From Agreia bicolorata (GTDB taxonomy: Bacteria; Actinomycetota; Actinomycetes; Actinomycetales; Microbacteriaceae), in NCBI RefSeq assembly GCF_000938265.1, contig NZ_JYFC01000004.1, forward strand, positions 1 to 64,000: 64,000 nt of DNA, given 5' to 3'. Below, one piece after another: positions 1 through 64,000 of this stretch. Position 1 is the stretch's first letter. Every line of letters starts with the position of its first letter. The translations under genes were made by a program, and so were the position numbers. Under the pieces are notes generated by a model. The model did not search any database, was not told where the DNA came from, and was given only the letters and a program-made list of their open reading frames with translations.

Positions 1-1325
1 TGTGATGTCTCAGGACGTGCCTGACGGTTTATGTCTCAGTGGGGTCTGACGGTTTTTGGGTGGCCAGGAAGCCGCGTGGTTTGCCGTTGGGGATGTAGCT
101 GCCGTCGATAGGTCTCGGGTGGGTGGCGAAGAGGGTGCCCTGGTGATCGAAGATCAGGATTGTGTGTGGGCTGAGGAGGATGTTGAAGGTGTGGCCGGCG
201 TGCGCTTTGCTCGTCATGATTCTGATGCGGGCCACGCGGAAGGTTCCGTCGGCGGTTGCTGTCCGAACGAAGTGTTGCGGCGCTGCTGGGTGGGGTGATG
301 TCGGTAGCGCCGGTGTGGGGCTTTTTGGTGTCGCGGTGTAGCACGCGAGCGGGGTCATCATGCCCAATGATTGGTGCGGGCGGTGCTCGTTGTAGTGCTG
401 GTCGAATTTGTCGAGTTGGCCCTGTAGCTCGACGAGATCGAGGGCTCGGGATTGGGCTCGGAGCCACTGTTTCAGCGTTGCGTGCCCGCGCTCGTTTTTC
501 CCTTGCGTTTGAGGGTGTCCAACGCTGGAGGTGATGGGTTGGACGCCGAGAGAGAGCATCAGCGCGGTCAGCTCACCAGTCCAGCCACGCCGGGACGGGT
601 TCAGGGCTGTTCCGTTGTCAGAGAGCAGTCGTTGCGGAACACCGTGGCGAGCGATGCCAGTGGTCACTACTCGGACGGCGTCTTCAGCGTTCTCTGACCG
701 GGCGGCGAGAGACGCGATCTGAAGCCGAGAGTGGTCGTCGTTGAGTTGAAACACAGCAATGACGGTTCCGTTCGCGAGGGTCCAGTCCATCGCATCGATC
801 TGCCAACACTCGTTCGGTGCTGCGTATCGGAACCGGATGTAAGACGACTTCGGCCGCTTCTTCGGTTGCGGTGTGACGAGACCGTTTCGGGTGAAGATCC
901 TTGCCAGTGTCGACCTGGACGGGGGTGCGATTCCGAGGCGCGCGAGCTCGAACGCGACCGAGATTGGGCCGTAGTCCCAACCGGCTGACTTCAGCCGGGC
1001 GCGCGCTTCGATCGCGAGCGACTCGATCAGCGCCGATGTTTTGCCCGGCGAACTCGACGGTCTACTGGATCGCGGCATCAATGCCTGCGGAAGAGGATCC
1101 TCGAGAAGCCGTTTCCTCGTCGCGTAGAACCACTCCCGAGACACCCTGTTCTCGCGGCAGAAGCGGGTCACGGCACCCCGCGGAGCGTCCGCAGGCCAGG
1201 TCGCAACGATCAAACGAAGATCAGTCCGGGCGGGGTCATATGCCATCCACTGATCGTCCAAGAAACCATAGAACTGTCAGGCAGGTCCCGAGACAGAACT
1301 GTCAGAAAAGCAACGAGACAGAACA
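1..1325 (-). mobile_element. IS481-family insertion sequence, apparently full length
   Basis: One transposase gene lies between terminal inverted repeats of about 54 bp. The left end (1-54) and the reverse complement of the right end (1272-1325) both start TGT. Both carry TGTCTC at offset 6 and CTGAC(G/A)GTT at offset 21, and repeat this unit about 25 bp further in, so each end has two sub-repeats. The transposase stop codon falls inside the left repeat. The right end stops 3 bp before the stop codon of the neighbouring efflux gene. The left flank is outside the window, so a target-site duplication cannot be tested. Base 1 being the IS end fits a contig that breaks at a repeat (inference). 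Confidence 0.85.
29..1261 (-). CDS. IS481-family DDE transposase
   Basis: This 410-residue integrase-type transposase catalyses movement of the surrounding IS. It has an N-terminal helix-turn-helix region (about residues 20-70, containing VTRFCRENRVSREWFY) and an rve/RNase H-fold core. The catalytic triad is visible: D in CWQIDAMDW, D in LLSDNGTA and E in TQGKNERGH, followed by the HYNEHRPHQSLGMMTP segment typical of IS481/IS3 enzymes. The C-terminal region beyond residue 320 may form a small beta-rich tail. The longest frame starts with TTG at 1261; an ATG at 1246 (five codons in) is the alternative. Neither has a clear Shine-Dalgarno. The frame is intact, so the element may be active. Confidence 0.88.
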   Translation of the reverse strand: MDDQWMAYDPARTDLRLIVATWPADAPRGAVTRFCRENRVSREWFYATRKRLLEDPLPQALMPRSSRPSSSPGKTSALIESLAIEARARLKSAGWDYGPISVAFELARLGIAPPSRSTLARIFTRNGLVTPQPKKRPKSSYIRFRYAAPNECWQIDAMDWTLANGTVIAVFQLNDDHSRLQIASLAARSENAEDAVRVVTTGIARHGVPQRLLSDNGTALNPSRRGWTGELTALMLSLGVQPITSSVGHPQTQGKNERGHATLKQWLRAQSRALDLVELQGQLDKFDQHYNEHRPHQSLGMMTPLACYTATPKSPTPALPTSPHPAAPQHFVRTATADGTFRVARIRIMTSKAHAGHTFNILLSPHTILIFDHQGTLFATHPRPIDGSYIPNGKPRGFLATQKPSDPTET

Positions 1326-1328
1326 GAC

Positions 1329-2768
1329 TCATATTCCGCGAGATAGGTCGATTTGCGCCAAGTCGCGCGGCACAGACGCATCTCCGCTCGGATCCGTGCT
1401 GCGCCCCGCGGGTAGGAAAAGTGCAATCACGGTGGCGAGAACCAGCGCGCCCGCACCGACGAACACGGCGGGAACCGCGGCATCCACGTAGCCGGTCGGC
1501 GTGAGCTGGCCGCCCGCGCCCGTGAAGACGGCGGTGAGCACGGCGATTCCCAACGCGACGCCGATCTCGCGCAGGGTGGAGTTTGCCCCCGATGCCTTTG
1601 CGTGGTCGGCCGGCGCCATGTTCACCAGCACGGCCGTAGAGCTCGGCGCGAAGACGAGGCCCATGCCGAGCCCCGCGAAAATGAAGCCCGGGAGCATGAC
1701 CGGGTATGTCGCATCCGGAGCCATCGTGGCGGCCAGCCACCCGATGCCGATGGCGAGCGACGCGAGACCGGCGACGATCAGGATGCGCGTGCCCACCCGG
1801 GGTGCGATCAGCCCGGCGAGCGGCGCCACGACCATGGGTGCCATGGTCCAGGGTGTGGTGAGCACGCCCGCTTCGAGGGGTGAGTAGCCCTGCACGATCT
1901 GCAGGAACTGGATGAGGATGAACACCGCACCGAACGCACCGAAGCTGAAGATCAGACCCACGGCGTTGGCGATCGAGAAGCTGCGGTCGCGAAAGAGGCG
2001 AAGTGGGAGCAGGGGAGCAGACACTCTGGACTCCCGCACGAGGAACAGGGCCAGCAGCACAGCGCCGCCGACGAGCGTCACGAGCACCTCGCCGCTCGCC
2101 CAACCGGCGTCGTTTCCGCGCACGATTCCGTAGACGATGCCGAGAATTCCTACGCCGGCAAGGATCACTCCCACGATGTCAGCGCGCACCCGGGCACCGT
2201 AGGAATTCGGCAGCGCGGCGATGGCGAGCGGAACGGACACGATTCCCAGCGGCACGTTGAGCCAGAAGATGGCCTGCCAGTTCCACCCCTCGACGACGGC
2301 ACCGCCGATGAGCGGACCGAGGGCGACGCCGAGTCCCGAGATGCCTCCCCAGATGCCGATCGCAAGGGGCCGCATGCGCGTGGAGACGGAGCCGACGAGC
2401 AGCGTGAGTGACAGCGGCATGATGGCCGCAGAACCGGCGCCTTGCAGCGCCCGCGCGAGCACAAGCATCCACGGTTCTGTGCTGAGCGCCGCTGCAGCAC
2501 TCGAGAGGGTGAAGACAATGATGCCGCCGACGAAGAAGTGGCGTCTGCCGAAGCGATCGCCCAGGCTCACGAAGAGCAGCATCAGTGACGCGAAGCTCAG
2601 TGTGTAGGCGTTGGTGATCCACTGAAGTTCGGTGACGCCGGCGCCGAGATCTTCGTGGATGACGGGCAGCGCGCTGGTGACGACCAGGTTGTCGAGGGTT
2701 GCCATAAAGACCGGCAGCGAGGCCGCGACGAGCGCAAGCCAGACGGGAATGCGGCGGGCGACAGACAT
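1329..2768 (-). CDS. MFS drug efflux transporter, DHA2 (EmrB/QacA) type
   Basis: This is a 479-residue inner-membrane proton-coupled exporter, likely with 14 transmembrane segments. The first helix carries MATLDNLVVTSALPVI (motif D1 of DHA2 pumps), followed by LGDRFGRRHFF (motif A loop) and LGPLIGG (motif C). The ATG at 2768 is chosen because GGAG precedes it by 5 nt; the longer frame to 2801 would run into the operator palindrome. It is divergent from a TetR regulator 67 bp away, the usual arrangement of a ligand-induced pump and its repressor. Its stop codon is only 4-6 nt from the IS right end, but the protein appears complete. The substrate is unknown. Confidence 0.85.
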   Translation of the reverse strand: MSVARRIPVWLALVAASLPVFMATLDNLVVTSALPVIHEDLGAGVTELQWITNAYTLSFASLMLLFVSLGDRFGRRHFFVGGIIVFTLSSAAAALSTEPWMLVLARALQGAGSAAIMPLSLTLLVGSVSTRMRPLAIGIWGGISGLGVALGPLIGGAVVEGWNWQAIFWLNVPLGIVSVPLAIAALPNSYGARVRADIVGVILAGVGILGIVYGIVRGNDAGWASGEVLVTLVGGAVLLALFLVRESRVSAPLLPLRLFRDRSFSIANAVGLIFSFGAFGAVFILIQFLQIVQGYSPLEAGVLTTPWTMAPMVVAPLAGLIAPRVGTRILIVAGLASLAIGIGWLAATMAPDATYPVMLPGFIFAGLGMGLVFAPSSTAVLVNMAPADHAKASGANSTLREIGVALGIAVLTAVFTGAGGQLTPTGYVDAAVPAVFVGAGALVLATVIALFLPAGRSTDPSGDASVPRDLAQIDLSRGI

Positions 2769-2791
2769 GAATTCTCCACACGGTTCTGGGT

Positions 2792-2811
2792 TAGTAATCA
2801 ACTAATTACTA
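2792..2811. promoter_or_regulatory. 20-bp palindrome, likely TetR operator
   Basis: TAGTAAT (2792-2798), a 6-bp spacer and ATTACTA (2805-2811) form a perfect inverted repeat in the gap between the divergent efflux and TetR genes. Its AT content stands out from the GC-rich surroundings. Position and symmetry fit a TetR dimer site controlling both promoters (inference). Confidence 0.6.
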
Positions 2812-2835
2812 GAGGCTAAGTTATCGACTGATACC

Positions 2836-3486
2836 ATGTCAAGAGTGACCAACGACGACCCTTCCGAGCATCCGATTCGCGAGCGCATGCCCGCCGCCGA
2901 GCGGCGGGAGCTGATTCTGGGGCACGCCAGCGCGGTCTTCGGCCGCACGGGGTACGCGGGCACAACGACCGAACAGATCGCGCAGGCGGCCGGCATCAGT
3001 CAGCCCTATGTCGTGCGCATGTTCGGAACAAAAGAGAAACTGTTCGTCGAGGTCATGGAACGCGCCCTCGGCAAGCTCATCGTGGCCTTTCGAGAAGTCA
3101 TCCGTCTGCGCGACTCGGGGGAGATTCCCGCAGACGAACTCGGTGCGCGGCTCGGGCAGGCCTACGTCGATCTGATCGAAGATCGCGGAATCCTGATGTC
3201 TCTGATGCAGGGCTTCATCCAGGGCCACGACGAGGTGATCGGGCAACGTGCGCGCGCCGGGTTCCTCGAGATCTACCGGCTGCTGCGCGACGAGGCCGCA
3301 ATTCCCGCCGACGACGTGCGCAGCTTTCTCGCCGACGGCATGCTGATCAACACCCTCCTCGCCATCGGTATGCCGGACAACTTCGAGGGCGACGAGGCGG
3401 CGACCGAGCTGATGACTCTGTCGTTCGGGGCGAAGCTCGACACCGTGCTGTGTGCCGCGAGCGAGCGCCCGGCCCGGCCCGCTTAG
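2836..3486 (+). CDS. TetR/AcrR-family transcriptional regulator
   Basis: This 216-residue repressor has an N-terminal TetR DNA-binding domain at about residues 22-68: RRELILGHASAVFGRTGYAGTTTEQIAQAAGISQPYVVRMFGTKEKLF in outline, with recognition helix around ISQPYVVRMFG. The rest is a helical ligand-binding and dimerisation domain. The ATG at 2836 has no clear Shine-Dalgarno, so the mRNA may have a very short leader. Its stop overlaps by 4 bp the stop of the convergent ribonuclease gene. The divergent efflux pump and the shared palindrome suggest it represses that pump and itself. The inducer is unknown. Confidence 0.85.
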   Translation: MSRVTNDDPSEHPIRERMPAAERRELILGHASAVFGRTGYAGTTTEQIAQAAGISQPYVVRMFGTKEKLFVEVMERALGKLIVAFREVIRLRDSGEIPADELGARLGQAYVDLIEDRGILMSLMQGFIQGHDEVIGQRARAGFLEIYRLLRDEAAIPADDVRSFLADGMLINTLLAIGMPDNFEGDEAATELMTLSFGAKLDTVLCAASERPARPA

Positions 3487-4952
3487 GCCACGAGCTCGAA
3501 CAGAACGCGGCCGGTCTCGATGTCGGCCTCGACCAGTCGAGCCCGCACTCGCTCGCCGGGGGTCAGACGGCCCGTGCATTGGGCGTCGACTGCGGGGTCG
3601 ATCACCTGAATCACACCGCGACTCTCCTTGGCCGAGATGACCGACGCATCGAAGACATCGCCGATGCGGTCGGAGAGCAGGGCGGCCTCGATCGCCGCGA
3701 TCGACCGGTTGTCGAGTTGCGACGCGCGCGAATCGGATGCCGCCATGATCTTTGGCAGGGTGGGCAGGGCGTCGCGGGCCCACCGCGGCGGCGTCTCGCC
3801 GGCGCACAGAGCTTCGCACACCACGAGCGTGAAGCGATCGACCAATCGGCGCAGCGGGGCGGTCGTGTGCGCGTAGGGTGCGGCGACGGCGGCCTGGATC
3901 ACCTGCTCGGGCACCTCGCCGTCGAATGCCGTGTAGCCGGCTCCGCGGAACAGCGAGCCGGCGGCATGGGTGATCGCTAGCTGGAGAGGATCGTTCGAGT
4001 CGAGTGACGCGAGATATTCCCCGTAGGGCATGGACTCGGGCCAGGGGTGACCGAGTGCCTCGGTGCGCAGCCTGAACCGCTCTACCGTGTCGGCGTCGGG
4101 GGCGGGCATCGTTCTCAGGATTCCGACGCGACCGGCGATCATGATGCGCGCCGCCTCCATGCCGGTGAGTAACGAGATCTGCGCGTTCCACTCTTCGACG
4201 GGCAGCGACGAGCGGCGCTCGAGCGTGTAGTGCCCGTCGCGCGAGAACACGATCTGCTCGGGCCGGGAGAGGCTCGCACCTCCGCGCACCCGCTCGAGCG
4301 CACGCCTGGCGGGGCCGATCTCGGCGAGCAGCATCAGCGTGATGTCGGGCCCGCCCGCATCCCGGCCCGCGCCCTCATCGATCTCGTGCTGCGCCTCGAC
4401 ATAAGACAGTTGGCGAATGCTCCGGATGCGCGCACGCGACAGCTCGGTCGACAGCACGGCGCCGTCGGCATCGAGCGAGAACTGCCACACGAACGCGCCC
4501 CGCACCTCATTCGGCAGCAGTGATGCGGCACTCTCGCTGATGATCGTGGGGTGCAGCGGGATGCGGCCGTCGGGTGCGTAGAACGTCTGCCCGCGGCGCC
4601 TCGCCTCTGCGTCGATCTCGCCGAGCGGCTCGACGAACGCGGGCACGTCGGCGATCGCGTAGCGCACGAGATAGCCCTCGCCCAGGCGTTCGATCTGCAC
4701 GGCCTGGTCGAGGTCGGTCGAGCCCTCGGGATCGATCGTGATGAATGGAACATCGGTGAGATCGAGATATGGCAGAGGGTTGGCCGCTACAGCACGCTGT
4801 GCTTCGAGCTCGACGGATGCCGAAAAGGCCGCGGGCAGGTCGAGGTCGGTGCGGATGGCCGCGATAGCCGTGGCGAGACGGTCGTCGGCGGATGTCGTCA
4901 GCCTGAGCGGAAATCGGGTCACGCGCCCCAGCGTACGCGGCGCGTCCGACAC
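3483..4952 (-). CDS. RNB-domain 3'-5' exoribonuclease (RNase II/R family)
   Basis: This 489-residue protein carries the RNB catalytic domain. The signature ITIDPEGSTDLDQA (about residues 90-105) supplies the acidic residues that bind magnesium. Later conserved blocks include the region around APYAHTTAPLRRLVDRF, equivalent to the family's YTHFTSPIRRY-type motif. It is much shorter than E. coli RNase II/R (about 640-810 residues) and seems to lack full N-terminal cold-shock domains. This compact form is common in actinobacteria. The GTG at 4952 is the longest start; a second GTG at 4922 is possible. It probably acts in cytoplasmic RNA turnover. It is convergent with the TetR gene. Confidence 0.8.
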   Translation of the reverse strand: MSDAPRTLGRVTRFPLRLTTSADDRLATAIAAIRTDLDLPAAFSASVELEAQRAVAANPLPYLDLTDVPFITIDPEGSTDLDQAVQIERLGEGYLVRYAIADVPAFVEPLGEIDAEARRRGQTFYAPDGRIPLHPTIISESAASLLPNEVRGAFVWQFSLDADGAVLSTELSRARIRSIRQLSYVEAQHEIDEGAGRDAGGPDITLMLLAEIGPARRALERVRGGASLSRPEQIVFSRDGHYTLERRSSLPVEEWNAQISLLTGMEAARIMIAGRVGILRTMPAPDADTVERFRLRTEALGHPWPESMPYGEYLASLDSNDPLQLAITHAAGSLFRGAGYTAFDGEVPEQVIQAAVAAPYAHTTAPLRRLVDRFTLVVCEALCAGETPPRWARDALPTLPKIMAASDSRASQLDNRSIAAIEAALLSDRIGDVFDASVISAKESRGVIQVIDPAVDAQCTGRLTPGERVRARLVEADIETGRVLFELVA

Positions 4953-4976
4953 ACCAGGCGGAGGGTGGGCTGTGAT

Positions 4977-5999
4977 CTAGGGAACTTCGAGCACGATCTT
5001 TCCCCGTGTGTGCCCTCGCTCGAGCTGCGCGTGCGCCTCGGATGCCTCTTCGAGTGGAAAGATCTCGGTGACGTGCACATGCAGATCGCCGGAGTCGATG
5101 AGTCTCGAGATGACGGCCAGGCAGGCTGCATCCGGTGAGACCGAATACCCGCTCCACCGAACCCCCGCCTCTTCGGCCTCTGTCGCGAACCCGGGCCAGC
5201 TGCCGGTCGGAACCGAGATGATGAGTCCTCCGTGGCGCAGCACTCCAAGCGAGCGTGTTCCGGTGTTGTCGTGAACGTTGCCGACCAGATCGATCACGAC
5301 GTCGACATCCGACACTCTGTCTTCGAAGCGCGTCGTCGTGTGGTCGATGACTTCTTCGGCGCCCAGCTCGCGCAGCCAGCTCACGTTGTTACCCGAGGTC
5401 GTCGCGGTCACGCGTGCGCCGAAGTAGGCAGCCAGCTGCACGGCGAGATGGCCCACGCCGCCCGCGCCCGCGTGGATGAGCACGCGCTGCCCCTCGTGCG
5501 CCTTCGCCACGTCGACGACGAGGCCCCACGCCGTGAGCGCTGCGGTCGGAACGGCAGCGGCCTCGATGGGAGTGAGTCGCCGCGGCTTGCGTGCGACCTG
5601 CAGGCTTGGAACGGCCACATACTGCGCGTATGAACCGAATGTGCGGGGAGCCGCACTGATGCCGTAGACCTCGTCGCCGGGCTTGAGCGGATGCCCGTCG
5701 TAGGGGCTCTCGACGACGATTCCGCAGAAGTCACGACCGATGACGGTCGGGTAGAACGGGATGCCGACGGATACTCCTGCACCCGATCGGGTCTTCGCGT
5801 CGATCGGGTTGATGCCCGCTGCAGAGACCTTCACGAGCACCTCGGAGCCGATCCGAGCCGGCGTCGGCACGTCGGTCAGGTGCAGAACATCAGGGCCTCC
5901 TGGCGCGTCGAACACGACCGCCTTCATCAGCGCGGGCGGCGACGACGGGGGAGCGCTGACGAGGCTCGGGGTGATCGAATTGGTCTCGTGCGGCGTCAT
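4977..5999 (-). CDS. NADP-dependent zinc-free MDR oxidoreductase (quinone oxidoreductase-like)
   Basis: This 340-residue medium-chain dehydrogenase/reductase has an N-terminal GroES-like domain (MKAVVFDAPGGPDVLHLTDVP, GINPIDAKTRSG) and a Rossmann domain with the nucleotide motif HAGAGGVGHLAVQLA. The cysteines and histidines of zinc-dependent alcohol dehydrogenases are missing, which points to reduction of quinones or enones with NADPH. The start at 5999 is supported by AAAGG 6 nt upstream. An internal ATG about 24 codons later precedes MKAVVF and would remove a Ser/Pro-rich leader. A 28-bp inverted repeat lies 45 nt upstream of this start. Substrate unknown. Confidence 0.8.
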   Translation of the reverse strand: MTPHETNSITPSLVSAPPSSPPALMKAVVFDAPGGPDVLHLTDVPTPARIGSEVLVKVSAAGINPIDAKTRSGAGVSVGIPFYPTVIGRDFCGIVVESPYDGHPLKPGDEVYGISAAPRTFGSYAQYVAVPSLQVARKPRRLTPIEAAAVPTAALTAWGLVVDVAKAHEGQRVLIHAGAGGVGHLAVQLAAYFGARVTATTSGNNVSWLRELGAEEVIDHTTTRFEDRVSDVDVVIDLVGNVHDNTGTRSLGVLRHGGLIISVPTGSWPGFATEAEEAGVRWSGYSVSPDAACLAVISRLIDSGDLHVHVTEIFPLEEASEAHAQLERGHTRGKIVLEVP

Positions 6000-6043
6000 C
6001 GCTGGCCTTTCATCGGCGGGTTCTGGGCGTCCCGTGAGGGATT

Positions 6044-6071
6044 CTCGACAGGGAATATGCGACCTGTCGAG
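6044..6071. promoter_or_regulatory. Inverted repeat upstream of the MDR oxidoreductase
   Basis: CTCGACAGG (6044-6052) and CCTGTCGAG (6063-6071) are perfect 9-bp arms around a 10-bp spacer, 45 nt before the oxidoreductase start at 5999. It looks like an operator for a dimeric regulator, but no regulator gene is adjacent. A hairpin in the mRNA leader is the alternative. Confidence 0.4.
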
Positions 6072-6188
6072 TGTGTGGGTCGTTCGGGCTTCCCGCACGC
6101 TCCAGTCAATCGGTCGAATGATTCACCGGTGTTACGGCGGTGTTCCTTGGAGGCAAACAAACTTCGCCGCCGTTACCATTCGTAGATC

Positions 6189-6854
6189 GTGACTTTCCGC
6201 CTCTCTCGCGCAGCACCGCCCCGGGTGGCCCGTCCGCTACTGGTGGCGGCGGCCGTGGCGGTGCTCGCTGGCCTCGCATTGTTGTGGGGTGCACGCATCG
6301 CCGCGAACCGCTTCGTCTACGTGAGTGAACTCGGGGCAGATGGGGAGCCGACGGCGTGGGCGTTCCGCTGGGCTCTGCTGCTCGTCGCGGTCGCCGCTCT
6401 CATCGTCGCCGCCGACGCGACGCATCTGCGCTCGCGGATGCGCATCCTCGCTCTCACCACGCCCTCTGTCTCTCTGCTGATCGCAGGGGTGGCGTTCGTG
6501 TTCGCCTCGCAGGTGACATGCACAACCGGGTGTCCTCTGCCCGTGGGAGCCTCATTCACGTGGCAGGACTTCACCCACACCCTCATCGCCGTGATTGGAT
6601 TCGCTGCGGCGTGCGTTGCGATGCTCCAGGTTGCGGCGGCCCACGACCACCCGCGGCTCGCCCGCCTCTCGTTGGTGTCGGCCGTTGTGGTGGCCGTGGT
6701 CGCCGGAGCCGGCGGCATCCTGTCTCTTGCCCGATTTATGCAGCACGTGGGCGGCCTGCTCGAATTCGCCGCGACAACGGTCGCCCTGCTGTGGTTGGCG
6801 ATTCTCGCGGTCGCTCTGCTCCTAACGGTGCCGGCTAACGGCCAGGTTGGATGA
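6189..6854 (+). CDS. DUF998 family membrane protein
   Basis: This 221-residue integral membrane protein has about six hydrophobic segments: residues 17-37, 58-77, 90-110, 125-145, 160-180 and 190-215. The block VSELGADGEPTAWAFRWALLLVA after the first helix is the hallmark of the DUF998 superfamily. No enzymatic role is established for the family. The GTG at 6189 has no obvious ribosome-binding site. Its 3' end overlaps by 20 bp the convergent YqaJ-type nuclease gene. Function unknown. Confidence 0.7.
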   Translation: MTFRLSRAAPPRVARPLLVAAAVAVLAGLALLWGARIAANRFVYVSELGADGEPTAWAFRWALLLVAVAALIVAADATHLRSRMRILALTTPSVSLLIAGVAFVFASQVTCTTGCPLPVGASFTWQDFTHTLIAVIGFAAACVAMLQVAAAHDHPRLARLSLVSAVVVAVVAGAGGILSLARFMQHVGGLLEFAATTVALLWLAILAVALLLTVPANGQVG

Positions 6855-7482
6855 GCGCCAGCAGCTTGTCGGCCAGGTTCACGAGACGCGCGATCTCGTT
6901 CTCGTCGCGGTCGACCCAGCGGCTCTGCGGCTCGGGGTCGACGGGCATGAAGTTGTCGTGCTGTTCCCACACCACGATGGTGCGCTCGGCGCCGAGCACG
7001 TACTGCTGCCACCACACCTGGCGCAGGTAGTGGCGCGGGATCGAGCGCCACGCCTTGTTCGTGGTCTTGATCTCGGCCAGCTCGACCGTGCCGCGCTTGG
7101 TGACCGCGACGCCGTCGGGAGTTGCGAGGTGCCGCTTCTCGCCCTCGGCGTGGAACAGTGACGAACTCGGCAGAACACCGAACATGGCGCGCACGTAGCG
7201 TGCGATGTGAGGCTCGCGGTCTTTGCCGTGATCGGTGAAGATGTTGCCGCCGAAGCCCGTGCCGTTGATCTTGTCGTAGGCCACGGACTCGAGGTTCTGT
7301 GGGCCGGTGAGGCGGGCCACGTCGGTTGCGGTGACGCCGCGGCTGCGTGCGCGCAGCCACTCGACACGGTTCGTGCCGTCTGCGACGAGGCGATCAAGGT
7401 GCGCGGGCCGGGCCGGCTTCTGCTCCTCTTCCCAGGGGAAGGAGAGCATGGGCTGGAGAGTCACGTGCCTATTCTCGCTCAC
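6835..7482 (-). CDS. YqaJ-like exonuclease-fold (PD-(D/E)XK) protein
   Basis: This 215-residue protein resembles the YqaJ viral recombinase / lambda exonuclease fold. Diagnostic segments are RARSRGVTATDVARLTG (start of the domain), the acidic TPDGVAV (catalytic D) and VELAEIKTTNKAW (E-x-K), with RHYLRQVWWQQYVLGAERTIV as the conserved helix after the active site. Such nucleases trim 5' ends of double-stranded DNA in phage recombination. Free chromosomal copies like this one are common in actinobacteria, and no other phage gene is visible nearby. The GTG at 7482 gives the longest form; ATG at 7449 is possible. The biological role is uncertain. Confidence 0.7.
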   Translation of the reverse strand: MSENRHVTLQPMLSFPWEEEQKPARPAHLDRLVADGTNRVEWLRARSRGVTATDVARLTGPQNLESVAYDKINGTGFGGNIFTDHGKDREPHIARYVRAMFGVLPSSSLFHAEGEKRHLATPDGVAVTKRGTVELAEIKTTNKAWRSIPRHYLRQVWWQQYVLGAERTIVVWEQHDNFMPVDPEPQSRWVDRDENEIARLVNLADKLLALIQPGR

Positions 7483-7560
7483 GACCGGTGACAGACTGGG
7501 ATGACGCGGCGGCTTTGATCATCGAAGCCGAGCGCTCGCCTCACGACATGGGAGTTTTGA

Positions 7561-8400
7561 ATGCGTATTGCACTGACCGGCGGTTCTGGAAAGCTCGGCA
7601 GCGTGGTGCTGCCTTATCTGCGCGAGCAGGGGCACACAGTGACCAACTTCGACGTCGTCGGCGAACGGGGGTCCGGCTTCGTGCGACTCGACCTGGCGAA
7701 CTACGGCGATGTCGTGGATGCCTTCCACAGCGTCGACGACGGACCCGACGGTTTCGATGCGATCGTGCACTTGGCCGCGATCCCGGCCCCGGGCATCCGG
7801 AGCGATGTGGTGACGTTCGAGAACAACATGCTCGGCACTTACCACGTGTTCAAGGCGGCCGAGCGGGCCGGAATCACGAACATCGTCTACGCCTCGAGCG
7901 AGACCGTTCTCGGGCTGCCGTTCGATGTGCCGCCGCCCTACATTCCCGTCGACGAGGAGTACCCTGCGCGGCCTGAGAGCACCTACTCGCTCGTGAAGCA
8001 CCTCGAAGAGACGATGGCGATCGAGCTCACGAGGTGGAACCCCGACCTCAAGATCGTGGCCCTGCGTTTCTCGAACGTGATGCATGAGTCGGACTACGCG
8101 GAGTTCCCGTCGTTCGACGCCGATGCGATGCTGCGCAAATGGAATCTCTGGGGATACATCGACGCCCGCGACGGCGCTCAGGCCGTTCTGAAGGCGCTCG
8201 AGTGGCAGCACACCGGTTTCGACCGCTTCATCATCGCGTCTCCCGACACCGTGATGAGTCGCACGAACTCCGAGCTGGTCGCCGAGGTGTTCCCGGGTGT
8301 CGAGACGCGGGGCGACCTCGACAACACGAAGACGCTGCTATCGATCGATAAGGCTCGTCGCCTGCTCGGTTACGACCCGAAGCACAGCTGGCGCGACTGA
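7561..8400 (+). CDS. NAD(P)-dependent epimerase/dehydratase (extended SDR)
   Basis: This 279-residue extended short-chain dehydrogenase has the Rossmann motif GGSGKLGSVVLPYL at residues 6-19, an ASSETVLG serine and the catalytic YSLVK (Tyr-x-x-x-Lys). GGGAG sits 7 nt before the ATG. This family acts on nucleotide sugars or sugar acids such as uronates. The substrate cannot be read from the sequence. It ends 1 bp before the stop of the convergent ABC ATPase gene and is not in an operon with recognisable sugar genes. Confidence 0.78.
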   Translation: MRIALTGGSGKLGSVVLPYLREQGHTVTNFDVVGERGSGFVRLDLANYGDVVDAFHSVDDGPDGFDAIVHLAAIPAPGIRSDVVTFENNMLGTYHVFKAAERAGITNIVYASSETVLGLPFDVPPPYIPVDEEYPARPESTYSLVKHLEETMAIELTRWNPDLKIVALRFSNVMHESDYAEFPSFDADAMLRKWNLWGYIDARDGAQAVLKALEWQHTGFDRFIIASPDTVMSRTNSELVAEVFPGVETRGDLDNTKTLLSIDKARRLLGYDPKHSWRD

Positions 8401-8401
8401 A

Positions 8402-9070
8402 CTACAGCTCCTTCACTGTTCCGTTCTTGATGTGCAGCCGGCGTTCGGCGCGTTTCGCGACCGCCGAGTCGTGGGTCACGATGATCAGCGTCAGCTGCTT
8501 CTCACGCCAGATTCCCTCGAGCAGCTCCATAATCTCGTCGCGGGTGTCCTCGTCGAGGCTTCCCGTGGGCTCGTCGGCAAGCAGCACCTCGGGGTTCTTT
8601 ACGATGGCCCGCGCGATCGCGACGCGCTGCTGCTGACCGCCGGACAGCTCGGCGGGCAGATGACGCATGCGCTCGCCGAGGCTCACCGACTCGAGGGCGG
8701 CGGATGCCCGGGAGGTGCGCTCCTCGTTCGAGAGCCCGAGGGGCGCCAGTGCGGTCTCGACATTCTCGAGCGCAGAGAGGGTGGGAATCAGATTGAATCC
8801 CTGGAAGACAAAGCCGATCTCTCGTGCACGGATGCGAGCCAGCTTGGTGTCGCCCAGCTTCGACAGGGTCGAGTCGCCGAGAACGACCTCGCCGGAGGTG
8901 GGCCGGTCGAGAGCGCCGAGCATCTGCAGCAGCGTCGACTTGCCTCCGCCGGTGGGCCCCTGAATTGCGACCATCTGACCTTTGGGAATGGTCAGGGTCA
9001 CATCTTTGAGGGCCGTGACCGTGTTCTTCGACCCTGAATAGCTCTTCGTGACGTGGGTGAGTTGATACAT
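8402..9070 (-). CDS. ABC transporter ATPase, MacB/LolD/FtsE type
   Basis: This 222-residue ATP-binding protein has Walker A GPTGGGKST, Q-loop region FVFQGFNLIP, signature LSGGQQQR, Walker B VLLADEP and H-loop IIVTHD. Its size and the pairing with an FtsX-fold permease place it in the MacB/LolD-like group of mechanotransmission or antibiotic/peptide export systems. The ATG at 9070 is preceded by AAGGAG at good spacing. It follows the permease gene by 34 bp in the same operon and is divergent from a two-component system that may control it. Confidence 0.88.
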   Translation of the reverse strand: MYQLTHVTKSYSGSKNTVTALKDVTLTIPKGQMVAIQGPTGGGKSTLLQMLGALDRPTSGEVVLGDSTLSKLGDTKLARIRAREIGFVFQGFNLIPTLSALENVETALAPLGLSNEERTSRASAALESVSLGERMRHLPAELSGGQQQRVAIARAIVKNPEVLLADEPTGSLDEDTRDEIMELLEGIWREKQLTLIIVTHDSAVAKRAERRLHIKNGTVKEL

Positions 9071-9104
9071 GTGAAGCTCCTTCGGAATGAGAATCGAGAA
9101 CAGA

Positions 9105-10604
9105 TCAGGCGACGGAACGAAGCGCCTCGGCGGGCCGAAGACGTGAGGCTCGCCACCCGCCGACCGCGCCGGCAAGCAGTCCGCCGGCCAGCGCGAGCGC
9201 CACGGCGATGAGAATGACAGACACCGTCACGGGTGCGTTCAGCACCACGTCGGAGGTCGCCGCGGCGTGGGCGGCCTGTCCGAAGCGGCCGCCGGCCGCG
9301 CCGGGTCCACCGGCCGCCTCGATACCTCGGCCTGCGAATCCACCGCCCACTCGACCCGACGCGCTCGCGGTCAGCGTGGGGGCCACGAGGTTCACCACGA
9401 GCACGCCGACGAGCCCGATCGCAACGCCCGCGATGCCGCCGAGGAGACCCTGCACCACAGATTCCCCGGCGATCTGTCCGACGATGCGACGGTTGCTCCA
9501 GCCGATGGCCTTGAGCGTTCCGAACTCACGGGTGCGTCGGGTGACTCCGGAGATGGTGAACAGAATTGCGATCAGGAAAGCCGCGGCCAGCACAATGATC
9601 GACAGCCAGGTGCCGAGGTTGCCAACGAGGGTTGACGCGGTCGAGAGCGACCCCGACACGCTCGAAGCAAGGTCGGACTGGGTGCTCACGGTGTTGTCGG
9701 GCAATGCTGCCTCGAGCGAGGTCTTGAGGGTGGCGATGTCGTCCGACGATGTGGCTTGCACATAGATGCTGGAGATCTTGCCGCTTTCGCCGCTCAGGTT
9801 CTGGGCGACATCGAGCGGGATGTAGACGTTCGACGCCGTCGTGGCGTCTCCGCTCGACGATTCGACGAGACCCACGATCTGGAACGACGTGCCGCCGATG
9901 TCGATCGTGCCTCCGACCGACAGACCTGCCGTTGTCGCATAAGCGCTGTCGAGAACGGCGACATCCGTGCCGGTGTCGTCGGATGCGAGGGTGCGGCCGT
10001 CGGTCAGTGTGACGGACGAGAGCGGGCCGACTGCCGACTCGGAGGGATCGAGGCCCAGCACCGTGAACGAGTTGATGTTGAACGAGGATCCGCCGGTGCC
10101 ACCCGGACCGTCCGTCGGCGCCGAGCCATCGCCTGTCTGTGCGCGATCGGAACCCTGCTCCGTGCGGTTGACGTCGGGCAGTTTGCCGTCGAATGTCGTG
10201 TTGTTGAGAGAGAGCACACCGGCCGCTGCCGAGACGCCAGCCTCGCCAGTGACCGTGCCGAGCGAAGCGGCGTCGAATGTGGCGGTGCTCCTGCCGGCCG
10301 TCAGGCGTGAGCTGGCGACGGCGGTGGTGCCAGCCGCCGTCGAGCCGGCGCCGGGTCCGAAGTCGAAGCGCTGGCCCGGCCCCGCCGTGCCGTTCGCCCC
10401 GGGTGCCGCCGCGGCCTTCGAGATGGTGATGTCGGTTCCGACCCCGTAGACGCTCCCGAGCACCGCGGTCTGGGCATCCTTGACTCCCGCCGCCACGGAG
10501 TTGACGATGATGACGAGAGCGATCGCGAGGGCCATGCCGACGGCGATGATGATGGTCTGCTTTCGCCGGTTGACGAGTTCTCGCCGAAGGTAGGTGATGA
10601 ACAT
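9105..10604 (-). CDS. FtsX/MacB-type ABC transporter permease
   Basis: This 499-residue membrane protein has one N-terminal helix (QTIIIAVGMALAIALVIIVNSVAAG, about residues 18-42) and three C-terminal helices (about 335-365, 385-420 and 460-485). Between them lies a large extracytoplasmic domain of about 290 residues rich in Gly, Ser and Thr. This is the MacB_PCD-FtsX architecture. AAGGAG precedes the ATG at 10604. An AAGGPGAAGGRFGQAAHAA-like low-complexity stretch sits between the last helices, which is unusual. With the downstream ATPase it probably exports or senses an envelope-active compound under control of the divergent two-component system. Confidence 0.85.
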   Translation of the reverse strand: MFITYLRRELVNRRKQTIIIAVGMALAIALVIIVNSVAAGVKDAQTAVLGSVYGVGTDITISKAAAAPGANGTAGPGQRFDFGPGAGSTAAGTTAVASSRLTAGRSTATFDAASLGTVTGEAGVSAAAGVLSLNNTTFDGKLPDVNRTEQGSDRAQTGDGSAPTDGPGGTGGSSFNINSFTVLGLDPSESAVGPLSSVTLTDGRTLASDDTGTDVAVLDSAYATTAGLSVGGTIDIGGTSFQIVGLVESSSGDATTASNVYIPLDVAQNLSGESGKISSIYVQATSSDDIATLKTSLEAALPDNTVSTQSDLASSVSGSLSTASTLVGNLGTWLSIIVLAAAFLIAILFTISGVTRRTREFGTLKAIGWSNRRIVGQIAGESVVQGLLGGIAGVAIGLVGVLVVNLVAPTLTASASGRVGGGFAGRGIEAAGGPGAAGGRFGQAAHAAATSDVVLNAPVTVSVILIAVALALAGGLLAGAVGGWRASRLRPAEALRSVA

Positions 10605-10677
10605 GCTGCTCCTTGAGAAGGCGGGTGGACGGGGGTGTTCTGCGGTCACACCGTATGGATGCCAGCCGGGCGATGCT

Positions 10678-10764
10678 TATGGCGAGGCTATGAATGCCCT
10701 AAGAGCTCATCGGCACCGAGTCCACAGGTGATCAATGCCTCGCTCATAGGAATTGCATAGGAAT
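10678..10764. promoter_or_regulatory. Two 11-bp-phased direct repeats, likely response-regulator sites
   Basis: CATAGGAAT occurs at 10745-10753 and again at 10756-10764, one 11-bp period apart, 21 nt before the response-regulator start. A second pair, TATGGCG/TATGAAT (TATG at 10678 and 10689), also has an 11-bp period and lies closer to the divergent permease gene. Tandem repeats one helical turn apart are the classic binding geometry of OmpR/PhoB-type regulators, so both may be sites for the adjacent regulator (inference). Confidence 0.5.
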
Positions 10765-10784
10765 CACGTTGATAGTGGGGACTT

Positions 10785-11525
10785 GTGACAGAGACAGTAG
10801 ATTCCGCCGCCCGCCCGAGAATCACTAGGGCCGACGGCTCGCCGGTGCGAGCGCTCGTCGTCGACGACGAGGCCACGCTTACCGAGCTGCTGCAGATGGC
10901 TCTGCGCTACGAGGGCTGGGAGATCAGAACAGCCGGCGACGGTCAGGCGGCCCTGCGGATTGCTCGCGAATTCACACCCGACGTGATCGTCCTCGACATC
11001 ATGCTTCCTGACATCGATGGACTCGCCGTGCTGCAGCGCCTGCGTGCGGGCGGACAGGAGACGCCGGTGCTGTTTCTCACGGCAAAGGATGCGCTCGACG
11101 ATCGCATCGCCGGGTTGACGGCGGGCGGCGACGACTACGTGACCAAGCCATTCAGCCTCGAAGAACTGGTGGCTCGCCTACGCGGACTCATCCGGCGTTC
11201 GACGCTCACGCTCACCGACGCATTCGACCCCGAGGTCGTGATCGGTGACCTCGTGCTCAATGAGGACAGTCATGAGGTGCACCGCGGGGGTGCACCGATC
11301 GAGCTCACGGCCACCGAATTCGAGTTGCTGAGATTTCTGATGCGCAATCCCCGCCGCGTGCTGTCGAAGGCGCAGATCCTCGACCGGGTCTGGAGCTACG
11401 ACTTCGGAGGGCGCTCCAGTGTGGTCGAGATCTACATCTCATACCTGCGCAAGAAAGTGGATGCCGGCCGCACGCAGATGATCCACACCGTGCGCGGCGC
11501 CGGCTACATTCTCAAGCCGGCCTGA
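10785..11525 (+). CDS. OmpR/PhoB-family response regulator
   Basis: This 246-residue regulator has a receiver domain (residues 22-140) with acidic pair D27-D28, phospho-acceptor D71 in VIVLDIMLPD, T in LFLTAKD and K in DYVTKPF. A C-terminal winged helix (about residues 155-245: ELTATEFELLRFLMRNP and VEIYISYLRKKVD) follows. The GTG at 10785 has TAGTGG 6 nt upstream, so translation may be leaderless. A sensor kinase follows after 20 bp. Divergence from the MacB-like transporter and the phased repeats between them suggest it regulates that transporter. Confidence 0.9.
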   Translation: MTETVDSAARPRITRADGSPVRALVVDDEATLTELLQMALRYEGWEIRTAGDGQAALRIAREFTPDVIVLDIMLPDIDGLAVLQRLRAGGQETPVLFLTAKDALDDRIAGLTAGGDDYVTKPFSLEELVARLRGLIRRSTLTLTDAFDPEVVIGDLVLNEDSHEVHRGGAPIELTATEFELLRFLMRNPRRVLSKAQILDRVWSYDFGGRSSVVEIYISYLRKKVDAGRTQMIHTVRGAGYILKPA

Positions 11526-11545
11526 GAGCGGGCAGGCCTGCACCC

Positions 11546-13063
11546 GTGCGATCCATGACTCTGCGCAACCGGCTCATCCTGAGTGTCCTCGCCCTTATCA
11601 CCCTCGTCGGACTGACCATCGGCGTGGTCTCATCCGTCGCGCTGAATGGATTTCTGCTGGATCGTCTCGACTCTCAGCTGCAGACGGCCACGAACAGGTC
11701 ACTGACGTCGATCGACAGGCATCGGCCAGAATCAGGCCTGACGGGCACGGGTTCGTCGGGCGATCCTGCTTTCGTGGGTGGGCCGGGACAGGCCGCCGGC
11801 ACCCTCGGCGGCTTCACACGCTCTGGTGTCGTAGACCGGGCTGCGATCGTCGATTCCGCTGGAGTGGTGCAGCAGCTCTCGACCGAGCAGCTCGACATAC
11901 TGTCGGCACTGATCGTCACCAAAGCTCCACAGACGGTGAGTCTGGGAGGCTCGCTCGGCGACTACCGGGTGGCGTTCGACCGGTCTCCCAGCGGTGACGG
12001 CATCATCGTGGGGCTTCCCCTGTCTGATGTCACGGCGACGGTCACGCAGCTGGTGATCGTGACTGTTGCCGTTACCGTCGGCGGCCTCATCGTGGCCGCC
12101 CTGCTCGGAACTGTGCTCATCCGTCTCGCCCTGCGGCCGCTCGATCGTGTGGAGGCGATGGCGACCCGCGTCACCCGACTTCGGCTTGATCGCGGCGACG
12201 TCGTGCTCGCCGAGCGGGTTCCGGATGCCGACGCCGACCTGCGCACCGAGGTCGGCAGGGTGGGCGCTTCGCTCAACAAGATGCTCGGCCATCTGGCCTC
12301 CGCTCTCGCTTCGAGACAGGCGAGCGAGAATAAGATGCGCCAGTTCGTGGCCGATGCCAGCCACGAGCTTCGAACACCTCTCGCCTCGATCCGCGGCTAT
12401 GCGGAACTGACCAGACGCGGCGACTTCGAGCTGCCCGTCGATGTCAGCCATTCTCTCGGGCGCATCGAGTCCGAGGCCACGCGTATGACGAGCCTCGTCG
12501 AGGATCTGCTCCTGCTTGCTCGGCTCGACGAGGGCCCGGCGATTGAGAATGCCCCGGTCGACCTCACACGCTTGCTGGTCGATGCGGTCAGCGATGCTCA
12601 CGTCGCCGCGGGCGAGCACGAGTGGGTGCTCGACCTGCCCGAGGAACCGATCGAGGTGTCCGGCGACGGCCCGAGGCTCTACCAGGTCGTGTCGAACCTG
12701 CTGGCGAACGCACGGGTGCACACGCCCGCCGGTACCGAGGTGACAGTGTCGCTCGCGTCGAAGGTCGATGCATCCGGATCCTCGAGCGCGATCATCACCG
12801 TTTCTGATGACGGCCCCGGCATCGATCCCCTGCTCGTAGACACGCTGTTCGAGCGGTTCGTGCGCGGGGACACCTCGCGGTTCCGCCAGGCCGGCTCGAC
12901 GTCGACGGGCCTCGGCCTCGCGATCGTGCGTGCTGTGGTCGACGCGCATGGCGGCAGCGTTGAGGTCGCGTCGCGGCCGGGAAACACGGAGTTTCGGATC
13001 GTTCTGCCGTTGCGTGGACACTCGCCGCTCGGCGAAGCGGTTCTCGGCCGCGGCTCGAACTGA
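11546..13063 (+). CDS. Sensor histidine kinase (HAMP-HisKA-HATPase)
   Basis: This 505-residue membrane kinase has a first helix at about residues 10-30 and an extracytoplasmic sensor of about 130 residues. The second helix is at about 168-195 (VTVGGLIVAALLGTVLIRLAL), followed by a HAMP linker. The HisKA phosphoacceptor is H in ADASHELRTPLASIRGYAEL (about residue 273). The HATPase domain has an N-box LLANARVHT, DDGPGID and GLGLAIV. The start is GTG 11546; ATG at 11555 is nearly equivalent. It presumably phosphorylates D71 of the preceding regulator. The stimulus is unknown. Confidence 0.9.
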   Translation: MRSMTLRNRLILSVLALITLVGLTIGVVSSVALNGFLLDRLDSQLQTATNRSLTSIDRHRPESGLTGTGSSGDPAFVGGPGQAAGTLGGFTRSGVVDRAAIVDSAGVVQQLSTEQLDILSALIVTKAPQTVSLGGSLGDYRVAFDRSPSGDGIIVGLPLSDVTATVTQLVIVTVAVTVGGLIVAALLGTVLIRLALRPLDRVEAMATRVTRLRLDRGDVVLAERVPDADADLRTEVGRVGASLNKMLGHLASALASRQASENKMRQFVADASHELRTPLASIRGYAELTRRGDFELPVDVSHSLGRIESEATRMTSLVEDLLLLARLDEGPAIENAPVDLTRLLVDAVSDAHVAAGEHEWVLDLPEEPIEVSGDGPRLYQVVSNLLANARVHTPAGTEVTVSLASKVDASGSSSAIITVSDDGPGIDPLLVDTLFERFVRGDTSRFRQAGSTSTGLGLAIVRAVVDAHGGSVEVASRPGNTEFRIVLPLRGHSPLGEAVLGRGSN

Positions 13064-13087
13064 GCGGTCGGAAGCCACAATGGTGGC

Positions 13088-14014
13088 ATGGCCTTTCTGA
13101 CCCTGCAGGCGAACCAGCGCGCTGAGGTGCGCGTCTACGACCTCGATGCGGGAGAGGCGACTGTCGTCTTCAGCTCGACGGAACGCTTCGTCGAGGCGCC
13201 GAACTGGCATCCCGACGGCGAGTGGCTCGTGCTCAACGTCGAGGGTTCTCTGGTGCGGCTGCGTGCAGACGGTTCTTCGGAGCTCGAACCTATCGCGGTG
13301 CCTGCTCCGCTCGTGCTGAACAACGACCACGTCATCTCGCCCGCCGGTGACCACCTACTGGTATCAGCGCGCGACGGTCAGCTGTATCGCATCCCGTGGC
13401 GGGGAGGGGCGGCGAGCCGCATCACCGAGCCGTCCGATCCGGCGCTCCGCTTCAAGTACTACCTGCACGGTGTGTCGCCCGACGGACAGACGCTCGCCGC
13501 CATCGGGGGCGGCCTCGATGCATCCGGCGATTGGGTGACCAACGTCTACACGCTGCCCGTGTCGGGTGGCCCGCACACGCAGCTCACCGACGATGCCTTC
13601 GCCGACGACGGATGCGATTTCTCTGCCGACGGCGAGACCATCTGGTTCAACTCGGAGCGCGAGAGGGAGTACCCGGGTCACGCGCAGCTGTTCCGCATGC
13701 GCGTCGACGGCACAGAACTGCAGCGCGTGACGCACGACGATCGGGTGAACTGGTTTCCGCATCCTTCGCCCGATGGCCGGCATGTGCTCTACCTCAGCTA
13801 TCCCGCAGGAACGACGGGCCATCCGCCGAACCTCGAGGTCGAACTGAGGCTGATCGACCTCTCGTCGGGCGACGAGAGGGTGATCGATTCATTTCTGGGC
13901 GGGCAGGGCACGACGAACGTGCCCGGCTGGTCTCCGGATGGCCGCCGCGTCGCCTACGTCGCCTATCCGACGACGCAGGCGGCGACCGGCGGGCCGACCG
14001 CCGATCACCGGTAG
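13088..14014 (+). CDS. TolB-like PD40 beta-propeller protein
   Basis: This 308-residue protein is built from WD40-like PD40 repeats. Repeated blades read NWHPDGEWLVLNV, ISPAGDHLLVSA, VSPDGQTLAAIG, FSADGETIWFNS, PSPDGRHVLYLS and WSPDGRRVAYVA, about 40-50 residues apart, giving a six-bladed propeller like the C-terminal half of TolB. No signal peptide or catalytic domain is visible, so it is probably a cytoplasmic binding protein. CACAAT lies 6 nt before the ATG, possibly a leaderless promoter. It overlaps the convergent DUF4190 gene by 10 bp. Confidence 0.75.
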   Translation: MAFLTLQANQRAEVRVYDLDAGEATVVFSSTERFVEAPNWHPDGEWLVLNVEGSLVRLRADGSSELEPIAVPAPLVLNNDHVISPAGDHLLVSARDGQLYRIPWRGGAASRITEPSDPALRFKYYLHGVSPDGQTLAAIGGGLDASGDWVTNVYTLPVSGGPHTQLTDDAFADDGCDFSADGETIWFNSEREREYPGHAQLFRMRVDGTELQRVTHDDRVNWFPHPSPDGRHVLYLSYPAGTTGHPPNLEVELRLIDLSSGDERVIDSFLGGQGTTNVPGWSPDGRRVAYVAYPTTQAATGGPTADHR

Positions 14015-14478
14015 GAGCTCACTGCTCCGATGAATCCGAGGAACAGTGCGCCGAAGAAGAACAGCGCGGCGAGCACGTAGCCCGCGAGGCCGACGTATCC
14101 GAGAACAAGGCCCGCGATGGTGATACCGCGGCCGTCGTCGCCGGTGCGCTTGATCTGCGCCAAGGCGATGTGGCCGGTGATCACGGGCACGATCGCGAAT
14201 CCGAGCACACCGAGAACCAGGGTGATGATGCCCAGCACGTTCGTGGGTCGAACGGGCGGGTAGTCGTAGTGAGGGGATGCGGGAGTGGCGGGCTGCTGTG
14301 CGGTCGGCTGGGCCGGCGCCGGCTGCTGGGCGACAGGCTGCGGGGCGACCGGCTGGGCCGGGGGAAGCTGGACGGTCGGCTGCTCGGAGGTCGGCAGTTG
14401 GTTGGTGGTGTTCGCGGTCGTGTCAGTGTCAGCGTCAGGAACGTTTGGAGTGTCTGGGGTGAGTGTCGAAGTTGTCAT
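14005..14478 (-). CDS. DUF4190 membrane protein with Pro/Gln-rich N-terminus
   Basis: This 157-residue protein has about 75 N-terminal residues dominated by Thr, Pro, Gln and Ala (repeats such as QPVAPQPVAQQPAPAQP). Two transmembrane segments follow: VLGIITLVLGVLGFAIVPVITGHIALAQI and ITIAGLVLGYVGLAGYVLAALFFFG. The pattern GHIALAQIKRTGDDGRGITIAGLVLGYVG is diagnostic of DUF4190. The disordered region is probably cytoplasmic. The start is ATG at 14478. Function unknown; members are common, often near housekeeping genes in actinobacteria. Confidence 0.72.
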   Translation of the reverse strand: MTTSTLTPDTPNVPDADTDTTANTTNQLPTSEQPTVQLPPAQPVAPQPVAQQPAPAQPTAQQPATPASPHYDYPPVRPTNVLGIITLVLGVLGFAIVPVITGHIALAQIKRTGDDGRGITIAGLVLGYVGLAGYVLAALFFFGALFLGFIGAVSSYR

Positions 14479-14589
14479 GCTTCAACGCTACGAACGAGGC
14501 GCTATTCGGGCATCGGACCGGGGATGTGTTCGGGTAGTACCACGGCATGATTCTTCGGCGCACTTGCATGGCTCCGGCGCATGACGTAT

Positions 14590-14760
14590 GGTGAACGAAG
14601 CCAAAGACCGCCGGTTATCGCTGTGCCCGCATTCGACTCGTTCGAAAGCAGACGCTGTGATCGAAGGTTCACGTCCGTGAAGACCTGCGCAGGGATACGT
14701 CAGTAAACGCACACTCGTGTGCATTCGCTCCGGCCTCCTGCGCCGGAGCTTTTTTTGTGG
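14590..14760 (+). ncRNA. L10 leader (rplJ-rplL autoregulatory mRNA leader)
   Basis: The 324-bp gap between 14479 and 14802 contains the leader that binds ribosomal protein L10 (or the L10-L12 complex) and represses its own mRNA. The segment from about 14599 starts GCCAAAGACCGCCGG, the conserved core of actinobacterial L10 leaders (recognised from memory). The leader ends in an intrinsic terminator, so feedback is probably by attenuation. The upstream part (14479-14590) has no feature I can name apart from likely promoter sequence. Confidence 0.7.
14727..14756 (+). terminator. Attenuator terminator in the L10 leader
   Basis: GCTCCGGC (14727-14734) pairs with GCCGGAGC (14742-14749) around a 7-nt loop and is followed by seven T (14750-14756), 47 nt before rplJ. 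This is a complete intrinsic terminator placed to regulate read-through into rplJ. Confidence 0.85.
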
Positions 14761-14802
14761 GGTGAACCCGGGGCTACCGGCATTGAAACCACAAGGAGCG
14801 CC

Positions 14803-15315
14803 ATGGCGAACAAGGAAGCCTCGGTTGCCGAACTCACGGAACTTTTCCAGAGCTCGACCGCCGTTCTGCTGACCGAGTACCGCGGTCTCACGGTCGCCCA
14901 GCTTAAGACGCTGCGCGGCACCCTTCGTGAGCACGCTAGCTACGCCGTGGTAAAGAACACGCTGACCAAGATTGCGGCCAACAACGCCGGCATCTCGTCG
15001 TTCGACGACGAACTCGCCGGCCCGTCCGCCATCGCATTCGTTCACGGTGACCCTGTCGCCGTCGCGAAGTCCCTGCGCGACTTTGCCAAGGCAAACCCTC
15101 TTCTCGTTGTGAAGGGCGGTTACTTCGACGGTAACCCCCTGACCGCCGAAGAGGTCTCGAAGCTCGCCGACCTCGAATCCCGGGAGGTGCTGCTTGCGAA
15201 GCTCGCAGGCGCCTTCAAGGCCTCGCTGTTCGGTGCCGCATACCTCTTCAACGCACCGCTGTCGAAGGCCGTTCGCACGGTCGATGCGCTGCGCGAGAAG
15301 CAGTCAAGTAACTAA
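14803..15315 (+). CDS. rplJ: 50S ribosomal protein L10
   Basis: This 170-residue protein is the base of the ribosomal stalk; it binds 23S rRNA and carries the L7/L12 dimers. The N-terminal domain ([35 protein letters not shown]) and [12 protein letters not shown] are typical. The C-terminal helix ([33 protein letters not shown]) binds L7/L12. The start at 14803 is set by AAGGAG 6 nt upstream; the frame is open further up into the attenuator but is not translated there. It is controlled by the L10 leader and followed by rplL after 90 bp containing repeat sequence. Confidence 0.97.
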
Positions 15316-15329
15316 CACCCTTCAACAAA

Positions 15330-15389
15330 CCGTTCCCTGAGCGTTGTGCGCAGGTAACACCAAACCGTTCCCTGAGCTTGTCGAAGGGG
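15330..15389. repeat. CCCTGAGC-type repeat copies between rplJ and rplL
   Basis: Two copies lie in the 90-bp rplJ-rplL gap. A short one (CCGTTCCCTGAGC, 15330-15342) is followed by a full one (core CCCTGAGCTTGTCGAAGGG inside 15365-15389). The full copy ends 4 nt before the AAGGAG of rplL. The same family recurs at 22018, 42796, 49588, 52317 and 63867. Confidence 0.85.
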
Positions 15390-15405
15390 AAACAAGGAGA
15401 AAATC

Positions 15406-15789
15406 ATGGCAAAGCTGTCAACTGCAGAGCTGCTCGACGCGTTCAAGGAGCTCACGCTCATTGAGCTGAGCGAGTTCGTCAAGGCGTTCGAGGAGACCTT
15501 CGAGGTCACCGCTGCTGCCCCCGTCGCGGTCGCCGCGGCCGGTGGCGCTGCCGCCGCCGTCGAAGAGGTCGAGGAGAAGGATTCCTTCGACGTCGTCCTC
15601 GAGTCGGCTGGCGAGAAGAAGATCCAGGTCATCAAGGAGGTGCGCGCCCTCACGAGCCTCGGTCTCGGAGAGGCGAAGGCACTCGTTGACGGCGCTCCCA
15701 AGGCTGTCCTCGAGGGCGCCAACAAGGAGACCGCCGAGAAGGCCAAGGCTCAGCTCGAAGAGGCTGGCGCAACCGTCACCCTCAAGTAG
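15406..15789 (+). CDS. rplL: 50S ribosomal protein L7/L12
   Basis: This 127-residue acidic stalk protein recruits translation factors. It has an N-terminal dimerisation domain (residues 1-35), an Ala/Val-rich hinge ([20 protein letters not shown]) and a globular C-terminal domain with [27 protein letters not shown], the factor-binding helices. AAGGAG lies 7 nt before the ATG. Codon use is strongly biased to GTC/AAG/GAG/CTC, as expected for a highly expressed gene. It is co-transcribed with rplJ and followed by a strong hairpin. Confidence 0.97.
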
Positions 15790-15823
15790 TCTGCGCTCCG
15801 GCTTCGGAGCACACTACTGAATC

Positions 15824-15858
15824 AGAAGGCCCCCGCACTGAAGGTGCGGGGGCCTTCT
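15824..15858 (+). terminator. Hairpin terminator after rplL
   Basis: A 15-bp perfect stem (15824-15838 with 15844-15858, arms AGAAGGCCCCCGCAC and its complement) closes a 5-nt loop 35 nt after the rplL stop. There is no long T run, which is common in high-GC actinobacteria. A smaller CTCCGGCTTCGGAG hairpin precedes it. Confidence 0.75.
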
Positions 15859-15901
15859 GTGTTCCTGCCCTCTGTGTTCCCGCTGTCTGTGCCCTCGCCG
15901 A

Positions 15902-15963
15902 ATGTTGCTGCTCGCGACGGATGTTGCCGGGCGGCCGGCAACATCCGTCGCGAGGGGCAACAT
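15902..15963. repeat. 62-nt palindrome downstream of rplL
   Basis: The inner arms are perfect over 20 bp (15911-15930 CTCGCGACGGATGTTGCCGG and 15935-15954) around a GCGG loop. After a 2-nt mismatch on each side (15909-15910, 15955-15956) the outer arms ATGTTGC (15902-15908) and GCAACAT (15957-15963) pair again. The ATGTTGC word occurs both in the outer arm and inside the inner arm, so the element is internally repeated. It lies beyond the rplL terminator and 74 bp before the next gene. Confidence 0.85.
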
Positions 15964-16037
15964 GCTCGCACAGGGTGGGATGCGAGGGAGCGCGGGTATC
16001 CTGAGTGGACCGATCCCCGCGCGAGAGGAGTCACGTC

Positions 16038-16787
16038 ATGGCCACCGTCTACGACGACACGCCTCCGCCCACCGCCGCTTGGGGCTCCGCGTCGGAAGGC
16101 TCAGCGTCCGGAGGCTCCTCCCGCCAGGGTTCCGGCTCCCGGGCCGAAGACGCTCCGCCCGTGAATGACAAGCGGTCCAGGCCGACCATTCGCGCCGCCG
16201 CCGCCCGCGCGGTCGGCACGGCCAAGGCTGTTGCCCCGCCCGTGGCCCGCGGAGCCGTGCAGCTCGGCGCCCTCGCCGTCCAGGTGATTGCGACCGCTGC
16301 CACGCTCTCTGTCGCCGGCAGCATTCTGCTGCTGGCCGGCGGATACGCCGATAACGGCGTCGGTTCGCTGCTGCTCTGTCTGGTTGCCGCCGTATTTGCT
16401 GCCATTTTGACAACCTCTTTTGTCGTTCTACTCGGACTGCCGTTGCGTGTAGCCCGCCGCGCGAGGCTCTGGTGGATCCGCAATGGCGAACTGGCCCTCG
16501 TCGGCGCGGCTATCGGCGCCGGGCTCCTCGTTGCGTCAGCCGTTCTCGGCGGTGAGGGAGCGCCGAATGGCTGGCTGCTCGTGCCCGGGTGGCTCCTGTT
16601 CGCGTTCTCGCTCGCCCATACGTGGTGGCCGGATCGCTGGCGCCCCGAACGCCTGCGCACGAAGAAGCCCGAGCCCCGGGTGCGCGTCGTCGGGCACGAA
16701 CGAGGCGATCGACGCCGTCGTGCCCGTGTGTCTTTCGACGAGTTCCTCGCGTCGAGCGGCCGGGCGTTCCGTGGAGAGCGCGACTAG
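16038..16787 (+). CDS. Membrane protein of unknown function
   Basis: This 249-residue protein has a Ser/Gly/Pro-rich cytoplasmic N-terminus (about 60 residues). Four hydrophobic segments follow: VQLGALAVQVIATAATLSVAGSILLLAGG, SLLLCLVAAVFAAILTTSFVVLLGLPL, LALVGAAIGAGLLVASAVLGG and NGWLLVPGWLLFAFSLAHTWW. The C-terminus is basic (RPERLRTKKPEP, RGDRRRRARVSFDEFLASSGR). The ATG at 16038 has AGGAG 7 nt upstream; the longer frame from 16005 lacks one. I do not recognise a family. Its position after the stalk operon, beyond terminator and palindrome, suggests its own promoter. Confidence 0.7.
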   Translation: MATVYDDTPPPTAAWGSASEGSASGGSSRQGSGSRAEDAPPVNDKRSRPTIRAAAARAVGTAKAVAPPVARGAVQLGALAVQVIATAATLSVAGSILLLAGGYADNGVGSLLLCLVAAVFAAILTTSFVVLLGLPLRVARRARLWWIRNGELALVGAAIGAGLLVASAVLGGEGAPNGWLLVPGWLLFAFSLAHTWWPDRWRPERLRTKKPEPRVRVVGHERGDRRRRARVSFDEFLASSGRAFRGERD

Positions 16788-16871
16788 CTTTCGTCGTCGA
16801 GCGTTGCCCAGCGCGGGTGTTCTCGCGTCTCGCGGTGGTTCTGCCACCGCGCCGGGCGAGAAGACCCGCGG

Positions 16872-17900
16872 TCAGCGGGGCGCGCCGGCGCGCGGGGCGG
16901 AGGTGCTTGAGCGCATCACGAGCTGCGCGGGCACTGTCGTGTGGATGTTCGGGGGCGTCCAGCCGGCCGTCTCGAGTTGCCGAATCACCAGGTCGACGGC
17001 CTGTTCGCCCTGCTTCGCCGGCTTCTGGGCGATCGAGGTGAGTCCGAAGAGGTCGGCGAGCGGATGATTGTCGATGCCGATCACCGACAGATCGTCGGGA
17101 ACGGAGATGCCCAGTTCTCGAGCGGCGAGGATGACTCCGATCGCCACCTCGTCGGCCGCCGCGAAGATGGCGGTCGGCCGGCGCCGAGGGTCGCCGAGAA
17201 TCTGCTTGCCGGCGGCGTATCCGCCCGGAATGTCGAAGTGCGTCGCCACGTAGGACTCGTCGCTGAACGGCAGGCCGGCGGCTCCAAGGGCATCCATGAA
17301 TCCCTGCAGGCGCTTGGAGTGCACGTGGAAGTCCATCAGCTCAGCCGAATCGCCGCCCACGTGCATGATGTTGCGGTGGCCCAGGGCGATGAGGTGTTCG
17401 GTTGCGAGACGCGCCGCGGCGACGTCGTCGATGCTGAGGGTGGGGATGCCGGCGAGAGGCCCGCCAATTCCAGCGATGGGTTTGCCGAGGGCGAGCAGTG
17501 AGGCGGCCTCGTCGGGGGAGATCTCTAGTGTCACGGCGATGATCGCGTCGACCCGCTTGCGAACCAGGAAGTACTCGAAGACTCGGCTGCGGGCCTCGGT
17601 GTTTTTCGTGAGGTTGTAGAGCATCAGGTCGTAGCCCCGCTCGATGAGTGCGCGTTCGACGCCCTCGATGATGCTGCCGAAGAACCACTGATTGATGACG
17701 GGGATGATCACGCCGACGTTGTTCGTTCGACCGGTGACCAGACTCGAGGCGTTCGATGAGACCACGTAGCCCAGTTCGCTGGCCGCGTTCTCTACCTTGT
17801 TACGGGTGACCGACGAGACGTAGCCTCGGCCGCTCAGTGCGCGCGAGACGGTGGCTTTCGACACTCCCGCTCGAAGCGCGACGTCTTCGATACCCGACAT
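16872..17900 (-). CDS. LacI-family transcriptional regulator
   Basis: This 342-residue repressor starts with the LacI helix-turn-helix and hinge (IEDVALRAGVSKATVSRALSGRGYVSSVTRNKVENAASELGYV, residues 4-47 in outline). It is followed by a periplasmic-binding-protein-like sugar sensor domain (VGVIIPVINQWFFGSIIEGVERAL through FAAADEVAIGVILAARELGISVPDDLSVIGIDNHPLADLF). It is divergent from the sugar ABC importer, and a 12-bp palindrome of LacI type lies between them. It therefore probably represses the importer until the sugar or a derivative binds. The start ATG at 17900 is the only one giving the full DNA-binding domain. Confidence 0.9.
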   Translation of the reverse strand: MSGIEDVALRAGVSKATVSRALSGRGYVSSVTRNKVENAASELGYVVSSNASSLVTGRTNNVGVIIPVINQWFFGSIIEGVERALIERGYDLMLYNLTKNTEARSRVFEYFLVRKRVDAIIAVTLEISPDEAASLLALGKPIAGIGGPLAGIPTLSIDDVAAARLATEHLIALGHRNIMHVGGDSAELMDFHVHSKRLQGFMDALGAAGLPFSDESYVATHFDIPGGYAAGKQILGDPRRRPTAIFAAADEVAIGVILAARELGISVPDDLSVIGIDNHPLADLFGLTSIAQKPAKQGEQAVDLVIRQLETAGWTPPNIHTTVPAQLVMRSSTSAPRAGAPR

Positions 17901-18003
17901 TCCTGGCTGACCCCCTCGTCTGCAATCGGTTCCAGAATTGTAACGTCCCCGTCACATTCCCGAGGCTAACCATAGCGCCGAGGCCCTAGTGGGACCGAAT
18001 CCT

Positions 18004-18015
18004 GAGAGCGCTCTC
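18004..18015. promoter_or_regulatory. LacI-type operator candidate
   Basis: The 305-bp gap 17901-18205 separates the regulator from the importer. GAGAGCGCTCTC at 18004-18015 is a perfect 12-bp palindrome with the central CG typical of LacI-family operators. It lies about 190 bp before the binding-protein start. Confidence 0.6.
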
Positions 18016-18063
18016 GGTATCGAATCGTTACGGAATTTTGTTCTGCAGCTCGGGGGGTTGTGC

Positions 18064-18082
18064 TTCCATGGGACTCATGGAA
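18064..18082. promoter_or_regulatory. TTCCATG inverted repeat upstream of the importer
   Basis: TTCCATG (18064-18070), 5-bp spacer and CATGGAA (18076-18082) form a second perfect inverted repeat in the same gap. It could be a site for another regulator, such as a global carbon-control protein, or a hairpin in the long 5' leader. The rest of the gap, including 18083-18190, shows no further structure I can name. Confidence 0.35.
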
Positions 18083-18205
18083 AGGTTTTCCTACCTGCCC
18101 TCCCCGCGGCCTGTTCGCGCGGTTGGGCCGTCCTAGTCCGGTCACTCAACCGGCAGGCAGATCGGCAGTCCTGACGATCTGTTCTCGACTCAATGAGGAG
18201 GAGAA

Positions 18206-19531
18206 ATGCGGGTTTCCCTGCATCGCCGTATCGCAGCACCTATCGCCATCGCCACCATCGTCGGACTTGCTCTCGTCGGCTGCGCCGAAGACAGCGGCTC
18301 CGGTTCCGGTTCCACCGAGGGCCAGACCGTCAAGATCTCCGGCGGCATCACCGGCTCCGAGGCCGACGCGCTGAACAAGAGCTTCGACGCATTCACCAAA
18401 GACACCGGCATCAAGGTCGAGTACACGGGTGACAAGAGCTTCGAGGGCAACATCGTCACGAAGGTCACGGGTGGCTCCGCCCCCGACATCGCCATCGTTC
18501 CCCAGCCCGGTCTGCTCAAGACTCTCGTCGACACCGGCGAAGTGAAAGAGGCCGATCAGCAGACCAGCGACAACGTCGACAAGAACTGGTCGCCCGACTG
18601 GAAGAAGTACGGCACGTTCGACGGCAAGTTCTACGCCGCCCCGATGCTCGCCAGTATCAAGGGCTACGTCTGGTACTCGCCAGCGCAGTTCAAGGAGTGG
18701 GGCGTCACCGTTCCCACCACGTGGGACGAGACGCTCGCACTGACCAAGACGATCCAGGAGAAGACTGGAAAGGCGCCCTGGTGTGCCGGCTTCGCCTCTG
18801 ACGCCGCTTCGGGCTGGCCCGGAACCGACTGGATCGAAGACCTCGTGCTCCGCCAGTCCGGCCCCGATGTCTACGACAGCTGGGTTGCTGGAGACACCAA
18901 GTTCACCGACCCCGCCATCAAGAAGGCCTTCGACTCCGTCGGCGAGATCCTCCTGAACCCGGCCTATGTGAACGCGGGCTACGGCGACGTCAAGAGCATC
19001 AACTCCACCGCATTCGGTGACGTCGCGGCCAAGGTCGCCGACGGCAGCTGCCCGCTGACCCACCAGGCCTCGTTCCTCTCGAGCAACTTCCTCGATGTCA
19101 AGACCGCTGCGGGCAAGACCCCCACTGTCGCCCCTGACGGAGACGTCTACGGATTCGTTCTTCCGGGCATCGAGGCAGGCTCGGCCAACATCGAGGTCGG
19201 CGGCGAGTTCGTCACACCGTTCACCGACTCGGATGCAGTCAAGAAGGTCACCGCTTACATGGCAACACCCGAGTTCGCTGACGCCCGCGTCAGCCTCGGT
19301 GGAGTCATCTCGGCCAACCTCAACGCTGACCCCTCCAAGGCATCCAGCCCGCTTCTGCAGGACGCCATGAAGCTCCTCCAAGACTCGAACACGACCGTTC
19401 GTTTCGATGGCTCAGACCTGATGCCGTCGACCGTCGGTTCCGGTTCGTTCTGGAAGGGCATGGTCAGCTGGATCGATGGCAAGGACACCGACACGGTGCT
19501 CAGTGACATCCAGGCCGGATACCAGAACTAA
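18206..19531 (+). CDS. Sugar ABC transporter substrate-binding lipoprotein (AglE-like)
   Basis: This 441-residue family 1 extracellular solute-binding protein is anchored as a lipoprotein. The signal peptide MRVSLHRRIAAPIAIATIVGLALVGC ends in lipobox LVGC (Cys at about residue 26), followed by a Ser/Gly linker. The mature part has GSAPDIAIVPQPGLLKTLVDTG and YVWYSPAQFKEWGVTVPTTWDETLALTKTI blocks typical of alpha-glucoside-type binding proteins. A GGAGGAG ribosome site lies just upstream. It heads a three-gene operon with two permeases and is regulated by the divergent LacI protein. The exact sugar is inferred only from resemblance. Confidence 0.87.
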   Translation: MRVSLHRRIAAPIAIATIVGLALVGCAEDSGSGSGSTEGQTVKISGGITGSEADALNKSFDAFTKDTGIKVEYTGDKSFEGNIVTKVTGGSAPDIAIVPQPGLLKTLVDTGEVKEADQQTSDNVDKNWSPDWKKYGTFDGKFYAAPMLASIKGYVWYSPAQFKEWGVTVPTTWDETLALTKTIQEKTGKAPWCAGFASDAASGWPGTDWIEDLVLRQSGPDVYDSWVAGDTKFTDPAIKKAFDSVGEILLNPAYVNAGYGDVKSINSTAFGDVAAKVADGSCPLTHQASFLSSNFLDVKTAAGKTPTVAPDGDVYGFVLPGIEAGSANIEVGGEFVTPFTDSDAVKKVTAYMATPEFADARVSLGGVISANLNADPSKASSPLLQDAMKLLQDSNTTVRFDGSDLMPSTVGSGSFWKGMVSWIDGKDTDTVLSDIQAGYQN

Positions 19532-19544
19532 CGCATAACCACCT

Positions 19545-19602
19545 GCCGGGCAGACTTGCCCGGCGCCCGTGGGGGCCGCTCGCACAACGGGGCGGTCCCC
19601 AC
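19545..19602 (+). repeat. Two hairpins between the binding-protein and permease genes
   Basis: GCCGGGCA (19545-19552) pairs with TGCCCGGC (19557-19564) around a 4-nt loop. A second stem, GTGGGG plus CCGC with a mismatch, pairs 19569-19580 with 19592-19602. Neither is followed by a T run. Located after the highly expressed binding-protein gene, they probably protect its 3' end or cut read-through, as hairpins do in malE-malF type operons (inference). Confidence 0.65.
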
Positions 19603-19697
19603 TCTCGGCCCTGCCGACCGAAAGGTCTATGCGCCCATTCTTTAAGCGCTACTGTTGGCCAATCCAAGAGTCCACCGTTGTACTCGAAAGGGTATTC

Positions 19698-21041
19698 ATG
19701 TCCGACACACGAACGACGACGCCTCCGGTGTCAGCACCCCCACCGGAGCCACATGAATCGCCGAGGCCGCAGCCCTCGGCACGCACGACCAAGCTGGTCG
19801 TCGCGGGAGCCGCGGTCATTCTGGCCGTGGTCTTCGTACTGCTGATCACGAGCCCCCCGAATGACCAGGCCAAGCCTGTCTCCCTGGGCTTCTCGCTGAA
19901 CAGCCTCTTTCGGTGGATGGGAAACCTGAACCCTCTCGTGCAGATTCCGATCATCATCGTGATCTTCGGTCTCGTGATCGCGCTCATCCTCGTTCTCATC
20001 GAGTACGCGCCACGATCGGGCAACTTCTACTTCTGGCTGCGGCTCGCCGCGTGCTTCGTGATTCCTGTGCTGGCCCTGATGCTTCTGCGTCCGTACCAGA
20101 ACGCACTCATCTGGGTTCTCGTCATCGCCCTCGTCGTCGGAGCCCTGCTCTTCTTCGCCGACTACCGGTCTCGGCAGGGAGCGGGCTACCTCTTCCAGCT
20201 CGTCACGTTCATGGCCCCGGCGGTGCTGCTGCTCGCGCTCGGGCTCATCTACCCGACGATCGCCACTATCTACCAGTCGTTCTTCGACAAGACCACGACC
20301 ACTTTCGTAGGGCTCGAGAACTACTTCTGGGTCTTCACGAACCCCGAAGGCTTCTGGTCGGTCGTCAACACCCTGATCTGGGTGCTCGTGGCCCCCGTGT
20401 TCTCGACGATGATCGGTCTTGCCTACGCCGTGTTCATCGACAAGGCGCGTGGTGAGAAGTATCTCAAGTCGCTGGTGTTCATGCCGATGGCTATCTCGTT
20501 CGTCGGTGCCGGAATCATCTGGAAGTTCATCTACGACAACCGCCAAGGCGAGCAGGTCGGTCTGCTGAACGCCATCATCACGGCATTCGGCGGTCAGCCC
20601 GTCTCGTGGCTCGACGCTCAGCCCCTCATCAACACCCTGCTCCTGCTCGTGGTCTTCATCTGGACCCAGACCGGATTCGCCATGGTGATTCTGTCGGCGG
20701 CCATCAAGGGCGTGCCGACCGAGCAGATGGAGGCCGCCGAGCTCGACGGCACCAACGCCTGGCAGCGGTTCCGCAACGTGACCGTGCCCGGCATCCGCTC
20801 GTCCTTGATCGTCGTTCTCACGACAATCGCCATCGGCTCCCTCAAGGTGTACGACATCGTCGCTGTGATGACTGGTGGTCGCGCCAACACGACTGTGCTC
20901 GGCTTCGAGATGGTCAACCAGCAGCAGCGTTTCCAGAGCTACGGACACTCGGCGGCACTGGCCGTGGTGCTGTTCCTGTTCGTGCTGCCGCTGATCATCT
21001 ACAACGCCAACCAAATGCGCAAGCAGAGGGAGATCCGATGA
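19698..21041 (+). CDS. Sugar ABC transporter permease (AglF-like)
   Basis: This 447-residue inner-membrane permease has a Pro-rich N-terminus and about four extra hydrophobic segments (residues 35-145). These precede the standard six-helix MalF-type core, which starts around VTFMAPAVLLLALGLIYPTIATIYQSFFDK. The EAA loop that contacts the ATPase is EAAELDGTNAWQRFRNVTVP (about residues 345-365). The ATG at 19698 has AAAGGG at 5 nt; the upstream frame to 19569 crosses the hairpins and is not used. It overlaps the next permease by ATGA. No ATPase gene follows, so a shared MsiK-type ATPase must serve it. Confidence 0.87.
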   Translation: MSDTRTTTPPVSAPPPEPHESPRPQPSARTTKLVVAGAAVILAVVFVLLITSPPNDQAKPVSLGFSLNSLFRWMGNLNPLVQIPIIIVIFGLVIALILVLIEYAPRSGNFYFWLRLAACFVIPVLALMLLRPYQNALIWVLVIALVVGALLFFADYRSRQGAGYLFQLVTFMAPAVLLLALGLIYPTIATIYQSFFDKTTTTFVGLENYFWVFTNPEGFWSVVNTLIWVLVAPVFSTMIGLAYAVFIDKARGEKYLKSLVFMPMAISFVGAGIIWKFIYDNRQGEQVGLLNAIITAFGGQPVSWLDAQPLINTLLLLVVFIWTQTGFAMVILSAAIKGVPTEQMEAAELDGTNAWQRFRNVTVPGIRSSLIVVLTTIAIGSLKVYDIVAVMTGGRANTTVLGFEMVNQQQRFQSYGHSAALAVVLFLFVLPLIIYNANQMRKQREIR

Positions 21042-22000
21042 CCACCGACACTCTCGTCGACACCCGGTCGAAGCGTCAGGTCGCTCGGGCAACCCAGAAG
21101 AGCGAAAAGATGGCGCAGAAGCGCCTCACCTCGAAGGGCGCCACGATCGCGGCGATCATCATCGCCGTCATCTGGACCATCCCCACCTTCGGCCTCTTCG
21201 TCACCTCGTTCCGGCCCGGTCCAGACACACAGTCGACCGGTTGGTGGACCGTGTTCGTGAACCCGTCGTTCACGCTCGACAACTACGCGCAGGCGCTGAA
21301 CTCGGGCGGCACGGCTCTCACGCTGGGTCAGTCGTTCATCAACTCGCTCGGCATCACGATTCCGGCGACCGTGTTCCCGCTCGTCATCGCCTCGCTCGCG
21401 GCCTATGCCTTCGCGTGGATCGATTTCAAGTTCAAGAACATCGTGTTCGTCGGTGTCTTCGCGCTGCAGATCGTGCCGATTCAGATGGCGCTCGTTCCGT
21501 TGCTCAGCCTCTTCTCGAAGGGCCTCACCGTCAACGGTGTGGGCATCTTCCCGGGGTTCGAACTGCGTGACGCCGAGCACAGCTTCGCGACGGTCTGGAT
21601 CGCCCACGCGATCTTCGCCCTGCCGCTGGCCATCTTTATGCTGCACAACTTCATCTCGGAGATTCCGGGTGAGGTGATCGAGGCCGCGCGCGTCGACGGA
21701 GCCGGACACGGACAGATCTTCTTCCGTATCGTGCTTCCGCTGGCCACGCCTGCGATCGCGTCGTTCGCCATCTTCCAGTTCCTCTGGGTCTGGAACGATC
21801 TGCTCGTGGCGACGATCTTCGCGCCGTCGACTTCGCTGCCGCTGACCCAGACGCTCAACTCACTGTCGGGCACGTGGGGCAACCAGTGGTTCCTGCAGTC
21901 GGCCGGTGCGTTCATCTCGATCATCGTTCCGCTCATCGTGTTCTTCTCGCTGCAGCGCTTCTTCGTTCGAGGCCTGCTCGCCGGAGCGACGAAGGGCTGA
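21038..22000 (+). CDS. Sugar ABC transporter permease (AglG-like)
   Basis: This 320-residue partner permease is of MalG type with six transmembrane helices after a short cytoplasmic N-terminus. Its EAA loop is EAARVDGAGHGQIFFRIVLP (about residues 212-231). Translation is coupled to the previous gene through the ATGA overlap at 21038-21041, with AGAGGG just upstream. It closes the operon. The following 99 bp hold a degenerate inverted pair of the CCCTGAGC-type repeat rather than a T-tailed terminator. Confidence 0.88.
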   Translation: MTTDTLVDTRSKRQVARATQKSEKMAQKRLTSKGATIAAIIIAVIWTIPTFGLFVTSFRPGPDTQSTGWWTVFVNPSFTLDNYAQALNSGGTALTLGQSFINSLGITIPATVFPLVIASLAAYAFAWIDFKFKNIVFVGVFALQIVPIQMALVPLLSLFSKGLTVNGVGIFPGFELRDAEHSFATVWIAHAIFALPLAIFMLHNFISEIPGEVIEAARVDGAGHGQIFFRIVLPLATPAIASFAIFQFLWVWNDLLVATIFAPSTSLPLTQTLNSLSGTWGNQWFLQSAGAFISIIVPLIVFFSLQRFFVRGLLAGATKG

Positions 22001-22017
22001 GCCCCTCGACGAGGAGG

Positions 22018-22067
22018 CCCTTCGACGGGCTCAGGGAACGGTTCGTTCCTCGAGCCCGTCGGGGGGT
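22018..22067. repeat. Inverted pair of CCCTGAGC-type repeats
   Basis: A copy in reverse orientation (22018-22041, core CCCTTCGACGGGCTCAGGG) is followed within 3 nt by a degenerate forward copy (22044-22067, containing GAGCCCGTCG). Together they can fold into a hairpin at the end of the sugar importer operon, just before the ABC exporter promoter. Confidence 0.7.
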
Positions 22068-22099
22068 CTCGTGCGTTAAACGGCGGGTAGGTTGAACAG

Positions 22100-24007
22100 A
22101 TGAGTATGCGAGGCGGCGGCGGCCATCGAGGTGGCGTGAGCGCCGGCGATGTAGGTCTGCAGAAAGAACTGAACAAGAGTGCGCCGAAGATCGACCACCT
22201 GCTGAGTCGCATCCTCTCGCTTTTCTCGCCCTACCGCACGCCGATCATCGGCACGATCGTGCTCGTGCTGCTCGGCGCGGGCCTCACGGTGATCCCGCCT
22301 CTTCTCACGCAGCGGGCGTTCGACGACGGTCTCTTCCCTTCTGCGGGCTCTTCGACAGGCGCAGGGGGCGATACGGGAGACGCAGGCTCGATCATCCAGG
22401 GCCCGAACCTGCCGGTGCTGGTCGAGATCGTCGGTCTTATGATCGTGATCTACATCGTGTCGAGCCTGCTGAGTGTCTGGCAGACCTACCTCACGGCGAA
22501 GGTCGGCAACAGCGTGATGGGCGCGCTTCGCGTGCGACTCTTCACGCACCTCGAGGCGATGGAACTGAGCTTCTTCACCAAGACGAAGACGGGCGTCATC
22601 CAGTCACGGCTGCAGAACGACGTTGGCGGCGTGGCCAGCGTGCTGACCAACACCATCTCGTCGATTCTCGGAAACACCGTCACGCTCATCGCGGCGGTCG
22701 TTGCCATGGTGCTGCTGAACTGGCAGCTCACCATCGTGGCCCTCGTGCTTATGCCCATCCTGGTTCTCGCGCAGCGCCGGGTGGGGCAGGTGCGCGCCCG
22801 CATCGCGACGAAGACCCAGGAATCGCTCTCAGACATGACAGCGATCACGCAGGAGACCCTGAGCGTGTCAGGCATTCTGCTCTCGAAGAGTTTCAATCGG
22901 CAGCAGACCGAGATCGCCCGCTACGCAGACGAGAATGCCACCCAGGTGCGGCTGCAGGTGAGTCAGCAGATGAGCGGCCAGTGGTTCTTCGCCATGGTCA
23001 ACATTTTTCTGTCGGCGATCCCGGCCATCGTCTACCTCGTTGCCGGATGGCTGCTCGTCGGCGGCGCGCCCGACATCACGGCCGGCACCATCGTGGCGTT
23101 CACCACGGTGCAGGCTCGATTGCTGTTCCCCCTTCTCGGACTCATGCGCGTGGCCCTCGACCTGCAGACCTCGAGCGCTCTGTTCGCCCGCATCTTCGAG
23201 TACCTCGACCTCACGCCGGCCATCGCCGACGCGCCGGATGCACGGTCGGTCGACACGACCCGCCTCGGTCGCGTCGAATTCGACGACGTCGTCTTTCGCT
23301 ACCCGGATGCCGAGGACGACTCTCGCCCGACGCTGAATGGGGTGTCATTCGTGATCGAGCCGGGGCAGTTCGCGGCCTTCGTCGGCCCTTCGGGCGCGGG
23401 CAAGACGACGGTGTCGTACCTCGTGCCGCGGTTCTACGAAGCGACGGGCGGCACCGTCCGCTTCGCCGACACAGACGTGCGCGAGCTCAGCCAGGACTCG
23501 CTCGTGGCGAATCTCGGAATCGTCAGCCAGGAGACCTACCTCTTTCACGCGACCATCGCCGAGAACCTGCGCTACGCGAGACCGGATGCGACGCAGGCCG
23601 AAATCGAGGACGCGGCGCGTCAGGCGAACATCCACGACCGCGTCATGAGCTTCCCCGCCGGATACGACACCGTGGTGGGGGAGCGGGGCTACCGGCTCTC
23701 CGGTGGCGAGAAGCAGCGCATTGCGATCGCCCGCGTTCTGCTGAAAGATCCTGCGGTGCTCATTCTCGACGAGGCGACCAGCGCCCTCGACACCATCTCG
23801 GAACGGGTCGTGCAGGCGGCGCTCGACACGGCATCCCGAGGTCGCACGACCATTGCGATCGCTCACCGGCTCTCGACGGTGCTGTCTGCCGACGTGATCT
23901 TCGTGATCGACGACGGCGAGGTGGTCGAGCGTGGAACTCATGCGGAGCTCATCGACGCCGGCGGTGTCTACTCGACGCTCTATGCGCAGCAGCGCGAAAT
24001 TTCGTAG
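22100..24007 (+). CDS. ABC exporter, fused membrane and ATPase domains
   Basis: This 635-residue half-transporter has an N-terminal type IV (exporter) membrane domain with six helices (residues 45-345) and a C-terminal nucleotide-binding domain. The motifs are Walker A GPSGAGKTT, Q-loop NLGIVSQETYLF, signature LSGGEKQR, Walker B VLILDEATSALD and H-loop IAHRLSTV. The first transmembrane pair is split by a Gly/Ser/Asp-rich loop (FPSAGSSTGAGGDTGDAG), an unusual extracellular insert. TAGGTT lies exactly 6 nt before the ATG and no Shine-Dalgarno is visible, so the mRNA may be leaderless. It probably works as a homodimer. Substrate unknown. Confidence 0.87.
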   Translation: MSMRGGGGHRGGVSAGDVGLQKELNKSAPKIDHLLSRILSLFSPYRTPIIGTIVLVLLGAGLTVIPPLLTQRAFDDGLFPSAGSSTGAGGDTGDAGSIIQGPNLPVLVEIVGLMIVIYIVSSLLSVWQTYLTAKVGNSVMGALRVRLFTHLEAMELSFFTKTKTGVIQSRLQNDVGGVASVLTNTISSILGNTVTLIAAVVAMVLLNWQLTIVALVLMPILVLAQRRVGQVRARIATKTQESLSDMTAITQETLSVSGILLSKSFNRQQTEIARYADENATQVRLQVSQQMSGQWFFAMVNIFLSAIPAIVYLVAGWLLVGGAPDITAGTIVAFTTVQARLLFPLLGLMRVALDLQTSSALFARIFEYLDLTPAIADAPDARSVDTTRLGRVEFDDVVFRYPDAEDDSRPTLNGVSFVIEPGQFAAFVGPSGAGKTTVSYLVPRFYEATGGTVRFADTDVRELSQDSLVANLGIVSQETYLFHATIAENLRYARPDATQAEIEDAARQANIHDRVMSFPAGYDTVVGERGYRLSGGEKQRIAIARVLLKDPAVLILDEATSALDTISERVVQAALDTASRGRTTIAIAHRLSTVLSADVIFVIDDGEVVERGTHAELIDAGGVYSTLYAQQREIS

Positions 24008-24089
24008 TGCACTGTGACGCGTGTGGCTAGAGTTGCACCCAGAGGGGCGGCAGTGGGGTAGCGCCTTACGTAACGGGGATCGGGGCGCT

Positions 24090-26267
24090 ATGTCAGGGGA
24101 CAGTTCTCTCTCGAGAGGGGCTCGAAGGCCCGGACGACTCGGTTCGTCGGCCGGAGCGTTCGTGCGGCGGGGGCTGAGCATTCAGTCGAAACTGCTGATC
24201 ATGCTGCTCGGCGTCAGCATAGGCTCGACGCTCGTGGTCGGGTACATCGGCTACACCTCGGGCACGGATGGCCTGCGGCAGGCCGAGTTCGATCGCATGA
24301 CCAACCTGCGCGAGGCGAAATCGGATGCCGTCGAGTCGCTCTTTTCGAACATCCGGAGCGGTCTGACCCTCGATTCGATCGGTGCGACGGGCAACCAGGC
24401 CGCGGTGGAATTCAGCGACGCGTTCGCACAGCTGCAGAGCCAGCCGATCGACCCGGCCCAGACCGCCGCGGTGGACGCGTACTACGACAACACCTTCATT
24501 CCTCTGCTCAACGAACGCTCCGGCTCGACGAGCGTCTCTGACGTGTTCGTTCCGCAGACGAGCGCAGAGACCTACCTGCAGAATCACTACACGGTTCCGT
24601 CGTCCGGGGATTTCGATGCAGCGGCTCTCGTTGACAACGCGGGCGACGGCAGCGCCTGGTCGGCTGTCAACGAGAAATACAACCCGTATTTTCGCGAGAT
24701 GGCCAAGCTCAATCAGTACGAGGATGCGCTGATCCTCGACACCAAGGGAAATATCGTCTACTCCGTTTACAAGGGAGTCGATCTCGGGTCCAACGTGAAT
24801 ACGGGCCCCTACAAGGGGTCGAACCTCGCCAGTGCCTACACTGCTGCTCTGAATTCGAACGTCGTCGACTTCGTGCAGATCACCGACTTCGAGCGCTATC
24901 AGCCGAGCCTCGCGGTGCCGACCGCGTGGGGAGTCTCGCCGATCGGTCAGAACGGTGATGTCGTCGGCGTCTTGGCCGTGCAGCTTCCCATCGCCTCGAT
25001 CAACGCCGTGATGACCGGCGACGAGCAGTGGAAGAGGGACGGCCTCGGCGACACGGGCGAGGCCTACATCGTCGGCTCCGACGACACGATGCGCTCGGTC
25101 TCGCGCCTGCTGATTGACGACCCGGAGCAGTATCGCGAGCGGGCCATCTCCGGCGGTCTGGCTCCTGACGTCGCGCAGCGCGCGGTCGATGTGAAGGGCA
25201 CGGTCGCTCTGCAAACCGTCGACACAGCGCCGGTGCGCGAGGCGCAGCAGGGCAAGACGGGGGTGATGGTCGCTCAGAGCTATCTGGGCCGTGAAACTCT
25301 CGCCGCCTATGGGCCGCTCGACATTCCCGGTCAGCAGTGGGTCATCGTGGCGAGCATCACCTCTGCTGAAGCGTTCGCGCCCGTGGCCGACTTCACCCGC
25401 AACCTCGTTCTCTCGATCGCGGTGCTGCTTGTGCTCGTCTCCTTGCTGTCGCTGCTTCTCGCTCAGGTGTTCGCCCGGCCGGTGAGGCGTCTCGTCGGAG
25501 CCGTGCGGCAGGTGGCAGGTGGTGATCTCGGTGTCGAGGTCACGACCAACACCCGAGACGAGTTCGGCGATCTCGCGCTGGCCTTCAACGACATGAGCCG
25601 CAGCCTCCAGGTGAAGCAGGCACTGATCGACGAGCAGCAGGCCGAGAACGACAAGATCCTGCACACGCTGATGCCCGAGTCTGTTGCCCGGCGCTATCGC
25701 GACGGCGATGAAACCATCGCCGAGGATCATCAGGATGTCTCGGTGCTGTTCGCGGACCTCGTCGGTTTCGACGACTTCGCCGCCGGTCTGGGTGCCGAGA
25801 AAGAACTCGCCCTGCTCAACGACCTCGTGCGCCAGTTCGACGAGACGGCGCAGGAGAAGGGCGTCGAGAAGGTGCGCACTCTGCGCGAGGGCTACCTGGC
25901 GAGCTGCGGGCTGATCGTTCCGAGGGTCGACAGCGCGCGCCGCACCGTGGACTTCGCTCTGGAGATGATCCGCATCGTCGAACGGTTCAACGCACAGCAC
26001 GAGGCGAACCTGTCGCTGCGCGTCGGCATCGACACAGGAACGGTGACCAGCGGACTCGTGGGACGATCGTCGATCGCCTACGACATGTGGGGCGACGCCG
26101 TGAACATCGCCAACCGGGTGCAGGCCCTCGCCGGCAAGCCCGGCGTCTTCATCAGCCAGAGAGTGCGCGGCAAGCTGGGCGAGTTGCCGAACCTGACCGA
26201 GGTGGGCACGATCGAGACGAAGGCCGGGCAGCAATCGGTCTGGCAGATCTCCACGCAGAGGGGATGA
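24090..26267 (+). CDS. Membrane class III nucleotide cyclase with Cache-like sensor and HAMP
   Basis: This 725-residue protein has a first helix (LLIMLLGVSIGSTLVVGYIGY, about residues 35-55), an extracellular sensor of about 370 residues and a second helix (LVLSIAVLLVLVSLLSLLLAQVF). The sensor includes DALILDTKGNIVYSVYKGVDLG and the later GEAYIVGSDDTMRSVSRLL, as in double-Cache folds. A HAMP domain and a class III cyclase domain follow. The first metal Asp is present (VLFADLVGFDD), as are the later D, N and R (YDMWGDAVNIANRVQ). The block expected to read K-T-x-G-D reads RTLREGYLASCG, so the base-binding Lys is Arg and the second metal Asp is Glu. It overlaps the channel gene by ATGA. Confidence 0.85.
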   Translation: MSGDSSLSRGARRPGRLGSSAGAFVRRGLSIQSKLLIMLLGVSIGSTLVVGYIGYTSGTDGLRQAEFDRMTNLREAKSDAVESLFSNIRSGLTLDSIGATGNQAAVEFSDAFAQLQSQPIDPAQTAAVDAYYDNTFIPLLNERSGSTSVSDVFVPQTSAETYLQNHYTVPSSGDFDAAALVDNAGDGSAWSAVNEKYNPYFREMAKLNQYEDALILDTKGNIVYSVYKGVDLGSNVNTGPYKGSNLASAYTAALNSNVVDFVQITDFERYQPSLAVPTAWGVSPIGQNGDVVGVLAVQLPIASINAVMTGDEQWKRDGLGDTGEAYIVGSDDTMRSVSRLLIDDPEQYRERAISGGLAPDVAQRAVDVKGTVALQTVDTAPVREAQQGKTGVMVAQSYLGRETLAAYGPLDIPGQQWVIVASITSAEAFAPVADFTRNLVLSIAVLLVLVSLLSLLLAQVFARPVRRLVGAVRQVAGGDLGVEVTTNTRDEFGDLALAFNDMSRSLQVKQALIDEQQAENDKILHTLMPESVARRYRDGDETIAEDHQDVSVLFADLVGFDDFAAGLGAEKELALLNDLVRQFDETAQEKGVEKVRTLREGYLASCGLIVPRVDSARRTVDFALEMIRIVERFNAQHEANLSLRVGIDTGTVTSGLVGRSSIAYDMWGDAVNIANRVQALAGKPGVFISQRVRGKLGELPNLTEVGTIETKAGQQSVWQISTQRG

Positions 26268-27697
26268 CGACAGCCGTGATCGATCTCTGGAAAGAGCCGT
26301 GGTTCGGCTGGGCCTTGGGCGTGGTCATTGCGTTGCCGGTTCTGCTCGTCGTTCTCACCGAGGTCTATGGCGCCCTGCAGAGACGCAACTCTCCAGCCGC
26401 CAAGCCGGTTCGCCTGCTCCGAAACTTCGTCCTTCCCGTGGCGGCCATCTTCGCGCTGCTCACCTTCGCGTCGGAGCAGAGCTTCGATCTGACGTGGGTG
26501 CGCGTCGTCGGCACCGTGCTCGGATTCCTGCTCATCCTGCTCGTTCTCTCCGCCTTCAATGTCGCCATCTTCGGTAACGCGCGCGAGGGCAGCTGGCGCG
26601 AGCGCCTGCCCTCCATCTTCATCACCCTCGCGCGGCTCGCGCTCATTCTCGTGGGTCTCGCCATCCTCTTCTCGTGGGTGTGGGGTGCGGATGTCGGGGG
26701 TCTCTTCGCGGCGCTGGGGGTGACATCCATCGTGATCGGCCTGGCGCTGCAGAACGCGGTGGGGTCGATCATCTCGGGCCTGCTTCTGCTCTTCGAGCAG
26801 CCGTTCAAACTCGGCGACTTTCTCGAGGTCGGGGCCGTTCGGGGCCGGGTCGTCGAGGTCAACTGGCGCTCGGTGCACATCGACACCGGCAACGGTATTC
26901 AGATCATGCCGAACTCCTCGCTCGCCGGTGGTTCGTTCACCAATCTGAGCCAGCCCGTCGATGGCTATATGGCCACCGTGCCGCTGACCTTCACGACCGA
27001 TGATGCGCCGCACGCGGTGGTGAACATGCTCGTCGAGACTGCGTCGGCGCTGCCGCAGCTCGACAGCGGCGCGAGGCCGACGGTGAGCTATGAGGGCAAG
27101 GCCGCATACACAGTGAGTCTTCCGGTGACGAATCCGGCGGCCGAGGGTGAGACCGTCTCGCTCTTTCTGGCATGGCTGTGGTACGCGGCGCGGCGTCACG
27201 ACCTGGGGCTCGACGGCGACACGACCGACCCGGTGAACACCCGAGAGAACGTGGTCGAGGCCCTCGGCTTTGCGGGTTCCGAGCTCGGTCTGCCGCAGGA
27301 GGATCTCGATGGCGTCGTGGATTCCTGTCGGATCGAGCAGTTCGGTGCGGGGGAGCTGCTGCAGAAGGTGGGGGTCGTTCCCGATTGCGTGCGCGTCGTT
27401 TTGAGCGGCGTTCTCGAGCTGTCAGTGCCGTACGAGACGGGCAGGCTGCGCATCGGTGTCGTCGAGCGCGGCGAGTTCATCGGGCAGGCCGCGCTCACAC
27501 GGCAGAAGACAACGACGGTGGTGAGCGCGGGCCGCCCGGTGACCGTGCTGCGTGTGCCCACCTCGGTCGTCGACGAGATGGTGCGCAGGCATCCGTCGCT
27601 CGCTCGCCGGATCGGCCAGACGCTCGACAACCGGCGCGCTCTTGCAGAGGCGGCACTCGTGGCCGCTCAGGCCTCGTCGGGCACGATAGCCATCTGA
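26264..27697 (+). CDS. MscS-family channel with C-terminal cyclic-nucleotide-binding-like domain
   Basis: This 477-residue inner-membrane protein has about four to five helices. The MscS pore helix and beta domain are recognised by ALGVTSIVIGLALQNAVGSIISGLLLLFEQPFKLGDFLEVG and VVEVNWRSVHIDTGNGIQIMPNSSLAGGSFTN (about residues 145-235). Residues about 345-460 resemble a cNMP-binding domain (FGAGELLQKVGVVPDCVRVVLSGVLELSV, RGEFIGQAALTRQKTTTVVSAG). In the phosphate-binding cassette the usual Glu is Gln and the usual Arg seems replaced by Thr. Co-translation with the cyclase (ATGA overlap) suggests the cyclase product gates the channel, as in bacterial cyclic-nucleotide-gated (bCNG) MscS relatives. 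The ligand is uncertain. Confidence 0.83.
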   Translation: MTTAVIDLWKEPWFGWALGVVIALPVLLVVLTEVYGALQRRNSPAAKPVRLLRNFVLPVAAIFALLTFASEQSFDLTWVRVVGTVLGFLLILLVLSAFNVAIFGNAREGSWRERLPSIFITLARLALILVGLAILFSWVWGADVGGLFAALGVTSIVIGLALQNAVGSIISGLLLLFEQPFKLGDFLEVGAVRGRVVEVNWRSVHIDTGNGIQIMPNSSLAGGSFTNLSQPVDGYMATVPLTFTTDDAPHAVVNMLVETASALPQLDSGARPTVSYEGKAAYTVSLPVTNPAAEGETVSLFLAWLWYAARRHDLGLDGDTTDPVNTRENVVEALGFAGSELGLPQEDLDGVVDSCRIEQFGAGELLQKVGVVPDCVRVVLSGVLELSVPYETGRLRIGVVERGEFIGQAALTRQKTTTVVSAGRPVTVLRVPTSVVDEMVRRHPSLARRIGQTLDNRRALAEAALVAAQASSGTIAI

Positions 27698-27751
27698 TGC
27701 TTCGGCTGCCTGCGGAGACTGGCCGACAGGTGTCGGTGATAGTTTCGTGAG

Positions 27752-29116
27752 GTGAAATACGCGAACACGGTCATCGATCTCGTGGGCAACACGCCCCTCG
27801 TCAAACTCAACAGCGTCACCGAGGGCATCCAAGCCACGGTGCTCGCAAAGATCGAGTATCTGAACCCCGGCGGCTCGTCGAAAGACCGCATCGCGACGCG
27901 CATCATCGACGCCGCCGAGCGTGAGGGCAAGTTGAAGCCGGGCGGCACGATCGTCGAGCCCACCTCGGGCAACACCGGCATCGGTCTCGCTCTCGTGGCT
28001 CAGCAGCGCGGCTACCGTTGCGTGTTCGTGCTTCCCGACAAAGTCGGCGAAGACAAGCGCAACGTGCTCACCGCCTACGGCGCAGAGATCGTGGTGACGC
28101 CCACATCGGTCGCGCCGGAAGACCCCAACTCCTATTACTCGGTCTCCGATCGGCTCGCCCGCGAGATTCCCGGAGCGTTCAAGCCGAACCAGTACTCCAA
28201 CCCCAACGGGCCTCTCAGCCACTACGAGACGACCGGCCCCGAGATCTGGGCAGACACCGAGGGCAAGATCACGCACTTCGTGGCCGGCGTGGGAACAGGC
28301 GGAACCATCTCGGGCGTCGGACGCTACCTCAAAGAGGTGTCGGGCGGCGAGGTCACGATCATCGGGGCCGACCCCGAGGGCTCGGTCTACTCTGGCGGAA
28401 CCGGCAGGCCGTATCTGGTCGAGGGCGTGGGAGAGGACTTCTGGCCCGAAGCCTACGATGCCAGCGTGGTCGACGAGATCATCGCCGCGAGCGACGCCGA
28501 GTCGTTCGCGCTCACCCGTCGGCTCGCGCGCGAAGAGGGCCTGCTCGTCGGCGGATCCTCGGGGCTTGCGGTTGCTGCGGCCCTCAAGGCCGCCGCGAAG
28601 CTCGGCCCAGACGATGTCGTCGTTGTGCTCCTCCCAGACGGCGGCCGCGGGTATCTCGGCAAGATCTTCAACGACAAGTGGATGCGCAGCTACGGTTTCG
28701 CAGACGCCACCGACGAGGCCACGGTCGGCGACATCCTGAAATCGAAGACCGGCGGTCTGCCCGCGCTCGTGCACGCACACCCCAGCGACACCGTGCGCGA
28801 CGCCATTCAGATCATGACGAGCTACGGCGTCTCGCAGCTGCCGATGCTCTCGGCCGAGCCGCCCGTGGTGATGGGCGAGGTCACGGGCTCGCTCAACGAG
28901 CAGAGCCTGCTCGAAGAGGTCTTCTCAGGGCGCGCCGAGATGACCGATCACGTCGGGGCCTTCGCCAGCGATCCTCTGCCGCTCATCGGCATCCACGAGT
29001 CTGTCGCCTCGGCGCGACGTTTTCTCGGCAAGGCGGGCGCCCTGCTGGTGACCGACGATGGCAAGCCCGTCGCCGTGATCACCAGGCACGACCTGCTCAC
29101 CTTCCTCAGCGAATAG
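27752..29116 (+). CDS. cbs: Cystathionine beta-synthase
   Basis: This 454-residue PLP enzyme condenses serine and homocysteine to cystathionine. The PLP lysine is in GGSSKDRIA (about residue 44), the phosphate loop is VGTGGTISGVGRY and the substrate loop TSGNTGIGLAL. Residues about 335-450 form a pair of CBS (Bateman) domains (VHAHPSDTVRDAIQIMTSYGVSQLPML; ALLVTDDGKPVAVITRHDLL), which may bind adenosyl ligands. The start is a GTG with TAGTTT exactly 6 nt upstream and no Shine-Dalgarno (leaderless candidate). The next gene, 62 bp on, encodes the second step of reverse transsulfuration. Confidence 0.92.
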   Translation: MKYANTVIDLVGNTPLVKLNSVTEGIQATVLAKIEYLNPGGSSKDRIATRIIDAAEREGKLKPGGTIVEPTSGNTGIGLALVAQQRGYRCVFVLPDKVGEDKRNVLTAYGAEIVVTPTSVAPEDPNSYYSVSDRLAREIPGAFKPNQYSNPNGPLSHYETTGPEIWADTEGKITHFVAGVGTGGTISGVGRYLKEVSGGEVTIIGADPEGSVYSGGTGRPYLVEGVGEDFWPEAYDASVVDEIIAASDAESFALTRRLAREEGLLVGGSSGLAVAAALKAAAKLGPDDVVVVLLPDGGRGYLGKIFNDKWMRSYGFADATDEATVGDILKSKTGGLPALVHAHPSDTVRDAIQIMTSYGVSQLPMLSAEPPVVMGEVTGSLNEQSLLEEVFSGRAEMTDHVGAFASDPLPLIGIHESVASARRFLGKAGALLVTDDGKPVAVITRHDLLTFLSE

Positions 29117-29178
29117 ATTCCTCACCGAGTAGAGCGCTCGGTCGAATAAAACGCACCCGAAGAGACTTGAAAGTAGAC

Positions 29179-30336
29179 ATGCCCCAGAAAAAGCAGCAGT
29201 TCGAGACCGTCGCCGTTCACGCCGGGCAGGAGTTCGACCCGACGACCGGCGCGATCATTCCGCCGATCTACCAGACGTCGACCTTCGTGCAAGACGGCAT
29301 CGGCGGTTTCCGTGGCGGCTACGAGTACGCCCGAGGCGGCAACCCCACCCGCTCGTCGCTCGAGACGCTGGTCGCGGCCCTCGAGGGTGCGAAGCACGGG
29401 CTGTCGTTCTCGTCGGGTCTCGCTGCTGAAGACGCGCTGCTGCGCGCCGTGCTCGAACCCGGCGACCACGTGGTGCTCGGCAACGACGTCTATGGCGGAA
29501 CGCACCGCCTGATCAATCGCATCTTCGGCCGCTGGGGTGTCGAGAACGACACCGTCGAGATGATGAACCTGCAGGCCGTCGCCAAGGCGGTCATCCCGGG
29601 CAAGACAAAGGTGCTCTGGCTCGAGACTCCGTCGAATCCGTTGATGAAGGTCAGCGATGTCGCCGAGCTGGCCGAGATCGGCCATGCCGCCGGCGCCCTG
29701 GTCGTCGTCGACAACACCTTCGCGTCGCCCTACCTCCAGCAGCCGTTGGCGCTCGGCGCCGATGTCGTTGTGCACTCGACCACCAAGTACCTGGGCGGCC
29801 ACTCCGATGTTCTCGGTGGCGCGCTCGTGCTCGACGACGACGAGTTGCACGAGAAGGTGCGCTTTCAGCAGTTCGCGGCCGGCGCGGTGTCTGGCCCGAT
29901 GGATGCCTGGCTCACGGTTCGAGGAATCAAGACTCTCGCCGTGCGCATGGAACGCCACAGCGACAACGCGCAGAAGATCGCGGAGTACCTCGTGGGGCAC
30001 CCTGCTATCGAGACCGTGTTCTATCCGGGGCTCGAATCGCACCCCGGACACGAGCTCGCGAAGAGACAGATGCGTCGCCCGGGTGGAATGCTCTCACTCG
30101 CCTTCAAGGCCGGACCGAAGGCGGCGCGCAAGTTCGCCGAGTCGACCAAGCTGTTCTCGCTCGCCGAGTCGCTGGGAGGCGTCGAGTCGCTCGTGGGCTA
30201 CCCGACCGAGATGACACACGCATCGGTCAAGGGAACGGCGCTCGAGGTTCCCGAGAACCTCATCCGTCTCTCCGTTGGCATCGAGGGCGCAGACGACCTG
30301 CTCGCCGACATCGAACAGGCGCTGCCCAAGAAGTAG
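29179..30336 (+). CDS. Cystathionine gamma-synthase / gamma-lyase
   Basis: This 385-residue Cys/Met-metabolism PLP enzyme has YEYARGGNPTR, SSGLAAEDA (phosphate binding), VVVDNTFASPYLQQPL and the PLP lysine in VVHSTTKYLGGHSDVLGGAL. The C-terminal SLGGVESLVGYPTEMTHAS is typical. Sequence alone does not separate gamma-synthase (metB) from gamma-lyase (mccB/cth). Its place behind cystathionine beta-synthase favours the lyase direction, making cysteine from cystathionine, though annotation as synthase is common. The ATG at 29179 is chosen because homology begins there. Confidence 0.88.
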   Translation: MPQKKQQFETVAVHAGQEFDPTTGAIIPPIYQTSTFVQDGIGGFRGGYEYARGGNPTRSSLETLVAALEGAKHGLSFSSGLAAEDALLRAVLEPGDHVVLGNDVYGGTHRLINRIFGRWGVENDTVEMMNLQAVAKAVIPGKTKVLWLETPSNPLMKVSDVAELAEIGHAAGALVVVDNTFASPYLQQPLALGADVVVHSTTKYLGGHSDVLGGALVLDDDELHEKVRFQQFAAGAVSGPMDAWLTVRGIKTLAVRMERHSDNAQKIAEYLVGHPAIETVFYPGLESHPGHELAKRQMRRPGGMLSLAFKAGPKAARKFAESTKLFSLAESLGGVESLVGYPTEMTHASVKGTALEVPENLIRLSVGIEGADDLLADIEQALPKK

Positions 30337-30428
30337 GGTCGCATAGCCACGGTCACCGTGGCAGTATTTCGCTGCGTTGTGACAATTCTGCCATCGCGCC
30401 AGCCGTGCTCGCGCTGCAGACTGGGCAG

Positions 30429-31730
30429 ATGACCACCTCCGTCGCCCCGGCTCCCGACGTGTCGACTTCGCACGGCAGTGTCGGACTCGCCCAGGGCACG
30501 GCGCTGTATGTCGCGGCCGTGCTGGGAACGGGCATCCTCGTACTGCCCTCCCTCGCGGCGGCGGCCGCTGGTCCGGGCTCGCTCGTCGCGGTCGGAGCGC
30601 TCATCGTGCTGTCCATTCCGCTGGCGGGCACCTTCGCGGCACTTGCGGCACGGCATCCGGATGCCGGCGGCGTGGCAACATTCGTGCGTCTCGCACTCGG
30701 GCCGACGGCCGCCCGCATGGCGGGGTACTGGTTCTTCTTCGGGGTGAGCTTCGGAACCCCGGTCGTGGCGTTGCTCGGCGCAGAGTACGTGGTCGCGGTG
30801 CTGCAGGTGGATCGGTCGTGGAGCTTCGTTCTCGCCCCTTTTCTGCTCGGACTGCCTCTGCTCGTGAACATCGTCGGCCTGCGCTTGTCGGGCAGGGTGC
30901 AGCTCGCGCTGTCCGGTCTTCTCGTGGTCGTCATCGTCGGTGTCGTGGCAACCGCCGCCCCGGCCTCCGACGAGCGGAACTTCGAGCCCTTCCTCCCGCA
31001 CGGGTGGGCGGGTGTCGGCGTCGCCGTCAGCCTCTTCGTCTGGGCGTTCGCCGGCTGGGAGGCCGTGACGCACATCGCCGGCGAGTTCCGCAGACCGCGC
31101 CTGAACATCCCCCTATCGACGGCGGTCGCGATCGTGATCGTCGGGGCCTCCTACCTCGCACTGCAATGGGTCACCGTCGCGGTTCTCGGTGACTCGGCGG
31201 GGTCGAGCACCGTTCCGCTGCTCGATCTCGTCGAGGCAACCGCACCTGCCTGGGGTCGCCCCGTCGTCGCATCCATCGCAGCGGTCGTCGCCCTCGGTGT
31301 GCTGAACGCCTATCTCGGCGCCTTCGCGAAGCTCGGCGCATCTCTCGGCCGCGACGGGGACCTGCCGCGGTGGTTCGCCCAGGGTGCGGATTCCGGCCGT
31401 GTTCCTCGTCGCGCGCTCGCCCTCGTGGCGGGGTTGGCCGCTGTCGACTTCACGCTCATGGTGCTCGCAGACGGCCGCCTCACCCCGTTCATCCTGATCC
31501 ACACGAGCTGCATGGTCGCGGTCTACGCCCTGGGGGTGGTCGCCGCTCTCCGTCTGCTCGAGCGGTTCTCGGTCGGCTGGTGGCTCGCGGCCGTGTCCAC
31601 CGTGCTCGTGGCCGGCCTTCTCGTTCTCGCGGGGCCCAACCTGCTGCCGCCGATCGTTCTCGCCGTCGCCGCCCTGGCGATGACAGCGGCTCGTCGGCCT
31701 CGGGGCCGGCGACATCGCGTCGTGGAGTGA
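30429..31730 (+). CDS. APC-superfamily amino acid permease
   Basis: This 433-residue membrane protein has about 12 transmembrane helices. The first contains GTALYVAAVLGTGILVLPSLAAAAAGPGSL, the unwound-helix GTGI motif of the APC superfamily (YjeH-like group). WAFAGWEAVTHIAGEFRRPRLNIPLS is the conserved sixth-helix region. The ATG at 30429 is preferred over 30405 since conservation begins soon after it. The following gene encodes an alanine-dehydrogenase-like enzyme 22 bp on, so the transported amino acid may be its substrate or product (inference). Confidence 0.82.
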   Translation: MTTSVAPAPDVSTSHGSVGLAQGTALYVAAVLGTGILVLPSLAAAAAGPGSLVAVGALIVLSIPLAGTFAALAARHPDAGGVATFVRLALGPTAARMAGYWFFFGVSFGTPVVALLGAEYVVAVLQVDRSWSFVLAPFLLGLPLLVNIVGLRLSGRVQLALSGLLVVVIVGVVATAAPASDERNFEPFLPHGWAGVGVAVSLFVWAFAGWEAVTHIAGEFRRPRLNIPLSTAVAIVIVGASYLALQWVTVAVLGDSAGSSTVPLLDLVEATAPAWGRPVVASIAAVVALGVLNAYLGAFAKLGASLGRDGDLPRWFAQGADSGRVPRRALALVAGLAAVDFTLMVLADGRLTPFILIHTSCMVAVYALGVVAALRLLERFSVGWWLAAVSTVLVAGLLVLAGPNLLPPIVLAVAALAMTAARRPRGRRHRVVE

Positions 31731-31752
31731 GGCCCGTGCCCTAGGGTCAGGT

Positions 31753-32922
31753 ATGAGCGAAACCACATCCGCGCCCGGCCTGCTGCGCCTCGGCGTGATG
31801 GCCACGTCACGCAAGGCCGACGAAAGGCGCCTTCCTCTTCACCCCGCCCACCTCGAGCGCATCGACGACGATCTGCGGGCGAACATGATCCTGGAGCGCG
31901 GTTACGGCCGGCGGTTCGGCATCCACGACTCCGAGCTCGAGCCGCTGGTCGGGGCCATGGCGACGCGCGACGAGATCATCGAACTCGCCGACGTGGTGCT
32001 GCTGCCCAAGCCCCAAGCATCCGATCTCGAAGACCTGCGCGACGGCCAGGTTCTGTGGGGCTGGCCGCATTGCGTGCAAGACCGGGAGATCACCCAGCTC
32101 GCCATCGACAAACGGCTCACCCTCATCGCGTGGGAGGCCATGAACCACTGGCAGTCCGACGGTGGCTTCGGGCTGCACGTCTTTCACAAGAACAACGAGC
32201 TCGCCGGGTACTGCTCGGTCATCCACTCCCTGCAGCTCTGCGGATCGACCGGCGACTACGGCCGCAGGCTCACGGCCGTGGTGATCGGATTCGGCGCGAC
32301 CGCCCGCGGGGCCGTCACCGCTCTGAATGCCCACGGCATCCACGATGTGCGGGTGCTGACCAACCGAGGGATCGCGGCCGTGGGTTCTCCTATTCCGTCG
32401 GTCGACATCATTCAGTTCGAGCACAACGATGAGGCGCCGTTCGAGAGCACGGTGAACACGGAGGACGGGCCGGTGCTGCTCGCTCCCTTTCTCGCCGAGA
32501 ACGACATCGTGGTCAACTGCACGCTGCAGGATCCGAACGCGCCGCTCACCTATCTGCGCACCGAAGACCTCGGCGCGTTCCGGCCTGGCAGCCTCATCGT
32601 CGACGTGTCGGTCGACGAGGGCATGGGCTTCGAGTGGGCGAGGGCCACGACGTTCGCCGACCCCATGTTCACGGTCGGCGACTCGACCAACTATTACGCG
32701 GTCGACCACAGCCCCTCGCTGCTCTGGAACTCGACGACCTGGGAGATCAGCGAGGCCCTGATGCCCTTCCTACGCACAGTGATGGAGGGCTCGTCGTCGT
32801 GGACGGAGTCGGAGACGATCCGACGCTCGATCGAGATAGAGGGTGGCCTGGTGCGCAACGAGGCGATCCTGGAATTCCAGAAACGTTCAACCGAATACCC
32901 CTATCCGGCGGTGCAGTCATAA
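31753..32922 (+). CDS. Alanine dehydrogenase / N5-(carboxyethyl)ornithine synthase-like enzyme
   Basis: This 389-residue protein belongs to the alanine dehydrogenase/pyridine-nucleotide-transhydrogenase superfamily. The N-terminal catalytic part carries SRKADERRLPLHPAHL, where R and K contact the keto acid, and PKPQASDLEDLRDGQVLWGWPHCVQD. The central Rossmann domain has VVIGFGATARGAVTALNAHG. Canonical alanine dehydrogenase signatures are altered and resemble the carboxyethylornithine synthase branch, so reductive amination or N-carboxyethylation of an amino acid are both possible. TAGGGT lies 5 nt before the ATG and no Shine-Dalgarno is present (leaderless candidate). Confidence 0.75.
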   Translation: MSETTSAPGLLRLGVMATSRKADERRLPLHPAHLERIDDDLRANMILERGYGRRFGIHDSELEPLVGAMATRDEIIELADVVLLPKPQASDLEDLRDGQVLWGWPHCVQDREITQLAIDKRLTLIAWEAMNHWQSDGGFGLHVFHKNNELAGYCSVIHSLQLCGSTGDYGRRLTAVVIGFGATARGAVTALNAHGIHDVRVLTNRGIAAVGSPIPSVDIIQFEHNDEAPFESTVNTEDGPVLLAPFLAENDIVVNCTLQDPNAPLTYLRTEDLGAFRPGSLIVDVSVDEGMGFEWARATTFADPMFTVGDSTNYYAVDHSPSLLWNSTTWEISEALMPFLRTVMEGSSSWTESETIRRSIEIEGGLVRNEAILEFQKRSTEYPYPAVQS

Positions 32923-33036
32923 CCTAGCGTCGACGATGAGACCGGGGTGCGACGCGCGTGGTCCCCCGGGTGGATGTGCTCCTCCCTTCGCCTTTTCTAC
33001 GGTGGAGCTACACCCGCAGTCATCCCGAAAGGCGCC

Positions 33037-33729
33037 ATGGAACAGCTCACCGATGTGCTCGTCGGAGCCGTGTCGTCGCCCTGGGTACTTCTCGTCGTCT
33101 TCGCTGTCTGCATGCTCGACGCGTTCTTCCCTCCCGTTCCCAGTGACATCGTGCTCGTCGCGGCGGTGGCCGTCGCCGTCGGCGGCTCGCCGGCGCTGCT
33201 CGTTCCGCTCGTGCTGGTCGCGGCGGTGGGTGCGATCGTGGGCGACAACATCGTGTTCGAGATCGGCCGACGGGTGGGCACAACGAGATACCGATGGATG
33301 CGCAGCCGCCCGATGCGTGCGGCGATCTCGGGCGCCGCGACGCAACTGCAGGCGCGTCCGGCCAGCCTCATCATCACGGGCCGGTACATTCCCGTGGGCC
33401 GCATCGCCGTGAATCTGACCGCGGGCAGCGTCGGCCTGTCGCGGCGCACCTTCGTGCCGCTCAGCATTGTGGCCGGTGTCTCGTGGTCGCTGTACATGTT
33501 CGTCGTCGCGCTCATCGCCTCGACATGGATTCAAGACAATCCGCTTCTCTCCGCGCTCATCGCCGCGGTCTCGGCCGTGCTTCTCGGACTGCTCGTCGAC
33601 CGCGTGATGTCTCGCGCCGCCCGGCGGGCCGCTCGGCGGGCGGCTGCGAAACCGGATGCGCGGGCGCCCGGGGTGGCCGATCTGCCGGCCGCGCCATCCG
33701 GCGATCTGGCTCTCGGCACCTCGTTGTAG
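33037..33729 (+). CDS. DedA-family membrane protein
   Basis: This 230-residue DedA/SNARE-associated protein has the conserved acidic/proline start DAFFPPVPSDIVLVAAVAVA, G-D-N in AVGAIVGDNIVFEIGRRVG, and ITGRYIPVGRIAVNLTAGSVGLSRRTFV (the F/GR-x-x-PxxR block). There are five to six hydrophobic segments and a basic Ala/Arg-rich tail. Family members are half-transporters linked to lipid carrier (undecaprenyl phosphate or PE) flipping and envelope homeostasis. The ATG at 33037 has GAAAGG at 5 nt; the upstream frame lacks a start signal. Confidence 0.85.
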   Translation: MEQLTDVLVGAVSSPWVLLVVFAVCMLDAFFPPVPSDIVLVAAVAVAVGGSPALLVPLVLVAAVGAIVGDNIVFEIGRRVGTTRYRWMRSRPMRAAISGAATQLQARPASLIITGRYIPVGRIAVNLTAGSVGLSRRTFVPLSIVAGVSWSLYMFVVALIASTWIQDNPLLSALIAAVSAVLLGLLVDRVMSRAARRAARRAAAKPDARAPGVADLPAAPSGDLALGTSL

Positions 33730-33738
33730 CGTGGATGC

Positions 33739-35721
33739 ATGACCGACTCTCGCATCGCTCCGTACGGAACGTGGACCTCACCCATCAGCGCCGAGTCGCT
33801 TGCGAGCTCGGGCCACCCTGTCGGCGGCGGAGCGTACGCGGGCGATGAGGTGTGGTGGCAAGAGCTGAGGCCGACTGAGGGCGGCCGGCTCTCGATTCGT
33901 CGTGCCGGTGCCGACGGTGAGCCGGTCGATGTGCTGCCCGCCCCGTGGAACGCACGCACCCGGGTGCACGAATACGGAGGGGGTGCGTGGACCGTGGCAG
34001 GCCTCGCCGACGGCCCGCCGGTTCTCGTCTTCGCGAACTTCGACGATCAGCGGGTGTACCGGCTCGACGTCGACACGGTCGACGCCGTTCCCAGCCCTCT
34101 GACGCCCGACGGCCTGGCAATGCGATTCGCGGAGCTCCAGCAGCACGGTGCCGAGATCATCGCGGTCCGTGAGACGCACACGGGCTCCGAGCTCACCCGC
34201 GACATCGTGGCTATTCCGCTCGACGGCAGCGCGGCGAGCGACGCGGGGCGCATCCGGTCTATCGTCTCGGGGTCGCACTTTCTTGCGTCGCCGCGCATCT
34301 CGCCCGACGGAACGAAGATCGCGTGGATCGCCTGGGAGCACCCGCAGATGCCGTGGGACGGCACGGAGCTGAGGGTCGGCAGTCTCGACGAGGCAGGGCA
34401 GGTGCGCGAGTGGCGCACCCTGGCCGGCAGCACCACCGAAACGGTTCTGCAGCCCGAGTGGCGAGGCGATGACGCCCTCTTCGTCATCAGCGACCGCACC
34501 GGCTGGTGGAACCTCTATCTCGCCGAGTTCAACAGCGCCTTCGCGTCGAGCGGCACCGAGCCGGTCGAGCTTCGCCCTCTGTATGCGGCGTCGTTCGATT
34601 TCGGCGGTGCACTGTGGATGCTGGGCACCACGTGGTACACGGTGCTCGACGCCGACAGACTGCTGACGGTGCGCACCTTCGGCACCGATCAGGCCGCGAT
34701 CCTCGACGTGCAGACGGGCGAGCTCACCGAGCTGCCTCTCGAGATCGACTCCGTCTCCTTCGGCGCTCGTCGTGGCGATCGCATCCTGGTCACGGGCGGC
34801 AGCGCGGTTCTGGCGTCGGGGCTTCGAGAACTCGACCTGCAGACCCGCGCGCTCACCGACATCCGGTTGTCTGTTGACGATCTGCCCGACCGGCAGTATC
34901 TGCCGACGGCCGTCGCCCGCACCTTCGGAACCCACGAGAGGCCGGTGCACACCTTCGTGTACGAGCCGGCGAACCCCGACTTCACGGCACCCGATGGCGA
35001 GCGTCCTCCGTTCGTGGCCTTCGTGCACGGGGGACCGACGAGTCGCACGGTGCCAGCGCTGAACCCGGCGATCGCCTACTTCACGTCGCGGGGAATCGGC
35101 GTCGTCGACATCAACTACGGAGGCTCCACCGGCTATGGCCGTGAGTACCGCGATCGCTTGCGCGGGCAGTGGGGCGTCGTCGATGTCGACGACACGGTTG
35201 CCGCTGTGCGCGGGCTTGCAGAGGCCGGCATCGCCGACGGCGACCGGCTGGCGATCCGCGGTGGCTCGGCCGGCGGGTGGACTGTGCTGGCCTCGCTGAC
35301 ACAGTCCGACGTCTTCGCCTGCGGTGCCTCCTACTTCGGGGTCGCCGAACTCACCCTGTTCGCCGCAGAGACGCACGACTTCGAGTCACGCTACCTCGAC
35401 GGGCTCGTCGGTCCGCTGCCCGAGGCCGCAGCCCTCTACGAGCAGCGGGCGCCGCTGAACAACGTCGACGGGCTGTCGTGCCCCGTGCTGCTTCTGCAGG
35501 GGCTCGACGACAAGGTGGTTCCGCCCTCGCAGGCCGAGCGTTTCAGAGACGCGCTCGAGGCGAAGGGCCTGAGATATGCGTATCTCGCCTACGAGGGTGA
35601 GTCGCACGGCTTCAGGCGCGCATCCACGATCATCTCGGCCACCGAGGCCGAGCTGTCGTTCTACGGGCAGGTCATGGGCTTTGTTCCGGTCGACGTTCCG
35701 GTGCTCGAGATGAAGGGCTGA
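33739..35721 (+). CDS. S9 family prolyl oligopeptidase-like serine peptidase
   Basis: This 660-residue cytoplasmic enzyme has an N-terminal beta-propeller (residues 1-400, blades such as SPRISPDGTKIAWIAWEHPQMPWDGTELRVG) and a C-terminal alpha/beta-hydrolase domain. The catalytic triad is readable: Ser in RGGSAGGWTVL, Asp in LQGLDDKVVPPSQAE and His in GESHGFRRA. FVAFVHGGPTSRTVPALNPAIAYFTSRGIGVVDINYGGSTGYGREYRDRL is the typical acylaminoacyl-peptidase/dipeptidyl aminopeptidase segment. TAGCGT sits 6 nt before the ATG without a Shine-Dalgarno (leaderless candidate). Confidence 0.9.
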   Translation: MTDSRIAPYGTWTSPISAESLASSGHPVGGGAYAGDEVWWQELRPTEGGRLSIRRAGADGEPVDVLPAPWNARTRVHEYGGGAWTVAGLADGPPVLVFANFDDQRVYRLDVDTVDAVPSPLTPDGLAMRFAELQQHGAEIIAVRETHTGSELTRDIVAIPLDGSAASDAGRIRSIVSGSHFLASPRISPDGTKIAWIAWEHPQMPWDGTELRVGSLDEAGQVREWRTLAGSTTETVLQPEWRGDDALFVISDRTGWWNLYLAEFNSAFASSGTEPVELRPLYAASFDFGGALWMLGTTWYTVLDADRLLTVRTFGTDQAAILDVQTGELTELPLEIDSVSFGARRGDRILVTGGSAVLASGLRELDLQTRALTDIRLSVDDLPDRQYLPTAVARTFGTHERPVHTFVYEPANPDFTAPDGERPPFVAFVHGGPTSRTVPALNPAIAYFTSRGIGVVDINYGGSTGYGREYRDRLRGQWGVVDVDDTVAAVRGLAEAGIADGDRLAIRGGSAGGWTVLASLTQSDVFACGASYFGVAELTLFAAETHDFESRYLDGLVGPLPEAAALYEQRAPLNNVDGLSCPVLLLQGLDDKVVPPSQAERFRDALEAKGLRYAYLAYEGESHGFRRASTIISATEAELSFYGQVMGFVPVDVPVLEMKG

Positions 35722-35738
35722 GTTACGCGCGACGTAAC
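35722..35738. promoter_or_regulatory. GTTACG inverted repeat upstream of the mes operon
   Basis: GTTACG (35722-35727), a 5-bp spacer and CGTAAC (35733-35738) form a perfect inverted repeat directly after the S9 peptidase stop, 155 nt before the leader-peptide ATG. It could be an operator for the methionine operon. It has no T run, so a terminator is less likely. Confidence 0.4.
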
Positions 35739-35892
35739 GTGAGGTCATTCGGCGCGTGATCACGCAACGCTGCCGTAGCCTGCTAGGGCAGTGCGCACAA
35801 CGAAGCCTCGCGTCCCTATCGGGACACGCCTGCGACATCGCCATCCGTGGAGTCGCGCCATCGCGGCTTCCCAATTCGAGGAGCACACCGCT

Positions 35893-35964
35893 ATGGTCAC
35901 CATCATGAACGCCCGCCTCACAGGCGCACACGTCATTCTCGCCCGGGCGGGGTTCTGTCGATGA
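35893..35964 (+). CDS. Short leader peptide coupled to mesX
   Basis: This 23-codon ORF has a strong GAGGAG ribosome site (35878-35883, 9 nt spacing). Its TGA stop overlaps the mesX ATG (ATGA at 35961-35964). The peptide contains RLTGAHVILARAG and ends in Phe-Cys-Arg. This fits the pattern of small actinobacterial leader peptides with RLT-x-x-HV and a terminal Cys-Arg, found before sulfur-metabolism genes (family recalled from memory). Ribosome progress at the Cys codon could couple cysteine supply to mesX translation. mesX itself has a weaker ribosome site, so translational coupling is likely. Confidence 0.7.
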   Translation: MVTIMNARLTGAHVILARAGFCR

Positions 35965-36971
35965 CGAATGTAGCCTTCTCTATCGCGAGCACTCGTTTCG
36001 ACGAGGACTACCGCCCTCTCGGCACCACGCGCATCACGACGAACTTCGCCAACCTCGCCCGGGGCGAGAACCGCCTCGAGAATCTGCGCCGCACGTTCAC
36101 GATGATCGACGATCGGTTCAATGAACTGGCTCAGCGAGATAACGAAGACGGCAAGCGGTACTCGGTCGAACTCGACATCATCTCTGTGAGCGTCGATGTC
36201 GATGGCGAAGGCCTCGGCGACGCCGTGCCCCTGATCGAGGTGCTGCAGACCACCATCGTCGACCGCCGTTCCGGTGAACGCATCGAGGGCATCGTGGGCA
36301 ACAACTTCTCGTCGTACGTGCGGGACTACGACTTCAGCATTGTGCTGCCCGCCCACAGCGCGAGCCCATCGGCCGAAGGCTTGCCGCATGGATTCGGAGA
36401 ATTGCACGGCAACCTGTTCAAGAGTTTTCTGCACTCCGACGCCTACGCCCAGCGTTTCGGCAAGCCGCCCGTCATCTGCCTGAGCGTGTCGAGCAGCAAG
36501 GTCTACCATCGCACCGAGAATCAGCATCCGATCCTGGGCGTCGAGTATCGACAGAGCGAGTACTCGCTGACGGATGCCTACTTCGAGAAGATGGGATTGC
36601 AGGTGCGATTCTTCATGCCGCCGAACGGCGTTGCACCTCTGGCCTTCTATCACCTCGGCGATCTGCTGGATGACTACACCGACCTCGAGCTGGCCGCGAC
36701 GATCAGCACGATGGAGACCTTCCAGAAGATCTACCGACCAGAGATCTATAACGCCCACTCCGCAGCGGGGGCGACGTATCAGCCGAGCCTGACGAATCCA
36801 AGCTTCTCGACGACGTCGATCGTCTACGACCGGGAGGAGCGCAGTCGACTCGCAGTTGAGCAGGGAAAATTCGCCGAGGAGCACTTCATGAAGCCCTATA
36901 AGACGGCCCTCGAAGAATGGTCAACAGACTTCACGGTTGATCATGTCGATCTGAAGGGAGCACGGTTGTGA
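35961..36971 (+). CDS. mesX: DUF1852 protein, MesX-type partner of methionine synthase MesD
   Basis: This 336-residue DUF1852 protein starts TNVAFSIASTRFDEDYRPLGTTRITTNFANLARG, which is highly typical of the family. It contains a conserved SSSKVYHRTENQHPILGVEY block. DUF1852 proteins are encoded next to short MetE-like proteins. In the work describing four families of folate-independent methionine synthases they were named MesX, required for MesD activity and proposed to act as an oxygenase that supplies the methyl group or its donor. Its start overlaps the leader-peptide stop and its stop overlaps the mesD GTG, so all three are translationally coupled. The ORF is open upstream to 35847 in a frame that is not conserved. 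Confidence 0.87.
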   Translation: MTNVAFSIASTRFDEDYRPLGTTRITTNFANLARGENRLENLRRTFTMIDDRFNELAQRDNEDGKRYSVELDIISVSVDVDGEGLGDAVPLIEVLQTTIVDRRSGERIEGIVGNNFSSYVRDYDFSIVLPAHSASPSAEGLPHGFGELHGNLFKSFLHSDAYAQRFGKPPVICLSVSSSKVYHRTENQHPILGVEYRQSEYSLTDAYFEKMGLQVRFFMPPNGVAPLAFYHLGDLLDDYTDLELAATISTMETFQKIYRPEIYNAHSAAGATYQPSLTNPSFSTTSIVYDREERSRLAVEQGKFAEEHFMKPYKTALEEWSTDFTVDHVDLKGARL

Positions 36972-37996
36972 ACAAGTTTCTTCCCACGTCGACCGCTGGA
37001 AGCCTGCCCAAGCCCTCGTGGCTTGCGCAACCCGAGACGCTCTGGTCTCCGTGGAAGCTGAGCGGTGACGAGCTGGCGGAGGGCACGCACGATGCTCTGC
37101 GCCTGTCGCTGGCGGATCAGCGACAGGCGGGCATCGACATCGTGAGCGATGGCGAGCAGACCCGACAGCACTTCGTCACCACCTTCATCGAGCACCTCAG
37201 TGGAGTTGATTTCGAGAAGCGTGAGACGGTCAGGATTCGCGACCGCTATGACGCATCGGTGCCGACGGTCGTCGGTGCCGTGTCTCGCGAGAAGCCGGTC
37301 TTTGTCGACGACGCCCGGTTCCTTCGAGAACAGACCGACCAGCCCATCAAGTGGGCTCTGCCTGGACCCATGACCATGGTCGACACCCTCTACGACGCTC
37401 ACTACCAGAGCCGCGAAAAGCTGGCTTGGGAATTCGCCACCATCCTCAATCAGGAGGCCAAGGAGTTGCAGGCCGCGGGCGTCGACATCATCCAATTCGA
37501 CGAGCCCGCGTTCAACGTCTTCTTCGACGAGGTGAACGACTGGGGCGTGGCCGTTCTGGAGAAGGCGATCGAGGGGCTCACATGCGAGACCGCGGTGCAC
37601 GTCTGTTACGGCTACGGCATCAAGGCCAACACCGACTGGAAGGAGACCCTGGGGGCGGAGTGGCGTGAATACGAAGGCATCTTCCCCAAGCTGCAAGCGT
37701 CGGATATCGATATCGTCTCGCTCGAATGTCACAACTCGCATGTGCCCATAGATCTGATCGAGCTCATCCGGGGCAAGAAAGTGATGGTCGGAGCCATCGA
37801 CGTGGCGACCACCGCCATCGAGACACCCGAAGAAGTCGCTCACACTCTGCGGCGGGCACTTCAGTTCGTGGATGCCGACAAGCTCTACCCCTCGACCAAC
37901 TGCGGCATGGCGCCCCTGCCTCGAAACGTTGCCCGAGCAAAGCTCGCCGCGCTGGGCGCAGGCGCAGATCTCCTTCGGGCTGAGCTGTCGGCGTAG
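36968..37996 (+). CDS. mesD: Folate-independent methionine synthase, MesD type (core MetE)
   Basis: This 342-residue protein corresponds to the C-terminal catalytic half of cobalamin-independent methionine synthase and lacks the folate-binding N-terminal half (full MetE is about 750 residues). The zinc ligands are visible: His and Cys in HVCYGYG, a further ECHNSH block and Cys in STNCGMAPLP. It transfers a methyl group to homocysteine from a donor other than methyl-tetrahydrofolate, with the help of MesX. It starts with GTG overlapping the mesX stop (GTGA). The operon is probably induced by sulfur or methionine limitation through its leader (inference). Confidence 0.87.
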   Translation: MNKFLPTSTAGSLPKPSWLAQPETLWSPWKLSGDELAEGTHDALRLSLADQRQAGIDIVSDGEQTRQHFVTTFIEHLSGVDFEKRETVRIRDRYDASVPTVVGAVSREKPVFVDDARFLREQTDQPIKWALPGPMTMVDTLYDAHYQSREKLAWEFATILNQEAKELQAAGVDIIQFDEPAFNVFFDEVNDWGVAVLEKAIEGLTCETAVHVCYGYGIKANTDWKETLGAEWREYEGIFPKLQASDIDIVSLECHNSHVPIDLIELIRGKKVMVGAIDVATTAIETPEEVAHTLRRALQFVDADKLYPSTNCGMAPLPRNVARAKLAALGAGADLLRAELSA

Positions 37997-38043
37997 CTTC
38001 GCAGCCCGCGTCGGCGGTCCTTGTTCCGAGGCCATGGTGCGGG

Positions 38044-39513
38044 TCATGATGCTGCCGCGCGGAGTGAGGGGTCGGGGGTGGCCTGGGCGTTGTGATGCGC
38101 AACGCCCCGGAACCTCAGTTTTATTGGTGTCTGCTCGATATCACCGAATTTCGAGGGCACCCAGTAGTACGAGTCTTCGTAGGGTTGTCCGGGAACCCGG
38201 ATGATGCGATGGCCCTGGTTGTGCAGTTGCATGTGGTGGAACCGACAAAGCAGGATTCCATCATCGATGTCGGTCTTGCCGCCTTCGCACCAGTGTGTGA
38301 TGTGGTGGACCTCACAGAATGCTGCCGGGGCATCGCACCCGTCTCTCGCGCATCCACCCTGAAGTGCGGCGATAACGAGGCGTTGTGCCCTGGTGTAGAG
38401 GCGGACTTCACGGCCTAGATCTAAGGGTGACCCGTCGGAGTTTCGAACAATAGGCACGGCTCCCGTGTCGCAGGCGAGCCGATCTACCGTGTTCATCGAT
38501 ACGGGAATTCCTGTGCCCTGGACGAACGCGATGCCGTCGCCGTCTGGGCGTGTGAGCTCTGCGGCTGTGACAACGATCTGCACGGCTGGGCGTTTCTGGG
38601 AGAGGATCGCGTTCTGGTCGGTGAGCGCGCCCGCTTTGAGCAGGTCGACGAGCACCGAGGCGCGGATCTGCTCGGGGCTGCGGGCGTCGTCTTCGATGGT
38701 TTTCGCGGCCGCGGCGGCTTTGCCGTGCACAAAGCGTGGCCCGCCGATCCTCGGTCCGAGAACCAAGTTCAGAGTGTTGATGAACCACGCACCATCTTCC
38801 GGCGCAAAGATGGCTCGGAGGTGAACCATCCCCTCACGGTCGGTCCACACTTTTGCTTCTTGGTCGGCGAGCTGCTGCCGTTCTTTTTCGGCGACTCCAG
38901 CCCGATCGAGAAACGCACGTGCGTTCGCGGCGTCGCGGTAGACGGTCTCAGGTGAATCTTCGGGGTGGAGCAGTTGCAGAATGCGTTCTGCCGCCGCTGC
39001 TAAGGCGTCCGCAGGGATGACCTCGGATGCTTCGCCGAGCCCGGCGCGCAACGCCTCGAATCTGTCGGGACTGATGTCGCCCGCGCGCATGGACTCGGCG
39101 GTCGCCGCGAACCACGGTCGAGCCAACTCGGGGAGACCGTCGCGTGTATCTGTGCCCGTAGAACCGGCGGCTGGCGGAAACAACACTGGCGACGCATCCA
39201 TGAGTGACTTGCCCAGGTGGTCGATCTTGCGTGCATCGGCTTTCGTCGAGCCCATCAAAGCCGCAATCAGCGACTGAGGATTGACGTACCCCTCGGTCTT
39301 CGCGAGCCCTCTGCTGCCCAACTCGCGGCGCGAGCGTTGGTTGATCTCCGCTGACCCCCAAGCAAGCGCACGGTCGACCTCTTGGCGAAGCTGCCCCGCG
39401 AGACGCATAAACGTTGTGACTTCTTCGGATGAGAGCGATGCAATGTCGGTGGTGGCATGCATATTCGATACCTGAGCTGTAATAGCTCGAAGAGAATCGA
39501 ATATATGTGCCAT
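38044..39513 (-). CDS. DUF222/HNH endonuclease-domain protein (13E12 type), SOS-controlled
   Basis: This 489-residue protein has an N-terminal DUF222 domain and a C-terminal HNH nuclease motif (GGCARDGCDAPAAFCEVHHITHWCEGGKTDIDDGILLCRFHHMQLH in outline; HH, the central D/N and the CxxC-type cysteines). It is related to the 13E12-repeat proteins of mycobacteria, whose role is unknown. The ATG at 39513 is favoured because a promoter with TACTAT ends 6 nt before it, giving a leaderless mRNA. A perfect LexA box overlaps the -35. The frame is open upstream to 39699, but that part would cross the SOS box. It is likely made after DNA damage. Confidence 0.85.
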   Translation of the reverse strand: MAHIFDSLRAITAQVSNMHATTDIASLSSEEVTTFMRLAGQLRQEVDRALAWGSAEINQRSRRELGSRGLAKTEGYVNPQSLIAALMGSTKADARKIDHLGKSLMDASPVLFPPAAGSTGTDTRDGLPELARPWFAATAESMRAGDISPDRFEALRAGLGEASEVIPADALAAAAERILQLLHPEDSPETVYRDAANARAFLDRAGVAEKERQQLADQEAKVWTDREGMVHLRAIFAPEDGAWFINTLNLVLGPRIGGPRFVHGKAAAAAKTIEDDARSPEQIRASVLVDLLKAGALTDQNAILSQKRPAVQIVVTAAELTRPDGDGIAFVQGTGIPVSMNTVDRLACDTGAVPIVRNSDGSPLDLGREVRLYTRAQRLVIAALQGGCARDGCDAPAAFCEVHHITHWCEGGKTDIDDGILLCRFHHMQLHNQGHRIIRVPGQPYEDSYYWVPSKFGDIEQTPIKLRFRGVAHHNAQATPDPSLRAAAS

Positions 39514-39519
39514 ATAAAT

Positions 39520-39548
39520 ATAGTATCGAATGTCGCCCAATCGAACAA
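39520..39548 (-). promoter_or_regulatory. Promoter of the DUF222/HNH gene
   Basis: Read on the minus strand, TTGTTC (39548-39543) and TACTAT (39525-39520) are separated by exactly 17 bp. The predicted transcription start falls on or next to the ATG at 39513, so the message is probably leaderless. Confidence 0.6.
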
Positions 39549-39556
39549 GTGTTCGA
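39541..39556. promoter_or_regulatory. LexA (SOS) box, perfect consensus
   Basis: TCGAACAAGTGTTCGA at 39541-39556 matches the actinobacterial/Bacillus-type LexA consensus TCGAAC-N4-GTTCGA at all defined positions. It overlaps the -35 element of the minus-strand DUF222/HNH promoter, an ideal position for repression. Confidence 0.85.
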
Positions 39557-39689
39557 ATAGGATTATTTGATGCGGAGCTGTGGCGCAGAGGGGGGTTGCC
39601 GGTACTCGTTCGAGGTGGGGGACACTCGACGCGACACGCCGAGCGCGCCGATGGCCGCATCTTTTTTGGAAAGTTTTTTGAGCGCCGAG

Positions 39690-39778
39690 TTATCCACAAG
39701 GGAGGAGATCAACCCTGAATTTCAGGCATTTTTCTTGTGGAGAAAACGTTGATAAGGGTGTGCACTTCGTGTGGAGAA
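39690..39778. promoter_or_regulatory. Cluster of DnaA-like boxes upstream of nrdH
   Basis: The 435-bp gap 39514-39948 is AT-rich compared with its surroundings. A perfect DnaA box TTATCCACA lies at 39690-39698. Two one-mismatch boxes in the opposite orientation, TGTGGAGAA, lie at 39736-39744 and 39770-39778. DnaA regulates nrdAB in E. coli, so a similar link between replication initiation and dNTP supply is plausible here (inference). Confidence 0.5.
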
Positions 39779-39791
39779 TTACACGGGTGTA

Positions 39792-39839
39792 ACACTTCAT
39801 CTAGTGGCACTCGAAGAGACCCATCCCTATATGTAGTAT
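39792..39839. promoter_or_regulatory. Paired NrdR-like boxes upstream of nrdHIEF
   Basis: Two 16-bp imperfect palindromes resemble the NrdR consensus ACACTATATATAGTGT. They are ACACTTCATCTAGTGG (39792-39807) and TCCCTATATGTAGTAT (39824-39839). Their starts are 32 bp apart, three helical turns, the spacing typical of NrdR box pairs. They lie 110-157 nt before nrdH. A TTACAC/GTGTAA palindrome just upstream (39780-39793) overlaps the first box. Confidence 0.6.
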
Positions 39840-39948
39840 TGAACTCCCGGCACGGTGACGAGGCCGAAAGGCCCGATATTCACCCCGCCAGCACCAAAAC
39901 CAATACAGAACATTCCATCCATCTCCTTCGTCTGAAAGGCGCATTTTC

Positions 39949-40182
39949 ATGGCAATCACGGTTTACACGAAGCCCTCCTGCGTGCAGTGCACGGCCACCT
40001 ACCGTGCCCTCGAGAACAAGGGCCTCGAGTACGAGATCTTCGACGTGTCGGTCGACGAGAAGGCTCTCGCCGCTGTCAAGGAGCTCGGCTACCTGCAGGC
40101 TCCGGTCGTCATCACCGACAACGACCACTGGTCGGGATTCCGCCCCGACAAGATCGATGAGCTGGCCCGCCTCGCCGGCTAG
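39949..40182 (+). CDS. nrdH: Glutaredoxin-like NrdH redoxin
   Basis: This 77-residue thioredoxin-fold protein has active site CVQC (residues 11-14) in [14 protein letters not shown]. It ends [15 protein letters not shown], the NrdH hallmark. It reduces the class Ib ribonucleotide reductase NrdE and is itself reduced by thioredoxin reductase. AAAGG lies 9 nt before the ATG. It heads nrdHIEF, under the DnaA-like and NrdR-like sites described upstream. Confidence 0.93.
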
Positions 40183-40189
40183 TCACCCC

Positions 40190-40636
40190 GTGTCACTCGC
40201 CGCGGTGGTCGACACGATCCCCACCGTGTCGAACCTGGTCTACTTCTCGTCGGTCTCGGGCAATACCCACCGCTTCGTCGAGAAGCTCGGGATGCCGGCC
40301 GATCGCATCCCTCTTCACAAATGGCAGCCGAGACTCGTGGCCACCGAACCGTTCGTCCTCGTGCTCCCCACCTACGGTGGGGGCACCGAGGGTGGGGCGG
40401 TTCCCAAACAGGTGATCTCGTTCCTCAATGACGAGAACAACAGATCCCTGATCCGCGGAGTCATCTCCGCCGGCAACACCAACTTCGGGGAAGCCTTCTG
40501 CAAGGCGGGAGACATCGTCTCCCGCAAATGCGCAGTACCCCACCTCTACAAATTCGAAGTATTCGGAACCCCGGACGACGTGAATGCCGTCCACGATGGA
40601 TTGGAAGCGTTTTGGACGTCCCCACAGCAGCAGTAG
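40190..40636 (+). CDS. nrdI: Flavodoxin-like NrdI
   Basis: This 148-residue flavodoxin-like protein delivers the oxidant that assembles the Mn(III)2-tyrosyl radical in NrdF. The FMN phosphate loop is [16 protein letters not shown], followed by [24 protein letters not shown] and [18 protein letters not shown], both typical of NrdI. A GTG at 40190, 7 nt after the nrdH stop, is the most likely start; GTGs a few codons downstream are alternatives. The 3' end overlaps the probable nrdE start by 25 nt. Confidence 0.9.
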
Positions 40637-42777
40637 AAGACACCCGCATCGAGACCCCCGGTCGCGTGCAGATGGATTACCACTCGCTCAACGCGATGCT
40701 CAACCTCTACGGCCCGAACGGCGAGATCCAGTTCGACAAAGACAAAGAGGCTGCGCGCGAGTACTTCCTGCAGCACGTCAACCAGAACACGGTCTTCTTC
40801 CACTCGCTGCGCGAGCGGCTCGACTACCTGGTCGAGAAGGAGTACTACGAGGCCGAGATCATCGAGCAGTACTCGTTCGAGTTCATCACGAAGCTCAACG
40901 ACCTGGCCTACTCCAAGAAGTTCCGCTTCGACACCTTCCTCGGTGCGTTCAAGTACTACACGTCGTACACGCTCAAGACGTTCGACGGAAAGCGCTACCT
41001 CGAGCGCTTCGAAGACCGCGTCGTGATGACGTCGCTCGGCCTTGCCGGCGGCAACGAGCAGCTCGCCATCAACCTGGTCAACGAGATCATCGGCGGCCGC
41101 TTCCAGCCGGCCACCCCCACCTTCCTCAATACGGGCAAGGCCCAGCGCGGCGAGCTCGTCTCCTGCTTCCTGCTTCGCATCGAAGACAACATGGAGTCGA
41201 TCTCGCGCGGCATCAACTCGAGCCTGCAGCTCTCGAAGCGCGGCGGCGGCGTCGCCCTGCTGCTGTCGAACATCCGCGAGTCGGGTGCTCCCATCAAGCA
41301 GATCGAGAACCAGTCGTCGGGCATCATCCCGGTCATGAAGCTGCTCGAAGACTCCTTCAGCTACGCCAACCAGCTGGGCGCCCGCCAGGGTGCCGGCGCG
41401 GTCTACCTGCACGCGCACCACCCCGACATCATGCGCTTCCTCGACACCAAGCGTGAGAACGCCGACGAGAAGATCCGCATCAAGACGCTCTCGCTCGGTG
41501 TCGTCGTTCCCGACATCACCTTCGAGCTCGCGAAGAAAGACGAGGACATGTACCTGTTCTCGCCCTACGACGTCGAGCGCGTCTACGGTGTGCCGTTCGG
41601 CGACATCTCGGTCAGCGAGAAGTACCACGAGATGGTCGACGACTCGCGCATCAAGAAGACCAAGATCAAAGCCCGCGACTTCTTCCAGACGATCGCCGAG
41701 ATCCAGTTCGAGTCGGGCTACCCGTACATCATGTTCGAAGACACGGTGAACGCGGCGAACCCCATCAAGGGCCGCATCAACATGTCGAACCTGTGCTCTG
41801 AGATTCTGCAGGTCAACACGCCGACCACCTACAACGAAGACCTGTCGTACGACACGATCGGCAAAGACATCTCGTGCAACCTCGGCTCGATGAACATCGC
41901 GCTGGCAATGGATGCGCCCGACTTCGGCCTTACGGTCGAGACGGCGATCCGCGGCCTCTCCGCGGTCTCCGACATGAGCCACATCCACTCGGTGCGCTCC
42001 ATCGAAGACGGCAACGACAAGTCGCACGCCATCGGCCTCGGCCAGATGAACCTGCACGGCTACCTCGCTCGTGAGCGCATCTTCTACGGCTCCGAAGAGG
42101 GCATCGACTTCACAAACATCTACTTCTACACGGTGCTGTTCCACGCCCTGCGCGCCTCGAACGCCATCGCGATCGAGCGCGGCGTGAAGTTCGAGGGCTT
42201 CGAGGACTCGACCTACGCATCCGGCACCTTCTTCGACAAGTACACCGACGCCGAGTGGGTACCCGCTACCGACCGCGTTCGCGAGCTCTTCGACACGGCC
42301 GGCGTGCACATCCCGACGCAGGCCGACTGGGACCAGCTGAAGGCATCCGTTATGGAGCACGGCATCTACAACCAGAACCTGCAGGCCGTGCCGCCCACCG
42401 GCTCGATCTCGTACATCAACAACTCCACCGCGTCGATCCACCCGATCGCGGCGAAGATCGAGATCCGCAAGGAAGGCAAGCTGGGTCGCGTCTACTTCCC
42501 GGCCCCGTTCATGACGAACGACAACCTGGAGTACTACCAGGACTCGTACGAGATCGGTGCCGAGAAGATCATCGACACCTACGCCGCGGCAACGCAGCAC
42601 GTCGACCAGGGTCTTTCGCTGACGCTGTTCTTCAAGGACACCGCCACCACTCGCGACATCAACAAGGCGCAGATCTACGCATGGCGCAAGGGCATCAAGA
42701 CGATCTACTACATCCGTCTTCGCCAGATGGCCCTCGAGGGCACCGAGGTCGAGGGTTGCGTTTCTTGCGCGCTCTAG
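40612..42777 (+). CDS. nrdE: Class Ib ribonucleoside-diphosphate reductase alpha subunit
   Basis: This large subunit (721 residues from the TTG at 40612, 701 from the ATG at 40672) reduces NDPs to dNDPs. Visible motifs are [13 protein letters not shown] near the start, [21 protein letters not shown] (active-site Cys), NLCSEI (radical Cys region), the radical-transfer tyrosines in [11 protein letters not shown], and C-terminal EGCVSCAL, the shuttle cysteines reduced by NrdH. The TTG is preferred because the stretch between it and the ATG looks coding, but this is not certain. Highly biased codon use suggests strong expression. Confidence 0.93.
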
Positions 42778-42795
42778 CGTTCCGCGGCACCTCCA

Positions 42796-42816
42796 CTTCG
42801 ACAAGCTCAGTGAACG
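42796..42816. repeat. CCCTGAGC-type repeat between nrdE and nrdF
   Basis: A reverse copy with core CTTCGACAAGCTCAGTGAACG occupies 42796-42816 in the 53-bp nrdE-nrdF gap, ending 14 nt before the nrdF ATG. It differs from the family core at one position (AGTGAAC for AGGGAAC). Confidence 0.75.
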
Positions 42817-42827
42817 AAAGAAAATAG

Positions 42828-43805
<978 letters not shown>

Positions 43806-43814
43806 GCCTGGCGC

Positions 43815-44258
43815 GTGGCCGTCTCCTTCGAGTGCGTGACGCACTCGACCAAGCCCGATCACGAGATGTTCGATCTGGCGAGGAGTATCGACAGCCACAC
43901 CCGGTCACAGGCCGCCTCAGGCGAGAAGGCTGTGGCCGGGGTGACTGACGGACTCATCGGTCTGGGCCAAGACGTCACGTGGAGTGCAAGGCACTTCGGC
44001 ATCGTCTTCAGGTTGACGAGCAAGGTCACCGAGTTCGACGCGCCCCACCGGTTCGTCGACGAGCAGACCAAAGGCCCCTTCCTGAGCTTTCGGCACGAAC
44101 ATCGCTTCGAGCCGGCGAGCGGTGGATCAGTCATGGTCGATCGCGTGGAGTTCGTGGCGCCCTTCGGTCCGCTCGGACGCCTGGTCGAAAAGGTTGCGCT
44201 CGCCCCCTACTTGCGACGGCTCATCGAAGAACGAGGCAGGTTTCTGGCCGCGTCATGA
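43815..44258 (+). CDS. SRPBCC (START-like) family protein
   Basis: This 147-residue protein has the SRPBCC/CoxG-like helix-grip fold pattern. SFECVTHSTKPDHEMFDLARSID starts the domain, RLTSKVTEFDAPHRFVDEQTKGPFLSFRHEHRFEPASGGSVMVDRVEF gives the central strands, and LVEKVALAPYLRRLIEERGRFL is the long C-terminal helix. Members bind hydrophobic ligands; the specific ligand is unknown. A GTG start 9 bp after nrdF suggests co-transcription with the nrd operon, although a functional link is not evident. Confidence 0.72.
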   Translation: MAVSFECVTHSTKPDHEMFDLARSIDSHTRSQAASGEKAVAGVTDGLIGLGQDVTWSARHFGIVFRLTSKVTEFDAPHRFVDEQTKGPFLSFRHEHRFEPASGGSVMVDRVEFVAPFGPLGRLVEKVALAPYLRRLIEERGRFLAAS

Positions 44259-44445
44259 TCTGTGCCACCGGGCATGGCTTGTTCGCCACTCGGTGAAACG
44301 ATCGAGCGGCACTTCTTGTGGCGCGAACGCGCAATGGGTATGCCACGGGGCGACCGCACGCGTATGATTCTGGAGTTGTCCCGCACCCGGGCTTCGTTCG
44401 TGCGATTGGTTCGTACGGCTGGTTTTGATTCTGAAAGGCCCGTTC

Positions 44446-45936
44446 GTGGCTGAAACTACCCGGGGCGACAACCCCTCTTCCTCCTCCGCCGCTCCCGTCG
44501 TTTCGCGGCGGGCGTGGCAGGCGCTTATCGTGCTGCTCGCCGGCATGTTCATGGCTTTGCTCGACACCACCATCGTCAACGTGGCGCTGCCGACGATCCG
44601 CACCACGCTCGACGCGAGCGAGGGCACGCTCTCGTGGATCATCTCCGGCTATGCGCTTGCGTTCGGTCTCGCGCTGATTCCCGCCGGCCGCATCGGCGAC
44701 CGCATCGGGCACAAGTGGGTCTTCTTCACCGGCCTCGCCCTGTTCACGATCGCCAGCCTCTTCTGCGGGCTCGCGCAAGACGACGTGCAGCTGGTGATCG
44801 CGCGCGTCGTTCAGGGTCTCGCCGGCGGTGTGTTCGTGCCCGCTGTGACCGCGTTCATCCAGCTGCTCTTCCCCGGTCGCGTGCGCGGCAAGGCCTTCGC
44901 CATCATGGGCGCCGTCATCGGAGTCTCGTCGGCTCTGGGCCCGATCATCGGTGGCCTGCTCATTCAGGCGTTCGGCGAGACCGACGGATGGCGGCTCGTG
45001 TTCTGGGTCAACCTGCCCATCGGCATCGCGACGCTCGTGGCGGCGGCCATCCTGCTGCCGAAGCAGAGCGAGGAGGAGGCGAGCCACGCCGATCGCTCGG
45101 GCCTCGACTGGATCGGACTCGTGCTGGTGTCGGCGAGCCTCATCGCGTTGCTCGTTCCGCTGATCGAGGGCCAGGACACGGGCTGGCCGCTCTGGACCAT
45201 CCTCTCGCTGATCGCGGGCGCGCTGCTGATGGTCGCGTTCGGCGCGTGGGAGGTCGCTTACACGAAGCGCGGACGCAGCCCTCTGGTTCCGCCGCGGCTG
45301 TTCTCGCATCCCGCGTTCACCGGGGGAGTCATCCTCGCCCTGGTCTACTTCGCCGCCTTCACCAGCATCTTCTTCACGATCTCGATCCTCTGGCAGTCGG
45401 GCCTCGGTCACACCGCCCTCGAGTCGGGCATCGTGTCGATTCCGTTCGCGATCGGAAGCATCGTGGGCAGCTCGCAGAGCAACAGACTGACGCAGCGCCT
45501 CGGCCGGACGGTTCTCATCATCGGAACCCTGCTGGTCGTCATCGGTCTTGCCTGGCTGTGGCTCGTGCTGCTGCTGACGAACGCCGCAGACCTCACCAAC
45601 TGGCTGCTCATCGCGCCACTGCTCATCGCCGGTCTCGGCAACGGGCTGTTCATCGCCCCGAACGCGCAGTTCATCGTGGCGACCGTCGACCCGCGTGAGG
45701 CGGGCGCGGCCAGTGGCGTGATCGGTGCCGTGCAGCGCATCGGAAGCGCCGTGGGCATCGCGGTGATCGGCAGCGTATTCTTCGGCAGCCTGGTCATCGG
45801 CGGCAAGACGGCGGATGCGGTGGCCACCGGGTTCACGGATGCCGCGGCCGCCGCGATGGTCGTTTCGCTCGGCTTCGCGGTGCTGGCGTTCATTCTGGTG
45901 TTCGCGCTTCCTCGCCGCACGAACACGGGTCACTAG
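44446..45936 (+). CDS. MFS drug efflux transporter, DHA2 (EmrB/QacA) type
   Basis: This 496-residue exporter probably has 14 helices. The first helix has ALLDTTIVNVALPTI (motif D1). PAGRIGDRIGHKWVFF is motif A and ALGPIIGGLLIQ motif C. The GTG at 44446 has GAAAGG 7 nt upstream; the longer frame from 44425 starts inside that region. It shares subfamily but no close identity with the pump at 1329-2768. No regulator is adjacent: the HxlR gene downstream pairs with the oxidoreductase. Substrate unknown. Confidence 0.85.
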   Translation: MAETTRGDNPSSSSAAPVVSRRAWQALIVLLAGMFMALLDTTIVNVALPTIRTTLDASEGTLSWIISGYALAFGLALIPAGRIGDRIGHKWVFFTGLALFTIASLFCGLAQDDVQLVIARVVQGLAGGVFVPAVTAFIQLLFPGRVRGKAFAIMGAVIGVSSALGPIIGGLLIQAFGETDGWRLVFWVNLPIGIATLVAAAILLPKQSEEEASHADRSGLDWIGLVLVSASLIALLVPLIEGQDTGWPLWTILSLIAGALLMVAFGAWEVAYTKRGRSPLVPPRLFSHPAFTGGVILALVYFAAFTSIFFTISILWQSGLGHTALESGIVSIPFAIGSIVGSSQSNRLTQRLGRTVLIIGTLLVVIGLAWLWLVLLLTNAADLTNWLLIAPLLIAGLGNGLFIAPNAQFIVATVDPREAGAASGVIGAVQRIGSAVGIAVIGSVFFGSLVIGGKTADAVATGFTDAAAAAMVVSLGFAVLAFILVFALPRRTNTGH

Positions 45937-45955
45937 CGCCGCAGCACGCCCGGTG

Positions 45956-46021
45956 TCCGCGCCCGTTCGGCGCATCCGCTACCGGACGACCGGGCGCGGA
46001 TGTACCAATGGGGCGCGGATG
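45956..46021. repeat. GGGCGCGGATG repeats forming an inverted and direct set
   Basis: In the gap between the efflux gene and the convergent HxlR gene, TCCGCGCCCG (45956-45965) pairs with CGGGCGCGGA (45991-46000) across 25 nt. GGGCGCGGATG then recurs as a direct repeat at 46011-46021. It probably ends transcription from both sides as a bidirectional hairpin. Confidence 0.55.
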
Positions 46022-46035
46022 CCGCGCGAGGCGTG

Positions 46036-46425
46036 CTACGCGCGGGCCTCGTCGTAGGTGGCGCGTGACGTGCCGATGTCGGGGGCGGATGCCTCGAGCA
46101 GGTCGGCGAGGGTGCGCAGGTTCTCGGCGACGAGGGTGCCGAGCGCGGTGAGGGAGTACTCCACGCGGGGCGGAATGGTCGAGTGCACCTCGCGGGTGAC
46201 CATTCCGTCGCGCTCGAGAGTCTGCAGTGTCTGCGAGAGCATTTTCTCGCTGACTCCCTCGACCTTGCGCCGCAGTGCGTTGAAGCGGAAGTCGCCTTCG
46301 CCGAGCGCGAGAAGGGCCAGGCTCGACCACTTCGTCGAGACGTCTTCGAGGGCCGCGCGCGAGGTGCAGTCGCGCGCGAAGACAGAGGTTACGAGCTCGT
46401 TGCTCGGAGTTTCCTGATCTGTCAT
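46036..46425 (-). CDS. HxlR-family winged-helix regulator
   Basis: This 129-residue MarR-like regulator has the HxlR core: FARDCTSRAALEDVSTKWSSLALLALGEGDFRFNALRRKVEGVSEKMLSQTLQTLERDGMVTREVHSTIPPRVEYSLTALG in outline. A Cys after RD (residue about 20) is shared with redox-sensing members such as QorR/YodB. The ATG at 46425 is preceded by AGGGG. It is divergent from an NAD(P)H-binding quinone-reductase-like gene 89 bp away and probably represses it until quinone or electrophile stress. GTACTGTGTAATAGTTAGTG in the gap is a candidate operator. Confidence 0.85.
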   Translation of the reverse strand: MTDQETPSNELVTSVFARDCTSRAALEDVSTKWSSLALLALGEGDFRFNALRRKVEGVSEKMLSQTLQTLERDGMVTREVHSTIPPRVEYSLTALGTLVAENLRTLADLLEASAPDIGTSRATYDEARA

Positions 46426-46514
46426 GCCCCTATCGTAGCGCGCGCTGCGCATTCGTGGGTACTGTGTAATAGTTAGTGCTACACGAACGAAAGCCTTTGA
46501 GAAGGAGCAACATC

Positions 46515-47375
46515 ATGACCACCTACGCCGTCACCGGAGCATCAGGACCGTTTGGGCGCCACGCTATCGCCTCACTCATCGAGTCGGGAGTCGCTGCGGG
46601 CGACATCGTCGCCCTCGTTCGCACCCCGTCGAAGGTCGCCGACCTCGCAGAGCAGGGCGTCGAGGTGCGCACCGCCGATTACTCCGCTCCCGACACTCTC
46701 GCCGGCGCGCTCGCCGGCGTCGATGCGCTGCTGCTGGTCTCCGGCAGCGAGGTGGGCCAGCGCGTCGCGCAGCACACCAACGTGATCGAGGCGGCGAAGG
46801 CCGCCGGTGTCTCACGCATCGTCTACACGAGCGTGCTGCGTGCCGACACCACCGAGCTCGTTCTGGCCCCTGAGCACAAGGCGACCGAAGAGGCGCTGCG
46901 GGCATCCGGTGTCGCCTTCACCATTCTGCGCAACGGCTGGTACATCGAGAACTATCTCGGTCAGGTCGAGCAGTACCGCGCTACGGGAGAGATCGTCGGA
47001 GCGTCGGGCGACGGTCGCGTCTCGGCTGCGACTCGCGCAGACTTCGCGGCCGCCGCAGCGGCGGCGCTCGTGCAGCAGGGCCACGAGAACGCTGTCTACG
47101 AGCTGGGTGGGGCTCCCGCGTTCACGATGAGCGACCTCGCGGCGGCGCTGTCGTCGGCGACCGGCACGACCATCGTCTATCGCGATGTCACCCCAGAAGA
47201 GAACACGGCGATCCTCGAGAGCGTCGGACTCGACGCCGGAACCGCAGGCTTCGTGACCGCCCTTGAGGTTGCGACGAGCCGCGGTGACCTGTTCACCGAA
47301 TCCCGAGACCTGCAGCGGCTTCTCGGGCGCGAGAGCACGCCTCTTGTCGACGCTATCGCGGCCGCGGTCAAGTAG
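46515..47375 (+). CDS. NAD(P)H-binding quinone oxidoreductase-like protein (NmrA/QorB family)
   Basis: This 286-residue atypical SDR has the N-terminal motif VTGASGPFGRHAIASL and the NmrA/QOR2-type pattern VALVRTPSKVADLAEQGVEVRTADYSAPDTLAGALAGVDALLLVSGSE, with FTILRNGWYIENYL later. It lacks a classic YxxxK site, as in NmrA-like and QOR2 proteins that reduce quinones with NADPH. AAGGAG lies 7 nt before the ATG. The divergent HxlR regulator is the likely controller. A 57-nt palindrome follows 13 nt after the stop. Confidence 0.84.
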   Translation: MTTYAVTGASGPFGRHAIASLIESGVAAGDIVALVRTPSKVADLAEQGVEVRTADYSAPDTLAGALAGVDALLLVSGSEVGQRVAQHTNVIEAAKAAGVSRIVYTSVLRADTTELVLAPEHKATEEALRASGVAFTILRNGWYIENYLGQVEQYRATGEIVGASGDGRVSAATRADFAAAAAAALVQQGHENAVYELGGAPAFTMSDLAAALSSATGTTIVYRDVTPEENTAILESVGLDAGTAGFVTALEVATSRGDLFTESRDLQRLLGRESTPLVDAIAAAVK

Positions 47376-47388
47376 CGCCAGCGCGAAC

Positions 47389-47445
47389 GCGGGAGTTCCC
47401 GCCCAGCGCCGTGGCCCAGCCACCGCGCTCGGCAGGAACCCCCGC
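47389..47445. repeat. 57-nt near-perfect palindrome between the quinone reductase gene and oleA
   Basis: The arms are GCGGGAGTTCCCGCC (47389-47403) and GGCAGGAACCCCCGC (47431-47445), 13 of 15 paired. The inner arms AGCGCCGTGGC (47405-47415) and GCCACCGCGCT (47419-47429) are 10 of 11 paired around CCA. The structure is exactly symmetrical about 47417. No T run follows. It may end transcription of the upstream gene or be a mobile palindromic element. Confidence 0.85.
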
Positions 47446-47564
47446 GCCGGGGCAGTGAGAGTCAAGCAGGGCAACCCCCAGCTTGTGAGGAACTAAACTC
47501 TCCTGTGGACGATCGCTCAGTTTGCGAGCCGCACCCCACGAACACAACTCGATAGGAACCTCCG

Positions 47565-48587
47565 TTGGACGGAAACGCTACGACGACTCACCGCAATGTC
47601 GCACTTCTGTCGGTCGCAACCACCATGGCGACCCGAATCACGACATCAGCCGAGATCGATCGTCGCCTCGCTCCCTCGCTCAAACGCCTCAAGCTTCCCA
47701 CCGGGCTCCTGCAGCGCGTCGCCGGAGTGCACGAGCGACGCAACTGGGGCGAGGGCCAGACCTTCGACGATGCCGCCATCGAGGCGGGCAAGAAGGCACT
47801 CGCCGAGGCGGGCATCCGGCCCGACCAGGTGGGCCTGCTCATCAACACCTCGGTGACCCGCAAGCATCTCGAGCCGTCGGTCGCTGTGCGCATCCATCAC
47901 GGTCTGGGGTTGCCGAGCTCGGCCACCAACTTCGACATCGCCAACGCCTGCCTCGGATTCGTGAACGGCATGGCGCTCGCGGGCCAGCTCATCGACGCGG
48001 GCCAGATCGACTACGCGGTGATCATCGACGGCGAAGATGCCGACGAGATCCAGGTCAACACCATCGAGCGCCTGGGCCGCGAGGGCATCAAGCGCAAGGA
48101 CTTCATGAGCGAGTTCGCGAGCCTCACACTGGGCTCGGGGGCCGCGGCGGCCGTGATCGGCCGGGCCGACCTGCATCCGGAGGGCCATCGCATGCTCGGC
48201 GGCATCACCCGCGCGGCCACCCAGTTCAACGACCTCTGCGTCGGAAGCGTCGACGGCATGTTCACCGACGCGAAGGCGCTGCTCAAGGGCGGCATGGAGC
48301 TCGTGGTCAGCGCCTGGAAAGACGCCAAGCGCCAATGGAGCTGGTCGCACATGGACCGCTACATCATGCACCAGGTCTCGTCGGTGCACACCAACGCCAT
48401 CGTCAAGGCCGCGAACCTCGACGCGACCCGCGTTCCCGTGACCTTCCCCCTGCTCGGCAACGTCGGCCCCGCGTCGATTCCGATCACGCTCGCTCAAGAG
48501 GCCTCGAAGCTCGTGCGCGGCAATCGCGTTCTGCTGATGGGCGTCGGCTCGGGCCTCAACACCTCCATGATGGAGATCGCCTGGTGA
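47565..48587 (+). CDS. oleA: OleA, long-chain thiolase-fold condensing enzyme
   Basis: This 340-residue thiolase-superfamily (KAS III-like) enzyme condenses two fatty acyl-CoAs head to head to a beta-keto acid, the first step of long-chain olefin synthesis. The catalytic Cys is in NFDIANACLGFVNGM, the His in YIMHQVSSVHTNAI and the Asn in LLGNVGPASIP. Its N-terminal SAEIDRRLAPSLKRLKLPTGLLQRVAGVHERR matches OleA rather than FabH. The start is TTG at 47565 with AGGA 7 nt upstream. The stop overlaps the GTG of the fused oleBC gene (GTGA), and oleD follows, which confirms the assignment. Confidence 0.9.
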   Translation: MDGNATTTHRNVALLSVATTMATRITTSAEIDRRLAPSLKRLKLPTGLLQRVAGVHERRNWGEGQTFDDAAIEAGKKALAEAGIRPDQVGLLINTSVTRKHLEPSVAVRIHHGLGLPSSATNFDIANACLGFVNGMALAGQLIDAGQIDYAVIIDGEDADEIQVNTIERLGREGIKRKDFMSEFASLTLGSGAAAAVIGRADLHPEGHRMLGGITRAATQFNDLCVGSVDGMFTDAKALLKGGMELVVSAWKDAKRQWSWSHMDRYIMHQVSSVHTNAIVKAANLDATRVPVTFPLLGNVGPASIPITLAQEASKLVRGNRVLLMGVGSGLNTSMMEIAW

Positions 48588-51337
48588 GTCACGGTTCCTC
48601 CCGCCTGCCCCGGTCGGCGGGTCGCACCGCACCCGCATCGCTTCCCCCGGCAGGTCTGCCGGGCATGGATGCGCGATTCTCGCGTCTCGTTACGGTTGCC
48701 GACGGCGACTCCGGTCGTTCGGCCACCTGGCACCTGCTCGACAACGGTCCCGTGCTCGACGAGCTCGGCGTGACGCCTGTGGGAACGCTGCTCTGCGTTC
48801 ACGGCAACCCCACCTGGTCGTATCTGTGGCGTGGGCTCGTGGCCGCCGCGACGGATGCCGCCACCACGGCCGCAGAGACAGGCTCCGGCTTGGTCTCGAG
48901 TGGCGTGTGGCGGGTCGTCGCCGTCGACCAGCTAGAGATGGGCTTCTCGGAGCGCACGGGCACCGAGCGTGGGCTAGAGCGCCGGGTCGCCGATCTCTCG
49001 GCTCTCACAGATGCCCTCGAGCTCACCGGCCCCGTCGTCACCGTCGGCCATGACTGGGGCGGCGTCGTCTCGATGGGCTGGGCGGTCGACCACTCCGAGC
49101 TGCTCGCCGGCGTCGTGCTGCTGAACACCGCGATTCACCAGCCCGAAGACCGGGCCATCCCGTGGCCGCTGCGCCTTACTCTGCAGCGCGGCATGCTGGG
49201 GCGCGCGACCGTGGCAACGCCCGCCTTTCTCGAGACGACGCTGGCGCTCGCGCATCCGGCGCTCGCCGCCGACGTCAAGAACGGATACCGGGCGCCCTAC
49301 CGCTCCGCCGACAGGCGAGGCGGCATCGGCGCGTTCGTGGCCGACATCCCGGTCGACGAGCAGCACCGCTCGTGGAACGAGCTCGAGCGCATCGCCGCCG
49401 GAGTGCGCGAGCTCGGTGTTCCTTCGCTCATGCTGTGGGGGCCGCGAGACCCGATCTTCTCCGACACGTATCTCGACGATCTCGCCGAGCGGATGCCGCA
49501 GGCCGACATCCACAGGTTCGAGGGCGCCGGGCACATGATCGCGGAGGACGTGGAGTACGCGCCGGTTGTTCTGGGCTGGCTGGAGGCCCGTTCCCTGAGC
49601 CTGTCGAAGGGAACCGATTCCGTCGACGAGCTCCCCGTCGACAAGCTCAGGGAACAAAAGGCTTCGAAGCGACCCCTCTGGAGCGTGCTTGACGAGCTGC
49701 GCGGCAGCACCGATATCGCGCTCGTCGACATGAAGCCTTACCGCGCCGTCTCGTGGAGGCTGCTGTCGAGGCGGGTGCGCCAGCTTGCCGCCGGCCTCGT
49801 GCGCGCAGGAGTCAAGCCCGGCGACCGCGTCTCCCTTCTCATCCCGCCGAGCGCCGACCTCACCGCGGTGCTCTACGCCTGCCTGCGCATCGGCGCGGTC
49901 GTGGTCGTCGCCGACGCGGGCCTCGGCCTGCCGGGCCTGACCCGCGCCGTGCGCGGCGCCCGCCCCGACCACGTGATCGGCGCCCTCCCAGGACTCACTG
50001 TGGCCCGCGCGTTCTCCTGGCCCGGCCAGAAGATCTCCACCGCCACGCTTCCCCTGCCCACCGCGCTCGCACTCGGCGTGCGTCACTCCCTCGGCGAAAT
50101 CGCGCGGCTGGGAGCCGACGAATCTCTGCCCGAGCCGCCCGCGGCATCCGCTGTGGCCGCCGTTCTCTTCACGTCGGGATCGACGGGGCCGGCCAAGGGC
50201 GTCGTGTACACGCACGCCCAGCTCGAGGCCGTGCGTGACGCCCTCTCGTCGCAGTACGACATCGGCGTGGGCACCGGCCTCGTCGCCGGATTCGCTCCCT
50301 TCGCCCTGCTCGGCCCTGCCCTCGGTGCCCGCTCGGTCACCCCCGACATGAATGTCACCTCGCCGCGCACGCTCACCGCGAAGGCCACGGCCGAGGCCGC
50401 GGCGGCGGTGGATGCGTCGGTCGTCTTTCTCTCACCGGCCGCGCTCGCGAACGTGGTCGCCACCTCGGATGCCCTGGGCCTCGCCGACACCGCGGCCCTC
50501 GCGGGCGTGAAGACCTTTCTCTCGGCCGGCGCCCCCGTGCCCGAGTCGCTGCTTGCGGCGGCCGGTCGCCTGATGCCGAACGCCACCCCGCACACCCCCT
50601 ACGGCATGACCGAGGGACTGCTCATGACCGACATCACGCTCGAGGGCATCCGCGCTGCCGCAGACGATGCCGCCGCGCTGCCCGATGGCGAGCACGCCGG
50701 CGGCGTCTGCGTCGGAGCTCCCGCAGGGTCGGTGCGCGTGCGCATCGCGGCTCTCGACGAGAATGGGATGCCCGGTGGCGAGCCGAGCGAGCAGCCGGGT
50801 GTCACGGGTGAGATCGTGCTCTCGGCTCCGCACCTGAAACAGTCATACGACAGGCTCTGGGCGACGAACCGCGTGGCGGACGCCGACTCGGTTCCGGCCT
50901 CGGCCGGCGACCAGGGCGAGAGGTGGCACCGCACCGGAGACGTCGGACATCTCGACTCCGCCGGACGCCTCTGGGTGGAGGGCCGCCTTCCCCACGTGAT
51001 CGTCACGGCCGCCGGAGTGATCACCCCGGTCGGTCCCGAGCAGAAGATCGAGTCGCTGCTCGGAGTGAACAGGGCGGCCCTCGCCGGCATCGGCCCTCGC
51101 GGCACGCAGCAGCTCGTCGCCGTGCTCGAGACCGAGCCTGCCGCGAGCCGCCCTGCCGCGCTCGGCGACAGCGAGCTGGCAGCGGCCGTTCGCCACGCGA
51201 CAGGGCTCGACATCGCGGCGGTGCTGGTCGTCGCCGCCCTGCCCACCGACATTCGGCACAACTCGAAGATCGACCGCTCGGCCCTGTCGCGCTGGGCCGA
51301 GGGTGTGCTCTCGGGCGCGAAGTTGAGCGCGCCGTGA
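48584..51337 (+). CDS. oleBC: OleBC fusion: beta-lactone decarboxylase plus beta-lactone synthetase
   Basis: This 917-residue fusion, as known from Micrococcus and other actinobacteria, joins OleB and OleC. OleB (residues about 30-330) is an alpha/beta-hydrolase of the haloalkane dehalogenase type with HGNPTWSY, nucleophile Asp in GHDWGGVV and His in FEGAGHMI; it removes CO2 from the beta-lactone to give the cis-olefin. OleC (about 365-917) is an AMP-ligase-like beta-lactone synthetase with LFTSGSTGPAKGVVYTH, TPYGMTEG and HRTGDVGHLDSAGRLW. The linker (residues about 335-358) is encoded by an inverted pair of the CCCTGAGC-type repeat. It overlaps oleA and oleD by GTGA at both ends. Confidence 0.9.
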   Translation: MSHGSSRLPRSAGRTAPASLPPAGLPGMDARFSRLVTVADGDSGRSATWHLLDNGPVLDELGVTPVGTLLCVHGNPTWSYLWRGLVAAATDAATTAAETGSGLVSSGVWRVVAVDQLEMGFSERTGTERGLERRVADLSALTDALELTGPVVTVGHDWGGVVSMGWAVDHSELLAGVVLLNTAIHQPEDRAIPWPLRLTLQRGMLGRATVATPAFLETTLALAHPALAADVKNGYRAPYRSADRRGGIGAFVADIPVDEQHRSWNELERIAAGVRELGVPSLMLWGPRDPIFSDTYLDDLAERMPQADIHRFEGAGHMIAEDVEYAPVVLGWLEARSLSLSKGTDSVDELPVDKLREQKASKRPLWSVLDELRGSTDIALVDMKPYRAVSWRLLSRRVRQLAAGLVRAGVKPGDRVSLLIPPSADLTAVLYACLRIGAVVVVADAGLGLPGLTRAVRGARPDHVIGALPGLTVARAFSWPGQKISTATLPLPTALALGVRHSLGEIARLGADESLPEPPAASAVAAVLFTSGSTGPAKGVVYTHAQLEAVRDALSSQYDIGVGTGLVAGFAPFALLGPALGARSVTPDMNVTSPRTLTAKATAEAAAAVDASVVFLSPAALANVVATSDALGLADTAALAGVKTFLSAGAPVPESLLAAAGRLMPNATPHTPYGMTEGLLMTDITLEGIRAAADDAAALPDGEHAGGVCVGAPAGSVRVRIAALDENGMPGGEPSEQPGVTGEIVLSAPHLKQSYDRLWATNRVADADSVPASAGDQGERWHRTGDVGHLDSAGRLWVEGRLPHVIVTAAGVITPVGPEQKIESLLGVNRAALAGIGPRGTQQLVAVLETEPAASRPAALGDSELAAAVRHATGLDIAAVLVVAALPTDIRHNSKIDRSALSRWAEGVLSGAKLSAP
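49588..49655. repeat. Inverted repeat pair translated as the OleB-OleC linker
   Basis: A forward copy (49588-49611, core CCCTGAGCCTGTCGAAGGG) and a reverse copy (49634-49655, core CGTCGACAAGCTCAGGG) match each other over 22 bp with two mismatches. They lie 22 nt apart in frame inside oleBC and encode SLSLSKG and DKLRE. Confidence 0.85.
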
Positions 51338-52311
51338 GGGTTCTCGTCACGGGAGCCAGCGGCTTTCTCGGCGGAGCCGTCGCGCGCGAGATTGCCGTCG
51401 CCGGGCACGAGGTGCGCACGTTCCAGCGGCGGCCATCCGGTGTCGACGGTGTCGACGACGTTCTTGGGTCGCTGACCTCGACGGCCGACGTCGCGCGGGC
51501 CGTCGAGGGCATGGATGCCGTGGTGCACCTGGCCGCGAAGGTCTCGTTGGCGGGCGACCCGGCCGAGTTCGAGGCCGTGAACGTCGAGGGCACCCGCGCT
51601 CTTCTCGCATCGATGCGCGACGCAGGAGTCGGCCGCCTCGTGTTCGTGTCGTCGCCGTCGGTGGCGCACGCCGGGGCATCCATCGTCGGCGACGACGCGC
51701 AGCCGGCCGACCCTCGGCACGCGCGCGGCGAGTACGCCCGCACGAAGGCGCTCGCGGAGCTGCTGGCGCTGGGGTCCGACTCCGGGTCGCTGCGGGTGGT
51801 CGCCGTGCGGCCGCACCTGGTGTGGGGACCGGGCGACACGCAGCTCGTCGAGCGCATTGTCGAGCGGGCGCGTGCGGGCAGGCTTCCCCTGCTCGATCGT
51901 GGCGCCGCCCTGATCGACTCGACGTACATCGACAACGCGGCCTCCGCGATCGCCGCCGCCCTCGAACGAGTCGACGAGGTGCACGGCAATGCCTACGTGA
52001 TCACCAACGGTGAGCCGCGGCCGGTGGCCGAGCTGCTGGGCGGAATCTGCGCGGCGGCAGGCGTTGCCGCGCCCGCGTGGAGCGTTCCGGCGGGCGTCGC
52101 CCGTGCCGCCGGTTCTCTGATCGAGGTGGTGTGGCGCGTCAAGCCGGGAGCGGACGAGCCCCCGATGACGCGCTTTCTTGCTGAGCAGCTGTCGACGGCG
52201 CACTGGTTCGACCAGCGCCGCACCCGCTCGGAGCTGCAATGGCGGCCCGCGGTGAGCCTCGACGAGGGGCTGCGGCGGCTGGCTGGGCACTACTCCGCTA
52301 CTCCGCGCTGA
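51334..52311 (+). CDS. oleD: OleD, NADPH-dependent 2-alkyl-3-ketoacid reductase
   Basis: This 325-residue extended SDR reduces the OleA product to a 2-alkyl-3-hydroxy acid, the substrate of OleC. It has the Rossmann motif VTGASGFLGGAVAREI, VHLAAKVSLAGDPAEFEAVNVEGTRALL, a serine in FVSSPSV and the catalytic Tyr-x-x-x-Lys in YARTKALAE. VRPHLVWGPGDTQLVERIVERARAGRLPLLDRGAALIDSTYIDNAA is typical of 3-beta-HSD/OleD proteins. The GTG at 51334 overlaps the oleBC stop. It completes the oleA-oleBC-oleD operon. Confidence 0.9.
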   Translation: MRVLVTGASGFLGGAVAREIAVAGHEVRTFQRRPSGVDGVDDVLGSLTSTADVARAVEGMDAVVHLAAKVSLAGDPAEFEAVNVEGTRALLASMRDAGVGRLVFVSSPSVAHAGASIVGDDAQPADPRHARGEYARTKALAELLALGSDSGSLRVVAVRPHLVWGPGDTQLVERIVERARAGRLPLLDRGAALIDSTYIDNAASAIAAALERVDEVHGNAYVITNGEPRPVAELLGGICAAAGVAAPAWSVPAGVARAAGSLIEVVWRVKPGADEPPMTRFLAEQLSTAHWFDQRRTRSELQWRPAVSLDEGLRRLAGHYSATPR

Positions 52312-52316
52312 GCGGT

Positions 52317-52369
52317 CCGTTGCCTGAGCTTGTCGAAGGGGTGCGTCTCGACAGGCTCGACGAGCGGGG
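52317..52369. repeat. Inverted pair of CCCTGAGC-type repeats after oleD
   Basis: A forward copy (52317-52341, with TTGCCTGAGCTTGTCGAAGG) is followed by a degenerate reverse copy (52344-52369, CTCGACAGGCTCGACGAGCG). They form a hairpin at the end of the ole operon, immediately before the promoter of the next gene. Confidence 0.75.
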
Positions 52370-52385
52370 CCGGTAATCTCGAAGG

Positions 52386-53042
52386 ATGCGTCTATTGCTG
52401 ATCCGTCATGGCCAGACCCCGTCGAACATCATCGGGGCCCTCGACACCGCGATCCCCGGCCCCGGCCTCACCGAGCTCGGTCTCGAGCAGGCAGACGCCG
52501 TTCCCGCCGGCCTCGTCGCCGAGCCGATCGGAGCGATCTTCGCCTCGACGCAGCTGCGTGCCCAGCTCACCGCTGCTCCGCTCGCCGAGGCCCGCGGCCT
52601 CACGGTAGAGATCCGCGCAGGCCTTCGCGAGGTGGATGCAGGTGACCTCGAGATGCGCAACGACACCGATGCCGTGCGCACCTACATGGAGACCGTCATC
52701 GCCTGGGCCGACGGCGATGTCGACCGCCGGATGCCCGGGGCCGAGTCGGGCGTCGAGGTGTACACCCGCTACGACGAGGTCATCGCGGAGGCCGCGGCCA
52801 CCGGCTTCCCCGCCGTCGCGATCGTGTCGCACGGTGCGATCATCCGTTCCTGGGTGGGCGCCCGCGCCGAGAACGTGAGCGCCGACTTCTCTGCCGAACA
52901 CTCGCTCAGCAATACAGGCGTCGTTGTGCTCGAGGGCACCCCGGAGTCGGGCTGGCGCGCGCTCACCTGGATGGGCCAGGCCATCGGTGGCTCGGCGGTC
53001 GACGACGCTGCCCACGCCGGCCCGGCATCCGAAACCCGCTGA
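52386..53042 (+). CDS. Histidine phosphatase superfamily protein (phosphoglycerate mutase-like)
   Basis: This 218-residue cytoplasmic phosphatase starts LLLIRHGQTPSN, the RHG motif with the phospho-acceptor His. The second His is in IVSHGAIIRSW, and ASTQLRAQLTAAPLAEARGL and GLREVDAGDLEMRN supply further phosphate contacts. The substrate is not identifiable; relatives act on phosphoglycerate, sugar phosphates or other metabolites. TAATCT lies exactly 6 nt before the ATG without a usable Shine-Dalgarno (leaderless candidate). Confidence 0.83.
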   Translation: MRLLLIRHGQTPSNIIGALDTAIPGPGLTELGLEQADAVPAGLVAEPIGAIFASTQLRAQLTAAPLAEARGLTVEIRAGLREVDAGDLEMRNDTDAVRTYMETVIAWADGDVDRRMPGAESGVEVYTRYDEVIAEAAATGFPAVAIVSHGAIIRSWVGARAENVSADFSAEHSLSNTGVVVLEGTPESGWRALTWMGQAIGGSAVDDAAHAGPASETR

Positions 53043-53085
53043 CCCCGCGCACCCTCTCATCCTTCTGACCCTGAACGGAGCACTC

Positions 53086-54630
53086 GTGACCCGCGCAACC
53101 ACGCTCTCGCCCGATGTCGTCTCACGCCTGCGCGCGTGGTTCGACGACACCGAGCTGGTGAGCCCGTCGCTCAGCTACGCCGTGTTCGATCGCCATGGTG
53201 TGCTGTTCCACCACGGAGTCGGCGAGTTCCAACTCGACGGCCGTGCCCCCGGCGCACAGACGATCTACCGCATCGCCTCGATGTCGAAGAGCTTCTGCAT
53301 CGCCGCGGTGCTCGTGCTGCGCGACCGCGGACTGCTGTCGCTCGACGACCGTGTCTCCGACCTGGTGCCGCAGTTCCGCGACCCGGTCGACGACGCCGGC
53401 GTGGTGCAGCCCGTGACGGTTCGGATGCTTATGAGCAACTCCTCGGGGCTGCCGGAGGACAACGGGTGGGCCGATCACGAGCTAGCCCTCTCGCGTGCCG
53501 ACTTTCTGGCCGTCGTGGAGGCGGGGCTCGGCTTCGCTGGCCTCCCGGGTACGGGATTCCAGTACTCCAACGTGGGTTTCTGGCTGCTGGGCGTGATCGT
53601 CGAAGATCTGGCCGGTCAGGGCTTCGAACAGTTCGCACGCGAGACGTTCCTCGAGCCGCTCGGACTGACGAGCACGGGCTACAAGCCCGCCGATTTCGCG
53701 GGCGACGGCGAGCTCGGCGACGGCATCGCGCACGGCTACACGAGCTATGACAAAGGCGCGAGCTGGGTCTCTCGCCCCGTCGTGGGCGGAGGCATCGGGG
53801 CCTGCGCGGCGAGCATGTTCAGCACGCCACCAGACATCGCCCGGTGGAGCGCGTGGCTCTCCAGCGCCTTCGACCCGTCGAACATCGACGACGCCATTCT
53901 CAGCCGGGCATCGCGACGTGAGATGCAGCGCATCCATACCGTCGCGCCGGGCGCGGCCGACCACACCGCCGAACCGACCCTCGAGGCGCAGGGCTACGGG
54001 CTCGGCCTCTATGTGGAGCACGACGTGCGATTCGGGCTCTTCGCCCAGCATTCGGGTGGCCTGCCCGGCTGGTCGTCGAACATGCGCTGGCACCTCGAGT
54101 CGGGCATCGGCGCCGTGGTCTTCGGCAACACCAACGGGCTCAAGCTGTCCGTCGCGGCGGCCGGCATGCTGCGCTTGGTGCTCGGCGAGCTCGACGAACC
54201 CGCTCGGCGCATCCCGCTGTGGCCGTCGACCGTGGAGGCCGCCCTCGCCGTCGACGCGGCCGTTCGCGGTTCGAGGCGCATCCTCGATGCCGCCGTGCCG
54301 CCCACGATCTTCAGCCCGAACCTGCTCGGCGACGTGCCGGCCGAGGTGCGCGACGCGCGCATCGCGGCTGCGATCGCCGAGGTTGGCGGGGTTCTGGATG
54401 CCGACGGCACGCCGCCGCTCGACGCCCGGCTCACCTGGTCTGTCGCGCCGGCTCACGTCGCCTGGACGATTCCCGGCCGCACGGGCGAGCTGGAGTGCCG
54501 CATCGAGCTGACGCCGACCACGCCGGCGATGCTGCAGCGCTTCGACGTGGCGGTGCGCACGCCGACTACCCCGCTCTCGCCGGTGCTGCGCCACTACCGG
54601 CCAATCGAACCCGTCACGCCGACCGAATAG
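53086..54630 (+). CDS. Serine hydrolase, class C beta-lactamase / penicillin-binding fold
   Basis: This 514-residue protein has the beta-lactamase-family core. The nucleophile motif SMSK (S-x-x-K) is in IYRIASMSKSFCIAAVLVLRDRG, the Tyr-x-Asn motif in GTGFQYSNVGFWLLG, and HSGG in LFAQHSGGLPGW replaces KTG. The C-terminal 150 residues form an extra domain found in D-aminopeptidase and esterase-like members. No signal peptide is seen, so it may act in the cytoplasm on small esters or peptides. The GTG at 53086 follows a CGGAG ribosome site; the longer frame to 52924 is a shadow inside the previous gene. Confidence 0.82.
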   Translation: MTRATTLSPDVVSRLRAWFDDTELVSPSLSYAVFDRHGVLFHHGVGEFQLDGRAPGAQTIYRIASMSKSFCIAAVLVLRDRGLLSLDDRVSDLVPQFRDPVDDAGVVQPVTVRMLMSNSSGLPEDNGWADHELALSRADFLAVVEAGLGFAGLPGTGFQYSNVGFWLLGVIVEDLAGQGFEQFARETFLEPLGLTSTGYKPADFAGDGELGDGIAHGYTSYDKGASWVSRPVVGGGIGACAASMFSTPPDIARWSAWLSSAFDPSNIDDAILSRASRREMQRIHTVAPGAADHTAEPTLEAQGYGLGLYVEHDVRFGLFAQHSGGLPGWSSNMRWHLESGIGAVVFGNTNGLKLSVAAAGMLRLVLGELDEPARRIPLWPSTVEAALAVDAAVRGSRRILDAAVPPTIFSPNLLGDVPAEVRDARIAAAIAEVGGVLDADGTPPLDARLTWSVAPAHVAWTIPGRTGELECRIELTPTTPAMLQRFDVAVRTPTTPLSPVLRHYRPIEPVTPTE

Positions 54631-54734
54631 TCGGAGGCCAGCTCTTGTCGAGGGGAAGAACTCCCCATCGTGACACGAGAGCGGTCGCTTGTAGGCTCGT
54701 TGGAACTTCCGCGGTGGGTGGGAGATCGAACGAA

Positions 54735-55292
54735 ATGGTGCGTATGCACGAGTCGAAGGCCAAGACACCACCGTCGCGCGCGCTGACCGTCGGCGGGTTG
54801 ATCCTCAGCGCCCTGGGAGTGATCGCGCTGCTGGGCGGAGCGTTCCTGGTACTCGGCGCCGGGTTTCAGCTGGCACCGTCTGTGCCGTTCGGCGAGACGA
54901 TGACGGTGGAGGTGTCGCGCGGAGACCACGCCGTGTATGTCACGCCCAACGACCAGTGGGGCGACATCTCATGCACCGGCGATCTCGACGGTGAGGAGAT
55001 CGGTCTCAGGCCCGAGATGACTCAACAGGGACTGCTGCTGCCGGAGCGCTGGGACGCGCAGGGAAGCTTCGCCACCGCCGCGTCAGGCGTGCTCCAGATC
55101 ACCTGCGACGGTCCTGTGCCGGATGGCCGCTTCACCGTGGGTCCTGTTGTGTCCTTTTTCTCCATCGTCGGGGCTGTGGTGTTCGGGGCGCTGGCGATCG
55201 TTCTGCTGGCCGTCGGCCTGGCGCTGCTGGTTCTGGCACGGTGGCGAGTCCGCGCGGTCGCTCAGTCGAGCGCAGGCTTTCCTGCCGTGTAG
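54735..55292 (+). CDS. Small two-helix membrane protein of unknown function
   Basis: This 185-residue protein has a first helix (LTVGGLILSALGVIALLGGAFLVLGAGF, about residues 17-44) and an extracytoplasmic domain of about 85 residues. That domain holds two cysteines (DISCTGDLD and LQITCDGPV) that could form a disulfide. The second helix is GPVVSFFSIVGAVVFGALAIVLLAVGLALLVLA. I do not recognise the family. A GGGAG site lies 10 nt before the ATG at 54735. Its last 31 bp overlap the end of the convergent M1 peptidase gene. Confidence 0.65.
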   Translation: MVRMHESKAKTPPSRALTVGGLILSALGVIALLGGAFLVLGAGFQLAPSVPFGETMTVEVSRGDHAVYVTPNDQWGDISCTGDLDGEEIGLRPEMTQQGLLLPERWDAQGSFATAASGVLQITCDGPVPDGRFTVGPVVSFFSIVGAVVFGALAIVLLAVGLALLVLARWRVRAVAQSSAGFPAV

Positions 55293-57013
55293 ATCCACGT
55301 GTTGAAGAAGTCGGTGAGGTCCTTGCCCGAGACACTCTCGGCGTAGTCGACGAACTGGGCCGTCGACACCGAGGTACCGGCGTTCTCCGTGGCCCATCCC
55401 TTGAGGATGGCGAAGAACGCGTCGTCGCCGACCTCGACGCGCAGGGCCTGCAGGGTCATGGCGCCGCGGGAGTACACAGCATCGTCGAAGATTCCGGCCG
55501 CGCCAGGGTCTGCGACGATGGTCTGCCAGAACGGCGAGTTCGAGGAACGGGAATACTTCGAATCGAAGCTCTGCTGCGTCGTCTTGCCGCCCTGGTGCTC
55601 CTCCCATAGCCACTCGGCATAGGTCGCGAAGCCCTCATTGAGCCAGATGTCCGACCAGCGGTTCATCGACAGGTTGTCGCCGTACCACTGGTGAGCGAGT
55701 TCATGCACGACCACACTGGCGTCGACGTCGGCCGGGAACGCCCATGCGGGATAGATCGGCCGAGTCTGGTTTTCGAGTGCGTACGGAAGGTCTGTTCCTG
55801 ACCCCTCGTCGATGTAGCCGATGGCAATGCCACCGGCTTCGGAGAAGGGATAGGGGCCGAAGTACGTCGACAGGAAGTCGATGACCTCGGGCTCGGTCGC
55901 GAAGATCTGCGAAGCGATGTCGCCCACCTTGACCCCGGGCGCGCCGTCGACGTCGCGGTCGAAGAGTGTCTGGTCGATCGCGTCGACGTAGGTGATTCCG
56001 TCGACCGTTGTGGGTTCGACGTCGAAGTCACCCACCGTCGCCGTCGCGAGATAGGTCGCCATCGGCTTCTCCATCTCCCAGTCGAAGGTGTCGAAGCCGC
56101 CGGTGGTGGACTGCCCTGCAAGGCGCCCGTTGCCGATGACCTTGAGACCCGTGGGAACGGTCATGCGCGTTGAGAACGTGGCCTTGTCGCTCGGGTGGTC
56201 GTTCGATGGGAACCAGGTCGCCGCGACGCGGGGCTGTCCAACGACGACCGCGCCGGTCGGCGTTGGGAACATTCCGGCAGGGCCGAAGGCGTCGTCGACG
56301 ACGATCGGCACGCCACTGTAGGTGACGGCCGTCGTGATGGTGGCGCCGAGCGGGATGCCCGCGGGCGGCACGACGGTCAGCTCGGTGCGCGGGGGCGTGG
56401 CGTTGTCGTCGCCCGACCCCTCGGCCTGCGGCTGGCCGGTGGACTTGCTGATCTGGGTGGAGGCGAGGCTCCAGGTGGCGGCCTCGCCATCGACGGTGAT
56501 CGATGAGATCGTGATGGCGTCGTCGCCGTTCACATCGCGCGTGTCGAAGTCGAGGTTGAACGCCGAGAGGTTCTGGGTGGCGACCGCGGTAACGGTGGTC
56601 GTGCCTGAGATCACGTCGGTGTCCGGAGCATAGGCGAGGTCGAGGTCGTAGTGCTGCACGTCGTAGCCGCCGTTGCCGTCGAGCGGAAAGTAGCTGTCGC
56701 CGATTCCGGCGGCGCCGGGCTCGAAGTCGATGGGCGTGACAGGGCCGGTCGTGGTGGGGGTCGTCGTCACGGGAGCGCTCATCCCCGGCGGGCACAGTTC
56801 TGCAGCGCTGGCTGGAGTGGCGGAGACGCCGCCCGATGCAATGAGGGCAAGCACAAGAAGCGGAACGGCCGCGAACACCGCCGCGCTCGCGCCGCGCTTA
56901 CGTCGGCCGAGCAGCAGCCAGGCCGCGCTTCCCGCAGCAAGAAGAACGACGGCGATAACGAGGAGCAGCGGCCCCGAATCGAACCCGGTCGCAGCAAGAA
57001 CACACGTCGTCAC
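55262..57013 (-). CDS. Secreted or membrane-anchored M1 family aminopeptidase
   Basis: This 583-residue zinc peptidase has the M1 motif HELAHQW with the third ligand Glu exactly 18 residues later (NEGFATYAEW). The exopeptidase-type GGIAIGYID segment is in place of GAMEN, so the N-terminal-recognition motif is altered. The N-terminal tricorn-like beta domain reads YDVQHYDLDLAYAPDTDVISGTTTVTA. The start is a GTG at 57013 with GGGG 5 nt upstream. The first 60 residues are odd: LAATG, a hydrophobic stretch and GRRKRG, like a sortase signal, come before a second hydrophobic segment ending ATPASAA (likely signal-peptidase site). Confidence 0.85.
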   Translation of the reverse strand: MTTCVLAATGFDSGPLLLVIAVVLLAAGSAAWLLLGRRKRGASAAVFAAVPLLVLALIASGGVSATPASAAELCPPGMSAPVTTTPTTTGPVTPIDFEPGAAGIGDSYFPLDGNGGYDVQHYDLDLAYAPDTDVISGTTTVTAVATQNLSAFNLDFDTRDVNGDDAITISSITVDGEAATWSLASTQISKSTGQPQAEGSGDDNATPPRTELTVVPPAGIPLGATITTAVTYSGVPIVVDDAFGPAGMFPTPTGAVVVGQPRVAATWFPSNDHPSDKATFSTRMTVPTGLKVIGNGRLAGQSTTGGFDTFDWEMEKPMATYLATATVGDFDVEPTTVDGITYVDAIDQTLFDRDVDGAPGVKVGDIASQIFATEPEVIDFLSTYFGPYPFSEAGGIAIGYIDEGSGTDLPYALENQTRPIYPAWAFPADVDASVVVHELAHQWYGDNLSMNRWSDIWLNEGFATYAEWLWEEHQGGKTTQQSFDSKYSRSSNSPFWQTIVADPGAAGIFDDAVYSRGAMTLQALRVEVGDDAFFAILKGWATENAGTSVSTAQFVDYAESVSGKDLTDFFNTWIYTAGKPALD

Positions 57014-57140
57014 AGAATCCCCATCTCGTTCAACTCTCGAGACTTTATCGGGATCTGAGCGATCGGCGCCAGACACAGCGCAAGTCGCTTTGTTACATCT
57101 TCGTTTCGTGACCCGTTCGGGGTGTACGTAGCGTGGACAG

Positions 57141-57171
57141 CTGCTCCACGAAAGCACCTGCTCCACGAAAG
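57141..57171 (+). repeat. 17-bp-period tandem repeat in the metQ leader
   Basis: CTGCTCCACGAAAG occurs at 57141-57154 and 57158-57171, separated by CAC. The second copy supplies the AAAGGA ribosome site of metQ. It looks like a recent tandem duplication of the end of the leader. The rest of the gap 57014-57140 probably carries the promoters of metQ and of the divergent peptidase. Confidence 0.8.
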
Positions 57172-57179
57172 GAAGCACC

Positions 57180-58076
57180 ATGTCTCTCTCCAAGAAGATC
57201 CTGGCCGCAGCAGCCACTCTTCCCCTCATCGCAGCACTCGCGGGGTGCGCCGGATCCGCAGCCGACGCTGAGAAGGGCACCGCCGACAACCCCGTGAAGC
57301 TCGGCGTCGTCGGCGCCAGCGACCCCTACTGGGAGATCTACAAGAAGGCCGCAGCCGACGAGGGCATCTCGGTCGACATCGTCGATTTCACCGAGTACCC
57401 GCAGCCGAACCCCGCTCTCTCCGAGGACGAGATCGACCTCAACCAGTTCCAGCACATCGTGTATCTCGCCCAGTACAACGAGGCATCGGGCGAGAATCTC
57501 GTGCCCGTCGGAGCTACGGCCATCTACCCGCTCGCGCTCTACTCCACGAAGTACACGTCGGTGAAGGACATCAAGAAGGGCGACACCGTCGCCATTCCGA
57601 ACGACGAGTCCAATCTGTCGCGCGCCCTGCTCGTGCTGCAGTCGGCCGGCCTGGTCGAGCTGAAAGACGGAGGAAGTATCTTCTCGACCGTCGACGACGT
57701 CGACACCGACAAGTCGACGGTGAAGGTCACGACGCTCGAGGCATCGCTCACCCCCACCTCACTGCCCGACGTGGGCGCCGCGATCATCAACAACGACTTC
57801 GTCGCCGACGCGGGCCTCACCTTCGACGACGCGATCGCGCAGGACGACCCCTCTGATCCCAACGCGCTGCCCTACGTGAACATCTTCGCCGCCCGCGCCG
57901 AAGACAAAGACAACGAGACCTTCAAGAAGCTCGTGTCGATCTACCAGGACACGAAGACGGTCACCGACGCGGTGCAGGAGAACTCGGGTGGAACCGCCGT
58001 TTTCGTGAAGACCCCCGTCTCTGACCTGCAGACCTCGCTCGACACGGTGCAGGCCGACATCAAGGCCAAGGGCTGA
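57180..58076 (+). CDS. metQ: Methionine ABC transporter substrate-binding lipoprotein MetQ
   Basis: This 298-residue NlpA/MetQ lipoprotein has signal peptide LSKKILAAAATLPLIAALAGC with lipobox LAGC (Cys at about residue 23). The mature protein has VKLGVVGASDPYWEIYKKAAADEGISVDIVDFTEYPQPNPALSEDEIDLNQFQHIVYL and the DVGAAIINNDFVADAGL segment of the family. AAAGGA lies 6 nt before the ATG. It heads metQNI and delivers methionine (or methionine-like sulfur compounds) to the MetI permease. Confidence 0.92.
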   Translation: MSLSKKILAAAATLPLIAALAGCAGSAADAEKGTADNPVKLGVVGASDPYWEIYKKAAADEGISVDIVDFTEYPQPNPALSEDEIDLNQFQHIVYLAQYNEASGENLVPVGATAIYPLALYSTKYTSVKDIKKGDTVAIPNDESNLSRALLVLQSAGLVELKDGGSIFSTVDDVDTDKSTVKVTTLEASLTPTSLPDVGAAIINNDFVADAGLTFDDAIAQDDPSDPNALPYVNIFAARAEDKDNETFKKLVSIYQDTKTVTDAVQENSGGTAVFVKTPVSDLQTSLDTVQADIKAKG

Positions 58077-58084
58077 TCCGCTCG

Positions 58085-58897
58085 ATGCCTCTCATCAGCC
58101 TGCGCGACGTCACCAAGTCGTATCCGCCCTCACAGCGCGGCGGTGCCGTCGTGCACGCCGTCGAGGGCCTGAACCTCGACATCGAGGCGGGAGACATCTA
58201 CGGAATCATCGGATACTCCGGGGCGGGCAAGAGCACCCTCGTTCGACTCATCAACGCCCTGGAGAACGCCACGAGCGGCAGCATCCTGGTCGACGGCGAT
58301 GAGGTGACTCGCATGAAAGAGGGCGAGCTCCGCCGCCTGCGCCTCGGCATCGGCATGATCTTTCAGCAGTTCAACCTCTTCAACTCGAAGACGGTCGCAG
58401 GCAACGTCGCGTACCCCCTCGAGGTCGCCAAGACGCCACGTGCAGACATCGCCCTGCGCGTCGCCGAGCTGCTCGACTTCGTGGGTCTCGCCGACAAGGC
58501 CCGCAACTACCCCGAGCAGCTGTCGGGAGGGCAGAAGCAGCGGGTCGGTATCGCGCGTGCTCTCGCGACGAGCCCCCGCATCCTGCTCGCCGACGAGGCG
58601 ACCAGCGCGCTCGACCCGGAGACCACCCACGAGGTGCTCGAGCTGTTGAAGCGCGTGAACACCGAGTTCGGCGTCACGATCGTGGTCATCACTCACGAGA
58701 TGGATGTCATCCAGACGCTGGCCACGAAGGTCGCGGTCATGGATGGCGGGCGCATCGTGGAACAGGGCGACGTGTTCGACGTGTTCTCGAAGCCGAAGGA
58801 GCGTCGTCACAGCGCTTCGTGTCGACCGTCGTGCAGGGTGTTCCCTCCGAGGCCGAACTCGTCGCGCTGCGGCAGCGGCATCCGGGGCGCATCGTGA
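58085..58897 (+). CDS. metN: Methionine ABC transporter ATPase MetN, frameshifted near the C-terminus
   Basis: The ATPase core is intact: Walker A GYSGAGKST, Q-loop IGMIFQQFNLF, signature LSGGQKQR, Walker B ILLADEATSALD and H-loop VITHEMDVI. After VFDVFSKPKE (about residue 239) the frame continues into a meaningless Arg/Ser/Pro tail ending at 58897. The expected NIL (ACT-like) regulatory domain is found in another frame from 58801 to 59121. One missing base at about 58799-58803 explains this. The NIL domain senses methionine and inhibits transport, so a real frameshift would give an ATPase without feedback. A sequencing error is equally possible. Confidence 0.88.
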   Translation: MPLISLRDVTKSYPPSQRGGAVVHAVEGLNLDIEAGDIYGIIGYSGAGKSTLVRLINALENATSGSILVDGDEVTRMKEGELRRLRLGIGMIFQQFNLFNSKTVAGNVAYPLEVAKTPRADIALRVAELLDFVGLADKARNYPEQLSGGQKQRVGIARALATSPRILLADEATSALDPETTHEVLELLKRVNTEFGVTIVVITHEMDVIQTLATKVAVMDGGRIVEQGDVFDVFSKPKERRHSASCRPSCRVFPPRPNSSRCGSGIRGAS

Positions 58898-59121
58898 CCC
58901 TGTCGTTCCGCGACGGCAACACGTCGCAGGGGGCCGTGTTCTCTGATCTCGCCCAGGCCGGCGTCGCGTTCGAGCTGATCTACGGCGGCATCAACGACAT
59001 CCGGGGCCGTGTCTTCGGCCATCTCACCCTCGCGCTGACGGGCGACGACGCCGCTATCGACGGCGCGCTCGCCGCGATCGCGAACCACGTAGACCTCACG
59101 GAGGCCCCGCGCCATGGATGA
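58801..59121 (+). pseudogene. metN: Displaced NIL domain of metN
   Basis: In this frame the sequence resumes as ASSQRFVSTVVQGVPSEAEL, then RHPGRIVTLSFRDGNTSQGAVFSDLAQAGVAFELIYGGINDIRGRVFGHLTLALTGDD in outline. This is the methionine-binding NIL domain that belongs to the C-terminus of the preceding MetN. A GTG at 58819 could start it as a separate 100-residue protein, but there is no ribosome site. It ends overlapping the metI ATG at 59114, as an intact metN would, which supports a recent frameshift or an assembly error. Confidence 0.8.
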
Positions 59122-59773
59122 CCTGATTCCTCTGCTGCCCAAGCTCTGGGAGGCCAGCTACGAGACGCTCTACATCGTGGGTCTCAGCCTGATCTTCGGA
59201 GGTCTTGGCGGGCTCATCCTCGGTCTCGGCCTGTATACGACCAGGTCGAACAGCCTGTTCTCGAACCGGCCTGTTTTCGGGGTGCTCAATGTGCTCGTCA
59301 ACGTGTTCCGACCGATTCCGTTCATCATCTTTCTCGCGGCGGCCCAACCTCTCGCGCGCTTCGTCACCGGCACCGGAATCGGCAACACCGCGATCATCTT
59401 CACGCTGTCGTTGGCGGCGGCGTTCGGCATCAGCCGCATCGTGGAGCAGAATCTGCTCACCGTGCAGCCCGGAGTCATCGAGGCCGCGAGGTCGGTCGGG
59501 GCGAGCCGCAGTCGCATCATGCTGACGCTGCTGATTCCCGAGGCGCTCGGCCCGCTGATTCTCGGGTACACGTTCATCGTGGTGGCGCTCGTCGACATGT
59601 CGGCGGTGGCCGGCTACGTCGGAGGAGGCGGCCTCGGAACGTTCGCAATTCAGTACGGGTACCGCCAGTTCCACCCTGTGGTCACGTGGGCGGCGGTGCT
59701 GGTGATCATCGTGATCGTTCAGTTGGTGCAGTTCTTGGGCAACTACCTCGCGCGCAAGGCGCTGCGCCGCTGA
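59114..59773 (+). CDS. metI: Methionine ABC transporter permease MetI
   Basis: This 219-residue inner-membrane permease has five helices. Key segments are ETLYIVGLSLIFGGLGGLILGLGLY, NVFRPIPFIIFLAAAQPLARFVTGTGIGNTAIIFTLSLAAAFGISRIVEQNLL, and the coupling loop VIEAARSVGASRSRIMLTLLIPEALGPLILG (EAA motif). The tail VDMSAVAGYVGGGGLGTFAIQYGYRQFHP is highly typical of MetI. The start overlaps the displaced NIL domain by 8 bp. It forms the channel of MetQNI. Confidence 0.93.
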   Translation: MDDLIPLLPKLWEASYETLYIVGLSLIFGGLGGLILGLGLYTTRSNSLFSNRPVFGVLNVLVNVFRPIPFIIFLAAAQPLARFVTGTGIGNTAIIFTLSLAAAFGISRIVEQNLLTVQPGVIEAARSVGASRSRIMLTLLIPEALGPLILGYTFIVVALVDMSAVAGYVGGGGLGTFAIQYGYRQFHPVVTWAAVLVIIVIVQLVQFLGNYLARKALRR

Positions 59774-59801
59774 TCACGCCATCCCGCGGTGTGCGCCGTC
59801 G

Positions 59802-59860
59802 CCGAGTGAGCAGAAATGGCCGGTAAGGGTTCACACGAGCGACCGTTTCTGCTCACTCGG
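59802..59860. repeat. 59-nt palindrome between metI and the convergent FAD protein gene
   Basis: CCGAGTGAGCAGAAA (59802-59816) and TTTCTGCTCACTCGG (59846-59860) are perfect 15-bp arms. The next six positions inward pair with two mismatches. The spacer is about 29 nt. It sits between two convergent genes and could terminate both, but it lacks T runs. Confidence 0.8.
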
Positions 59861-59869
59861 GCAGTTGAG

Positions 59870-61990
59870 TCAGCCGGCGGACACCACCTGCGCGGGGGAG
59901 GACGGCACCGGTCGAGTAGTCCCCGAGGAACGAGGGGGCGTAGCGAGACCACGTTCCTCTGCCAGCTCGGCGAGGCGGTTCAGGATGGCGCGAGCGACCT
60001 TGTCGTTCTCTCGGAACGAGATCGCATTCGTGCGAGGGCGCGAGAACGCCCCGACAAAGGGAGAGTTCGTATACGGTCCGATCGCGTACTGCCTCGACGA
60101 GTGCTGCCCGCCGGCGCCGAGAATCCTGGTGTCCAACTGCCGCACCGACAGCCTGCCCGTGCTGGCCGTGAACGCTCCATCGGAGACGACCTCCTCGAGC
60201 CCGGCTCCGCTCGTGACCAGCGACCTCAGCAGCTCGTTGTCGCTGCGCGCGATCGCCGTCGCGGGCAGCCGCGCATCCACCAGGGCGCTCGCGGTGACGG
60301 TGACCGGCGTTGTGGCGCTGCCGGCTTTGAAGATGCCCGCCTCCTCGTCGGCCTCCACCCAGATGCCTGCGCCAAGAAACTCCACGATGCCGGCCTCCGA
60401 GAGAGCAACGAGCTCTTCGAGGCGGTGCGCGGGTGGCCCGCTGGCGATGAAGCTGAAGTAGCCGAGCCACCAGCCGTGAATGTCGCGAACCCGCGACTGG
60501 GCCGTCCACTTGGGTGAGTCGACGATGTCGGAGAGAGTGAAGAGGCTCGTGAGCAGGGCGACGAACAGGCCGAGCGTGGCGCTGTGTTCGGGCCGCGTGC
60601 GCAAGGCCAGATCGGTGCGGATGTAGTCGCGCACGAGATCTTGCAGCTCACTTGGGTCAGCAACCAACGCGCCGCCCAGCGGCCGGTCGAGCTCCGGCAG
60701 GAACAGTCTGTCGTCGGCGTAAGCGACACTGCCCTCGACCAGGTCGACGAAGGCCTGCGCGTCGTGCGCGATGAGGTCGTCGTCACCGGCGAGCGCGTCG
60801 AACACCGGGATGGCATGGCCGCGGGGCGTGCTGTCGTCGACATCGATGTGCGGCGACGCGAGCAGGAGGGCTCGCGGATCGAGCCGGTCGAAGACCTGAG
60901 CGAACGAGTCCCAACTCGACTCAACCCGCTCGGGATGCCCTGTGAAGAGCTCGCGGTAGTAGCCCCAGAGCATGTCCTTCGCGATCAGGGGCCACACGTC
61001 GACGCTGAGGTCGAGCGCCGGCAGCGACTCCTCGAGTGAGCGCGCGATCGACGGTGTGAAGTACCGGGCCTCGGGCCGCTCTCCCACGAGGGTCGACGAG
61101 ATCTTCGAGTGATACGGCACGCCGCGTCGCGACCCGAAATACAACCGCGGCTCGAGTCCGGATGCCGTGTAGCGCAGCACCCCGTCGTCACCTCGGTCGA
61201 AACGTCCGCCCCTTCCCTCGGTGAGCAGCACCGTGAGATCGACTGCCGCGAGGCCCATGCCACGCACAATAACGCGCTGGCCGGGCACGATCGGCCGGGT
61301 GTCGGCATCCGCTGTGAATGCGGGTGGCAGGTAGAACAACTCGCGGCGGCCGGCGAAGTCGATGAGGGCTGCGTGCTCGGGCTCGGCCTCGGCACCCGTA
61401 TGGCCGAGCGAGTACAGCACGATGTCGGCCGTGATCGATACCCCGTCATCGAGCCGGATGCGATGGGTCGGCCCCTCGTCGATGGTCTCGACGGCGGATG
61501 CCTGGTGCACGACGACCGTAACGGTCTCGGGGAGCAGACCCACGGCATCCGCGAAGAACCAACTGAGGTAGAGGCTCTGCAGCCGCCTGGTCGGAAAGCT
61601 CGCCGGCGAGAGGTTCTCGATCTCCTGGCGCAGACGCGCATCGACTCGGGGGATCGCGATATCGCCCGCGTTCACTAGGCGCGCCCACTCGATGAGCGAC
61701 GGGCCCGGCCGCACCGGTCCGTCGATCGTCGAGGACTCGTCGGTGAACATCGTGACGTCAGCCGCCATCGAGTTGAGCTTGAGAAGGGGCGACTGCGCGA
61801 AGCGCCAGATGCGCCCGGGGCCGGCCGGATGCGGGTCGATCACGTGGATGACGATCCGTGCGTCGGTGGTCCACAGCTCGGGCAGGTTTGCTGCGAGGCG
61901 CTCGAGAACCCCGGCTCCCCGAGGGCCGCCGCCGATGAGGGCGATCTGGAACTCGTGCGGGGCGATGGGGGAGTTGGGCGCGTGCGACAT
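59870..61990 (-). CDS. Large FAD/NAD(P)-binding protein (pfam13454-type monooxygenase-like)
   Basis: This 706-residue protein begins with a Rossmann dinucleotide motif IALIGGGPRGAGVLERLAANLP and continues IVIHVIDPHPAGPGRIWRFAQSPLLKLNSMAADVTMF, typical of the FAD-NAD(P)-binding domain found in lysine/ornithine N-monooxygenase relatives. A second nucleotide motif is VIVRGMGLAAVDLTVLL. The C-terminal 350 residues have no recognised catalytic motif. The ATG at 61990 is chosen because the Rossmann fold starts 13 residues later. It is divergent from the SsuD-like monooxygenase gene 163 bp away and convergent with metI, so a role in sulfur compound oxidation is possible but unproven. Confidence 0.75.
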   Translation of the reverse strand: MSHAPNSPIAPHEFQIALIGGGPRGAGVLERLAANLPELWTTDARIVIHVIDPHPAGPGRIWRFAQSPLLKLNSMAADVTMFTDESSTIDGPVRPGPSLIEWARLVNAGDIAIPRVDARLRQEIENLSPASFPTRRLQSLYLSWFFADAVGLLPETVTVVVHQASAVETIDEGPTHRIRLDDGVSITADIVLYSLGHTGAEAEPEHAALIDFAGRRELFYLPPAFTADADTRPIVPGQRVIVRGMGLAAVDLTVLLTEGRGGRFDRGDDGVLRYTASGLEPRLYFGSRRGVPYHSKISSTLVGERPEARYFTPSIARSLEESLPALDLSVDVWPLIAKDMLWGYYRELFTGHPERVESSWDSFAQVFDRLDPRALLLASPHIDVDDSTPRGHAIPVFDALAGDDDLIAHDAQAFVDLVEGSVAYADDRLFLPELDRPLGGALVADPSELQDLVRDYIRTDLALRTRPEHSATLGLFVALLTSLFTLSDIVDSPKWTAQSRVRDIHGWWLGYFSFIASGPPAHRLEELVALSEAGIVEFLGAGIWVEADEEAGIFKAGSATTPVTVTASALVDARLPATAIARSDNELLRSLVTSGAGLEEVVSDGAFTASTGRLSVRQLDTRILGAGGQHSSRQYAIGPYTNSPFVGAFSRPRTNAISFRENDKVARAILNRLAELAEERGLATPPRSSGTTRPVPSSPAQVVSAG

Positions 61991-62153
61991 GTCACAACCG
62001 TCAACGTTTCGTCCATCGAAATCGAGGTTTGTGACCCCGCGTGACGACGTGACGAATTGTGAACGAATCTGCTTGGCCCGCTTGCGCAGCCGCACCTAGC
62101 GTCTCACCAACGCGACACGGCCCGTGTCGAGACCTAAGAAGAAGGAGGCAGAT

Positions 62154-63296
62154 ATGCCCATCGAATTCCTCGGCATCGCCGGGCTCAATGACGGCGGCGA
62201 GACCCAGGCCCGTTCCGGCGCCAGTTTCGACAAGGACTACACGCTGCGGTTCGCCCGTGCTCATGAAGACAACGGCTGGGATCGGATCCTGTTCGCTTAT
62301 CACTCGGGTGCTCCCGACCCGGCGACCGCGGCGGCCTACATCGCGTCGAAGCTCGATCACCTCAAGATCCTGCTCGCGCACCGGCCCAACGTGTCGTACC
62401 CCACCTATGCGGCCAAGGTCTTCGCGACGCTCGACCAGATCAGCGACGGACGCCTCAACGTGCACGTCATCACGGGCGGTTCGACCGCCGACCAGGCGGC
62501 GGAGGGCGATTTCCTCACGAAGGACGAGCGCTACGCTCGCACCGGCGAGTACATCCGCATCGTGAAGAAGGCGTGGACAAGCCGCGAGCCGTTCAGCTTC
62601 GACGGAGAGCATTACCGCTTCGAGAACTTCGTCAGCGACATCTGGCCCGTGCAGCAGCCGCGGCCGCAGATCTCGTTTGGTGGCTCCAGCGATGCCGCGT
62701 ACCGCATCGGTGCTGCCGACGCCGACATCTACGCGCTCTGGGGCGAGCCGCTGGCGAACACCGCAGAGCAGATCGAGCGCATCACGGTCGAGGCGCTCGC
62801 GGTCGGACGCACCGAGCGACCCCGCATCCAGGTCGCGTTCCGCCCGATCCTCGGCGCCACTGAGGAACTGGCGTGGAAGAAGGCCGAGGAGATCCTCGGG
62901 AAGATCGAGGCGCGGCAGGCGCAGGCCGCACCGAGCTCGTTCGTCGGCGACCCGAAGAACCCCGAGAACGCCGGATCGCAGAGGCTCCTCTCGATCGCGA
63001 ACCAGGGCGAACGCTTCGACCGGGCTCTGTGGACGCGGCCTGCCGCGGCATCCGGTGGGCGCGGCAACTCGAACGCCCTCGTCGGAACTCCTGAGACGGT
63101 GGCCGCGGCCCTGCTCGACTACATCGACCTCGGCGTCGACATCATCTCGGCTCGCGGCTACGACTTCATGAACGACACGATCGACTTCGGCCGCTATGTC
63201 ATTCCGCTCGTTCGCGACGAGGTCGCGAAGCGTGACGCGGCCGCCGCCCAGGCGTCGGCGTCGACTCAGCCGGAGGCATCCCGTGACGCTGCTTGA
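62154..63296 (+). CDS. LLM-class flavin-dependent monooxygenase (alkanesulfonate monooxygenase-like)
   Basis: This 380-residue luciferase-like monooxygenase resembles SsuD. GWDRILFAYHSGAPDPATAAAYIASKLDHLKILLAHRPNVSYPTYAAKVFATLDQISDGRLNVHVITGGSTADQAAEGDFL covers the FMN-binding barrel, with RYARTGEYIRIVKKAW and PQISFGGSSDAAYRIGAADADIYALWGEPLANT further on. SsuD releases sulfite from sulfonates using reduced FMN and oxygen; this relative may act on another organosulfur compound. AAGGAGG lies 5 nt before the ATG. Its stop overlaps the GTG of the following GNAT gene, and metQNI is nearby. Confidence 0.83.
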   Translation: MPIEFLGIAGLNDGGETQARSGASFDKDYTLRFARAHEDNGWDRILFAYHSGAPDPATAAAYIASKLDHLKILLAHRPNVSYPTYAAKVFATLDQISDGRLNVHVITGGSTADQAAEGDFLTKDERYARTGEYIRIVKKAWTSREPFSFDGEHYRFENFVSDIWPVQQPRPQISFGGSSDAAYRIGAADADIYALWGEPLANTAEQIERITVEALAVGRTERPRIQVAFRPILGATEELAWKKAEEILGKIEARQAQAAPSSFVGDPKNPENAGSQRLLSIANQGERFDRALWTRPAAASGGRGNSNALVGTPETVAAALLDYIDLGVDIISARGYDFMNDTIDFGRYVIPLVRDEVAKRDAAAAQASASTQPEASRDAA

Positions 63297-64000
63297 CCAG
63301 ACCCCGCGCGGAACCGAGCGTTTCGTCTACGTCTCGGCCGATGATGCGATCGCCGAGCCGCTGCTTCGCGAGCTCGAGCAGGAGTACGACGCGCGCTACG
63401 GCGAGTTCTTCGGCGAGAAAGCGTCGGCCGAGATCACGCGGTACCCGGCGGCGGCGTTCTCGCCTGAAGAAGGCGGCGCGTTCGTACTTCTGCTGCGCGA
63501 TGGCGTTGCCATAGCCGGAGGCGCATATAAGAGATTCGATGACCATACGGCGGAACTCAAGCGCATCTGGACCTCGTCGGCGCATCGGAGGCAGGGCCTC
63601 GCCCGCCGCGTAGTGAAGGAGCTCGAAGGCGAGGCGGTGCGCCGCGGATACACGCGGGCGTATCTCACGACCGGGCCGCGCCAGCCCGAGGCGAAGCACC
63701 TGTACTTTCAGACCGGTTACACGCCGCTGTTCGACACCACGCTCGACCCCGAAGAGGTCGTCGTGCACGGGTTCGCCAAGAGCCTGGATGACACGCCCCT
63801 CGACGTGGCCGGCATCACGACGGCCCATAACGACAGCCTCGCCGTGCGTTCCCCGCGCCCGTCGAACCGTTCCCTGAGCCTGTCGAAGAGGGATGCGCCG
63901 ACAGGCAAGGCGGAGCCCTTCGACAAGCTCAGGGAACGGGCGGTGAAAGTCGTGCCTGCGCGGCACTGGTGGCGGTGGGTGCTGAGCGCGCTCGTGGCCT
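63283..64000 (+). CDS. GNAT acetyltransferase domain open in frame into a permease-like segment (partial)
   Basis: The frame from GTG 63283 has no stop up to the window end (239 codons). Residues about 10-165 form a GNAT domain. ELKRIWTSSAHRRQGLARRVVKELEGEAVRRGYTRAYLTTGPRQPEAKHLYFQTGYTPL contains the acetyl-CoA motif RRQGLARRV (R/Q-x-x-G-x-A/G). A repeat-encoded linker follows (SLSLSK...DKLRE, about residues 196-219). VKVVPARHWWRWVLSALVA then reads like the start of an amino-acid ABC permease. Either the two are fused or a second gene begins at the in-frame GTG 63943. It overlaps the monooxygenase stop by 14 bp. Confidence 0.78.
   Translation, partial: MTLLDQTPRGTERFVYVSADDAIAEPLLRELEQEYDARYGEFFGEKASAEITRYPAAAFSPEEGGAFVLLLRDGVAIAGGAYKRFDDHTAELKRIWTSSAHRRQGLARRVVKELEGEAVRRGYTRAYLTTGPRQPEAKHLYFQTGYTPLFDTTLDPEEVVVHGFAKSLDDTPLDVAGITTAHNDSLAVRSPRPSNRSLSLSKRDAPTGKAEPFDKLRERAVKVVPARHWWRWVLSALVA
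63867..63939. repeat. Inverted repeat pair translated inside the GNAT-permease frame
   Basis: A forward copy (63867-63892, core TTCCCTGAGCCTGTCGAAG) and a reverse copy (63916-63939, core CCCTTCGACAAGCTCAGGG) lie 23 nt apart in frame. They encode SLSLSK and DKLRE, the same peptides as in the OleB-OleC linker. Confidence 0.85.

Follow-up and report, generated by a model that had tools for sequence, protein, structure and literature searches.

A degenerate class III cyclase receptor encoded as one unit with an MscS-type channel in Agreia bicolorata: possible gating by contact

Does a class III cyclase gene lying next to the gene of a channel with a cNMP-binding-like domain mean that a second messenger passes between their products? 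The question is raised by two genes in the first 64,000 nucleotides of contig NZ_JYFC01000004.1 of Agreia bicolorata (hereafter, the window), for which it was originally predicted that sensor, messenger and gated channel form a self-contained circuit, possibly using an unusual nucleotide. Our comparative analysis favors another answer, to which we assign a rough probability of 0.55, namely that a pseudocyclase receptor, possibly still able to bind a nucleotide, gates its dedicated MscS channel by direct contact.

The gene pair and its conservation

The product of the upstream gene (Table 1) contains a Guanylate_cyc domain (PF00211; Pfam, 2.6e-38, 131.9 bits vs a cutoff of 21.9) and a HAMP domain (5.5e-14, above cutoff), preceded by a putative sensor region in which the dCache_1 match stays below cutoff (25 bits vs 45). 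By sequence and by predicted fold (Pfam, model, Foldseek) it is a class III cyclase homolog that shares both fold and sequence family with adenylyl cyclases of the mammalian/Rv1625c type (5e-48 with human AC9; TM 0.80 by target length between the model and 5o5l). The downstream product combines MS_channel_2nd (1.1e-18) and cNMP_binding (9.4e-9) domains, both above the Pfam cutoff, with five long helices predicted upstream of the beta domain. The originally described ATGA overlap of the two genes was confirmed. An uninformative promoter and terminator scan of positions 23950-27800 returned no terminator-like site and a single promoter-like one, located within the channel gene, where chance alone would give 0.4.

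Table 1. Features of the cyclase-channel locus (positions in the window; residue counts are for the 106 family cyclases)
Feature	Position	Strand	Description and basis
Cyclase gene (Cache-HAMP class III cyclase-homology receptor, probable pseudocyclase)	24090..26267	+	725 aa; ORF, Pfam, model
Extracellular double-Cache-like sensor	24270..25379	+	residues ~61-430; dCache_1 below cutoff; helix/strand pattern of the model
HAMP domain	25455..25610	+	residues 456-507; Pfam
Cyclase-homology (catalytic-fold) domain	25719..26249	+	residues 544-720; Pfam, predicted model, Foldseek
Asp556, first metal position	25755..25757	+	in FADLVGF; D in 53, E in 52 and a gap in 1 of the 106
Arg596 (Lys position) to Glu600 (second metal Asp position)	25875..25889	+	in RTLREGY
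Asp665, base-contact position	26082..26084	+	D in 106/106
ATGA, cyclase stop/channel start overlap	26264..26267	+	read from sequence
Channel gene (MscS-type, C-terminal cNMP-like domain)	26264..27697	+	477 aa; ORF, Pfam, model
MscS beta domain	26756..26950	+	residues 165-229; Pfam
cNMP-binding-like domain	27335..27592	+	residues 358-443; Pfam, alignment
Degenerate phosphate-binding cassette	27470..27529	+	residues 403-422; family motif G-x-x-A-L-T-R-(E/Q)

The adjacent pair, which had been proposed as an object of search across actinobacteria, also occurs outside its own class, in further classes of actinobacteria. One search gave 402 candidate pairs, 80 of which are among the matches listed. 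The cyclase gene immediately precedes that of the channel in 112 of the 113 loci examined, the remaining locus being cut by a contig end, with a spacing of -16 to +20 bp in all 104 loci where it was measured. Of 17 Microbacteriaceae genomes with the pair that were checked, 15 gave no other PF00211 match, and in 11 no class III cyclase and no above-cutoff cNMP domain exists besides those of the pair. The prediction of a self-contained unit is thus supported, while the messenger is left unsupported by the relatives (see below). Both genes are under purifying selection, with dN/dS values within the genus of 0.057 (cyclase domain) and 0.13 (cNMP domain); constraint on the channel is strongest in its pore and beta region (0.054 and 0.062).

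Catalytic and ligand-contact residues

Class III enzymes employ two metal-binding Asp residues, a base-contacting Lys/Asp pair, and Asn and Arg residues that act on the transition state. Assignment of these positions by alignment to human AC9 upheld the original description of the window cyclase, in which the first Asp is present in FADLVGF, Asp665, Asn672 and Arg676 are all carried by YDMWGDAVNIANRVQ, and RTLREGY departs from K-T-x-G-D by Arg596 at the Lys position and Glu600 at the second metal position, leaving the protein without the catalytic Lys and the second Asp. The complete set (Asp, Lys, Asp, Asp, Asn, Arg) was found in none of the 106 family cyclases and in none of 14 further distinct ones (0 of 120; these 14 remained from 17 extra sequences, as L178, L179 and L181 are identical to counted rows over the compared stretch). 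In this respect the family differs from the mammalian/Rv1625c type, since no sampled member has the full catalytic set. The Lys position is occupied by Arg in 105 and His in 1 of the 106 sequences (117 and 3 of the 120), and the second metal position by Asp in only two, whether 106 or 120 are counted; Gly, Glu, Asn, Gln, Ser, Ala, Thr and Arg are also found there. In a ranking of 155 positions by conservation the latter is 139th, with Arg596 at 23, Arg612 at 7 and Asp665 at 15. As judged from the alignment, the second metal site is unfixed and behaves as if it were unconstrained.

A phosphate-contact Arg is kept in the family, as is the base-contact position, and Asp556, Asn672 and Arg676, all intact in the window copy, vary among its orthologs. 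In fact, the window copy is among the least degenerate and may have residual activity, because four of its six residues are intact, the changes being Lys to Arg and Asp to Glu. All nine class III cyclase proteins taken as a control from outside the family have both metal Asp residues (L238 in the first of its two domains), although for six of them the frame was set by a pattern that favors intact cyclases, as it requires the Asn and the first metal Asp, and by alignment for the other three. The Asn is missing from two of the nine, both among the three read by alignment, and the Lys to Arg change and the loss of Asn are also seen in controls that keep the metal Asp residues (L231, L236, L239).

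The channel cassette of the window, GEFIGQAALTRQKTTTVV, was originally said to be devoid of the usual cAMP-contacting Glu and Arg, and the alignment agrees, placing Gln408 at the expected Glu and Thr417 at the aligned Arg position. Both residues are described as highly conserved in CNBDs in PMC11224242. Among 107 family channels (including one odd and apparently frameshifted row, L051) the Glu occurs in none and an Arg at the aligned position in four; the cassette Arg may also be retained in a distant channel, L164. The LTR(E/Q) motif of the cassette is conserved, with Arg413 in 102 of the 107. Three distant loci have the order cyclase-channel-cyclase, with both cyclases degenerate, the second even more so and without complementing the first, and with no cassette Glu in the channel. 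Departures from consensus on both sides, first noted for the single locus, are present throughout the sampled family. On the other hand, the expected co-occurrence of the REGY and GQAAL variants did not hold, as variants of the cyclase do not go together with those of the channel: channel position 408 is Gln in 9, Leu in 7, His in 3 and Ile in 3 sequences with Glu or Asp at position 600, and Gln in 37, His in 5, Leu in 2 and Ser in 1 of those with Gly.

These data bear directly on the possibility that the altered cyclase makes an ordinary or non-standard cyclic nucleotide and that the altered pocket of the channel reads this product, which we consider unlikely. The nearly invariant placement of the cyclase beside a cNMP-domain effector, the genomes in which the pair is the only such set, the retention of Arg596, Arg612 and Asp665 and of a carboxylate in the first metal position, and the conserved LTR(E/Q) motif, which might contact a ligand, are all consistent with such a circuit. 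A changed specificity, however, is expected to fix new residues, so the relaxation of the catalytic ones counts against it: the second metal site, with its nine residues, was not swapped for a fixed alternative, Asn672 and Arg676 vary as well, and the missing cassette Glu and the lack of tracking between the two proteins argue in the same direction. The unusual nucleotide of the original prediction is therefore not borne out.

Proposed coupling and comparison with known systems

Since both sites are without their usual residues, touch rather than a chemical messenger may link the two proteins. In the contact-based reading given at the outset, the upstream gene would encode a membrane receptor with a pseudoenzyme cyclase domain, which would have kept the fold, lost two-metal catalysis and probably retained an NTP-binding pocket, and the downstream gene would encode its dedicated MscS channel, with a cNMP domain devoid of the standard cyclic-nucleotide contacts. 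An extracellular cue would be sensed by the Cache domain and relayed by HAMP to the pseudocyclase, which would shift the cytoplasmic part of the channel by direct contact and thereby open or close the pore, perhaps with a bias imposed by an NTP, such as ATP, in what used to be the active site. The retained base and phosphate contacts could, on the other hand, mean substrate turnover. More tentatively, at somewhat less than even odds, we propose that both halves of the circuit turned into protein-contact parts, with an NTP-binding, non-turnover pseudocyclase gating MscS via the former cNMP domain, that in the distant branch two different pseudocyclases, encoded on either side of one channel, may jointly gate it, and that at least one annotated mycobacterial adenylyl cyclase would then be a channel receptor rather than an enzyme. 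If true, a conserved bacterial receptor-channel pair would have given up the second messenger but neither of the messenger's domains, and would clearly exemplify the conversion of a signalling circuit to a direct relay; at least one protein would leave the list of mycobacterial adenylyl cyclases, and a simple system would be at hand for gating of MscS-type channels by an external cue other than membrane tension.

The bCNG channels, reportedly described by Caldwell in 2010, are MscS channels with a cNMP domain. The window channel shares with them the MscS pore/beta domain followed by a C-terminal cNMP fold, but it differs in lacking both the Glu and the Arg of the phosphate cassette (0/107 and 4/107 in its family) and in being tied to the gene of a degenerate cyclase receptor. 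Rv2435c/Rv2434c of M. tuberculosis, judging from the gene numbering, is presumably a neighboring pair of the same design. One reading frame of the published primers for M. smegmatis MSMEG_3578 gives IVNKLV and LHNGYL, both of which match motifs of the family, the second metal position being Asn. In the literature Rv2435c/MSMEG_3578 is a double-Cache class III cyclase (PMC4822843), the architecture predicted for the window cyclase, MSMEG_3578 is paired with Rv2435 (PMC3961136, section 11), and Rv2435c and MSMEG_3578 are assigned to the cAMP network as adenylyl cyclases (PMC4822843, PMC7739888); Rv2434c appears as a conserved membrane protein, "possibly cyclic glycine-binding", in cAMP signalling (PMC11205783), and a 2004 survey contains both Rv2435c and Rv2434c (PMC2447327). 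In the ortholog-group comparison for Rv2435c/Rv2434c, none of 396 genomes from the genus to which G223 belongs contained the 20-base pattern.

The proposed working of a cNMP-like domain through protein contact has a parallel in KCNH channels (hERG, EAG, ELK), where, according to PMC7515569, such a domain binds a segment of the polypeptide to which it belongs and contacts another protein domain rather than a cyclic nucleotide. The likeness is an analogy of working, not kinship: KCNH proteins are voltage-gated K channels, and the contacted domain is a PAS domain within the same polypeptide. Pycsar, in which a class III cyclase gene likewise adjoins a CNBD effector gene, was considered from weak PADLOC matches (PycC models, 3.2e-8 at best, a value that other class III domains may also reach) and rejected, the second Asp being lost in 104 of 106 cyclases. 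A Pycsar CNBD effector (PycTM/PycTIR) was rejected as well, as the channel cassette is without the Gly-Glu and Arg that PycTIR retains according to PMC11224242, where catalytic Asp residues of PycC are also described.

Remaining alternatives

The two genes might also be co-transcribed for separate work, with the channel as a mechanosensitive valve and nothing more, and with the receptor acting elsewhere or serving only as a scaffold for the channel. We regard this as improbable. The constraint on the pore and beta region is in line with it, as is the result of a covariation test, weak at Neff ~60, which gave no excess of covarying pairs between the cyclase and cNMP domains (3 of the top 50 vs 4.0 expected, 8 of 100 vs 8.1, 18 of 200 vs 16.1) and so did not favor the proposed contact of these two domains. 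The membrane helices of the channel did show an excess of pairs with the cyclase or HAMP part (12 and 11 of 50 vs 3.3 and 2.3), which is inseparable from clade signal. Separate work is opposed, however, by the tight spacing at every measured locus, by the recurrence of the pair in other actinobacterial classes and by the distance correlation (r = 0.947, 101 loci), although co-inheritance alone can give such a value.

An ordinary circuit, with the cyclase making enough cAMP and the channel binding it as in the bCNG idea, appears very improbable in spite of the matching folds and of the standing of Rv2435c and MSMEG_3578 as adenylyl cyclases, given the absence of the catalytic set and of the cassette Glu from all sequences sampled. 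Furthermore, 11 of the 15 genomes with the pair as their only PF00211 match are without another above-cutoff cNMP domain, and the extra domains of G041, G138 and G075 (the fourth such genome being G079) have, by eye, the Glu but no Arg at the usual place. The least credible option is a working heterodimer of the degenerate cyclase with another, active one, which, although class III cyclases act as dimers with complementary residues (a split seen within one protein in L238), two genomes (G538 and G223) have 14 and 19 PF00211 matches and the distant loci carry two cyclases, is disfavored because most pair-bearing genomes checked have no second cyclase and because the second cyclase of the distant loci offers no complementation.

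A natural cyclase-channel fusion suggested by a single ORF at L119 (Leifsonia aquatica) was rejected and read as an assembly frameshift, because a normal cyclase tail and stop sit in another frame. As a separate observation, CYTH (PF01928), a potential other source of cAMP, had matches in 6 of the 16 genomes searched.

Gene organization and distribution of the pair

The observation that the cyclase and channel genes overlap by a shared ATGA and depart from consensus was confirmed by reading frames, Pfam and alignments, the end of the cyclase ORF and the start of the channel ORF sharing these four bases. Pfam identified HAMP and Guanylate_cyc domains in the cyclase, together with a weak, below-cutoff double Cache match, and an MscS beta domain followed by cNMP_binding in the channel. 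The AlphaFold2 models, derived from family alignments of 70 (cyclase) and 72 (channel) sequences, had mean pLDDT values of 86.6 and 86.4, respectively. A Foldseek comparison with the PDB related the cyclase model to adenylyl and guanylyl cyclases and the channel model to MscS, MscK and YnaI (with CRP-type proteins ranking lower); no title naming a cNMP-domain MscS channel occurred among the 50 matches listed. Five long helices precede the beta domain in the channel model, where E. coli MscS has three.

Genes of the pair and the two neighbors downstream
Feature	Coordinates	Strand	Basis
Cyclase ORF	24090-26267	+	reading frame
Channel ORF	26264-27697	+	reading frame
Cysteine-synthase/cystathionine-beta-synthase-like gene	27752-29116		read from translation
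Cystathionine gamma-synthase/lyase-like gene (next after the preceding one)	29179-30336		read from translation

Of 150 family genomes, 20 (counting the window's own, and representing 14 of 85 genera) contain the channel, in all 20 with a cyclase immediately upstream on the same strand. The set of 113 fetched loci (those of the family genomes, the best 80 of 402 candidates from a contig search and 14 from a phylum scan; four loci duplicate others) contained an adjacent same-strand cyclase in 112 cases, the one exception (L057) being due to a contig that starts 51 bases ahead of the match. Intergenic spacing was between -16 and +20 bp in all 104 loci measured, a start codon giving -4 or -1 being picked where present and otherwise the one nearest to the aligned start. 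Homologs of the upstream ABC transporter gene and the downstream cysteine-synthase-like gene of the window occur in 26 and 23, respectively, of 68 long loci, and therefore the pair often occupies the same chromosomal place. An apparent single cyclase-channel ORF in Leifsonia aquatica (L119, 2718-6419) was rejected, as it arises only by a frameshift near the cyclase end in the assembly.

In a class-wide scan, 36 of 394 genomes matched the channel at 1e-30, with full-length matches confined to Microbacteriaceae and a single genus of another family (f6), which we infer to be Mycobacterium; a named Mycobacterium locus (L116) is a member of the pair family. Two channel copies were seen in G531, both with a cyclase upstream (L157, L158), and, in the class scan, in each of G918 and G813.

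Catalytic residues of the paired cyclases

The key cyclase positions, canonically Asp at 556 and 600 (first and second metal), Lys at 596, Asp at 665, Asn at 672 and Arg at 676, were set by alignment to human AC9. None of the 106 family cyclases, the window's among them, has the complete set. Asp665 is invariant and position 676 is mostly Arg (R 84, Q 18, A 3, K 1), while the remaining positions vary or are replaced: 556 (D 53, E 52, gap 1), 596 (R 105, H 1), 600 (G 45, E 20, N 13, Q 8, S 7, A 5, T 3, R 3, D 2) and 672 (N 55, S 43, T 6, D 2). Of 17 further cyclases, three were identical over the compared stretch to counted rows; the 14 new ones (120 in total) likewise lack the canonical set, position 596 being Arg in 12 and His in 2, and position 600 never Asp. 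When residues 546-700 are ordered by entropy, position 600 comes 139th of 155 in conservation, against 23rd for 596, 7th for 612 and 15th for 665. Positions 612 and 614 are invariant (106/106), and since an Arg at 612 matches a triphosphate contact of mammalian cyclases, NTP binding may persist.

Nine class III cyclase proteins from outside the pair, those with DNA retrieved, served as controls. Both metal Asp, Asn and Arg are present in six, for which the choice of frame favored intact cyclases; the other three were read by alignment. Two of these retain both metal Asp and Arg; at the Asn and Lys positions, respectively, L236 has His and Arg and L239 has Gly and Gln. The third (L238, from G489) is one protein with two cyclase domains, the first carrying both metal Asp and Lys and the second Asn and Arg. 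Thus all nine controls have both metal Asp, as compared with a second-position Asp in 2 of 120 family cyclases; loss of the second metal site, unlike loss of Lys or Asn alone, is special to the pair family. The two domains of L238 look complementary. Another of the controls, L231, has intact metal Asp, Asn and Arg and Arg at the Lys position, a Lys-to-Arg change outside the pair family.

The channel domain and other cyclic nucleotide proteins

According to one paper (PMC11224242), CNBD proteins show high conservation of the cassette Gly-Glu and Arg. Across 107 channels (one row frameshifted) the Glu position, 408, is never Glu (Q 63, L 26, H 9, I 3, V 3, S 2, A 1) and Arg stands at the aligned position 417 in four, the cassette retaining an LTR(E/Q) motif with Arg413 in 102. 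From its sequence, the domain appears devoid of the usual ligand contacts. The expectation that the REGY and GQAAL variants co-occur did not hold, as cyclase-side and channel-side variants do not track each other.

Of the 25 pair-bearing Microbacteriaceae genomes then identified (excluding the window's own), 17 were checked. No further PF00211 match was found in 15, and in 11 of the 17, all of them within this group of 15, the channel accounts for the sole PF00027 match above cutoff. Read by eye, additional cNMP-domain proteins of G041, G138 and G075 have the cassette Glu and lack an Arg at its customary position. Six of 16 genomes contain class IV (CYTH) domains. On another contig, the window's genome encodes a further cyclase, this one canonical, with a cNMP-domain protein (232-residue frame) lying about 2 kb away from it. 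In G489, a cNMP-type domain with the cassette Glu and without Arg, again by eye, is fused to a thioredoxin-reductase-like protein (L247).

A pseudocyclase receptor as the best reading

The original proposal of a messenger circuit, in which the channel reads the cyclase product, is unlikely, with the catalytic set in 0 of 120 cyclases and the cassette Glu in 0 of 107 channels. The pair is best read as a pseudocyclase receptor with a dedicated channel. A cue would probably be perceived by the Cache domain and relayed through HAMP to the pseudocyclase, which we infer to touch the cytoplasmic part of the channel and so to act on the pore. The nearest channel-side analogy for such contact gating is provided by KCNH channels, whose cNMP-like domain is described as binding a peptide from the same chain and contacting a PAS domain (PMC7515569).

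Both genes appear to be still under selection. Measured against two Agreia relatives, dN/dS is 0.057 in the cyclase domain and 0.13 in the cNMP domain, and the channel pore and beta region give 0.054 and 0.062. Cyclase and channel distances correlate over 101 loci with r = 0.947, a value that co-inheritance alone can produce. A low-power covariation test gave no excess of pairs between the cyclase and cNMP domains; the excess that it gave between the cyclase or HAMP part and the channel membrane helices is inseparable from clade signal.

Three distant loci (L162-L164; extended, L170-L172), which belong to other actinobacterial classes, have the order cyclase, channel, cyclase, all in one direction. 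In their first cyclase Lys is retained, whereas the first metal Asp, the Asn and the Arg are gone; two of the three first cyclases also retain the second metal Asp. The second cyclase has lost nearly all catalytic residues. The channel lacks the cassette Glu, although that of L164 may have an Arg at the usual cassette place. Catalysis would hardly explain two degenerate cyclases flanking one such channel. The two cyclases of L170-L172 are degenerate in different ways.

Among the papers listed in the literature searches, we recognized none on family-wide activity loss or on direct gating. Rv2435c is treated as a double-Cache adenylate cyclase belonging to the cAMP network (PMC4822843), and MSMEG_3578 is counted among eight adenylyl cyclases (PMC7739888) and paired with Rv2435 (PMC3961136). 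The last of these papers includes Rv1359 among five annotated cyclases of M. tuberculosis for which activity had not been shown, and does not name Rv2435c at that point. An earlier mention of the Rv2435c/Rv2434c pair in print is likely, because a 2004 survey contains both names (PMC2447327). Read in one frame, the MSMEG_3578 primers given in PMC3961136 encode IVNKLV and LHNGYL, which, for the stretches they cover, fit the f6 orthologs, with Asn at the second metal position.
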